In this document: one piece after another, positions 1-40,163 of the stretch | Layout of the letters: every line of letters begins with the position of its first letter | Numbering within the stretch: the first letter of the stretch is position 1 | Source of the DNA: an uncultured Lentisphaerota bacterium | GTDB taxonomy: Bacteria > Verrucomicrobiota > Kiritimatiellia > CAIQIC01 | Direction: 5' to 3' | Length of the DNA: 40,163 nucleotides | NCBI GenBank assembly: GCA_903889245.1 | Contig: CAISWQ010000007.1 | Location: 1 to 40,163, forward strand | Translations under genes and position numbers: made by a program | Notes under the pieces: model-generated | The model's input: only the letters and a program-made list of their open reading frames with translations | Told to the model about the DNA's origin: nothing | Database searches by the model: none

Positions 1-40
1 AGCCGCACGTTCGGGCTGTGGGACGCCCTCCTGTGCGGCT
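1..40. repeat. Inverted repeat at window edge
   Basis: Positions 1-8 (agccgcac) are perfectly complementary to 33-40 (gtgcggct), enclosing 24 nt. It could be a terminator or a REP-like hairpin belonging to a neighbour outside the window. The frame starting at base 2 stays open to a TGA at 110-112 and may be the tail of a gene entering from the left, but no family is recognisable in it. Confidence 0.35.
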
Positions 41-156
41 ATGGATAACTCCTTGAATGAAGAAATCAGTGTGATAACAATGCAGTCAAACACCGACCGG
101 GACTCACTCTGAATCTGTTCCAGTCCGCGGGGGAAGGTCAACGCTAAGGACAGTTC

Positions 157-558
157 TCATTGCAGCCACTGGATTTTGATTTCCTTGGCCAGTGGTTTGA
201 ACTCCGCATCGCCGGTGACGAGGTCGGCTTTTTTCTCCCTGGCCAGCGCGGCGGCGAAGGCATCGGCGAGGCTCAAGGTGAAGCGGGCTTTGTAGTCGGC
301 GGCCTGGTCGGCCAGCGCGCGGGTGATGGGCTGGAACGCGATGGGCAACGTTTCCAGCACCTTGGCGGCCGCCTGCCACGCCGCCGCGCCGTCTTTGCGG
401 AGGATGATGTATTTGACCTCCGCGTAGTTCACCTCGGTCATGAGCAAGGGCTTATCGGCCTGTGCGGCCTTCTCCAGCAACGCCTTGACCGGCAGCCCCT
501 CCGGCTCGCCACGGAAGTAGGCCACGAGGGCGAAACTATCAAGTACCTTAGCGGACAC
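157..558 (-). CDS. vapC: PIN-domain toxin (VapC-type ribonuclease)
   Basis: A 133-residue protein with the size and pattern of a PIN-domain ribonuclease, the toxin of type II toxin-antitoxin modules that cleaves RNA in a metal-dependent way. The N-terminus carries the first acidic residue in VLDSFALVAYF (D7), a Glu follows in TEVNYAEVKY, and Asp residues lie in SLADAFAAAL and DLVTGDAEF, the usual four-acid PIN site. I chose the GTG start at 558: it has a GGAGG about 8 nt upstream and puts the PIN fold at the N-terminus. A longer frame back to 648 only translates antitoxin DNA. The start overlaps the end of the antitoxin gene by 11 bp, typical of a coupled TA pair. RNA target unknown. Confidence 0.88.
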   Translation of the reverse strand: MSAKVLDSFALVAYFRGEPEGLPVKALLEKAAQADKPLLMTEVNYAEVKYIILRKDGAAAWQAAAKVLETLPIAFQPITRALADQAADYKARFTLSLADAFAAALAREKKADLVTGDAEFKPLAKEIKIQWLQ

Positions 559-823
559 GACGCTCCTCCAGTTTCCGCTCCTGCTGCTTGTGTTCAGCCC
601 GTTCCTCGGCGAAGGACCTATCGCCGGCTTTGCGCTTGAGCAGGCCAAACCCCCGCTTGATGGCGTGCCGCGTTACCGGCTTGATGAGAATGCCCTCGTC
701 AGTCGCCTGTACGACGGCCTTGGTGCCATCCTCGATGTGGAACGCGCGCCGCAGCCAGGCCGGGATGACCACCTGACCCTTCGTCGTGAACCACACTTCG
801 CCCGCCTTCATGGTCGTGTTCAT
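548..823 (-). CDS. vapB: AbrB/SpoVT-type antitoxin
   Basis: A 91-residue protein with an N-terminal swapped-hairpin AbrB/MazE DNA-binding domain, visible as VWFTTKGQVVIPAWLRRAF followed by IEDGTKAVV. Proteins of this kind bind their own promoter and neutralise the toxin through the C-terminal tail, here very basic and acidic (KRKAGDRSFAEERAEHKQQERK). It is the first gene of the pair, and its stop codon lies inside the start of the PIN toxin gene, implying coupled translation. A promoter-like pair (TTGACG, 16 bp, TAGGAT) ends six bases before the ATG, so the message may be leaderless; no Shine-Dalgarno sequence is visible. The family call is firm, but the regulation is inferred. Confidence 0.87.
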   Translation of the reverse strand: MNTTMKAGEVWFTTKGQVVIPAWLRRAFHIEDGTKAVVQATDEGILIKPVTRHAIKRGFGLLKRKAGDRSFAEERAEHKQQERKLEERRVR

Positions 824-857
824 GGGCGAATCCTACTTCCATTATGATTTCCGTCAA
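821..857 (-). promoter_or_regulatory. Predicted promoter of toxin-antitoxin operon, leaderless
   Basis: On the minus strand TTGACG (852-857) is followed after 16 bp by TAGGAT (830-835) and then six bases before the ATG (821-823). The predicted transcription start falls on or next to the A of the ATG. TAGGATTCGCC fits the TAnnnTnCGC motif seen before other genes here. Confidence 0.5.
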
Positions 858-953
858 CAGAATAGTTGTAGGAAATAAGCCGTAAAATCAGATATCCATT
901 CCAACCGGTCGCGACGGCGTGTCTCTCCCGCCCGCCCCGGCGAGGCCAGCGGT

Positions 954-1032
954 TTCCAAGGTTTGGAACTGTTGCGCGCTACTTTTCCAAGCCTTGGGGA
1001 AAACACCGGGTTCATTGTTCAAGGCCCGGGGA
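954..1032. repeat. Palindromic repeats (two copies plus a degraded third)
   Basis: ttccaaggtttggaa at 954-968 and a variant with two extra bases (ttccaagccttggggaa) at 985-1001 start 31 bp apart. A degraded copy (ttcaaggcccgggga, 1018-1032) follows after 33 bp. They lie between the 3' end of serA and the antitoxin promoter and belong to the family dispersed through the whole window. Confidence 0.8.
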
Positions 1033-1046
1033 AGTCCCCCTGCGGG

Positions 1047-2633
1047 TCAGCGGGTCTTCAGCTCGATGGCGAAGGCGGACTTGGCGGCAATGTCCTTGGC
1101 GATATACGCGACGACCTCCGCTGGGACGGCCTTGTTCACCTTGAAGATGGCGATGGAGTTCTCGCCCTTCGAGTCGTGCGGGTTACGCGTGTCGTCGATG
1201 TTCAGCCCGGCCTTGGCGAGCGCGGAGCCGATCTGGCCGACGACGCCGGGGCGGTCCTTGTAGATCATCACGAGGATGCTACCGGTGGGTTCGAAGTAGA
1301 GCTTGTCGAAGTCGTTGATGCGCGACACCATCAGGTTGCCTTCGGTCACGGTGCCGCGGACGCTGGCGTGGATCAGGTGGTCGGCGTCGAGGCTGCCAGT
1401 GAGGTCCACCGTGATGGAGCCGCCGTAACCCTTGTGCTCATCCACTTCGCGGTCGGCGTAGTCTACGCCCATATTCTTGAGGAACTGCGCAGCACCCTTG
1501 GGGTCCATGGTGCGCTCGACGCGGTCGCTCAACGCGGAGACAATCGGTGCGAGCAACCAGCCGGCAAACGGCTTGAGCTGGCCGTAGAAGCTGGTCTCGA
1601 CAAGCTTGAGCTTGGTCTCGGTGCCGATCACGGCGCGGCACAGGCGCGCGAGGATATAGGCGAGGTCCACGTAGCTCTCGTTGAGACCGGCGGGCAAATC
1701 GCGGTTGACGATGTAGCTACTCATGCCCTTCTCGTCGAGTTCCATCAGGAACTGTGCGGCGAACTTGGCGGCCGTCCAATTCGCTTCCTTCGTGCTGGCG
1801 CCGAGGTGCGGGACCATGATGTCGGCAATATCCAGGCAGCTCTTGGGGCCGGGCTCGTCCTTGGCATAGACATCATTGAGGAACCGAATCTGTTTCTCGG
1901 CTTTGACGGCGCGGATATCGGCCTCGACGACAACGCCGGAGCGCGCACAGTTAATCAGCGTCGCGCCCTTCTTCATCTTGCCGAGCAGCGCGGCGTTGAC
2001 GAGGCCCTTGGTCTCGGCGTTCTCCGGGATGTGTAGCGATACATAGTCGCTGCGCTCGAACAGCGTGGGCAGATCCACCAACTCGACGCCGATTTCCTTC
2101 GCGCGCTCCTGGCTGACGATCGGGTCGTAGCCGAGCACGTGCATCTCGAAACCTTCGAGTCGCTTCGCCACGAGCTGGCCGATGTAGCCGAGGCCGATGA
2201 TGCCGATGGTCTTGCCGGTGACCTCGCGGCCCATGAACTTGGTTTTCTCCCACTCGCCGCGGCGGCAGGAAGGATCGGCCTCGACGAGGTGGCGCGCGTC
2301 GGCGAGCATCAGCGCGACGACTTCCTCGGCGACGGCGTTGGAGTTCGCGCCCGGCGTGGTGAGCACGTCCACCTTCTTCTTGCGCGCATACTTCACGTCA
2401 ATCGTGTTGAAGCCGGAGCCGGCGCGGACGATCGCCTTGAGGTGTGGCAGAGCGTCCATGACTTCCGGCGTGACTTTCTCGCTGCGCACGATGATCGCGT
2501 GCGCGTCGGGATGCTGCTGCGCCAGCGCGAGCAGTTCGGTCTTCTCCTCCTGGACCACCTTATACTGGCCGTTGGATTCCAGCAGTTCCTTGGCAACCTT
2601 GTCGAGTTTCGTCGGGATCAAAACCTTTTTCAT
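1047..2633 (-). CDS. serA: D-3-phosphoglycerate dehydrogenase
   Basis: A 528-residue enzyme of the long SerA type, which oxidises 3-phosphoglycerate to 3-phosphohydroxypyruvate with NAD, the first step of serine synthesis in the cytoplasm. The Rossmann motif GIIGLGYIGQ lies near residue 150. The catalytic region shows NCARSGVVVE and VPHLGAST. A long intervening domain follows, and a C-terminal ACT domain (MIYKDRPGVVGQIGSAL) usually binds serine for feedback control. I chose the ATG at 2633 because MKKVLIPTKLDKVAKEL is the family N-terminus and GGGCGAAAG precedes it; the 53 extra upstream codons are repeat-derived DNA. A motif GCTACAGTGCGCCGC 18 bp before the start is the likely -10 region. 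Length and motifs are complete. Confidence 0.96.
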   Translation of the reverse strand: MKKVLIPTKLDKVAKELLESNGQYKVVQEEKTELLALAQQHPDAHAIIVRSEKVTPEVMDALPHLKAIVRAGSGFNTIDVKYARKKKVDVLTTPGANSNAVAEEVVALMLADARHLVEADPSCRRGEWEKTKFMGREVTGKTIGIIGLGYIGQLVAKRLEGFEMHVLGYDPIVSQERAKEIGVELVDLPTLFERSDYVSLHIPENAETKGLVNAALLGKMKKGATLINCARSGVVVEADIRAVKAEKQIRFLNDVYAKDEPGPKSCLDIADIMVPHLGASTKEANWTAAKFAAQFLMELDEKGMSSYIVNRDLPAGLNESYVDLAYILARLCRAVIGTETKLKLVETSFYGQLKPFAGWLLAPIVSALSDRVERTMDPKGAAQFLKNMGVDYADREVDEHKGYGGSITVDLTGSLDADHLIHASVRGTVTEGNLMVSRINDFDKLYFEPTGSILVMIYKDRPGVVGQIGSALAKAGLNIDDTRNPHDSKGENSIAIFKVNKAVPAEVVAYIAKDIAAKSAFAIELKTR

Positions 2634-2650
2634 CTTTCGCCCTTTCTTGT

Positions 2651-2685
2651 GCGGCGCACTGTAGCAGCCCGCGCCGCCGACGCAA
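2651..2685 (-). promoter_or_regulatory. Predicted serA promoter
   Basis: The minus strand reads TTGCGT (2680-2685), 16 bp, then TACAGT (2658-2663) within GCTACAGTGCGCCGC (2651-2665), 18 bp before the serA ATG. It is a member of the GCTAnnnTnCGC motif group. Confidence 0.45.
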
Positions 2686-2704
2686 GCCGGAAGCGGGCAA
2701 CAGC

Positions 2705-2753
2705 GAGACCTGAAACGTGAGACCTGAAACCTGAAACTTGAAACCTGAAAATG
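2705..2753. repeat. Degenerate 7-bp tandem repeat
   Basis: Seven consecutive heptamers read gagacct, gaaacgt, gagacct, gaaacct, gaaactt, gaaacct, gaaaatg. The period is exactly seven bases. It lies upstream of the serA promoter in a 324-bp non-coding gap (2634-2957) that also holds two hairpins. It resembles the heptameric short tandem repeats known from cyanobacteria; no coding role is apparent. Confidence 0.8.
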
Positions 2754-2783
2754 GGGACATGCCGGGTTGGCCGATTCTAACCA

Positions 2784-2804
2784 GCCGCGCACGGAGTGCG
2801 CGGC
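2784..2804. repeat. GC-rich hairpin repeat
   Basis: gccgcgca (2784-2791) pairs perfectly with tgcgcggc (2797-2804) around the loop cggag. It has the look of a dispersed REP-type hairpin; only this copy is seen here. Confidence 0.5.
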
Positions 2805-2903
2805 CCACCCGCCCGCAGCCGTTGCCGGGAATTTGTCCTTGCCCCGCCGTATGCGCTACCGCTGTTATGCTTGTCCTGCATCCCGCATCCTTCCCCAAAG
2901 CCA

Positions 2904-2933
2904 AGCGGCGTCCCTCATCAGAAGGACGCCGCT
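2904..2933 (-). terminator. Probable terminator of the oxidoreductase gene
   Basis: A perfect 10-bp stem (2904-2913 agcggcgtcc with 2924-2933) closes a 10-nt loop, 25 bp past the stop codon of the minus-strand oxidoreductase. On the minus strand it is followed by TTGGCTTTGG, only moderately T-rich, so efficiency is uncertain. Confidence 0.55.
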
Positions 2934-2957
2934 CCTCTCACACGGTTCAGTGCAGGA

Positions 2958-4295
2958 TCAAACCGACCACGGGCTGCGGTAGTCGCGGGTCAGCCACTTG
3001 GGATTGCCGGTGCCGTTCGTGAACTGGAACTTCAGCGGGTCCCACGTGAACTTCGCGTGGTTGTAGTAGGCCTGGTTCATCAGGTGGCAGCAGATCGCGC
3101 TGTGCGCGCCGACGATCTCGCTGGTGACGGGTTTCTGGCGGCTCTTGACGCACGCCATGAAGTCGGAGATGTGGTTCTTGCTCTCGTAGAGCTTGATCTT
3201 CGCGTCCTTAAGGTAGGCGCGCTCGGCTTTCTGCACCTCGGCGGCGCAGGAGGTCTCCGACTTCGGGGCCTTTTCGCCCTTCTTCACCTTCTTCTCCGCG
3301 TACTCGGCGATGGTCTGGCCGTCCACGATCAACACGAACCTGCCGCGGTTGACCTTGACCTCGCCCTTGGAGCCGAAGAAGTGGACGCCGAAACCATCCG
3401 TGTGCTGCACATAGATGCCGTTCGCGTAGACCAGCTTGCAACCGCGCTTGGCCTTTTCGTCGCTCGGCGGAATGACCTCCACCGGCCCGCTGTTGTCCAT
3501 GCCGAGGCCCCACTGCGCGATATCAATGTGGTGCGCGCCCCAGTCGCAGACCATGCCGCCGCCATATTCCTTGTAGGCGCGCCAGTTTGGGAAGTGCGTG
3601 TGCAGGCCGCGCGGCGAGAGCACGGAATTATAGCCGCGTTTCGGGCCGGGTCCGCACCACAGCTCCCAGTCGAGCCCCGGTTCCATATTCTCCTCCGGCA
3701 GATCGCACGGCCGGCCGGGGTCGCCAAACTGGCACTCGACGTGGTGAATCTTGCCGATGACGCCGTTCTGCACCAGCTCGCACGCGATGCGGAATTCCTT
3801 GCTCGAACGTTGCATCGAGCCGGTCTGGAGCACGCGCTTGTTGGCCTCGACAGCCTTCATGACCTCGACCGCCTCGTGGATGTTGTGCGTCAGCGGCTTC
3901 TCGCAATAGACGTCCTTGCCGGCGCGCAACGCCGCGAGAGTCGGGATCGCATGCCAGTGGTCGGGCGTGGCGATGCAGACCGCGTCAATGTCCTTGCGGT
4001 TGATGATCTCGCGGAAATCGTTGTAGGCGGCGCAGTCGCTGTTCTTGTAGAAATCGTCCACGCGCTTCTTGGCGGCGTTGCGGCGATTGGTGTCCACGTC
4101 GCAGACGGCGACGACGCGGGTTTCCTGGCCGAGGAAGTTGCCCAGCAGTCCGCGCGACTGCGTGCCCATGCCGATGAAGCCCATCGTCACCTTGCCGCCC
4201 GGCGCCGCCGACCAGACATGCGAGGGGAGGATGAACGGGCTGGCGGCCGCTCCGGCGGCCAGGCTTTTCAGAAACGTACGGCGAGAGGTTTGCAT
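2958..4295 (-). CDS. Tat-exported Gfo/Idh/MocA-family oxidoreductase
   Basis: A 445-residue NAD(P)-dependent sugar oxidoreductase of the Gfo/Idh/MocA family. The N-terminus has a twin-arginine signal (SRRTFLKSLAAGAAASPFIL), so it is predicted to be folded in the cytoplasm and exported. The Rossmann fold starts with MGFIGMGTQSRG. Family marks follow: CIATPDHWHA, the catalytic-region motif YCEKPL, and DWGAHHIDIAQWGLG in the substrate domain. Exported members are abundant in PVC bacteria and act on sugars or sugar-derived polyols; the substrate cannot be told. I chose the ATG at 4295, with AAAGGAA before it and the Tat motif at its N-terminus; an upstream extension would only translate palindromic repeats. 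A hairpin at 2904-2933 probably ends the transcript. Confidence 0.93.
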   Translation of the reverse strand: MQTSRRTFLKSLAAGAAASPFILPSHVWSAAPGGKVTMGFIGMGTQSRGLLGNFLGQETRVVAVCDVDTNRRNAAKKRVDDFYKNSDCAAYNDFREIINRKDIDAVCIATPDHWHAIPTLAALRAGKDVYCEKPLTHNIHEAVEVMKAVEANKRVLQTGSMQRSSKEFRIACELVQNGVIGKIHHVECQFGDPGRPCDLPEENMEPGLDWELWCGPGPKRGYNSVLSPRGLHTHFPNWRAYKEYGGGMVCDWGAHHIDIAQWGLGMDNSGPVEVIPPSDEKAKRGCKLVYANGIYVQHTDGFGVHFFGSKGEVKVNRGRFVLIVDGQTIAEYAEKKVKKGEKAPKSETSCAAEVQKAERAYLKDAKIKLYESKNHISDFMACVKSRQKPVTSEIVGAHSAICCHLMNQAYYNHAKFTWDPLKFQFTNGTGNPKWLTRDYRSPWSV

Positions 4296-4320
4296 CAGTA
4301 TTCCTTTCTTTGAAATCACA

Positions 4321-4358
4321 CGCGGGCGCTTATACCCGCCACCGCCCGAAAAAGCCAA
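4321..4358 (-). promoter_or_regulatory. Predicted promoter of the oxidoreductase gene
   Basis: The minus strand reads TTGGCT (4353-4358), 18 bp, TATAAG (4329-4334) followed by CGCCCGCG, about 26 bp before the ATG. The palindrome pair lies just upstream, but its TTGGAA is 30 bp from the -10 here and is not in promoter register. Confidence 0.45.
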
Positions 4359-4364
4359 TCCGAT

Positions 4365-4410
4365 TTCCAAGGCTTGGAAAAATTGCCCCGCGTTTTTCCA
4401 GGGCTTGGAA
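4365..4410. repeat. Palindromic repeat pair
   Basis: ttccaaggcttggaa at 4365-4379 and ttccagggcttggaa at 4396-4410, 31 bp apart start to start. It sits between the oxidoreductase promoter and the 3' end of the membrane protein gene, next to the heptamer repeat. Confidence 0.88.
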
Positions 4411-4425
4411 AACAACCGGCGCTTC

Positions 4426-4495
4426 GTCTCGCGTCTCTTGTCTCGCGTCGCTTATCACTCGCCACTCGACCCTCTGCCCTCGTCCCTCTGCCCCT
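4426..4495. repeat. Degenerate 7-bp tandem repeat running into a gene end
   Basis: Ten heptamers in phase: gtctcgc, gtctctt, gtctcgc, gtcgctt, atcactc, gccactc, gaccctc, tgccctc, gtccctc, tgcccct. The array crosses the stop codon (4455) of the minus-strand membrane protein gene, so the final residues of that protein (EEGQRDEGRGSSGE) are encoded by the repeat. Confidence 0.78.
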
Positions 4496-5471
4496 CTTCG
4501 GCGGTGGGGCGGCGCAGCGTGTCGAGCAGCGCGAAGATGGCGCCGGGCAGCATCGCGCCGAGGATCAGCGGGTAGGTGATCAGCGAGACGGTCAGGCAGA
4601 CGGCCTTGGCGACGCCGGCGCGGCCGAAGAAGTAGAGGAACGCGCCTTCCTTGACCCCAAGCCCGAAGTAGGAGATCGGCAGCAGCGTGAACATGTTGAT
4701 CATCGGGACGAACGCGGCGGCCTGGCTCACGGCCACCGGCTGCCCGACGGCGCGGAACAGGAGCACGATCTGGAGCACGCGCAGCATCTGGGCCAGCAGG
4801 TTCAGCGCAAAGACCCGCGTCAGCAGGCCGGGATTCGCGCGGTAGGCGAGCAGGGAGTCGTGGACTTCCACGGCCATGCCGGCCAACTTGCCCAGACGCT
4901 CCACCACGCGGCCGCGCCCCGCACACCAGCGCCGCAACGGCGGCACCCACAGCACTGGCAACGGCGAGAGCAGGACCATGATGATCGTCACCACGATGGC
5001 GGCGATGACGAGGATGGACCACAGCGCCTGCGTGCCGAGCACCGCCGGTCCGGCCCAGGCGACGCCGATCAGCGAGAGCAGCATGATCGCCAGTGAGCCC
5101 ATGATGCGGTCGGCAACGAGCGAGCCGGTCGCGTGCGTCAGGCTCTGCTGCGCGCCCTTGACCATCATCAGGCGCAGCGCGTCCGCGCCCACGCTGACCG
5201 GCACCACCACGCAGAGAAAGTTGCTGGTGAAGACGATGCGGACGATGCGCAGCAGGCCAAGGTTGATTCCTTTTTCGCGCAGCAGTAGATTCCACTTCAC
5301 CGCGACCAGCACAGGCTCGGCGAGGACGGTCAGCCACGCCGCCAGCACCCAGCCGGGCGCGACGCCGCGGAAGTGCTCGGCCAGTTCACGCGGATGGATC
5401 TTGCTGAAAATGACGGCGAAGCAGGCCGCGATAAAGACGAGTTTGCCAAGGTTGATGAGCCGCCGTTTCAT
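4455..5471 (-). CDS. YbhN/UPF0104-type integral membrane protein (flippase-like)
   Basis: A 338-residue polytopic membrane protein of the YbhN / lysylphosphatidylglycerol synthase transmembrane family. Hydrophobic segments follow one another from LVFIAACFAVIF near the N-terminus to LILGAMLPGAIFALL near the end, giving roughly seven or eight helices. The conserved region PVSVGADALRLMMV and the late GLGVKEGAFLYFF match the family pattern. Members lie in the inner membrane and are often next to glycosyltransferases or lipid genes, but the function of this one is unknown. I chose the ATG at 5471; a longer frame on the same strand is antisense to the deacetylase gene. The hydrophilic tail is encoded by a heptamer repeat, so the original C-terminus may have been altered. 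Confidence 0.82.
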   Translation of the reverse strand: MKRRLINLGKLVFIAACFAVIFSKIHPRELAEHFRGVAPGWVLAAWLTVLAEPVLVAVKWNLLLREKGINLGLLRIVRIVFTSNFLCVVVPVSVGADALRLMMVKGAQQSLTHATGSLVADRIMGSLAIMLLSLIGVAWAGPAVLGTQALWSILVIAAIVVTIIMVLLSPLPVLWVPPLRRWCAGRGRVVERLGKLAGMAVEVHDSLLAYRANPGLLTRVFALNLLAQMLRVLQIVLLFRAVGQPVAVSQAAAFVPMINMFTLLPISYFGLGVKEGAFLYFFGRAGVAKAVCLTVSLITYPLILGAMLPGAIFALLDTLRRPTAEEGQRDEGRGSSGE

Positions 5472-5474
5472 GTT

Positions 5475-5490
5475 GCGGCGGCACGGTAGC
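5475..5490 (-). promoter_or_regulatory. Predicted -10 region of the membrane protein gene
   Basis: GCTACCGTGCCGCCGC on the minus strand, four bases before the ATG at 5471, matches the GCTAnnnTnCGC-like motif. No convincing -35 is seen. It lies in the 33-bp gap shared with the divergent deacetylase gene. Confidence 0.3.
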
Positions 5491-5504
5491 AACGGAGCCA
5501 TGAG

Positions 5505-6635
5505 ATGAACAGAATGATTTTCGGGGCGCTGGCCACGGCGCTGCTGCTCGCCGGCTGCGGGCAACCGCCGCCGCCACCCGCGCCGCAGAAGTTCGCTGTG
5601 CAGCCGGGCGAACTGCTGCATTTTGTGCCGGTCGCGGAAAAACTCGTCGCGTTGAGCTTCGATGACGGACCGAGCGATCCGTGTACGCGGCAACTGCTCG
5701 AGGTGCTCGCCCGGGAACAGGTCCACGCCACGTTCTTCATCATTGGCGCGAATGCCGAGAAGCATCCCGGCCTCCTCAAGGAACTCGTCGCCGCTGGCCA
5801 CGCGGTCGGCAGCCACTCCTATTCCCACCCGCGCTTCGACCAGAGCACGCCCGCCCAGATTCGCGAGCAGATCGTGCGCAACGATGCCGTGCTCGAGAAG
5901 CTGACCGGGAAAACACCGGTGCTGATGCGCCCGCCGTTCGGCCTGTATGGTCCGCAGTATTTTGAAATCTGCCGCGAGACCGGCCACATCATTGCCGGCT
6001 GGTCGGCGAGCGCGAGCGATTGGAATCCGCATACGCCGGAGGAAATCTCCGGCGCGCTGCTCGATCAGCTTGCGCCCGGCGCGATCTTCCTGCTCCACGA
6101 TGGCAAGGAAACCAACGATGGCCCACACCGCGTCGCCAGCGTGCAGGCTGTGGCGCAACTGATCCCGCAGGTCAAGGCGCGCGGCTATCGCTTTGTCACC
6201 ATCCCCGAGTTGCAGGCGGCGGCCGTCGCGCCGCCCGCCGTGTTCGCGGGCGGCGCGCAACTGCTCGGCGTCCAGTGGCCGGAACGCACCGCTGCCTCCA
6301 AGGGGGTTGCCATCCGCATGCACTGGCAACTGCCCGCCGCGTTCGTGCGCAGCAGCGCGCATGTCTGGGTCACGCTCGCCGGCGCGGGCGGCCCGTTCAA
6401 ATTCGACTGTGGCCTGCCGCATGGCGGCGATGTCTGGAAGGAAACCGAGACGCTCAAGGTTCCGCCGCCCGCGTTCCAACCCGGCAGCTACGCGATGAGC
6501 ATCGCTTTGAGCCGCGGCAACCGTAACTGGCGGCATCTGCCTTGCTCCGGCGCATGGACCAGGGAAAGCAAGGCCGCCGCTGTGCCGCAGCCGTTCGTCG
6601 TCGCGCCCAACCGCACCGTCGAGGCCTCACCCTGA
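5505..6635 (+). CDS. Polysaccharide deacetylase lipoprotein (NodB domain)
   Basis: A 376-residue secreted deacetylase of carbohydrate esterase family 4. A lipoprotein signal ends in LLAGC, so the mature protein should be lipid-anchored. The NodB motifs are complete: SFDDGP with the metal and catalytic Asp residues near 50, SHSYSHP with the two metal His residues, RPPFG, and LLHDG near residue 200. The enzyme removes N- or O-acetyl groups from a polysaccharide such as peptidoglycan, chitin-like or exported glycan. About 130 residues after the catalytic domain form a beta-rich tail of unknown role. It is the first of four closely spaced genes (2-, 15- and 9-bp gaps), probably one operon, and is divergent from the membrane protein gene. 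Start by lipobox and length. Confidence 0.92.
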   Translation: MNRMIFGALATALLLAGCGQPPPPPAPQKFAVQPGELLHFVPVAEKLVALSFDDGPSDPCTRQLLEVLAREQVHATFFIIGANAEKHPGLLKELVAAGHAVGSHSYSHPRFDQSTPAQIREQIVRNDAVLEKLTGKTPVLMRPPFGLYGPQYFEICRETGHIIAGWSASASDWNPHTPEEISGALLDQLAPGAIFLLHDGKETNDGPHRVASVQAVAQLIPQVKARGYRFVTIPELQAAAVAPPAVFAGGAQLLGVQWPERTAASKGVAIRMHWQLPAAFVRSSAHVWVTLAGAGGPFKFDCGLPHGGDVWKETETLKVPPPAFQPGSYAMSIALSRGNRNWRHLPCSGAWTRESKAAAVPQPFVVAPNRTVEASP

Positions 6636-6637
6636 CC

Positions 6638-7660
6638 ATGCACCGCGTCACCTTCGGCATCATCAACTATAACGGCGTCGCCTCGCTGCCGCCGGTGATC
6701 GAGCGCCTGCTCGCACAGGAAGATGTGGAGATTGCCGAGATTCTGCTGGTGGACAACGCCTCGCCCGATGGTTCCGCACAGATGGTGCGCGAGCGCTACG
6801 CCGGCCGTGTCCGCGTCATCGAGATGGGCGACAACCGCGGCCCGAATCCACCGCGCAACCGCGCGCTGCACGAGGCGCAGACCGACCTCGTCATGCTGCT
6901 CGATAACGACATCCTCTTTGCGCCCGACTACGCTGCGCGCCTCGCCGCCGTCTTCGATACACATCCCGCCGCCGGCGCGGTCACCGGCCAGATTCGCTTC
7001 CACGCCGAGCCGGAAAAAATCCAGTACAACGGCGCGGACATCCACTACGCCGGCGAGGTCGTCGTCAACCGCGCCGTGAAGCCGGAACCGTTCGTCGTCG
7101 GCACCGTCTCCGCGGGTGCGACGTTGCTCAACCGCCGCGTCGCGCTGGAGCTCGGCGCGTACGACGAGGACTTGCAGTTCGGCTGGGAGGATGGCGACCT
7201 CACGTTCCGCATGACCGTCTGCGGCCATCCGTGCTACGCCGTCAGCCAGGCCGTCTGCTGGCACATGAGCGCGGGCCGCAGCACCAAGTGGGTGCGCCTG
7301 CAGGTTCGCAACCGCTGGCGCTTCCTGATGGTGCACCTGGACGCGCGCACCTTCTGGCTCGCGCTGCCCGGCATCCTGCTCTACCAGCTCTGCGCCGGAT
7401 TTTTTTTCACGCTCAAGGGGAACGGCGGCGCGTTTTTCGGCGGATGCTGGGACGCGTTGCGCTCGCGCGCCGCGATCCGCGAGAAGAAGGATTTTGTCCG
7501 GGCGCACAAGCGTGTGCCCGACCGCCAGAGCCTGACCGGCGGCGCGCTCGAATTGCCCGGCGCCGTGCAGGAGAAAAAGGCGCTGGCCCTGTTCGGCAAA
7601 ATCCTGGGCGGCCTGCTCCACGGCTGGTGGCTCATCATCCGCCCGCTGCTGCGGCGATAA
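6638..7660 (+). CDS. Family 2 glycosyltransferase
   Basis: A 340-residue GT-A fold glycosyltransferase of family 2. It begins with the typical strand TFGIINYNGVASLPPVIERL, then LLVDNASPDGS for nucleotide-sugar binding, and a DxD-type metal site in MLLDNDI near residue 90. GWEDGDLTFRM near residue 185 is the family acceptor-side motif. A hydrophobic stretch near residue 245 (FWLALPGILLYQLCAGFFF) suggests membrane attachment. It transfers a sugar from an activated donor to a glycan or lipid; donor and acceptor are unknown. I chose the ATG at 6638, two bases after the deacetylase stop. Earlier in-frame codons translate deacetylase DNA. The tight spacing implies shared transcription and coupled translation. 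Confidence 0.92.
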   Translation: MHRVTFGIINYNGVASLPPVIERLLAQEDVEIAEILLVDNASPDGSAQMVRERYAGRVRVIEMGDNRGPNPPRNRALHEAQTDLVMLLDNDILFAPDYAARLAAVFDTHPAAGAVTGQIRFHAEPEKIQYNGADIHYAGEVVVNRAVKPEPFVVGTVSAGATLLNRRVALELGAYDEDLQFGWEDGDLTFRMTVCGHPCYAVSQAVCWHMSAGRSTKWVRLQVRNRWRFLMVHLDARTFWLALPGILLYQLCAGFFFTLKGNGGAFFGGCWDALRSRAAIREKKDFVRAHKRVPDRQSLTGGALELPGAVQEKKALALFGKILGGLLHGWWLIIRPLLRR

Positions 7661-7675
7661 CCAGAAATAGGACCC

Positions 7676-8869
7676 ATGAGACCCATGCGACATATTGGGG
7701 TGGGATTTCTCGCCACCGGAATGGCGTGTTTCGCTCAAACCACCAATGATGAAATCGCGCTGGCACAACTCCTGAACACGCCTGCCGCGCTCACGCGTTC
7801 GCTGGTGAGCGCGGGCCATACGGCGCGGCTGCAGCACGTGATGGCCAAGGCGCGCCGCGGCGAGCCGATCACGTTCGCCGTTATCGGCGGCTCGATTACG
7901 CAAGGCGCGAAGGCGAGCAAGCCGGATTTCCGCTATGGCAACCTGATCGCCGACTGGTGGCGGCAGAAGTTCCCGAAATCCAAGATCGGGTTCGTCAACG
8001 CCGGTATCGGTGCGACGGGCTCGAACTATGGCGCATTGCGCGCCCAGCGCGACCTGCTCGCGCACCAGCCCGACTGCGTCGTCGTCGAGTACGCGGTCAA
8101 CGATGGCCCGCTCGAGGTCTGTGCCCAGACATTGGAGGGGTTGGTGCGCCAGATTCTCGCGCAACCCAGCCAGCCGGCGGTGTTGCTGGTGTTCATGCTG
8201 CATCGCCACGGCGGCTCGGCGCAGGACTGGCACGCGAAGGTCGGCCGCCACTATGGCCTGCCGATGCTCAGCTGGCACGACGCCGTCTGGCCGGAGATCC
8301 AGGCCAAGCGCATGACGTGGGAACAGATCAGCCCCGACGAAGTGCACCCGAACGATTTCGGCCACCGGCAGGTGGCGCGCTACGTGACGACGTTCCTCGA
8401 CAAGGTGCTCGCAGCGCTGCCCCCCGATGCGCAGTTGCCCGCCCTCGCGCCGCCGCCGCAGCCGCTGCTGACCGATCTCTATGAGCACACCGCGCTCGCC
8501 GAGGCCGCCGATCTCAAGCCGACCGCCAACCAGGGCTGGACGTTCGACGTCACCAACAAATTCTGGAAGAGCACGCAGCCGGGCAGCACCATCGAGTTCC
8601 CAATCCCCGGGCGCCAGGTCTATTTCATGTACTTCCGCATCAAGCGCGCGATGGGCAAGGCTGCGGTCCAGCTCGACGACGCCCCGCCGAAAATCTGCGA
8701 CGCGTGGTTCGACCAGACGTGGGGCGGCTACCGCGTCACCGACCTCATTGGCACCAACCTGCCGCCGGGCCCGCATCGCGTCAGCGTCAAACTGCTCGAG
8801 GAAAAGAATCCCGGCAGCGACGGCCACGAGTTCCGCATCCTCGGCCTCGGCGCCGCCGGCACGCAGTAA
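7676..8869 (+). CDS. Secreted SGNH/GDSL hydrolase, probable carbohydrate esterase
   Basis: A 397-residue exported hydrolase of the SGNH fold. The four blocks are visible: nucleophile Ser in VIGGSITQG (near residue 73), the oxyanion Gly in NAGIGATGS, the Asn in EYAVNDG, and the Asp/His pair in DEVHPND near residue 223. A hydrophobic N-terminus ending around AQTT is a signal peptide. About 130 residues after the catalytic domain look like a beta-sandwich accessory domain. Such proteins usually remove acetyl or other acyl groups from polysaccharides, which suits the deacetylase and glycosidase on either side. Starts at 7676 or 7685 are both possible. Exact substrate unknown. Confidence 0.88.
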   Translation: MRPMRHIGVGFLATGMACFAQTTNDEIALAQLLNTPAALTRSLVSAGHTARLQHVMAKARRGEPITFAVIGGSITQGAKASKPDFRYGNLIADWWRQKFPKSKIGFVNAGIGATGSNYGALRAQRDLLAHQPDCVVVEYAVNDGPLEVCAQTLEGLVRQILAQPSQPAVLLVFMLHRHGGSAQDWHAKVGRHYGLPMLSWHDAVWPEIQAKRMTWEQISPDEVHPNDFGHRQVARYVTTFLDKVLAALPPDAQLPALAPPPQPLLTDLYEHTALAEAADLKPTANQGWTFDVTNKFWKSTQPGSTIEFPIPGRQVYFMYFRIKRAMGKAAVQLDDAPPKICDAWFDQTWGGYRVTDLIGTNLPPGPHRVSVKLLEEKNPGSDGHEFRILGLGAAGTQ

Positions 8870-8878
8870 GGCAGAACC

Positions 8879-9985
8879 ATGCCACGAAAGCTCCTGATGG
8901 TTTTGTTGGCGCTCGCCGGGACAACGGCGGCGGCGGAATTGCCGCGCGTGATCGTGGCGGCCGATAGCCGCGGCTTTGTGCTGGCGGATTCCAAGCAGCC
9001 GTTCCACCCGTTGGGTTTCAACTACGGCAATCGCGGCCGGTTGATCGAGGACTTCTGGACCAACGACTGGGCGGCGGTCACGCGCGATTTCCGCGAGATG
9101 AAAAAACTCGGCGCGAACGTCACGCGTGTCCATCTCCAGTTCGGTAAGTTCATGGACGCGCCCGCCAAGCCCAACACCGTTGCGCTGGTGCAACTCGGCA
9201 AACTTGTCGCACTCGCCAACGAAACCGGCGTTTACCTCGACCTGACCGGGCTCGCGAGTTACCGCCCTGCCGATGTGCCCAAGTGGTACGACGCGCTCGA
9301 CGATGCCGGGCGCTGGAAAGCACAAGCTGATTTCTGGGAAGCCATCGCCAAGCAGTGCGCCGGCAACCCGGCGGTGTTCTGCTTCGACTTGATGAACGAG
9401 CCGATCTCACCCGCCGGGCCGCGCAAGCCGGGCGGGTGGCGGTCGGGCAAACTGTTCGGCGACTATGATTTTGTCCAGTACATCGCGCTGGAACCCGCCG
9501 GCCGCAAGCGCGAGGAAGTCGCCAAGTTGTGGATTCGCGCCATGACCACGGCCATCCGCCAGCACGACGGCCAGACGCTGATCACCGTCGGCCAGTTGCC
9601 GTGGGTGCCGAAGTGGGGCCACCTCTCCGGCTTCCTCCCGGAGGCGGTCGCGCCGGAGCTGGACTTCGTCAGCGTCCACATCTATCCCGAAAAGGGGAGG
9701 GTGCCCGAGGCACTCGACGGCCTGAAAAAATTCTGCGTCGGCAAGCCGGTGGTAATCGAGGAGACGTTCAACCTCTCGTGCAGTTCGGAGGAGGTGCTGC
9801 AGTTCCTGCGTGACTCGCGCGCCCACGCCTGCGGCTGGCTCGGCCACTACGACGGCCTCACCGCCGCCGACTACGACGCCCTCAAAGCCGCCGGAAAACT
9901 GACCATCCCCCAAGCCATCTGGCGCGCGTGGCTCGACGTGTTCTGCCAGTTCGCGCCGGAGGCTGATAAAGAGATTAGACGCTGA
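8879..9985 (+). CDS. Secreted GH5-like glycoside hydrolase
   Basis: A 368-residue TIM-barrel glycosidase resembling family 5 and related clan A enzymes. A short signal peptide (LLMVLLALAGTTAAA) is followed by the barrel. The acid/base Glu is in CFDLMNEPISP near residue 180, and the nucleophile Glu is in VVIEETFNLS near residue 295. Strand motifs LGANVTRVHLQF and FVSVHIYPE also fit the clan. It would hydrolyse a beta-linked glycan outside the cytoplasm. AAGG-type ribosome site; 9 bp after the esterase gene, so it is the last gene of the four-gene set. Its final codons and TGA (9983-9985) lie within a 19-bp repeat (9978-9996) that borders the next accessory segment, so the original C-terminus may have been changed by that junction. 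Confidence 0.88.
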   Translation: MPRKLLMVLLALAGTTAAAELPRVIVAADSRGFVLADSKQPFHPLGFNYGNRGRLIEDFWTNDWAAVTRDFREMKKLGANVTRVHLQFGKFMDAPAKPNTVALVQLGKLVALANETGVYLDLTGLASYRPADVPKWYDALDDAGRWKAQADFWEAIAKQCAGNPAVFCFDLMNEPISPAGPRKPGGWRSGKLFGDYDFVQYIALEPAGRKREEVAKLWIRAMTTAIRQHDGQTLITVGQLPWVPKWGHLSGFLPEAVAPELDFVSVHIYPEKGRVPEALDGLKKFCVGKPVVIEETFNLSCSSEEVLQFLRDSRAHACGWLGHYDGLTAADYDALKAAGKLTIPQAIWRAWLDVFCQFAPEADKEIRR

Positions 9986-9996
9986 TGGAGGCAGAC
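9978..9996. repeat. Left copy of 19-bp imperfect inverted repeat
   Basis: gacgctgatggaggcagac here matches the minus strand of 11628-11646 (gacgcggattgacgcagac) at 16 of 19 positions. The two copies are inverted and enclose the AT-richer accessory segment. The motif resembles a degenerate GACGCAGAT-type repeat common in several phyla, so it may be a dispersed repeat instead of an element end. Confidence 0.55.
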
Positions 9997-10351
9997 GAAC
10001 AGAGATAAATCAACAGAAGAAACCGCCGAGATTCGCGTCACGCCCCAAATGGATCTTGATCCAGCGGCCGATTTAGGGATCGATCCACGCCGATGGCAGC
10101 AAAGGTCCGACGAAGCCCGACAAAAGCGAAAGTCGTCTATTCCAGACGACGGGATCAGAGATCCGATCCTAAAAAAACAAAGCTGCGTCCCCTCGAACCG
10201 AGCGTACCGCAGCCAATCCCGTGTGCGGCAACCCACTTAAACTCGTTGCTTGTGCAAAACCCCAGCGCACATTCCTTGTGGCATCTTGTGAGCCATCGCC
10301 TTTTCGGATGCTTTTTATGAATAAGGTCTATAGGATGCGTGCGGCACTATT
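9986..10351. other. Non-coding gap before the accessory genes
   Basis: This 366-bp gap is lower in GC than its surroundings. It holds a 7-bp stem (gtcgtct 10132-10138 with 10144-10150), a 5-bp stem (ggatc 10152-10156 with gatcc 10160-10164) followed by an A-run, and a -10-like TATAGGAT ending at 10336, 15 bp before the next gene. No convincing gene is present. Confidence 0.6.
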
Positions 10352-11068
10352 ATGAAACAGCATGAAGCCGTTATTGAGGTAATGCGAGCAAATGGCGGTT
10401 ACGCGACACTGGGGCAGCTCTACAAAGAAACCCTGAAAGTCGCGGGTGTTGTGTGGACGACAAAGACGCCGTTTAAGTCCATCAATCGCATTGTCCAAGA
10501 CGCTCGTTATTTCTTCCGAATCCGGCCCGGACTTTGGGCTTTGAAAGAGTTCAAGGCTTTGCTTCCTGCGGAAATTAAAGAGGCCGCTAAACCGGAATAT
10601 ACGCACACGTACTACCAAGGTTTGCTCGTTGAACTAGGCAATCTGAAACAATTCGAGACATTCGTCCCACCGCAAGACCGCGGAAAATTCTTCGCCAACA
10701 AACCGCTTGGCGATGCTACGACCCTCCAACAGCTCCACGTATTCACCTACCCGGAAATCGTCAAACGAGCGCAATCGGTCGACGTCATCTGGTTCAATCC
10801 GAGAAGAATGCCCGCAAGCTTCTTTGAAGTTGAACACACCACCAACTTCGATAATTCCCTGCTGAAGTTTGTTCATTTTCAAGACTTCAGCATTGATTTC
10901 CGTATCATTGCTACCAAGGCACGGCAAAAAGAATACGCAGTGAAAATTTCTCATCCTTCATTTGCGGCCATTGCCAAACGCACCAAGTTCACCAGCTACG
11001 AACTCGTTGCAGAGCTACACGCAAAAGCACACGAGATTTCGGCCCTTGAAACTCAATGGGTGACGTGA
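10352..11068 (+). CDS. HARE-HTH protein with nuclease-like C-terminal region
   Basis: A 238-residue protein. The first 75 residues look like a HARE-HTH winged helix (AVIEVMRANGGYATLGQLY, then INRIVQDARYFFRIRPGLW), a DNA-binding domain found in restriction and chromatin proteins. The C-terminal part contains FFEVEHTTNFDNSLLKFVH, a pattern seen in restriction-endonuclease-like proteins, where acidic residues may bind metal; a full PD-(D/E)XK signature is not certain. Codon use is AT-richer than in the neighbours, suggesting transfer. It overlaps the next small gene by 13 bp, implying coupled translation. A role in restriction or defence is inferred from the domains and from the nuclease remnant downstream. 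Confidence 0.7.
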   Translation: MKQHEAVIEVMRANGGYATLGQLYKETLKVAGVVWTTKTPFKSINRIVQDARYFFRIRPGLWALKEFKALLPAEIKEAAKPEYTHTYYQGLLVELGNLKQFETFVPPQDRGKFFANKPLGDATTLQQLHVFTYPEIVKRAQSVDVIWFNPRRMPASFFEVEHTTNFDNSLLKFVHFQDFSIDFRIIATKARQKEYAVKISHPSFAAIAKRTKFTSYELVAELHAKAHEISALETQWVT

Positions 11069-11310
11069 AGGTTGATCATCACATCACCATTGATGTGCCC
11101 GGCGCTCCCTTCAAAATCGGCGCATTGGTTCGAGTGGTTCAGCTCGCTGATGAAACAGCGAATCCGATTTGGCTCGGACGTTCTGGGTGTGTGAAGTTCT
11201 TCGAGTACAAATGTGGGTGCGGGCAAAGCTTTCCAGATGACCCCATGATTGGTGTTGAGTATGAGGGGCGAATCGAGGAATTCTGGCGGGAAGAATTAGA
11301 AGCGCTATAA
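11056..11310 (+). CDS. Small protein with CGCGQ motif, unknown function
   Basis: An 84-residue protein starting inside the end of the HARE-HTH gene. Its centre reads KIGALVRVVQLADE and GCVKFFEYKCGCGQSFPDDP, followed by MIGVEYEGRIEEFW. The beta-rich pattern with two close Cys residues suggests a small SH3-like barrel, possibly metal-binding. I recall similar motifs in small uncharacterised proteins but cannot name a family. The 13-bp overlap suggests it is made together with the upstream protein. Function unknown. Confidence 0.6.
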   Translation: MGDVKVDHHITIDVPGAPFKIGALVRVVQLADETANPIWLGRSGCVKFFEYKCGCGQSFPDDPMIGVEYEGRIEEFWREELEAL

Positions 11311-11602
11311 CCTTGCCGCCAGGATTAGCGCCGATAATTTTCTGTTCGAGATGAAATCCAACACGGCGTCGAACATACAGGCACAAGTCCGGCGCAGCCT
11401 GTCACAGCTATATGAATATCGTTATCTCCAGCAGATCGAAAACGCGAAACTCGTTCTGGTAATTGAGCAGCCGTTGCCGCGCACGCTCAAGTGGATCGAG
11501 AACTATTTGCGCAACGACCGTAACATTCTTCTGGTTTGGGATGGCAACAATCGCTTGCATTGCTCCGACGAGGTCCGACCAGCGCTACCTTTCGTAGCCT
11601 GA
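11300..11602 (+). pseudogene. C-terminal remnant of a PD-(D/E)XK-type nuclease
   Basis: The frame is open from 11300 to the stop at 11600-11602, with its only ATG at 11351. Reading before that ATG adds ISADNFLFEMKSNTAS, which has the spacing of a nuclease core: Asp, then Glu-x-Lys (FEMKS). Downstream are QVRRSLSQLYEYRYLQ, KLVLVIEQPLP and LLVWDGNNRL, typical of the last third of such nucleases. The N-terminal part is missing, and a TAG at 11297-11299 closes the frame. I read it as a truncated gene; an 83-residue protein from 11351 would lack the catalytic Asp and Glu. Confidence 0.6.
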
Positions 11603-11627
11603 TTGGGCCTAAAGTGGTGTCGGGCCT

Positions 11628-11646
11628 GTCTGCGTCAATCCGCGTC
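11628..11646. repeat. Right copy of 19-bp imperfect inverted repeat
   Basis: The minus strand reads gacgcggattgacgcagac, 16 of 19 identical to 9978-9996. It lies 15 bp beyond the stop codon of the minus-strand propeller gene and closes the accessory segment. Confidence 0.55.
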
Positions 11647-11661
11647 CGGCTATTCTCTGCT

Positions 11662-12942
11662 TCATTTCTGTTCAGCTCTCTTCCCTGCGGCCTCGATGCG
11701 GTAGAGGTGGGTCTTGGTACGCAGGAAGAGCGACTTGCCATCGACGGCGGGCGAGGCCATGCAGCCGATGTCGAGCGTATTGGTGGCAATGGGCGCGAAG
11801 GTGCGGCCGGGTTTGAGAATGAACGTCTTGCCCTGCTGGTTCGGGAGGTAAATCCGGCCATCGGCGACGATCGGCGACGCGGCCACGTTGCCGCCGATGC
11901 GCTCGCGCCAGACGAGCTGGCCGGTGGCGACCTCGAGGCAGGTGACGGTACTGTCGTCGTTCACCATGTAGAGCAGGTCGTCCACGATCACCGGCGAGGC
12001 GGTCTTCGCGGTACTCTTTTCCCACTTCCAAGCCACGTGCGTATCGGTGACGTCGCCCTTGCCGCCGGGCTTCACGCCCCAGATTTCTGTTTTGCCCGAG
12101 CCGGTGATGAGCAGCACGAGGCCGTGGCTGAACAGCGGGCGCGGCGCGGCCGACCAGCACTTATGCTGCACCTGCCACAGCTCGCGGCCGGTGCGCGGGT
12201 CATAGGCATAGGCGGCCTTCGCGCCGGGGACGAACAGTTGCGGCTCGCCACCGATGTTGACGATCAGCGGCGTGCTATGCGCCTTGCGCAGGTCGCCATC
12301 CTTCGCGAATTTTTGGAAGCCCTCGGCGTCGTTGAACTTCACCGAGCGGTTGGTCTTCCACACGGTCTTGCCGGTCTGCTTGTCGAGCGCGATCTGGTAC
12401 TGCTGATCCGCGCCATCCAGCGTGAGGATCACCAGGTTCTCGAACAGCACCACCGAGGAGGACGGCCCGCGGTAGTGGCGGCACGGCAGATCGGTGCGTT
12501 GCCAGAGCGTCTTGAACGTCTTGGTGTCGATGCACGACGTGCCGTAGCTGCCGAAGTGCATATAGACGCGCCCCGGCTCGATCGCCGGCGAGCACGAGCC
12601 GTAGCCGTTGACCGCGTTGCCCAGCGGCTCGGGATTCTCGCAGTGAAAAATCTTTTCGTTGAAGAGGAGCTTGCCCGTCGCCTCGTCGAGGCACATGGCA
12701 TAGAAGTCGTGGCCGTCGAGCGTCGCGTTGGCCACCCAGACCTGCCCGCCGAGGATGACCGGCGTGGCCCAGCCACGGTGGGGGATTTCGGTCTTCCACT
12801 TGATGTTCTCGGTTTCGCTCCACGTCAGCGGCAGACCGGGGTTGCCCGCCTGGCCGTCGCAGGAAGGTCCGCGAAACTCCGGCCAGTCGGCCCGCGCCGC
12901 CACCGCCGCCATTATCAGCACCGCCATCGCCAGCTTCTTCAT
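11662..12942 (-). CDS. Secreted PQQ-like beta-propeller protein
   Basis: A 426-residue exported protein made of PQQ-like propeller blades. A signal peptide (MAVLIMAAVAARA) precedes WPEFRGPSCDG, an opening typical of the many PVC propeller proteins of this class. Blade motifs recur: DEATGKLLFN, DKQTGKTVWKT, DPRTGRELWQV, EVATGQLVWRE. No PQQ-binding or dehydrogenase residues are evident, so it may be a scaffold or binding protein of the cell envelope and not an enzyme. Start ATG at 12942 with GGGAG upstream. Its promoter appears to use the palindromic repeat as the -35 box. It is divergent from the S9 peptidase; whether the two cooperate is unknown. Confidence 0.88.
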   Translation of the reverse strand: MKKLAMAVLIMAAVAARADWPEFRGPSCDGQAGNPGLPLTWSETENIKWKTEIPHRGWATPVILGGQVWVANATLDGHDFYAMCLDEATGKLLFNEKIFHCENPEPLGNAVNGYGSCSPAIEPGRVYMHFGSYGTSCIDTKTFKTLWQRTDLPCRHYRGPSSSVVLFENLVILTLDGADQQYQIALDKQTGKTVWKTNRSVKFNDAEGFQKFAKDGDLRKAHSTPLIVNIGGEPQLFVPGAKAAYAYDPRTGRELWQVQHKCWSAAPRPLFSHGLVLLITGSGKTEIWGVKPGGKGDVTDTHVAWKWEKSTAKTASPVIVDDLLYMVNDDSTVTCLEVATGQLVWRERIGGNVAASPIVADGRIYLPNQQGKTFILKPGRTFAPIATNTLDIGCMASPAVDGKSLFLRTKTHLYRIEAAGKRAEQK

Positions 12943-12960
12943 GTGTGCTCCCTTCGTCGG

Positions 12961-12994
12961 GCGGCGAGTGTAGCCGACCCGCGCGTTTTTCCAA
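12961..12994 (-). promoter_or_regulatory. Predicted promoter of the propeller gene, -35 in the palindrome
   Basis: On the minus strand TTGGAA (12989-12994, half of a palindrome) is followed by 16 bp and TACACT (12967-12972), inside GCTACACTCGCCGC (12961-12974). The predicted leader before the ATG at 12942 is about 18 nt and holds the GGGAG site. Confidence 0.55.
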
Positions 12995-13034
12995 GGCTTG
13001 GAAAATTTTCCCCGCTTTTTTCCAAGGCTTGGAA
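12989..13034. repeat. Palindromic repeat pair
   Basis: Two identical ttccaaggcttggaa copies at 12989-13003 and 13020-13034, 31 bp apart, in the 257-bp gap between two divergent genes. Confidence 0.9.
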
Positions 13035-13059
13035 CGCCGCTCCGTCAAATTCACTCCAA

Positions 13060-13148
13060 CTTGTCTTGTGGGCGGGAGCTACAGCTCCCGCGAACCCAAA
13101 CCACAGGTTGATGAACGCGGGAGCTGTAGCTCCCGCCCACAAGACAAG
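13060..13148. repeat. Perfect 33-bp inverted repeat with nested palindromes
   Basis: Positions 13060-13092 are the exact reverse complement of 13116-13148, with a 23-nt loop. Each arm also contains its own palindrome (gcgggagct, ac, agctcccgc). The structure resembles a pair of inverted REP units, as in bacterial interspersed mosaic elements. No open frame or transposase is inside. Confidence 0.88.
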
Positions 13149-13164
13149 ACCTCGTTCCCGCTGC

Positions 13165-13199
13165 TTGGCAACCGCCAGCGCGCCCGCTATCTTCCGCGC
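13165..13199 (+). promoter_or_regulatory. Predicted promoter of the S9 peptidase, leaderless
   Basis: TTGGCA (13165-13170), exactly 17 bp, then TATCTT (13188-13193) and CCGCGC directly before the ATG at 13200. The expected transcription start falls at the ATG. No Shine-Dalgarno sequence precedes the start. Confidence 0.55.
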
Positions 13200-15500
<2,301 letters not shown>

Positions 15501-15505
15501 GCAGG

Positions 15506-15520
15506 TTCCAAGATTTGAAA
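15506..15520. repeat. Degraded palindromic repeat copy
   Basis: ttccaagatttgaaa lies in the 23-bp gap between the convergent peptidase and pseudokinase genes. It matches the left half of the family exactly and the right half poorly. Confidence 0.4.
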
Positions 15521-15523
15521 ATA

Positions 15524-17848
15524 TCAGTCCCGGCGGATGAGGGGAGCGCCGGTGGGGGGCGTGTACTCGCGGGGTTGTTTCCAGAAGGTGTCGGGCGGCA
15601 CGCCGTTGATCTCCTTCAGCTTGTCGAGCGAGCGGATGACGCCGCGGTTCGGGCCGTTGGTGGCGACGGTGACGTCGCAGTAGAGATAGCGCAGCGGCAT
15701 CTTGCGCAACGGCGAGAGATCGGTGATGGCGGTTTTCCGGCAGTCGAGCTCGAGCAGCTCGCTGCCGCGCAACACCTGCAGACTGTTCACAGGTGAACCG
15801 GCGAGCTTGAGGCTGGTCAGCGCCAGGCCGCGCAGTGGTGTGAGGTCGGTGACGGAGGTGCGCTGGCAGACGACCGAGGTCAGCGGCAGGCCGCGCAGCG
15901 GCGAAAGGTCGGCGAGGCGGTAACGCGGGCCCTTGAAATCCTCACCGCTGCCAAAACGGAAGCTCTGCAGGCTGGTCAGCGCGCGCACCGGGCCGAGCCG
16001 GGTGATGGTTGGCGAGTCGAGCGCGAGCATGACGACCTTGCCGTTCTCGATCTCGTGCTGCTCCTGCTTGTCGTAACCCGGATTGATTTTCTCCAGTTCC
16101 AACGCGACACGTTCCACCTGCCAGTCTGGCGGCAACCCGGCCACTTCGGCCATGTATTCATCCGGGACCGACGGCTGCGGTGTGGGCGTGGGCGCGGGTG
16201 CGGTACTTGCGGTGCTGACGACTCGGCCGTGGCCTCCGAGCTCACGCAGTTCGGCGCGGTGGAACAGCATCGGGCCGGAGCAGCCGAGGCCGAGGCGGAA
16301 TGGATGGTTGAGCTTCCAGTAGGACGGCACGCTCATGTCGCGGTAATTCGTCTTATGTTCAAAGACCAGGTTGTCGTCCAGGAAGCCGCGCACGCTGTCG
16401 CGCCGGACCTCGACGAGCGAGACGTAGCGACGGCTGGCGGCCACGGGCGCGAGCATCACGCAGGTGGCGTTCTGCAACAACGGGGTCTCATCCACGAGTT
16501 CGAAGCCGAAGGCGCGCCCCTTGGCCCCCGCAAAGAAATCCCAGGCAAAGTCATGGCTGAACGCTGTCAGATATTGCCCGCCGCCGACCGCCGCCTTGGG
16601 GGTGAACTCGACGCGGAAATCGTATTCGCCCGCCGGTTCATAGGGGATTTCCAGGCGGGCCGTCCGCTGCTGCTTGACGACATCGCCCTGCAGGACGCCG
16701 TTCTCCAGGCGCCACTGGCCTGCGACGGTGTCACGCTTGGTCTCGAGCAACGCGAGCAGGTTGACGGGCGTCTGCCACTTGGGATAGGGCAGTGCGGGTT
16801 TCCCCGGTGCTGTCAGCGGCGGCCGGGGGATTGGTTTGATGGTCCGGTTGGTGCCGGCGGGCTGGTGGGTAACTTGGGCGACCGTGGTCGTACCGGGCGT
16901 CAGGTGCTGTACGATGATGCGTTTGACCTTGAGCGCCGCCCAGGTGAGCCAGCTTGCGAACAGCAGCAGCACAAGTCCGGCGATAGCATAGCGCGGCCAC
17001 GGCCGGCGGTGCCGGCGCGGGGGCAGCGGCAGCGGCGGCGGCGTGTCGGGTGCCACGAGATGCTGGTCGAGTTGCCACAGTTCCATCAACAAGACGTTGT
17101 AGTCATCCGGCCGCTGATCGGGATCGGCGGCGAGCATGGCCCCGAGCAGTTTGGCCAGGCCCGGCGGGCAGTCCGGCGGCAGCAAGTCCGTTTTCAGCGG
17201 CGTGCCCAGCACATGCAACTGGCTGGTGATGGTGTGGAATAGGATGCAGCCGAGGCTGTAGATGTCGGCGCGCAGGTCGAGATGACGCTCGCCGCGCGCG
17301 ACCTCCGGACTGGCGAAGCGCGCCGCCTCGGGGTCGGGCGCGGGCAACTCGGCCTCGTCGTGCTCCGCGTGCCGGGCGAAACCCAGATCAGTCAGTTTGA
17401 TCTCGCCGTCGCGCGCCACCAGCAGGCTGCTGGGCTTGAGGGAGAGGTGGATCAGTCGGGCCTCATGCCACGCCGAGCCCAGCGCCTTGGCCACATAGAG
17501 GATGATGGCGAGCGCGTCCGCGGTCGCCAGCCGGCCCTTGCGCGCGAGCCGTGCGGCGAGCGATTCGCCCTCGATCAGCTCCCCGACCACGTAGGGCATC
17601 CGGTGATAGGTGCCGATGTCGTAGATCTGCACGAGGTTCTTGTGCGTGAACTTGGTGCCCGCCGCGGATTCGCGGCGGAAGCGCTCCAGGAAGAGCGCGT
17701 TGCCGACCAGTTGGGGCGGGGGGACGCGCAGCGCCACGAAACGTTCGAGCCGCTTGTCGCGCGCCCGATAGACCGGTCCCATCGCGCCCTGGCCGATTTG
17801 TTCCAGGATTTCGTAGCTATCGAATATCTGTCCAGTCCAGCCTGCCAT
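15524..17848 (-). CDS. Membrane pseudokinase receptor with leucine-rich repeats
   Basis: A 774-residue protein with a bacterial Ser/Thr kinase fold (residues about 12-260), one membrane helix (about 287-306, AIAGLVLLLFASWLTWAAL) and a large outer part. The kinase glycine loop (IGQGAMGPVY) and DLG Asp are present. However, the beta-3 Lys is Arg (FVALRVP, R41), the catalytic HRD is HLS (S136), and the catalytic-loop Asn is Ser (LKPSS, S141). It is therefore predicted to lack phosphotransfer. After the helix come a beta-sandwich region (about 400-560, like sugar-binding DUF1080 folds) and C-terminal leucine-rich repeats (DLSPLRGLPLTS, DLTPLRGLALTS). I prefer the ATG at 17848, behind GGGGG; an ATG at 17860 overlaps the acyltransferase stop as TAATG. 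The two genes are surely co-transcribed. Confidence 0.88.
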   Translation of the reverse strand: MAGWTGQIFDSYEILEQIGQGAMGPVYRARDKRLERFVALRVPPPQLVGNALFLERFRRESAAGTKFTHKNLVQIYDIGTYHRMPYVVGELIEGESLAARLARKGRLATADALAIILYVAKALGSAWHEARLIHLSLKPSSLLVARDGEIKLTDLGFARHAEHDEAELPAPDPEAARFASPEVARGERHLDLRADIYSLGCILFHTITSQLHVLGTPLKTDLLPPDCPPGLAKLLGAMLAADPDQRPDDYNVLLMELWQLDQHLVAPDTPPPLPLPPRRHRRPWPRYAIAGLVLLLFASWLTWAALKVKRIIVQHLTPGTTTVAQVTHQPAGTNRTIKPIPRPPLTAPGKPALPYPKWQTPVNLLALLETKRDTVAGQWRLENGVLQGDVVKQQRTARLEIPYEPAGEYDFRVEFTPKAAVGGGQYLTAFSHDFAWDFFAGAKGRAFGFELVDETPLLQNATCVMLAPVAASRRYVSLVEVRRDSVRGFLDDNLVFEHKTNYRDMSVPSYWKLNHPFRLGLGCSGPMLFHRAELRELGGHGRVVSTASTAPAPTPTPQPSVPDEYMAEVAGLPPDWQVERVALELEKINPGYDKQEQHEIENGKVVMLALDSPTITRLGPVRALTSLQSFRFGSGEDFKGPRYRLADLSPLRGLPLTSVVCQRTSVTDLTPLRGLALTSLKLAGSPVNSLQVLRGSELLELDCRKTAITDLSPLRKMPLRYLYCDVTVATNGPNRGVIRSLDKLKEINGVPPDTFWKQPREYTPPTGAPLIRRD

Positions 17849-17859
17849 GGTTACCCCCA

Positions 17860-18762
17860 TTAACGGGCCTGCAATGGATCGAGTACCCAACGTTTATTAA
17901 ACCAGAAATATTGCCCCGGATGGGCGCGGATGACCGTGTCGAGTTGCGTCATGACCTCCTGTGTCAGACGCCGGTCTTCCTGCGCCACGTCGGCGCCGGC
18001 CTGCGGCCAGATGGGCGGCAGGCTCTGAAAATGATGGCGCGTCCAGCCCGCGCGCCAGACGCAGCACGGGAAGACCGGCACGCCGGCCTCGCGCGCAAAG
18101 ACCGCCAGGCCGCGGCCCATGTTCGCGCGGCCGCCGAGGAACGCGATGTCCAGCGACTCGCGCCTGGCGCGCACGTCCGGCAACATCGCCAGCACCTTGC
18201 CCGCCGTGATGCGCCGGAGCGCGAGCCGGATGGCGCTGGCATCGTTCATGATCGTCTCGATGCCGGTCGAGCTGCGCAGGCGGTTGAGGTAGGCATCGGT
18301 CAGCGGATTCTTCTGGCGTCGCGCCATGAACAGGATCGGCACGCCATAGGCCTGCGCCGCAATGCCCGCCAGATCCCAGTTCCCCATGTGCGGCACCGCG
18401 ATGACCGCGCCGCGTCCGCTGCGGAGGTGTGCTGCCACGCCGCCCTCGTCGTGGACCACCGAGAGGCGCGCGAGCTTCGCCGGCGTCAGCCGCGGGATGC
18501 GCATGATCTCGATGACGTTGAAGAACAGGTTACGCCACGCCTGCCAGGCCAGCCGCCGCCGTTCGCGCGGTGCGAACCTGTCGCCGAACACCTCGGCGAG
18601 CCGCGCCTCGGCCGCCAGCGTGCGGCGGTGGGCCGGCCACCAGCTTGCGGCCGCGCAACACCAGCCCAGCGTCAGCGCGACACGGTAGGGCAGCCAACCC
18701 ACGCCGCTCATCACCGCGCGCAACAGGCCGTATTCGAGGACATGTTTGACCCGGTATTTCAT
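17860..18762 (-). CDS. HtrB/LpxL-type lysophospholipid acyltransferase
   Basis: A 300-residue membrane-associated acyltransferase of the lipid A biosynthesis (HtrB/LpxL) type. The catalytic HxxxxD motif is HMGNWD (near residue 125), followed by the family segments ILFMARRQKNPLTDAYLNRL and MLPDVRARR, and FWFNKRW near the C-terminus. It would add a secondary acyl chain to a lipid A precursor or related envelope lipid at the inner membrane. I chose the ATG at 18762, where MKYRVKHVLEYG gives the usual start; an in-frame ATG at 18777 overlaps the predicted -10 box. The stop codon touches the next gene as TAATG, linking this enzyme to a pseudokinase, which hints at regulation of lipid modification. 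Confidence 0.9.
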   Translation of the reverse strand: MKYRVKHVLEYGLLRAVMSGVGWLPYRVALTLGWCCAAASWWPAHRRTLAAEARLAEVFGDRFAPRERRRLAWQAWRNLFFNVIEIMRIPRLTPAKLARLSVVHDEGGVAAHLRSGRGAVIAVPHMGNWDLAGIAAQAYGVPILFMARRQKNPLTDAYLNRLRSSTGIETIMNDASAIRLALRRITAGKVLAMLPDVRARRESLDIAFLGGRANMGRGLAVFAREAGVPVFPCCVWRAGWTRHHFQSLPPIWPQAGADVAQEDRRLTQEVMTQLDTVIRAHPGQYFWFNKRWVLDPLQAR

Positions 18763-18770
18763 GCGAGCGA

Positions 18771-18804
18771 GGCGCATCCTAGCGAGGCCGCGCGTTTTTT
18801 CCAA
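18771..18804 (-). promoter_or_regulatory. Predicted acyltransferase promoter, -35 in the palindrome
   Basis: On the minus strand TTGGAA (18799-18804, palindrome half), 17 bp, TAGGAT (18776-18781), in GCTAGGATGCGCC. The ATG at 18762 follows after 13 bases. Confidence 0.52.
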
Positions 18805-18877
18805 GGATTGGAAAGGCCGGCGGGTGCTTTTTCCAAGGCTTGGAAAAAATGCGCGCTCCGTTTTCCGGGCCTTGGAA
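18799..18877. repeat. Palindromic repeat triplet
   Basis: Three copies at 18799-18813 (ttccaaggattggaa), 18831-18845 (ttccaaggcttggaa) and 18863-18877 (ttccgggccttggaa), each 32 bp from the next. This is the longest run in the window and shows that the 32-bp period is not limited to pairs. Confidence 0.9.
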
Positions 18878-18890
18878 AAGGGTGCGGAGT

Positions 18891-19700
18891 TTATTCCACC
18901 TTCAACTCGAAACCCTGGCCCTCGAGCTTCCGCCGGGCATCGGGCCGGCTGATGAACATCAGGCCCAGGCCCTCGTGGGCGAACCGGACATCCAGGTTCT
19001 GGAAATAGCCCCGGGTGTTGGTGCGGCGGAGCGTGACCTTGCGGTTGCCCCAGGGGCCCTTGTGTTCGATCCAGTCGCAGTACCCCAGCAAATCCACGCG
19101 GTTGGCGTAGGGCGCGGTATAGACCTTGAGGCTGTCATCCCCCTTGCCGCCGCGCCAGCGCACCGCGCAGCCGGCGGTGGCTTTGATGCGCTCGGATTGC
19201 GGCGCATGGGCCGGCACGGTGTGGGTGGCTGGGAAACGTACCGCAATCAATAATTGAGGAATGCGTTCCGGGGGATAGTTGTTTACCTCGTTATCCACCA
19301 GCAAACTGCCATCGCGCAGCTTCCACGTTTGCAGCACATGGATGCCGGAATCGGAAACGAAAGCGAAGGCCAGCTTGGCCGGATTCACGGATGGCGGCGG
19401 GGGTTTGACGATGCTGACGATGCGTAGTTTTTCGGAGGGATTGGCGTTGCAGTTGGCGATGGCGATCGGCGGCCCAACCCGCTTGCCACCCTCCAGAGGA
19501 TGGATGAACAGGCCGAGGTTGGTCGTCATCAGGACCTCGAATGCTTTGCCCTGAAAGATGGCATACTGGCCTTTGCCGGGGCCGTCGGACAGGGTTGGGA
19601 TGTCGCCAATATCAACGAGGGGCGTGGCTCCCCACACGTGGAAAGCTGCGCAGAGCAACAAGCCCGGCAGCCCTCCGGTTGTTCTATGCTGGTGGCGCAT
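18891..19700 (-). CDS. Secreted protein of unknown function
   Basis: A 269-residue protein I do not recognise. It has a signal peptide (GLPGLLLCAAFHVWGA) and is otherwise beta-rich, with segments such as YAIFQGKAFEVLMTTNLGLFIHPL, IHVLQTWKLRDGSLLVDNEV and FPATHTVPAHAPQSERI. No catalytic motif stands out. I chose the ATG at 19700, which places the signal peptide at the N-terminus; a longer frame runs into the histidine kinase gene. It starts 9 bp after the stop of that gene on the same strand, so it is probably co-transcribed and may be a product or sensor partner of the kinase. This link is inference only. Confidence 0.7.
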   Translation of the reverse strand: MRHQHRTTGGLPGLLLCAAFHVWGATPLVDIGDIPTLSDGPGKGQYAIFQGKAFEVLMTTNLGLFIHPLEGGKRVGPPIAIANCNANPSEKLRIVSIVKPPPPSVNPAKLAFAFVSDSGIHVLQTWKLRDGSLLVDNEVNNYPPERIPQLLIAVRFPATHTVPAHAPQSERIKATAGCAVRWRGGKGDDSLKVYTAPYANRVDLLGYCDWIEHKGPWGNRKVTLRRTNTRGYFQNLDVRFAHEGLGLMFISRPDARRKLEGQGFELKVE

Positions 19701-19708
19701 GTGGGCTT

Positions 19709-22700
19709 CTATGCTGAAGAGGGTTGGCCGGCTGTGCCAGGCCGTGCATCGAGGACATGCCGCAACAACGTGAGCAGGGCGGCGGCCGGGTAGGGCTTTT
19801 GCAAAAAGTGATAGCCCTTCGCGCTGATGTTCGTCCAGCGCGTGAGGGCGTCGCTGTACCCGCTGCACAACAGGACGGGCAGTTCGGGCTGCTGCGCGCG
19901 CAACTCATCGGCCAGCGTGATGCCACTGGCGTCAGGCAGGACGATGTCACTGAACAACGCGTCGAAGGGTTGCCGGGCCTCGGCAAGCAGCGCGCGCGCG
20001 GCCTGGCCGGATTCCGCAATGCCCAGGGTGTAACCGTAGCTCTGGAGCAGATGCGCGGCCAGATGACGGACTTCGGGCTCATCCTCGACCAGCAGAATCC
20101 GCTCGCCGCGGCCGCGCGGCGCCTGCTGCTCCAACTGGATGATCGCCGGCGCCGGGGTGGCTTCTGCACCATGAAAGACGGGCAGGTAAATCTTGAAGGT
20201 CGTCCCCTCGCCGGGCTGGCTGTAGACGGCAATCCAACCGCTGTTCTGGGTGACGATGCCATAGACCACCGCCAAGCCGAGGCCCGTGCCCTTGGTCCGG
20301 CTCTTGGTGCTGAAGAACGGCTCAAAGATGTGCTCCTGTATGTCGGTCGTCATGCCGTGGCCCGTATCGGAGAAGGAGAGGCGGATGAACTCGCCGCTGC
20401 GCACCTCCGGCAGTCTGGCGGCCTCGTCGGGGCCAAAGGTGATGTTTTCTGTGCGAATGGTCATGCGCCCGCCCTGCGGCATCGCATCGCGCGCATTGAC
20501 CGCGAGGTTCATCAGGATCTGCTCCAGCTGGCCGGCGTCGGCCTTGACGCGGTGCAGCGCCGGCTCCAACTCGGTCTGCAACTGGATGTTTTCCCCGATC
20601 AGCCGCCGCAGCATTTTTCCCGTCTCGCCGATGACGCTGTTGAGGTCCAGCACACGCGGCTCGATCATCTGCTTGCGGCTGAAGGCGAGCAATTGCTGCG
20701 TCAGGTTGGCCGCGCGCTTGGCGGCGCGCTGGATCTGGTCAATATCGTCATGGCGCGCATCCGCCGGGGGCGTATTGGCCAGCAGCAGCTCGCAGAAGCC
20801 GAGGATGGTCTGCAGGAGGTTGTTGAAGTCGTGCGCCACGCCGCCGGCCAGCCGGCCGATGGTCTCCATCTTCTGCGCCTGGCGGAACTGATGTTCGAGC
20901 TGGACCTCGCGCGTCACATCGCGGGCGCTGGAGATGAAGAAGGCTGTCTGGCCGGTTTCATCACGGATGGGCGAGATGACCGTCTCCACTTCGTAGAGCG
21001 AACCGTCTTTGCGGCGGTTAATGAAACGTCCATGCCAGGGCCGTCCGGCTGTGAGTTCGCTCCACATGGCGCGGTAGAAGTCGGCCTCCTGCTTGCCGCT
21101 GTTGAGGCAGCGCGGATTGCGGCCCAGCACCTCGGCCTGCACATAGCCGCTCAAGCGCTCGAAGGCCGGGTTCACGTAGAGGATGGCGCCTTGTGTATCC
21201 GTCATGATCACGGCCTCGGCCGACTGCTCGACAATGGCCGCCAGGCGGTAGATCTGGGCCGCCGCCTGCTTGCGCGCGGTGATGTCGCGCACCAGCACTT
21301 GAACCGCAGGCCGCCCTTGGAACAGGACCAGCGAACCCGTGATTTCCGCATCCACGCTCGCGCCATCAAGACGGAGAATTTTCTCCTCCCGCAACGGCAC
21401 AGAACTGCCCTGCTTCACGGTCTGGAGCCGTTGCTGGACTTGGGCGCGACAACTGGGGTGGACCCGGTCCATGACGGATGTGCCCAGCAACTGTTCTGCT
21501 GTTTGGGCACCAGCCAGCCGCACGGCGGCGGCATTGGCATACAGAATGCGGCCCTCACGGTGAACCAGGATGGCATCAGGCAGATTCTCCACCATCAGGC
21601 GGTAACGCTCCTCGCTCTCCCGGAGGGCGGCCTCGGCATGTTGGCGCTCTTCCTCCAGGCTGATGGCCGCCGCGATGATGTGCAGGATTTTGCGGTCGTC
21701 TTCGGTGGGGACAAAGTCTGTCTGAAAGACCACGCAGAGCGAGCCGACCGCGCGGCCGCCAAAAAAGACCGCCTTGCCCATGTAGGTCTGCAAGGCATAG
21801 GGCCGCACGTTGGGATCGCGGGTGGCATAGGTCGTGTTTTGCAGATCGCGCACCAGAAAGACGTCTTTGTCGCTGCCCTGCCGGATCACGTCATAACAAA
21901 TGTGCCCCTCCGGCTGATCCTGTGGCTGGAAGCCGGGCGGCGACTGCCACTGACCCAAGGCGCACAGCAGACCCTCGTCGAGGCGGTTATACAGCGCACA
22001 GGCCGCGCCCAGCAGTTCGCCGCAGGTGGCCGTCAGGCGGTTGATGTTGGCCTTGGGATCGGCGCCCAGGCTGGTGAAGCAGGCGTTCAGTTTCTCCAGC
22101 CGCTCCGCCGAACGTTTGCGTTCAGAAATATCGCGGACCTGCGACTGGATGGCCGGCACACCCTCATACATCACGCGCGTCGTGCCCACCTCCATGTCCA
22201 CCGGCGTGCCGTCCATTCTCAGCAGCCGCTCCTCAATCAGCGGCACGCTGCCGCCTTGTGCCACCACGGCCAGTCGCTGCCGGATTCGCGCCTGCCAGTC
22301 AGGATGAACGCGCTCCATCAAGTCATGTCCGACCAATTCAGAGGATACCGCTGCACCCACCAATTGCAGCGCCATCGGATTGACGAAGAGAATGTGACCC
22401 TCGCGATGCACGACGATGGCATCGGCCGAATTTTCGACCAGCCGGCGGTAGTTGTCCTCGCTCGCCCGCAACGCCTCGGCTGCGGCCCGCTGCGCGGTAA
22501 TATCCCAGAAGATGCCCAGCAAACCCAGCACCTGGCCGTCCGCATCAAAGATGGGCGTCTTGACCGTGTGAATCCACTTTTCCTGGCCCTGGGTTATATA
22601 GCGTTCATCCACCTCGATGGTTTGTCTGCCGGCCAGCACCCGCTGGTCGTCAGCGCAATACTGGTCTGCCAGCTCACGAGGATAGAAATCAGCGTCCACC

Positions 22701-23122
22701 TTCCCGATCATGTCGGACGGTGTGCGACCCACATCCGCCGCGAAATATTCATTGCAGGCGAGATAGCGCGACTGCATGTCCTTGAAGAAAATCCGCTGCG
22801 GCAGGTGGTCAATCAGCATCTGACTGACCCGCTGCGAAGTTTCCAGCGTCTGCCGCCGGCGCAGTTCGCGGCGCAGCAACCCATAGAGCAGGCCGGAGGT
22901 GACCAGGACAAAAAACCAGCCCTTGAAAATGGAGATTCGTTCGATCAGCACCGGATCGCTGACGAGGGCGGCCACCAGCATATCGGAAAACAAAATCCAC
23001 AAGACGCTGAAACCGGCATAGGTCAGCACCAGTCGCCAGGCGGCCCGGCGCCACGCAAAGCCAGACTGGACGGCAGCCGCGGCCGCCGCCTGAAACGGCG
23101 GCTTTATAGGTCGGTCAACCAT
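19709..23122 (-). CDS. Hybrid sensor histidine kinase with four PAS domains and GAF
   Basis: A 1137-residue hybrid kinase. Two membrane helices lie near residues 30-85. Then follow PAS1 (about 105-215), PAS2 (218-335), GAF (345-495), PAS3 (502-620) and PAS4 (622-745). The dimerisation domain has the phospho-accepting His in GGVAHDFNN (near 761). The ATPase domain has NLAVNARDAM, DTGHGM and GTGLGLA. A receiver domain begins near 1006, with LLVEDE, the phospho-Asp in FSDIVLPD (near 1059) and the Lys in FLQKPY. PAS2 and PAS3 are near-copies (both contain VENxxDAIxVHREG and RVHP) and look like an internal duplication. All catalytic residues are present. No output regulator lies nearby, so the target is unknown. 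Confidence 0.95.
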   Translation of the reverse strand: MVDRPIKPPFQAAAAAAVQSGFAWRRAAWRLVLTYAGFSVLWILFSDMLVAALVSDPVLIERISIFKGWFFVLVTSGLLYGLLRRELRRRQTLETSQRVSQMLIDHLPQRIFFKDMQSRYLACNEYFAADVGRTPSDMIGKVDADFYPRELADQYCADDQRVLAGRQTIEVDERYITQGQEKWIHTVKTPIFDADGQVLGLLGIFWDITAQRAAAEALRASEDNYRRLVENSADAIVVHREGHILFVNPMALQLVGAAVSSELVGHDLMERVHPDWQARIRQRLAVVAQGGSVPLIEERLLRMDGTPVDMEVGTTRVMYEGVPAIQSQVRDISERKRSAERLEKLNACFTSLGADPKANINRLTATCGELLGAACALYNRLDEGLLCALGQWQSPPGFQPQDQPEGHICYDVIRQGSDKDVFLVRDLQNTTYATRDPNVRPYALQTYMGKAVFFGGRAVGSLCVVFQTDFVPTEDDRKILHIIAAAISLEEERQHAEAALRESEERYRLMVENLPDAILVHREGRILYANAAAVRLAGAQTAEQLLGTSVMDRVHPSCRAQVQQRLQTVKQGSSVPLREEKILRLDGASVDAEITGSLVLFQGRPAVQVLVRDITARKQAAAQIYRLAAIVEQSAEAVIMTDTQGAILYVNPAFERLSGYVQAEVLGRNPRCLNSGKQEADFYRAMWSELTAGRPWHGRFINRRKDGSLYEVETVISPIRDETGQTAFFISSARDVTREVQLEHQFRQAQKMETIGRLAGGVAHDFNNLLQTILGFCELLLANTPPADARHDDIDQIQRAAKRAANLTQQLLAFSRKQMIEPRVLDLNSVIGETGKMLRRLIGENIQLQTELEPALHRVKADAGQLEQILMNLAVNARDAMPQGGRMTIRTENITFGPDEAARLPEVRSGEFIRLSFSDTGHGMTTDIQEHIFEPFFSTKSRTKGTGLGLAVVYGIVTQNSGWIAVYSQPGEGTTFKIYLPVFHGAEATPAPAIIQLEQQAPRGRGERILLVEDEPEVRHLAAHLLQSYGYTLGIAESGQAARALLAEARQPFDALFSDIVLPDASGITLADELRAQQPELPVLLCSGYSDALTRWTNISAKGYHFLQKPYPAAALLTLLRHVLDARPGTAGQPSSA

Positions 23123-23161
23123 GTTGCCTTGGTGTCATGCCCACAAGTGGTTTCGCATGAT

Positions 23162-23196
23162 GCGCGTAACGTAGCAGATGCCCGGCCAGGTGCGAA
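23162..23196 (-). promoter_or_regulatory. Predicted promoter of the histidine kinase
   Basis: The minus strand carries TTCGCA (23191-23196), 17 bp, TACGTT (23168-23173), inside GCTACGTTACGCGC. The -35 is weak; the -10 region fits the local motif. Confidence 0.38.
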
Positions 23197-23216
23197 ACAA
23201 TTTTTGGCCGCCCCTT

Positions 23217-23263
23217 TTCCAAGCTGTGGAAAAGTGACGCGTGAAATTGTCCAAGCCTTGGAA
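23217..23263. repeat. Palindromic repeat pair
   Basis: ttccaagctgtggaa (23217-23231) and gtccaagccttggaa (23249-23263), 32 bp apart, between the divergent histidine kinase and secreted protein genes. Confidence 0.85.
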
Positions 23264-23294
23264 AAGAGCCAGCCGCTCGCTACACTCCCGCGCC
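23258..23294 (+). promoter_or_regulatory. Predicted promoter, -35 in the palindrome
   Basis: TTGGAA (23258-23263), exactly 17 bp, TACACT (23281-23286), within GCTACACTCCCGCGCC. The ATG at 23318 is 31 bp past the -10, with GAAGGAG in the leader. Confidence 0.58.
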
Positions 23295-23317
23295 GTTTGT
23301 AACGCGAAGGAGTTCCC

Positions 23318-25756
23318 ATGAAGAAAGTCTTGGCGATGCTGGCGATGGTGGGGTTGGCGGGCGCGGCGGAAGAAAAGCCCGTGTGCGTCTCGGGCCTCTA
23401 CCCGCACTTGGCCACGTTCAACAAGGAAGGCGAGTGCGGCACGGGCGCGGTCGTGCCGTGGGCCGACCGGCTCTGGGTCATCTCCTACGGCCCGCACCTG
23501 CCGCAGGGCTCCTCCGACAAGCTCTACGAAATCACACCCGACCTCCAGCAGATCATCCATCCCGAAAGCGTCGGCGGCACGCCCGCGAACCGGATGATCC
23601 ACCGCGAGAGCAACCAGCTCATCATCGGCCCCTACTTCATCGACGCGCAGGGCAAGGTGCGCGTCATCCCGCCCAAGCTCATGCCCGGCCGGCTCACCGG
23701 CAACGCGCGCCACCTGACCGACCCGGCGCACAAAATCTATTTCGCGACGATGGAGGAAGGTCTCTATGAGGTGGACGTGCAGTCGCTCGAGGTGCAGGGC
23801 CTGATCCGCGACGGTAACTTCAAGAAGGCGCCGCCGACCGAGAAGCATCCCGCGATGCTCGACTCGACTTTGCCCGGCTATCACGGCAAGGGCCTCTACT
23901 CCGGCCAGGGCCGCGTGGTCTACGCGAACAACGGCGAGCGCGACAAGCGCGTCAGTACCGACCCGACAATTCCCAGCGGCGCGCTCGGCGAGTGGCGCAA
24001 GCCCGGCGAGGAATGGCACCTCGTGCGGCGCAACCAGTTCACCGAGGTCACCGGCCCCGGCGGCATTTTCGGCAACGAGCATCCCGACACTGATCCGCTC
24101 TGGAGCGTGGGCTGGGATCACCGCTCGCTCATCCTGATGGTGCTCGAGGCTGGCACGTGGCACGCCTACCGCCTGCCCAAGGCGAGCCACTGCTACGACG
24201 GTTCGCACGGCTGGAACACCGAGTGGCCGCGCATCCGCGACATCGGCGACACCGACCTGCTGATGACCATGCACGGCATGTTTTGGCGCTTCCCGAAGTC
24301 GCTGACCGCCGCGCATTCCGCCGGGATCGCGCCGCGCAGCACCTATCTCAAGGTGATCGGCGACTTCTGCCGCTGGAACGACAGGCTGGTCTTCGGCTGC
24401 GACGACTCCGCGAAGAGCGAGTTCATGAACACGCGCAAGGCCAAGGGCAAGCTCGCGGCGCCCGGCCAGTCGCAATCCAACATCTGGTTCACCGACCCCG
24501 CGCGCGTGAACGAGCTCGGCCCGGCGCTCGGCCGCGGCGCGGTCTGGCTGGAGGATGCCGTGAAGGCCGGCGTGCCGTCCGAGCCGTTCCTCTTCTCCGG
24601 CTTCGCGCTCCGCTCGCTGCACCTCGCGCACGATGGCGCGGCCGCGGTCGTCTTCACCCTCGAGGTGGATGCGAAGGGCGATGGCACGTGGCAGACGCTG
24701 CGCACCGTGAACGTCCCGGCGCACGGCTACGCGTGGACGGAATTTCCCGCGACCGAGACCGGCGCGTGGCTCCGCCTCAAGGCCGGCAGCGACTGCGCGA
24801 AGGCGACGGCCTTCTTCCACTATCGCAACCCCGATACGCGCGGCACGGATGCGCCCGCGCTCTTCGCCGGCATCGCGCAGCCCGCCGACAAGGCCATCGG
24901 TGGCGGCCTGCTCTACGCGCGCGGCGCCGATATCCGCACGCTGCGCTTCGCCGCCGCCAACGCCAAGGGCGAGGTCGGCTGCTACGAGCTCGACGCCGCG
25001 CTCAAGCTCCAGCGCGACAAGGACCCCAAGGGCACCGACTGGATGAAGCAGAACGTCGCGATCCCGCAAGACGTGCTGACCGTGGACGCCGCCTCGGTCC
25101 TCTACGTGGACGCGAAGGGTCGCTGGCGTCTGCCGAAGGGCGACGCCGCGTTCGATGCCGCCGGCCCGCTCGGCGCCGAGCGCATCTGCCGCGAGGTCTG
25201 CACCGAGCGCGACCTCTTCAACGCGCACGGCACATTCTATGAACTGCCCGCCGAGAACGCCGGCGGCTTCGCCAAGATCCGTCCGATCGCGACGCACAAC
25301 CGCCGCATCAAGGACTACGCCTCCTATCGTGGCATGCTCATCATCAGCGGCATCGCCGCCGACGCGACCGCCCAGCCGCACCTCATCCGTTCCGAGGATG
25401 GGCAGTGCGCGCTCTGGGTCGGCGCGGTGGACGATCTCTGGCAGTTCGGCAAGCCGCGCGGCCGCGGCGGGCCGTGGCAGACCACCGCGGTCAAGGCTGG
25501 GCAGGCGTCCGATGCCTACCTGATGACCGGCTATGACCACAAGCGCCTGACGCTCGCGCACACCGCCACGGCGCCGGTCAAGTTCCGCGTCGAGGTGGAC
25601 CTTAGCGGCACTGGTTGCTGGCAACCCTACGGCGAATTTACCGTCGAGCCGGGCCAGCCGCTGGAGCACAAGTTCAGCGACGCCTTCTCCGCCTACTGGG
25701 TCCGCCTCGTCCCCGCCGCCGACTGCACCGCCACCGCGACCTTCATCTACGACTGA
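23318..25756 (+). CDS. Large secreted protein with duplicated module (paralog 1)
   Basis: An 812-residue exported protein with a signal peptide (KVLAMLAMVGLAGAAE) and no family I can name. The first half is beta-rich with repeated strand pairs (YPHLATFN, GAVVPWADRLWVISYG, NQLIIGPYFIDAQGKV), suggesting a propeller. A module of about 115 residues occurs twice, near 386-502 and 697-812. Each copy begins with a xxWFTDP or ALWVGAVDDL segment, continues through VWLEDAVKAG-like and LMTGYDHKRLTL-like segments and ends with an FFHYR or TFIYD strand. It is closely similar along its length to the gene at 29696, with the same start motif (CVSGLYPHL). RBS GAAGGAG. Possibly a carbohydrate-binding or surface protein. 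Confidence 0.85.
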   Translation: MKKVLAMLAMVGLAGAAEEKPVCVSGLYPHLATFNKEGECGTGAVVPWADRLWVISYGPHLPQGSSDKLYEITPDLQQIIHPESVGGTPANRMIHRESNQLIIGPYFIDAQGKVRVIPPKLMPGRLTGNARHLTDPAHKIYFATMEEGLYEVDVQSLEVQGLIRDGNFKKAPPTEKHPAMLDSTLPGYHGKGLYSGQGRVVYANNGERDKRVSTDPTIPSGALGEWRKPGEEWHLVRRNQFTEVTGPGGIFGNEHPDTDPLWSVGWDHRSLILMVLEAGTWHAYRLPKASHCYDGSHGWNTEWPRIRDIGDTDLLMTMHGMFWRFPKSLTAAHSAGIAPRSTYLKVIGDFCRWNDRLVFGCDDSAKSEFMNTRKAKGKLAAPGQSQSNIWFTDPARVNELGPALGRGAVWLEDAVKAGVPSEPFLFSGFALRSLHLAHDGAAAVVFTLEVDAKGDGTWQTLRTVNVPAHGYAWTEFPATETGAWLRLKAGSDCAKATAFFHYRNPDTRGTDAPALFAGIAQPADKAIGGGLLYARGADIRTLRFAAANAKGEVGCYELDAALKLQRDKDPKGTDWMKQNVAIPQDVLTVDAASVLYVDAKGRWRLPKGDAAFDAAGPLGAERICREVCTERDLFNAHGTFYELPAENAGGFAKIRPIATHNRRIKDYASYRGMLIISGIAADATAQPHLIRSEDGQCALWVGAVDDLWQFGKPRGRGGPWQTTAVKAGQASDAYLMTGYDHKRLTLAHTATAPVKFRVEVDLSGTGCWQPYGEFTVEPGQPLEHKFSDAFSAYWVRLVPAADCTATATFIYD

Positions 25757-25768
25757 GCCCGGCGGGGT

Positions 25769-25783
25769 TTCCAAGGCTTGGAA
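25769..25783. repeat. Single palindromic repeat
   Basis: ttccaaggcttggaa, the only well-conserved solitary copy. It lies 12 bp past the stop of the plus-strand gene in a convergent gap, where it could form a weak terminator stem. Confidence 0.8.
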
Positions 25784-25862
25784 AATGTCGACTCACTGCA
25801 AGTCGCGACACTCGGCAGTTTGGGCTGACAACCGGGCCAGGGTTTGAGGTGCTATTTGTCCT

Positions 25863-26522
25863 TCACTTCCGAATGGTGCTGTTCAATTCGGTGAATAGCA
25901 CATCAATCTCCTCGAACGCCTTTAGGAACAGGTTGGCCGCCCGCTCGTGCTGCCCTTGAGAAGTATCCTCGATGGCGGCAGCGAATTGCTGGCGAATTGT
26001 TTTGAGTTTGGCCTCGGCGCTGTCGGTCGGCACTTTCTGCTGCTTGCGACTCGCGAGCTTAGCCTCCATAAACGCAACCGCACTCTTGGAAATCTCGATG
26101 TTGAAACGGTTGCGTTCGGCCACGGCCAGGCGTCCGGCCGGGCGGGCCTTGAGCACCGGATTTATCAGATCAAAGGTCTGGCGTAACGCTTTTGCGGCGG
26201 CAGACATCTGCTGCACCACATTGGCATCGTTGGCCCTCACCACGGCTTCAAGTTTGGCCTGTTCAGCGGTGGCGCGGTGTGCCGCGGCATCGATTTCGCG
26301 CAGGTCCACCTTGGCGGCCCGCAGCATCTGAAGCTTGGCTTCGACCAGCTTGAGCCCCGCCTTTACCTCGGTGTTCATCAGCGCGGCCCGATTCTGACCG
26401 GATAGGGTTTGGCCCGATGCGACTTGCAGCAAGACCAGTAACGACACAACTAATCCCCCAAGCTGCATCCAACCTTGCAGCATTCGAGCGATCCCATGTT
26501 TTCGGTATAATTGCATTTTCAT
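25863..26522 (-). CDS. Exported helical coiled-coil protein of unknown function
   Basis: A 219-residue protein with an N-terminal hydrophobic segment (LGGLVVSLLVLLQVASG) serving as signal peptide or anchor. The rest is almost entirely helical, rich in Ala, Lys and Glu (KLVEAKLQMLRAAKVDLREI, AEQAKLEAVVRAND, AEAKLKTIRQQFAAAIE), consistent with a long coiled coil. I do not recognise a family. I chose the ATG at 26522, with AGGAG five bases upstream; a second ATG lies at 26516. The start is 43 bp after the PEP-CTERM gene on the same strand, so the two are probably one transcript. It may assist the surface protein; that is a guess from position only. Confidence 0.68.
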   Translation of the reverse strand: MKMQLYRKHGIARMLQGWMQLGGLVVSLLVLLQVASGQTLSGQNRAALMNTEVKAGLKLVEAKLQMLRAAKVDLREIDAAAHRATAEQAKLEAVVRANDANVVQQMSAAAKALRQTFDLINPVLKARPAGRLAVAERNRFNIEISKSAVAFMEAKLASRKQQKVPTDSAEAKLKTIRQQFAAAIEDTSQGQHERAANLFLKAFEEIDVLFTELNSTIRK

Positions 26523-26565
26523 ATCGGCTCCTGAGGCAGTACTCACCTTGATGGGTGGCGAAAAA

Positions 26566-28140
26566 TCAGCCTTCCTCCCGCCTGCGATTGATGGCGTGAC
26601 GCGCGACCAAGAGCCCGCCCAGCAGCACCAGAACGACGCTCTGGGGTTCAGGCACAACCATGAGGCCCGTGTTCGCATCCAACGCCGCCACGAAGATATC
26701 CGAACCGCCGGCGCTGGTCAGCGTTTGTGTCCCTGTGCCGGGGTCGAAATCCGTGGTGCCATAGAAACGACCTCCCACGATCAAACGGTTGTCGGGAGTC
26801 AAGCCCAGGCCACCGCCGATGCTCTGATTGTTTGCGTCTGACTGGGCATCGCCAAAGAGGCTGGCCCAACGATAGCTGCCGTTCTCCGTATAGCTGGCGG
26901 CAAAGATGTTGTTGGCATTGGTACCCTGTGGTGTCACCAGTTGCAGACCGATGCCGGGGTCGAAATCCACCGGGACATTATTGCTACCAACCAACCATCC
27001 GGTCACATAGAGGTTATTGCTGCTATCTACCAAAAGACGATGGCCTCCATCGAGGCCAGTGCCACCCGCACCGAAGGCACGCACCAGCGCACCGTTGGTT
27101 TCGTAGCGGGCCACAAAAATATCCGCATTACCGTTGCTCGTCAGGTTGCTCGTTCCTGTTCCGGGGTCGAAGTCGGCGATGCCACGAAAGCTGCCGGTGA
27201 TATAGACCGTGTTGGAAAGATCCACGATGAGTCCGCCGGGTGCGGGATTGTCGTTGAGAATTCCACCCATGCGGTCGGCCACCACATTGGTACCGCTGGC
27301 CGTGTACTTGGCCAGAAAGATGTCCTGCCCGCCCGCACTGCTTAGATTGGTCACGCTGCCGGCCGCGCCAAAGTTCACATTGGCGCCGGAGAAGGCGCCG
27401 GTCACCCAGATGTTGTCGGCCTTATCGGCGTGCAAGGCATAACCTTGATCAGCGCCTGTGCCGCCCATCGCATAGCTCCACAGGTGGTTGCCGTTGTTGT
27501 CGAACTTGGCCAGAAAGATATCCTGCCCGCCCGCGCTGGTCAGGTTGTTACCGCCGGCGTTGATCGTGCCCTCAAACATGCCGGTCACATAGACGTTGCG
27601 GGAGGAATCTAGCGCGAGGTCGAACGCCTCGTCGTTGGTCACGCTGCCAAAAGTGGTCACCCAACTGAACGCGCCACTGGAGGTGTACTTTGCCAAGTAG
27701 GCATCGCGCCAGCCCGCGCTTGTCCGGCTGACGACTCCGGTGCCCGGGTCGAAGTCGGTGGTATTCGAAAAATAACCAGCCAGATAGATATTGTCGGAGC
27801 CATCCACCACGACGCTGTGCGGCAGTTCGGCGGCGGTGCCGCCGGTGCGGAAGGCCCACAGGAGATTACCGGAGGGAGTGTATTTCGCCACATAGTTATC
27901 GCTGATGCCGAGCGCTGTCAGATTGGACGTCGTTCCGCTCAGGCTGAAATTCACTGTGCTGTTGAAGTAACCCGCCGAGATGATGTTGCCGGCAGAATCC
28001 ACCGCCAGATCCTTACCATAGTCATCGCCGGTACTGCCCAGCCGAAACGGGAACAAACCTTGGGCCGCCACCGGCAGTCCGCCGCACAACAGACCCAAGG
28101 CAACCAGCCCCACCGCGCCCTTGCCTACCCTGTTTTTCAT
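26566..28140 (-). CDS. Surface repeat protein with PEP-CTERM sorting signal
   Basis: A 524-residue secreted protein. After a signal peptide (LVALGLLCGGLPVAAQG) it consists of beta-propeller-type repeats of roughly 55 residues of the SBBP kind, each with phrases such as DSAGNIISAGYF, DSSRNVYVTGMF and SAGGQDIFLAKF. TDFDPGTG-like loops recur and may bind calcium. The C-terminus is a PEP-CTERM signal: VPEP, a hydrophobic helix (SVVLVLLGGLLVA) and a basic tail (RRREE). Proteins of this kind are processed by exosortase and anchored or released at the envelope, often with exopolysaccharide. It is divergent from an ECF sigma operon across a 132-bp gap with a palindrome, a likely regulatory pairing. 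Start at 28140 behind GGAGAAA. Confidence 0.92.
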   Translation of the reverse strand: MKNRVGKGAVGLVALGLLCGGLPVAAQGLFPFRLGSTGDDYGKDLAVDSAGNIISAGYFNSTVNFSLSGTTSNLTALGISDNYVAKYTPSGNLLWAFRTGGTAAELPHSVVVDGSDNIYLAGYFSNTTDFDPGTGVVSRTSAGWRDAYLAKYTSSGAFSWVTTFGSVTNDEAFDLALDSSRNVYVTGMFEGTINAGGNNLTSAGGQDIFLAKFDNNGNHLWSYAMGGTGADQGYALHADKADNIWVTGAFSGANVNFGAAGSVTNLSSAGGQDIFLAKYTASGTNVVADRMGGILNDNPAPGGLIVDLSNTVYITGSFRGIADFDPGTGTSNLTSNGNADIFVARYETNGALVRAFGAGGTGLDGGHRLLVDSSNNLYVTGWLVGSNNVPVDFDPGIGLQLVTPQGTNANNIFAASYTENGSYRWASLFGDAQSDANNQSIGGGLGLTPDNRLIVGGRFYGTTDFDPGTGTQTLTSAGGSDIFVAALDANTGLMVVPEPQSVVLVLLGGLLVARHAINRRREEG

Positions 28141-28211
28141 AACCAGTTTCTCCGCGAAAGTTGTCGCTATCCACTTGTGACGCGCCAGCGGCGTCCGGGT
28201 TACAAACTATA

Positions 28212-28225
28212 TTTGGCGCGCCAAA
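28212..28225. promoter_or_regulatory. 14-bp palindrome, candidate operator
   Basis: tttggcgcgccaaa is a perfect palindrome midway between the divergent PEP-CTERM and sigma factor genes. It is AT-flanked and unlike the dispersed repeats. It could bind a dimeric regulator of either gene. Confidence 0.45.
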
Positions 28226-28272
28226 ATTTATGGCATTGACGTAACCGGAGGGTTTCTTGATCGTCATCATGT

Positions 28273-28875
28273 ATGTGTGCCCAAGACAACCCAGCAGGAC
28301 TGCGACCCGAAATGGCTGCCTGCGTCGAACGTGTGCGGCAGGGTGACACGAGCGCAGCGCGGCTGTTCATCGAACAGTTATATCCGCTGGTGGAGCGCAT
28401 TGTGCGGGCGCATCGGCCACGCCGCGTCGAGCCGGAAGACGTGATGCAGGATGTCTTCATGAAAGTATTTGCCAAGCTGGACCAGTATCGGGGTACGGTG
28501 CCCGTGGAACACTGGGTGGCGCGGCTGACGGTCACCACCTGCCTGGATCATCTGCGCGCCCAACGTTGCCGCCCCGAACTGCGCTGGGCCGATTTGACCG
28601 AGGCGGAAGCGCACATGCTGGAAGAGATGCAGTCAGAGAAAGAGCAGGCGCCGCCCGGCTACGCACTGGATGCACGCGAGGTGATCGCCAAATTGCTGGA
28701 ATGTCTTTCTGCTGCCGACCGGCTGGTGATCAGCCTGCTGGATCTGGAGCAACGCACCGTGGCCGAGATACACCAACTCACGGGCTGGAGCCGGGCCGCC
28801 ATCAAGGTCCGGGCTTTTCGCGCCCGGCACAAGCTGCGCCGCATGATGGAGAAACTGGAGGGACAACGACCATGA
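28273..28875 (+). CDS. ECF sigma factor
   Basis: A 200-residue sigma-70 family factor of the extracytoplasmic-function type. Region 2 shows LYPLVERIVRAHRPRRVEPEDVMQDVF and KLDQYRGTVPVEHWVARLTV, which bind the -10 element and core polymerase. Region 4 shows LSAADRLVISLLDLEQRTVAEI with the helix-turn-helix GWSRAAIKVRAFRARHKLRRM for the -35 element. It overlaps the next gene by an ATGA. The cluster (sigma, small membrane protein, LTxxQ protein) resembles sigma/anti-sigma/sensor operons such as cnrYXH. The start at 28273 has no good ribosome site; GGAGGG at 28248 is somewhat far. Target genes may include the divergent PEP-CTERM gene. Confidence 0.92.
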   Translation: MCAQDNPAGLRPEMAACVERVRQGDTSAARLFIEQLYPLVERIVRAHRPRRVEPEDVMQDVFMKVFAKLDQYRGTVPVEHWVARLTVTTCLDHLRAQRCRPELRWADLTEAEAHMLEEMQSEKEQAPPGYALDAREVIAKLLECLSAADRLVISLLDLEQRTVAEIHQLTGWSRAAIKVRAFRARHKLRRMMEKLEGQRP

Positions 28876-29159
28876 AAAACCAACAGAGCAACTGGGACCG
28901 GCTCGTGGCGCTCGCGCAACCACCCGCCACCACGCCGGGGGCGATGCCTCCCGGTTTCGCCGACCGGATTTTGGCGGGTTGGTGTCCCGGGCAAAACGTA
29001 TCCACCTGGCAACAGTGGGAGACGCTTGCACCACGAGCACTGGCTCTGGCACTGCTGCTGGCGGCGGTTACCGCAGGCGTTGAGCTGACCGCGCCGGACC
29101 GCGTCGACCGTAATGAACTACTGGCTACCGCCATCATGAAGGAGATGCTTACACCATGA
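28872..29159 (+). CDS. Small membrane protein, candidate anti-sigma factor
   Basis: A 95-residue protein with a soluble N-terminal half (NWDRLVALAQPP, PPGFADRILAGW) and one hydrophobic helix (ALALALLLAAVTAGV), then a short outer tail. It has no recognised domain, but the size, topology and place between an ECF sigma factor and an exported LTxxQ protein match anti-sigma factors. It overlaps both neighbours by ATGA junctions (28872-28875 and 29156-29159), so the three proteins are made together. The anti-sigma role is inferred from context. Confidence 0.65.
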   Translation: MKNQQSNWDRLVALAQPPATTPGAMPPGFADRILAGWCPGQNVSTWQQWETLAPRALALALLLAAVTAGVELTAPDRVDRNELLATAIMKEMLTP

Positions 29160-29584
29160 ACAACCTGACTCGCTGGAAAATCATCGGCAGCATGGCGGGA
29201 CTTTTTTTGCTGGGCGCCGTCAGCGGCGGACTGGTGGTGTGGCATGGCTGGCGCCCTTCCGGCCCGCCCGAGGAGAAATGGACGGCGACGACGCTGGCCG
29301 AATATGAACGCCGCCTGCAATTGACGCCGGAGCAGGTGCAAAAGCTCAAGCCGGCTTTCATCGAGGCAGGCCATACGCTCAAGGCCGTACGCCTGCAGAT
29401 CGCCCAACAAGTGCTGGTCGTAACCAAGCAACTCAACGATGCGGTCGAGTCCGAGTTGACTAGCGCGCAAAAACTTTTGCTCGAAGATCTGCTACGCGAG
29501 CGCAAACAATATCGCGAACAACTCCAGCAACGCCTCGGCGCACACCCTCCACCCACCGGTTCTTCGGACACAAAGAAAAAATAA
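29156..29584 (+). CDS. Periplasmic LTxxQ (CnrX/Spy-like) sensor protein
   Basis: A 142-residue protein anchored by an N-terminal helix (IIGSMAGLFLLGAVSGGLVVW). The rest is helical and highly charged, with the LTxxQ-type phrase LQLTPEQVQKLKPAFIEAG and a long coiled region. This resembles CpxP/Spy chaperones and the CnrX metal sensor, which sit in the periplasm and relay stress or metal signals to an anti-sigma factor. It ends the three-gene sigma operon and overlaps the preceding gene by ATGA. The signal sensed is unknown; no clear metal-binding His cluster is visible. Confidence 0.75.
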   Translation: MNNLTRWKIIGSMAGLFLLGAVSGGLVVWHGWRPSGPPEEKWTATTLAEYERRLQLTPEQVQKLKPAFIEAGHTLKAVRLQIAQQVLVVTKQLNDAVESELTSAQKLLLEDLLRERKQYREQLQQRLGAHPPPTGSSDTKKK

Positions 29585-29595
29585 GTCACTCCTTT

Positions 29596-29642
29596 TTCCA
29601 ATCCTTGGAAAAACCGCCGGTGTTCTTTTCCAATCCTTGGAA
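29596..29642. repeat. Palindromic repeat pair
   Basis: ttccaatccttggaa at 29596-29610 and 29628-29642, identical and 32 bp apart, between the sigma operon and the second large secreted protein. Confidence 0.9.
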
Positions 29643-29673
29643 AACCTCCGCGCGCCCGCTAAGCTTCGCGCGG
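29637..29673 (+). promoter_or_regulatory. Predicted promoter, -35 in the palindrome
   Basis: TTGGAA (29637-29642), exactly 17 bp, TAAGCT (29660-29665), within GCTAAGCTTCGCGCGG. The ATG at 29696 follows 30 bp past the -10, with GAAGGAA in the leader: the same layout as before the paralog at 23318. Confidence 0.58.
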
Positions 29674-29695
29674 TTTTCCCTCTGAAGGAACCGAT

Positions 29696-32080
29696 ATGAA
29701 AAAGCTGCTGCTCTCGCTGCTGGCCACCGCCGGCGTCGCCCTCGCCGCCGAGGAACCGTTCTGCATCTCCGGCGTCTATCCGCATCTGACCGCCTACAAC
29801 GGCAACGGCGAATTCGCCGCGCACGGCGAGTGCGGCATCGGCGCGGTCGTGCCGTGGGCGGGCAAGCTCTGGTTCCTCACCTATCCGCCGCACTCAACCA
29901 AGGGCAGTTCCGACAAGCTCTATAGCCTCGCACCCGATCTCACGCTGACCATTCAGCCGGAGAGCGTCGGCGGCACGCACGCCTGCCGTATGATCCACAA
30001 GGAGAGCAACCAGCTCATCATCGGCCCCTACTTTATCAGCGCCGAGGGCCAGGTGCGCGCGTGCGACGTGAAGACAAAGCTCATCGGACGCATGACCGCC
30101 GTCATGCGTCACCTGACCGACCCGGCGAACCTCGTCTACTTCTTCGACATGGAAGGCGCGATCTACGAGGTCAACGTCCACACGCTCGACGTGAAGAAGC
30201 TGTTCGCCAAGCCAGTACCCGGCTGGCACGGCAAGGGCGGCTATACGGCGCAGGGCCGCGTCGTCATCGCCAACAACGGCGAGTCAGCGTCGGGCAAAGC
30301 GCCGAAGAAATTCGAGTGCGAGCTGCCGCCGAAGTCACCGGAGGATGCCGGCGTCCTCGCCGAGTGGGATGGCAAGATGTGGCAGATCGTCATGCGCCGT
30401 CAGTTCACCGACGTCACCGGCCCCGGTGGCATCATGGGTTCACCGGATGATAGCGCCCCGCTGTGGGCAATGGGTTGGGACAAGCGGTCGGTGATCTTGG
30501 AACTGCTCGACCACGGCAAGTGGCAGACGTTCCGCATCCCGAAGGCGAGCCACGCGTTCGATCCCAAGCACGGCTGGTTCACCGAGTGGCCGCGTATCCG
30601 CGAGATCAATCCCGGCCGCTACCTGATGGTGATGCACGGCACGCTGTTCGACTTCCCCAAGACCTTCAGCGCCGCGCAGACCGGCGGCCTGCGCCCCTTG
30701 AGCCAGCATCTGCGCTACATCCCCGACTTCTGCATGTGGAACGACCGCCTCGTGCTCGCCACCGACGAGGCCAGCTCGATGTCCAATCCGCTGCTCGGTC
30801 AGAACCAGTCCGGCCTCTGGTTCGGCGCGCCCGCCGACCTCGAAAAATTCGGCACGCCCTGCGGCTTCGGCGGCGTCTGGCTCGGTGACGCAGTCACGGC
30901 CGACCAGGTCTCCGACCCGTTCCTCGTCGCCGGTTACCAGCATCGCTGCCTGCACCTCGCGGCACGCGACGACCGCGACGTGACGTTCGAGGTCGAACTC
31001 GACGCCACCGGCAACGGCCAATGGAGCAAGTGGAAAGCCGTCACCGTCCCCGCCGGCGGCTACAAGTTCGAGCTGCTGCCGCCGGACCTGAAGGCCGAGT
31101 GGTTGCGCGTGACCGCGCGCGATGCGAACGTCGTCACTGCCTACCTGCACCAGCGGCAGGTGCCGCGTTATGCGCCGGACGCGAACGCCCCGTTTTTCCG
31201 CGGCCTCGCGCGCGTCGGCGAGACCGGCGCCGACTGGTGCCCCGCGCTGCTGCGGCCCGCCGCGCACAACCGCAACCTGATGGTCCTCGCCAAGCCCACC
31301 GGCGGCGCCGAGGTCTATGCCGAGGTGGGTGAGAAGGTGACGTTCAAAACCATGGACGACGCTAAGCACGCCGACGAGGTCCGCACCATCAACAAGATCA
31401 AGGAGGACTTCACGGTGGACGCGGCCTCGGTCATCTTGAAGGTGGAGAAGAAGACGCTGCGTCTGCCCAAAGGCCCGGCGGCGTTCGATGCCCCGCCCGT
31501 CCCGCTGCGCGCCATCCGCGAGGTGGAGAGCGAGCGTAACCTCGCCAACATTCACGGCACCTTCTATGAAATCCCCCGCGAGAAGGCGAGCTGGCACAAG
31601 CTGCGGCCCGTCGCCTCGCACGACCGGATGATCACCGACTTTTGCACGTGGCGCGGCCTGCTCGTCCTCACCGGCTGCCGCACCGGCGAGGCGACGACGC
31701 AGAACTATTTCAAGGCCGCCGACGGCAAGCTCGGCCTCTGGTTCGGCCAGATCGATGACCTCTGGAAACTCGGCAAGCCCGTCGGCGTCGGCGGCCCGTG
31801 GAAGCAGACTGCGGTCAAGGCCGGCACGCCCTCCGACCCGTACCTGATGACCGGCTATGACCAGAAGCGCGTGCTGCTTTCGCACAACGCGACGAAACCC
31901 GTCGAGTTCAAGGTCGAGGTGGATGTGGCCAACGAAGGCCACTGGAAGACCTACGCCACGCTCAAGGTCGAGCCGGGCCAGACCCTCGAACACAAATTCC
32001 GAGAGGCCTACGGCGCGCACTGGGTCCGCCTCACCGCCGACACCGATTGTACCGCCAGCGCGGAATTCCACTACGAGTGA
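29696..32080 (+). CDS. Large secreted protein with duplicated module (paralog 2)
   Basis: A 794-residue exported protein, clearly paralogous to the gene at 23318. The signal peptide (LLLSLLATAGVALAAEE) leads into CISGVYPHLTAYN and GIGAVVPWAGKLWFLTYP. The long segment RMIHKESNQLIIGPYFI differs from paralog 1 by one residue. The same module of about 115 residues occurs twice, from about 371 and from about 679 to the end (GLWFGAPADLEKFG and GLWFGQIDDLWKLG). No catalytic signature or family is recognised. The shared promoter layout (palindrome pair, then ATG 53-54 bp after it) suggests that the duplication included the upstream region. The five genes between the copies run in different directions, so this is not a simple recent tandem. 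Confidence 0.86.
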   Translation: MKKLLLSLLATAGVALAAEEPFCISGVYPHLTAYNGNGEFAAHGECGIGAVVPWAGKLWFLTYPPHSTKGSSDKLYSLAPDLTLTIQPESVGGTHACRMIHKESNQLIIGPYFISAEGQVRACDVKTKLIGRMTAVMRHLTDPANLVYFFDMEGAIYEVNVHTLDVKKLFAKPVPGWHGKGGYTAQGRVVIANNGESASGKAPKKFECELPPKSPEDAGVLAEWDGKMWQIVMRRQFTDVTGPGGIMGSPDDSAPLWAMGWDKRSVILELLDHGKWQTFRIPKASHAFDPKHGWFTEWPRIREINPGRYLMVMHGTLFDFPKTFSAAQTGGLRPLSQHLRYIPDFCMWNDRLVLATDEASSMSNPLLGQNQSGLWFGAPADLEKFGTPCGFGGVWLGDAVTADQVSDPFLVAGYQHRCLHLAARDDRDVTFEVELDATGNGQWSKWKAVTVPAGGYKFELLPPDLKAEWLRVTARDANVVTAYLHQRQVPRYAPDANAPFFRGLARVGETGADWCPALLRPAAHNRNLMVLAKPTGGAEVYAEVGEKVTFKTMDDAKHADEVRTINKIKEDFTVDAASVILKVEKKTLRLPKGPAAFDAPPVPLRAIREVESERNLANIHGTFYEIPREKASWHKLRPVASHDRMITDFCTWRGLLVLTGCRTGEATTQNYFKAADGKLGLWFGQIDDLWKLGKPVGVGGPWKQTAVKAGTPSDPYLMTGYDQKRVLLSHNATKPVEFKVEVDVANEGHWKTYATLKVEPGQTLEHKFREAYGAHWVRLTADTDCTASAEFHYE

Positions 32081-32110
32081 CGCGGCGCGGTTCGGACAAT
32101 TCGGGCTGCA

Positions 32111-32155
32111 GTTGGTAGCCGCGTTCGTGAGAACGCGGCCAGCCATCGCTCCAAC
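32111..32155. terminator. Hairpin in convergent gap, possible two-way terminator
   Basis: A 9-bp stem (gccgcgttc 32118-32126 with 32131-32139) is closed by a GTGA tetraloop. An outer 5-bp stem (gttgg 32111-32115 with ccaac 32151-32155) may add to it. It lies between two convergent genes. There is no strong T-run. Confidence 0.45.
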
Positions 32156-32167
32156 GACGACGAAGCT

Positions 32168-33214
32168 TCAGCGGGCCTGGTACAGCGCGAGGATGTTTTC
32201 CGGCGGGACGTCGGGCTGGAAGAGGTGCGCGGGGGCGAGGATATAGCCGCCGTTTTTGCCGAGCACGTCGCAGTAACGCTGCGCGCCGGCGGTGACCTCG
32301 GCGGGCGTGCCGTTGGGCAGCAGATGCTGCATATCAATGCCGCCGTGGAAGCAGAGTCGGTCGCCGAACTCGCGCTTCAACAGCTCCGGCGCCATCTCCG
32401 GGCCGGTCGGCTGGAGCGGGTCGAGCACGTCCACACCGCACGCGATCAGGTCGGCAATGAACGGGCGGATGGTGCCGCAACTGTGGTAGAGCGCGCGGCC
32501 GCCGAGGCTGTGGATCAGCGCGGTCATCTCCTTGAGATAGGGCGCGATGAACTCGCGGAACATGTCGAGGGAGATCAGCGGGCCGTTCTGGCTGCCGAGG
32601 TCGCTGATGACGAGGTAGAGGTCGATGCGGCCGCGCGTCAGCTCGGCGGCGCGGGTGTAATCCTCGCGGTAGAAGTCGGTGAACTTGCGCGCGAGGCAGT
32701 GAACGAAGTCGGGCTGCTCGCTCATGTCGATGAACATGCCTTCCCAGCCGCGGACGAGCGCGGGCCGCTGCCAGATGTCGGCGAAACCGTAGAGCAGCGC
32801 GCGGTCGGCGTGGCGCGCGCACTGCGCCGCGAGCGTCGAGCGGTCGAGGCAGTCGGGCGTGGGCCATGGGAATTTTTCCAGCGCGGCCAGGTCGGTCGCA
32901 TTGGCGAGCGCGCCCTTGGCGTCCTCGCGCATCGGCCCCCACGGCGTCTGATTGAAGACATAGCGCTCGCCCCAGAAATTTTGGAACAGGCCGGGTGCGA
33001 TCTCGCGCTCCGCCGGCGCGGGCGCCTCGAGGTGGCGCACATCCACGTCGAGCGTGTCGAGCAGGCGGTCCTTGTCGCTGTGGCCGAGGTGCGCGAAGAG
33101 CCGCTTCAGCGTCGGCGGTTCGGCCCAGAAATCGCGCGGCGTGCGGTCGGGTTGTTCGTGCCGCAGCGCGGCGAGGACGCGTTCGCGCGAGGTCATGCTG
33201 GACTTGGAACTCAT
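32168..33214 (-). CDS. UroD-like methyltransferase family protein
   Basis: A 348-residue TIM-barrel protein of the uroporphyrinogen decarboxylase superfamily. The segment LYHSCGTIRPFIADLIACGVDVL has the HxC motif seen in the MtaA/CmuA-type branch, where it binds zinc and handles corrinoid-linked methyl groups. GGIDMQHLLPNGTP near the end is also typical, as is PDRTPRDFW at the start. It therefore is more likely a methyltransferase-like enzyme than a haem-pathway decarboxylase; the substrate is unknown. Starts at 33214 or 33196 are possible; I chose 33214, behind GGAT. GTTACAACCGCGCCGGC upstream (33252-33268) is the likely -10 region, partly inside an 8-bp hairpin. Confidence 0.85.
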   Translation of the reverse strand: MSSKSSMTSRERVLAALRHEQPDRTPRDFWAEPPTLKRLFAHLGHSDKDRLLDTLDVDVRHLEAPAPAEREIAPGLFQNFWGERYVFNQTPWGPMREDAKGALANATDLAALEKFPWPTPDCLDRSTLAAQCARHADRALLYGFADIWQRPALVRGWEGMFIDMSEQPDFVHCLARKFTDFYREDYTRAAELTRGRIDLYLVISDLGSQNGPLISLDMFREFIAPYLKEMTALIHSLGGRALYHSCGTIRPFIADLIACGVDVLDPLQPTGPEMAPELLKREFGDRLCFHGGIDMQHLLPNGTPAEVTAGAQRYCDVLGKNGGYILAPAHLFQPDVPPENILALYQAR

Positions 33215-33237
33215 ACGCCATTCAGGATGACAGAATG

Positions 33238-33268
33238 CGCGCCGGGCGCAAGCCGGCGCGGTTGTAAC
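33238..33268 (-). promoter_or_regulatory. Hairpin and -10-like motif before the UroD-like gene
   Basis: cgcgccgg (33238-33245) pairs with ccggcgcg (33253-33260). TACAAC (33261-33266) on the minus strand lies next to it, with a weak CTGACG 17 bp further upstream (33284-33289). Confidence 0.35.
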
Positions 33269-33319
33269 CTTTGACCTCCAAAGCGTCAGGAGCATATGGC
33301 ATGATGTTCTCGGAACGCC

Positions 33320-34081
33320 ATGATGTCTGATGTCCAGCCCGCCACGCCTTTTGTGCCACCGCCGGCCGGCGGCGGACAGACGTTCTGTACCACGCGGTGG
33401 ACACAGGTCCGTCGTGCCAAGGCCAATTCACCCGAGGGTCGCCGCGCACTTTCCGAGCTGTGTGCAATCTATTACGAACCGGTGACCACCTTCCTCCGCT
33501 ATGAGCTGCACGACGCCGGCGCGGCGCGCGATCTTGCGCACGATTTCTTTGCCCAGATGCTGGGCGGCGGCGAGATTGACCACGCCGACCGCGAACGCGG
33601 TCGTTTCCGTTCCTATCTGCTCGGCGCGGTGAAACATTTTCTGGCGCATCACCGCGAAGCTGCGCGCCGCCTCAAGCGCGGTGGCGGCATGGCCCAGGTG
33701 TCGCTAAACGATACCGCCTGCGGCGCGGCCGAGGTGCTCGCTGATCAGCAGGCGCTCACACCCGAGGCTGCCTTTGACCGCGAGTGGGCGCTGACGGTGG
33801 TGGCGCGCGCGCTTGACGCACTACGCACGGAGTGCGCCGCCGAAGGCCGCGCTGATTTTTTCGAGCGCGTCAAGCCGTGGTTGACTGGCGAAGCCGCGCA
33901 CGGCGACCAAGCCGCCCTTGCCGCGGATTGCAGTCTCAATGCCAGCGCGCTCAAGGTGGCCATTCATCGCCTGAAGCGGCGCTATCGTCAACTGGTGAAA
34001 GCCGAAGTCGCCGGTACGCTCGCTGATCCCGCGCAGGTGGAGGCGGAGATGCGCGCCCTGTTTGCCGCGCTGGGTGGTTGA
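33320..34081 (+). CDS. ECF-type sigma factor linked to receptor kinase
   Basis: A 253-residue RNA polymerase sigma factor of a type common in PVC bacteria, where it is often encoded just before a receptor kinase. The N-terminal TFCTTRWTQVRRAK and region 2 (YYEPVTTFLRYELHDAGAARDLAHDFFAQML) fit this group, as does RERGRFRSYLLGAVKHFLAHH. Region 4 contains LAADCSLNASALKVAIHRLKRRYRQLV with the helix-turn-helix. Start at 33320 or 33323. The kinase begins 48 bp after the stop on the same strand, and both probably form one operon; phosphorylation or sequestration of the sigma factor by the kinase is plausible but not shown. Confidence 0.9.
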   Translation: MMSDVQPATPFVPPPAGGGQTFCTTRWTQVRRAKANSPEGRRALSELCAIYYEPVTTFLRYELHDAGAARDLAHDFFAQMLGGGEIDHADRERGRFRSYLLGAVKHFLAHHREAARRLKRGGGMAQVSLNDTACGAAEVLADQQALTPEAAFDREWALTVVARALDALRTECAAEGRADFFERVKPWLTGEAAHGDQAALAADCSLNASALKVAIHRLKRRYRQLVKAEVAGTLADPAQVEAEMRALFAALGG

Positions 34082-34129
34082 GGAGAGAAAATCTGGTAAC
34101 CATTCGCCAGCGATACGTCTGATAGGGGT

Positions 34130-37100
34130 ATGAAAACATCAGATTCAAGTCCGCGCTTGTGCCCGAAATGCGGCGCCACGCTGCCTGCTGATGCCACCGC
34201 GGGTCTTTGCCCGCGCTGCCTCATGGCCGAGGCCATGGTACCCACGCAATCCGGCGCGGAGCCGGCCGGCGCGCAGCCGCCGCCGCCCTCCATCGCGCAG
34301 CTCGCCCCGCACTTTCCGCAACTCGAACTTATCGAATGCCTGGGACGCGGCGGCATGGGCATCGTCTACAAGGCGCGGCAGCCGACCTTAAACCGGCTCG
34401 TGGCGCTGAAAATTCTCGCGCCGGAACGCGAGCGCGACCCGGCCTTCGCCGCGCGGTTCGCGCGCGAGGCGCAGGCGCTGGCGGCGTTGAACCACCCGAA
34501 CATCGTGACCATCCACGACTTCGGCCAGGCGGGCGGATTTTATTTTCTGCTGATGCAATTCGTGGATGGCGTGAATTTGCGGCAGGCGATGAAGGCCGGC
34601 CGGTTCACGCCGGAGCAGGCGCTGGCCGTCGTGCCGCCGGTCTGCGAGGCGCTGCAATACGCCCACAACCACGGCATCGTCCATCGCGACATCAAGCCGG
34701 AGAATCTGCTGCTCGACAAGGAAGGCCGCGTGATGATCGCCGACTTCGGCATCGCGAAGATGCTCGGCGCGGACGCGCCCGGCGTCGGCCTCGCCGAGTC
34801 GCAGCCCGCCGGCACGCCGCGCTACATGGCGCCGGAGCAGCAGGCCGCGCCGCAAAAGGTGGATAGCCGTGCCGATATCTACAGCCTCGGCGTCGTGCTC
34901 TACGAAATGCTCACCGGCGAACTGCCCGGCCAACCGCTCGAGCCGCCCTCGAAGAAAGTCGTGCTCGACGTCCGCCTCGACGCCGTCGTCTTGCGCGCGC
35001 TGGAACAAAACCCGGAGCTGCGCTACCAGCAGGTCAGCGACGTGAGAACACTGGTCGAGACGATCGTGACCACGCCGGGCGCAACCTCCGCCGCGGCGCC
35101 CGTCGCGCCTTCCGCTCCCGCCTATCCCGAACGCACGCGCTGGCTGCTCGCGGTGCGCGGATTCATCATGGCCATCGCCTGCACGATCTTCGGGCTTCAT
35201 CTGCACCCGGCCATCTGGGGTGTTGGCGTCACAGGCTGGGGTATCGTTGGCGTCATGATCCTCTTCCGGTTGCTGTTCGCAACACGGGCCAATCAGGAAG
35301 AAGACCAGCGCGCCTTGCGCCGCGCGGCCGCCGTCAGCCACGTCCACATCATCGGTGTGATGTCCGCCGGCTTGGTGCTTGCGCTCATCAACACGGGCTT
35401 GACGAAGGAGTGGAACTATTTCTTTGCCGGCCTATTCGCCGTCGGCCTCTACGTCAGCATCCTGCGGTTGGCAAAGCTGCTGTGGCCCCGGCAAGTTCCA
35501 AGCCTTGGAAAAAACGCTGCCGCGTCTTTCCAATCCTTGGAAAACGGCGCGCAGCCTGACGAGCGCTGCCGCCGTTTGGGCAAGCTGGCGCTGCGGTTGG
35601 GCGCGGGCGGACCGGCGCTGGTCGCTGTGCTGCTGGCGTTGCGCGTGGACATCGCCTGGCCGCTCATGGTGGGGTTGGTTGCCCTCTGTGAACTTGCCGC
35701 GTTTGTCCTCGGTCTCCTCGGCTGGAAATTCTGGGCGGGCAAAGCGGCGGTGCTGGTCGCGGTACTGTTGCCGGTGCTAGCCGTGCCGGTCACGTTGCTG
35801 ATGTCATCCGGCGGCTTGATGGCGTACACCGCACACGACAGCGCGGCTATCCGTTACCGGGTGTTCATCGCGGACGCGAAAGCGGTAGACCAGTTGATTC
35901 CAGCCGGTCAGCGGCTAAACGGCGTACGGCCGGGCGCGAAGGCGTGCCAGACCCACGGCCCCAACGAGCAGGAATATTTCCAGGGCAACTTCAAGATGAA
36001 AGGCCATGTCCCGGAGGTCGAAGCGCAACGGGCGGAAATCAGTTCCGTGGCGCTGGACGCATTGCTCGCGAGCGTCCCGGAGAAGTCCGGTGTCCTGTGT
36101 GATCGGACGCGGCAACTGACAACCGATTGGTGGCAGCCCGGCATGGCCGATACGTGGATTTTCAACCGGCACGAACTGCAAAGCATGGGCAGCGGTGGCG
36201 GTCTGCTTGGACTGCGCAGTCGCAACGGCGTCCGCGAAGTCCGGTTGGAGTATTATGTGAATCACACGCTCATCGGAACCTCGCGCAGCATCGGAGCAAA
36301 ATTGCTTTACGAAGGCCCGGTCTCGGCCAGCGGCGCGCTGGCGTTCCTCGTGCCCTTCCTGCACGCGGACGACTCCGCCCACTATCTGGTCATCGTCTAT
36401 GAAGTCACGCCGCACCACCCGGCGCCACCGCCGGCCTTCGGCCCGGTGATGGAGCACGAGGTGCGCGACTTCATCGATCTCGATTCCGGCAAGCTGCTTC
36501 AGCCGCCGAATCCTCGCGCGGGGACGTGGCAGGAACGCGGTGCGACATCCGAATGGATGAAACAGCAAGGCATTGATGCCACATGGGCCAGTGATGGTTT
36601 GATCGGCGTGGGTCTTACCGTGATTCCCCTCGCCAAGGAACGCTGGAGCGATGCCACCACCCGTTGGCTGGTCGCTCAACTCAACTCCGCACCGGCACCG
36701 GAGCCCTTGGTAAAAATCGAGCGCACGGAAAATTTGCCGGTGACCGTGGGCTTCAAAACCAGGGAAGGCGGTGTCGGCATCCTGCAAATCGTCGGTACCA
36801 TCGTTGGCAGCAGAAACGACGATAACGGACTGATCATCCCGAAGATTCGCTACAAGCTGGTGCAAAGTGGCGCACCGAAAGCGGCAGCGCCAGACACACC
36901 CGCCTTCGGCCCGGTGATCGAGCGCGTGGTGGAAGAACGCTCGGCCACGGGTAAGGAGTGTTTCCTCGACCTCGATACGGGGAAATGCGTGATGATCGAA
37001 CCGGTGAAATTTCAAGGCGGCTTGGAAGACGCGCTGAAGGCCGAGGCGGTGGCCTTCGCTCGCGTGGGAGCGGATGTCGCCGCCATGCCCCCGGAAACTT

Positions 37101-37390
37101 CGCTCGTCAGCGGGTTGATGGGACTGGATCTGGTGGCGCTGCCGGTCGGCCCGGAAATCTGGAATACCGCCGCAACGGAATTCATTTTCGATGCAGTGTC
37201 CGGTTACAAGGCCGGTTCGGTCACACCGATGAGTGCGAATGGAAAGCTGCCCGCCACGTTTGTGTTCAAGACCCGCGAAGGCGGTCGCGGCGTGCTGCAA
37301 ATCCTCGCCTTCACCGACAACCCGCGCGGCGTGAAGCTTCGCTACAAGCTGGTGCATAATGCCGAAATAACCTCATCAACCGTTCGCTGA
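34130..37390 (+). CDS. Receptor Ser/Thr kinase with zinc ribbon and duplicated C-terminal domain
   Basis: A 1086-residue membrane kinase. It begins with a zinc ribbon (C11, C14, C27, C30) and has a complete kinase domain (about 65-315): LGRGGMGIVY, K94 in VALK, HRDIKPENLL (D187), and DFG (D205). Several membrane helices follow (about 340-560). Between them, residues about 456-472 (VPSLGKNAAASFQSLEN) are encoded by a pair of intergenic-type palindromes, an in-frame insertion. The last 320 residues contain two tandem units of about 155 residues, each opening with PAFGPV and a DLDxGK phrase (near 767 and 923). Unlike the kinase at 15524, all catalytic residues are kept, so it should be active. 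It follows a sigma factor gene, its likely partner. Start ATG at 34130. Confidence 0.94.
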   Translation: MKTSDSSPRLCPKCGATLPADATAGLCPRCLMAEAMVPTQSGAEPAGAQPPPPSIAQLAPHFPQLELIECLGRGGMGIVYKARQPTLNRLVALKILAPERERDPAFAARFAREAQALAALNHPNIVTIHDFGQAGGFYFLLMQFVDGVNLRQAMKAGRFTPEQALAVVPPVCEALQYAHNHGIVHRDIKPENLLLDKEGRVMIADFGIAKMLGADAPGVGLAESQPAGTPRYMAPEQQAAPQKVDSRADIYSLGVVLYEMLTGELPGQPLEPPSKKVVLDVRLDAVVLRALEQNPELRYQQVSDVRTLVETIVTTPGATSAAAPVAPSAPAYPERTRWLLAVRGFIMAIACTIFGLHLHPAIWGVGVTGWGIVGVMILFRLLFATRANQEEDQRALRRAAAVSHVHIIGVMSAGLVLALINTGLTKEWNYFFAGLFAVGLYVSILRLAKLLWPRQVPSLGKNAAASFQSLENGAQPDERCRRLGKLALRLGAGGPALVAVLLALRVDIAWPLMVGLVALCELAAFVLGLLGWKFWAGKAAVLVAVLLPVLAVPVTLLMSSGGLMAYTAHDSAAIRYRVFIADAKAVDQLIPAGQRLNGVRPGAKACQTHGPNEQEYFQGNFKMKGHVPEVEAQRAEISSVALDALLASVPEKSGVLCDRTRQLTTDWWQPGMADTWIFNRHELQSMGSGGGLLGLRSRNGVREVRLEYYVNHTLIGTSRSIGAKLLYEGPVSASGALAFLVPFLHADDSAHYLVIVYEVTPHHPAPPPAFGPVMEHEVRDFIDLDSGKLLQPPNPRAGTWQERGATSEWMKQQGIDATWASDGLIGVGLTVIPLAKERWSDATTRWLVAQLNSAPAPEPLVKIERTENLPVTVGFKTREGGVGILQIVGTIVGSRNDDNGLIIPKIRYKLVQSGAPKAAAPDTPAFGPVIERVVEERSATGKECFLDLDTGKCVMIEPVKFQGGLEDALKAEAVAFARVGADVAAMPPETSLVSGLMGLDLVALPVGPEIWNTAATEFIFDAVSGYKAGSVTPMSANGKLPATFVFKTREGGRGVLQILAFTDNPRGVKLRYKLVHNAEITSSTVR
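35496..35542. repeat. Palindromic repeat pair inside a coding sequence
   Basis: ttccaagccttggaa (35496-35510) and ttccaatccttggaa (35528-35542), 32 bp apart, in frame within the receptor kinase gene between membrane segments. The translated string VPSLGKNAAASFQSLEN has no counterpart expected in a kinase. Confidence 0.92.
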
Positions 37391-37584
37391 TTTTCCGCCA
37401 CGCCAGCCCCGCATCCACAACCTATTCCGCGCACGACGCTGGAACCGGTGTACGCGGCACGGGCGGAGATCATCAAGCAGCGGCGCGAGGCGGCGGGGCG
37501 CTCGCGACAGATGTTGAGTTTTGTGGATTCGGGCGAGCAGATTCCAACGGTTGACACGGTGGCGCGCAACAGCCGCGCGTAGAT
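37391..37584. other. Convergent gap with open frame after the kinase stop
   Basis: After the kinase TGA (37388-37390) the same frame stays open for 63 codons to a TAG at 37580-37582, encoding ARAEIIKQRREAAGRSRQML and SFVDSGEQIPTVDTVARN. It has no ATG near its beginning. It may be a gene fragment or chance; no family is recognised, and no terminator is visible. Confidence 0.4.
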
Positions 37585-38565
37585 TCATTTATTTGTCAGG
37601 TGTTCGATGACGAACTGCGCAGCCTTGGCGACGATCTCATCCACCGAGGGCGAGCCGTTGCTGCCGAAACCGTGTGAGCCGTTCTTGACCTCCACATACT
37701 GGATGTCCGCGCCGACTTCCTTGCCCTTGGCGTAAAGGCGGCGGGAATTTTCCACGGTCAGCGTCGTGTCCTTGTCGCCGTGGAAGCAGAGGACGGGCGG
37801 CGATGCCTTGTTGATCAGCTTGACCGGGCTCAACAGGCGGATGACGTCCGCCTTCTGCTCCGCCGGCCCGCCAAACATCATCTGTGCCCGCGCGCCGAGG
37901 AAGCGTTCCGCCAGCGCCTTGTCGGTAAAATCCGTCGCGGGATAGTGCGCGACCTCGCAGCGGATCGCGGGCGGATCGAAACCGGCGAGCGCGGGATCGC
38001 CCGGAAAATCTTTCGGATTGCCGAGCGCCGTCACGAGCGAGAGGTGGCCGCCGGCGGAGCCGCCGATGGTGGCGATGCGTGCCGGGTCGAGGTGATAGTG
38101 CTTCGCGTTCTTGACCAGGAACCGGAGCGCGTCCTTGCAGTCCACGGCAGCATCGAGGGCGCTGGAGTTCGCGCCGGTCAGCCGGTACTCGATGGTGGCG
38201 CCGATGATGCCGGCCTTGCCGCAGCGGGTGAACACGCTGGCGATGTCGGGACGTACAATGCGGTAGCGGTCGCCGCCGCCCCAGCCGCCGCCGTGGATAT
38301 AGACGAGCACCGGCGCGGCCTCCGCCTTGAGCCCCTTCGGCGTCAGCAGATCCAGTTGCAGCTCCTGCCCACCGGCTTTCTTGTAGGCGATGTTGGGTGT
38401 GTGATCGAAATCCGGGAACGCCGCCGGGATTCTCTTTGCGAGCGCGGCCGCGTCCGGCGCTTTTCTTTTTTGCTTCGCCGCTTGCGGCGCAGCGGCCTGT
38501 TGCGCCCCGGCCTGCCCTGCGAACACAGCGAGCAGCGCCGCCACCATGAATGTGGATACTTTCAT
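37585..38565 (-). CDS. Secreted alpha/beta-hydrolase (esterase)
   Basis: A 326-residue exported esterase of the BD-FAE/carboxylesterase type. The signal peptide (MVAALLAVFAGQAGAQ) is followed by an Ala/Lys-rich linker and the hydrolase fold. HGGGWGGGD forms the oxyanion site, the nucleophile Ser is in ATIGGSAGGH (near 170), the Asp in FHGDKDTTL, and the His in NGSHGFGS. Members hydrolyse acyl esters, often on plant polysaccharides, which fits the other secreted sugar enzymes in the window. A strong AAGGAG precedes the ATG at 38565. The true substrate is unknown. Confidence 0.92.
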   Translation of the reverse strand: MKVSTFMVAALLAVFAGQAGAQQAAAPQAAKQKRKAPDAAALAKRIPAAFPDFDHTPNIAYKKAGGQELQLDLLTPKGLKAEAAPVLVYIHGGGWGGGDRYRIVRPDIASVFTRCGKAGIIGATIEYRLTGANSSALDAAVDCKDALRFLVKNAKHYHLDPARIATIGGSAGGHLSLVTALGNPKDFPGDPALAGFDPPAIRCEVAHYPATDFTDKALAERFLGARAQMMFGGPAEQKADVIRLLSPVKLINKASPPVLCFHGDKDTTLTVENSRRLYAKGKEVGADIQYVEVKNGSHGFGSNGSPSVDEIVAKAAQFVIEHLTNK

Positions 38566-38708
38566 GTGTTGTCTCCTTCAAACCGTGTTGGCTTCCCCAG
38601 CCGATGATTGGTCTGCGTTCTCATACACGTTCTCCCACAAACCGACGCTGAACCCGCCGCCCACGCTACAACGCACCACCCCCGTGAATAGTTTGGAATT
38701 TGTGAGCG

Positions 38709-38764
38709 CAGAAATCAGAAGAGGTCAGAGATCAGAGGTCAGACTTCTGATCTCTGACCTCTGG
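38709..38764. repeat. Heptamer repeat with 16-bp perfect inverted repeat
   Basis: Eight in-phase heptamers: cagaaat, cagaaga, ggtcaga, gatcaga, ggtcaga, cttctga, tctctga, cctctgg. The array reverses strand halfway, so 38720-38735 is the exact reverse complement of 38747-38762 with an 11-nt loop. It ends directly before a palindrome pair. Confidence 0.82.
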
Positions 38765-38766
38765 CC

Positions 38767-38812
38767 TTCCAAACCTTGGAAAAAATCCCGCGAAATTTTC
38801 CAAGCCTTGGAA
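38767..38812. repeat. Palindromic repeat pair
   Basis: ttccaaaccttggaa (38767-38781) and ttccaagccttggaa (38798-38812), 31 bp apart. No gene start is in promoter register with them. Confidence 0.88.
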
Positions 38813-38878
38813 AAATCCGCTTAACGACCAAGCCTACCGGCACGGCTTTGTCGCGTCCGTCGGGGCGTCGTTATCCGG

Positions 38879-39568
38879 TCAGTGCTTTTCGCTGCCGATA
38901 AGGCGATAGAGCACAGCGCCCAGCATACCGCCGATGATCGGGGCGACCCAGAAAAGCCAGAGCTGAGAGAGCGCCCAATCGCCAACAAACACGGCCACGC
39001 CCGTGCTGCGCGCAGGATTCACCGAGGTGTTTGTAACCGGGATGCTGATCAAGTGGATGAGCGTCAGGCACAAGCCAATGGCAAGCGGCGCGAAGCCTTG
39101 AGGCGCCCGCTGGTCGGTGGCGCCAAGGATGACCAGGAGAAACAACATGGTCATGACCACTTCCGTGATCAGGGCTGCGAGCAGACTATAACCGCCCGGC
39201 GAATGGGCGCCGTAGCCGTTTGAAGCAAACCCCGCGGCGAGATCAAAGCCCGCCTTGCCGCTCGCGATGAGATATAGAATGCCACCCGCGGCCAGGCCAC
39301 CCAGGACCTGCGCAACAATGTAGGGCAGCAGCTCTTTGGCCGGGAAACGACCGCCCGCCCAGAGCCCAAGCGACACCGCCGGGTTGAGGTGGCAGCCGGA
39401 GATGTGTCCAATGGCGTAGGCCATCGTCAGCACCGTTAAGCCAAAGGCGAGTGAGACGCCAAGCAGACCGATGCCCACCGCGGGGAACGCCGCCGCCAAA
39501 ACCGCGCTGCCACACCCTCCAAGAACCAACCAGAAGGTTCCAATGAATTCTGCACCGTATTTCTTCAT
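38879..39568 (-). CDS. aqpZ: Aquaporin Z water channel
   Basis: A 229-residue inner-membrane channel of the major intrinsic protein family. Six helices and both pore-lining NPA motifs are present: HLNPAVSLG near residue 64 and [10 protein letters not shown] near 185. The segment [17 protein letters not shown] matches the AqpZ type, including the His, Thr and Arg residues of the water-selective filter, so passive water transport is expected and glycerol transport is unlikely. I chose the ATG at 39568, which gives [20 protein letters not shown] and has a GGAG site; 17 extra upstream codons are not needed. Not obviously in an operon with its neighbours. Confidence 0.96.
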
Positions 39569-39633
39569 GTATTTCTCCTCTGCCTTGTTGCTTGTGAACC
39601 CAAACTTTCTTCTGTCCACCGCCGCGCCGCAGT

Positions 39634-40163
39634 TCAGGGCAGAGTGATGCGGAGCAGGCTGACGGGGCCATCCACGGGATCAAGCGGGCAGTCGGCCACG
39701 GCGGCGGGGACGAGGCAGGACGAGCCGGGCGTCAGCACCTCCTCGTGGCCGTCGAGCGTGAGCTGCAATGTGCCGGACATGACAAAGAAGATGCGGAACG
39801 AGCTGCCATCGCCGTGGCAGTTGCAGGGGTCGGCGAGCGTGTAACGCTCGACGCGGAAGTAAGGCGAGTTGATCAGGCGCTCGACGCGCGTCTCGCCCTG
39901 CGCGACGAGCTGGGTGGGCTGGACGTTCGGGCTGCCGGCGTCGTTCCAGTTGATGACGCGCAGCGCGTCGGCGATGTGCAACGGGCGCGGCTGGCCGTCG
40001 GCGGCGTGGCGGCCCCAGTCGTAGACGCGGTAGGTGGTGTTGGCGTTCTGCTGGACCTCGAAGATCAGGCAGCCGGCGTCAATCGCGTGGACGCGGCCGC
40101 CGGGAACATAGACGGCGTCGCCGGCCTGCACCGGGATGCGGTTGAGCAGGCTCTCGACCGTGC
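39634..40163 (-). CDS. manA: Mannose-6-phosphate isomerase, class I (5' end outside window)
   Basis: The last 176 codons of a cupin-type mannose-6-phosphate isomerase, which interconverts mannose 6-phosphate and fructose 6-phosphate in the cytoplasm. Family marks are [14 protein letters not shown], with a metal-site His, then [18 protein letters not shown], which is characteristic of the short class I enzymes. A second cupin strand set follows ([27 protein letters not shown]). The frame is open to the window edge, so the N-terminus lies beyond 40163. It could feed GDP-mannose or mannose use, in keeping with glycan genes elsewhere in the window. Confidence 0.92.

What the first reader, a model, noticed from the sequence alone, without database searches (positions are those of the whole stretch)
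15524..17848. Pseudokinase receptor fused to LRR, coupled to a lipid acyltransferase
Three catalytic positions are lost together: beta-3 Lys to Arg, HRD Asp to Ser (HLS) and catalytic Asn to Ser, while the glycine loop and DLG Asp remain. The outer part has a beta-sandwich and leucine-rich repeats. The gene follows an HtrB-type acyltransferase with a TAATG junction. A non-catalytic sensor controlling or scaffolding envelope lipid acylation would be a novel pairing.
Basis: partly seen in the sequence, partly recalled or inferred. Interest (0 to 1): 0.72.

Follow-up and report, generated by a model that had tools for sequence, protein, structure and literature searches.

The report
Pseudokinase receptor beside lipid acyltransferase
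A membrane receptor whose kinase domain has lost key catalytic residues sits just behind, and is probably made together with, a lipid acyltransferase in a Lentisphaerae-type bacterium; it looks like a lineage-specific offshoot of active leucine-rich-repeat kinases, and its control over the acyltransferase is unproven.

Summary
The sequence claim holds. Window 15524-17848 (minus strand) encodes a Pkinase domain, one TM helix, a beta-rich stretch and internalin-like LRRs. Against PknB, beta-3 Lys is Arg, HRD Asp is Ser and catalytic Asn is Ser; the Gly loop, alpha-C Glu and DLG Asp remain. In a survey of 152 kinase domains only this protein and its same-genus ortholog combine the Lys and Asn losses. 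The ortholog (58% identical) keeps the HRD Asp, so the losses came in steps. In a kinase tree the pair is nested, on a long stem, inside a genus-specific clade of canonical kinases. dN/dS 0.38 over the kinase domain argues against decay. The lipid acyltransferase gene lies directly upstream in both species where this can be read (gaps 11 and 15 nt), but it occurs in 54 of 56 relatives, mostly without a kinase nearby, including one congener. So the acyltransferase does not need the pseudokinase; the pairing is genus-specific, tight and probably co-transcribed, but evidence that one controls the other is weak. Most likely a non-catalytic (possibly nucleotide-binding) co-receptor of the active LRR kinases. 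New variant of a known kind (bacterial pseudokinases); moderate interest.

The parts
17860..18762 (-). HtrB/LpxL-type lipid acyltransferase gene (MKYRVKH..., stop TAA at 17860-17862)
   Evidence: Pfam PF03279 132.6 bits; HX4D motif; class-wide family, 54 of 56 genomes
17849..17859 (-). 11-nt junction between the acyltransferase stop and the homologous start of the pseudokinase; a TAATG overlap start also exists
   Evidence: sequence; ortholog start in L032
15524..17848 (-). pseudokinase-LRR receptor gene (774 aa from MAGW; residue numbers in this report count from the upstream ATG, P0001, 778 aa)
17054..17815 (-). kinase domain, residues 16-269
   Evidence: Pfam match; AF2 pLDDT mostly about 90 or more, lower near the activation loop; Foldseek to PknB/PknA
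17771..17794 (-). glycine loop GQGAMGPV, GxGxxG retained
   Evidence: alignment
17726..17728 (-). R45 in place of beta-3 Lys
17441..17443 (-). S140 in place of HRD Asp (Asp kept in the ortholog)
17426..17428 (-). S145 in place of the catalytic-loop Asn
17387..17389 (-). D158 of DLG, retained
16904..16990 (-). probable transmembrane helix, residues 291-319, Arg-rich on the kinase side
   Evidence: hydrophobic sequence; helix in model
16214..16789 (-). beta-rich ectodomain shared with LRR-kinase paralogs; fold not resolved
15527..16165 (-). internalin-like LRR region

Best explanation
A membrane-spanning pseudokinase receptor that arose by duplication from the genus's active LRR kinases and was kept for a non-catalytic role. 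Its cytoplasmic kinase fold, perhaps still nucleotide-binding through Arg45-Glu64 and the DLG Asp, is proposed to pair with active LRR-kinase paralogs and modulate them, with the LRR/beta-rich part sensing something outside the membrane. It is probably co-transcribed with the upstream lipid acyltransferase, so its dose would follow envelope lipid synthesis. Shown: domain make-up, residue losses, descent, purifying selection, conserved adjacency. Inferred: lack of activity, pairing with paralogs, ligand sensing, membrane topology, co-transcription.
For: Residue losses by alignment, rare among 152 domains; orthologs group 100/100 and are nested in an 11-row kinase clade (99/97) on a stem of length 1.0; dN/dS 0.38 for the kinase domain, 0.28 for the N-lobe; the activation segment has lost the GTPxY motif (EAARFASPE against MGTPHYMSPE); kinase fold modelled confidently; beta-rich and LRR regions shared with active paralogs in the same genome; tight same-strand adjacency in two species; the PknB Leu33 and Asp76 positions are conserved by alignment (their dimer role is from my own knowledge).
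Against: No activity, binding or expression data. Only one full ortholog; the G002 copy starts inside the domain at a contig edge. dN/dS is a rough Nei-Gojobori pairwise estimate. The ortholog keeps the HRD Asp. No direct sign of heterodimers.
Confidence: 0.45

Rival explanations
1. The pseudokinase directly controls or scaffolds the acyltransferase: its cytoplasmic fold binds the enzyme and tunes lipid acylation in response to an envelope signal.
For: Tight adjacency kept in two species at about 58% protein identity although the junction differs in length; the genome has LpxC and WaaA-type matches, so lipid A is probably made; mycobacterial MviN carries a pseudokinase domain (PMC12599244).
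Against: The acyltransferase occurs in 54 of 56 genomes and usually has no kinase beside it, congener G001 included; part of the surrounding gene order is also shared by descent; LRR-kinase paralogs sit beside unrelated genes.
Confidence: 0.2
2. It still has catalytic activity, kinase or another transfer such as AMPylation, with an unusual active site.
For: Glycine loop, alpha-C Glu, catalytic-loop Lys and DLG Asp are retained and the N-lobe is the most constrained part; SelO and SidJ show new activities in pseudokinases (PMC12599244).
Against: HRD Asp and Asn are both lost here and the GTPxY motif is gone; no compensating conserved Lys is evident in the N-lobe alignment.
Confidence: 0.15
3. 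A decaying duplicate with no present function.
For: Long stem branch; a further Asp loss in this species only; no LRR or beta-rich matches in congener G001.
Against: Open frame over the full length in two species, a third copy open to its contig edge, dN/dS 0.38 and LRR part 71% identical.
Confidence: 0.12

Closest known systems
PknB/PknA-type bacterial Ser/Thr receptor kinases
   Same: kinase fold, TM helix, external sensing part; best sequence and Foldseek matches
   Different: catalytic residues lost; LRR and beta-rich ectodomain in place of PASTA
Canonical LRR kinases of the same genome (e.g. G000:C69, C93, C54)
   Same: same kinase clade; LRR region, and in C69 and C93 also the beta-rich domain, is homologous
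   Different: they keep beta-3 Lys, HRD Asp and Asn; domain order differs in C69; not next to this acyltransferase
DYD pseudokinases (PMC12599244)
   Same: beta-3 Lys to Arg, membrane-associated
   Different: DYD members lack alpha-C Glu and are described from actinobacteria and firmicutes; here Glu is present and the motif is DLG
MviN pseudokinase (ActPs3, PMC12599244)
   Same: a pseudokinase domain linked with an envelope protein
   Different: there it is a domain of the MviN protein; here a separate receptor gene beside an acyltransferase

Membership tests
Protein kinase superfamily (PF00069) | profile match over cut-off and bilobal fold | tested here: met
   106 bits against 31.7; model and Foldseek
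Active Ser/Thr kinase | beta-3 Lys, HRD Asp, catalytic Asn and DFG Asp all present | tested here: not met
   three of the four lost
Pseudokinase | loss of one or more catalytic motif residues | tested here: met
Pseudokinase | no measurable phosphotransfer | not testable with these tools
   needs an assay
DYD pseudokinase family | alpha-C Glu absent and DYD motif | tested here: not met
   E64 present, DLG
Lipid A acyltransferase family (neighbour gene) | PF03279 match and HX4D motif | tested here: met
LpxL/LpxM equivalogs (neighbour gene) | NCBIfam equivalog cut-off reached | tested here: not met
   best 104.6 bits against cut-off 248

The most novel reading that the evidence does not exclude
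A dead-kinase LRR receptor, co-expressed with a lipid acyltransferase, that directly gates envelope lipid acylation in response to an extracytoplasmic signal.
Probability: 0.15. Interest if true: 0.7.

Novelty: new variant of a known kind. Interest (0 to 1): 0.35.

Why it matters
Bacterial pseudokinases are little characterised. Here a lineage-specific loss of catalytic residues sits inside a clade of canonical receptor kinases from the same genus, with an intermediate that still has the HRD Asp. That makes the stepwise conversion of a receptor kinase into a pseudokinase testable. If a link to lipid acylation were shown, it would be a new way of regulating the outer envelope.

Tried and rejected
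Relatives in viral contigs: none. WNK-style compensating Lys: no conserved candidate seen in the N-lobe alignment. DYD family: rejected on alpha-C Glu. A general kinase-acyltransferase pairing across phyla: among 80 loci fetched around related kinases, only the G003 ortholog and one other (L105, Archangium) held such an acyltransferase; L105 not followed up. Beta-sandwich fold: the AF2 job on three sequences gave pLDDT 48.8, so it was not searched. TAATG overlap as the true start: judged less likely than the downstream ATG.

Full report
Check of the observation. The minus-strand ORF ending at 15524 gives a 778-aa protein from the TAATG start, or 774 aa from the next ATG at 17848. Pfam finds Pkinase at residues 16-218, 106 bits. 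Alignment to PknB and to 152 kinase domains places R45 at beta-3 Lys, S140 at HRD Asp and S145 at the catalytic Asn, with GxGxxG, E64, K142, D158 and the APE-type Glu kept. In that survey the Lys-to-Arg plus Asn-to-Ser pattern occurs only here and in the ortholog. Among the kinases found in this genome this is the only one without the HRD Asp. The sequence observation is therefore sound and not chance.

The upstream gene. 17860-18762 encodes a Lip_A_acyltrans protein with HMGNWD, an HX4D motif. It falls well below the NCBIfam equivalog cut-offs for LpxL/LpxM, so 'lipid acyltransferase' is safe and 'LpxL' is not. The genome has LpxC and WaaA-type matches, consistent with lipid A synthesis.

Relatives. 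The ortholog in congener G003 (58% identical) has beta-3 Arg and Ser for Asn but keeps the Asp (HFD). The G002 copy begins inside the domain at a contig edge, after the catalytic loop, so its motifs and upstream gene cannot be read. The G002 and G003 records are titled uncultured Lentisphaerae MAGs. In G003 the acyltransferase is directly upstream (TGA, 15 nt, ATG). Congener G001 has the acyltransferase (72%) with no kinase next to it and no match to the LRR or beta-rich regions at the thresholds used. Across 56 genomes the acyltransferase is found in 54; of 20 relatives' neighbourhoods read, some of them short, only G003's has a kinase. An acyltransferase tree pairs G000 with G001 (93/98), just short of the tool's starred level. 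If that is right, the pseudokinase was in the genus ancestor and was lost in G001.

Descent and constraint. In a 54-row kinase tree the two orthologs group 100/100 within an 11-row clade of kinases from this genus (99/97), on a stem of length 1.0; the others are canonical at the surveyed positions, and several carry the same LRR or beta-rich regions. Pairwise dN/dS between the two species is 0.38 over the kinase domain, 0.28 for the N-lobe, 0.44 for the C-lobe and 0.41 for the LRR part. That is purifying selection; the long stem fits relaxation or a change of role. The canonical GTPxY stretch before the APE region is replaced by EAARFASPE.

Structure. AlphaFold2 with 40 sequences gave a confident bilobal kinase, a TM-length helix at 291-319 and moderately confident LRRs around 650-730; the beta-rich part was not resolved, and a separate job on it was poor. 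Foldseek puts the kinase with mycobacterial PknB and PknA. PknB Leu33 and Asp76, which I recall as dimer-interface positions, are conserved here by alignment; this is only compatible with dimerisation.

Neighbours of the paralogs. Gene picks around five LRR kinases of this genome and two loci in congeners show unrelated genes beside them (read by eye from ORF starts, without domain searches). So an LRR kinase next to a gene does not by itself imply function. The acyltransferase pair stands out in being tight and kept in two species; with two usable genomes that is modest evidence.

Known context. A 2025 review (PMC12599244) describes bacterial pseudokinase families, including DYD with Lys to Arg and ActPs3 in MviN, and says bacterial kinomes range from no pseudokinases to 67%. 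A text search of that paper found no mention of LRR, leucine-rich, acyltransferase, Planctomycetes, Verrucomicrobia or Lentisphaerae. Three library searches, for pseudokinases or LRR kinases in these phyla and for pseudokinase with lipid A acyltransferase, gave no evident precedent in the titles and abstracts shown; the library is partial.

Verdict. Observation confirmed with small corrections; interpretation partly supported. Most likely a non-catalytic co-receptor derived from active LRR kinases, probably co-transcribed with the acyltransferase. New variant of a known kind.

Noticed in passing
L014 (G000:C74:1975-2730), L216 (G001:C21), L229 (G003:C90): A second non-canonical kinase family kept in three genomes of the genus: beta-3 Arg, no alpha-C Glu at the aligned position, HLD and a DFD motif, features recalling the DYD pseudokinases; in L014 and L229 a reading frame that looks like a LysM/L,D-transpeptidase protein lies on the same stretch.
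   Followed up: partly
G000:C28:74076-115897: A cluster of about eleven Pkinase genes, seven of which fall in one tight clade of the kinase tree.
   Followed up: no
window, e.g. 4365, 12989, 13020, 18831, 25769, 35496, 38798: Short palindromic repeats with a TTCCAAG/CTTGGAA core, 43 core matches in the window, several of them between genes.
   Followed up: partly
window 12945-15500 (+): DPPIV/S9 peptidase ORF with an extra N-terminal match to the VHL beta domain (PF01847, 39 bits).
   Followed up: no
window 34100-37387 (+): A second, canonical Pkinase protein of 1096 aa in the same window.
   Followed up: no
L105:9497-10513 (Archangium): A lipid acyltransferase-like ORF close to a kinase in a different phylum; probably chance.
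   Followed up: no
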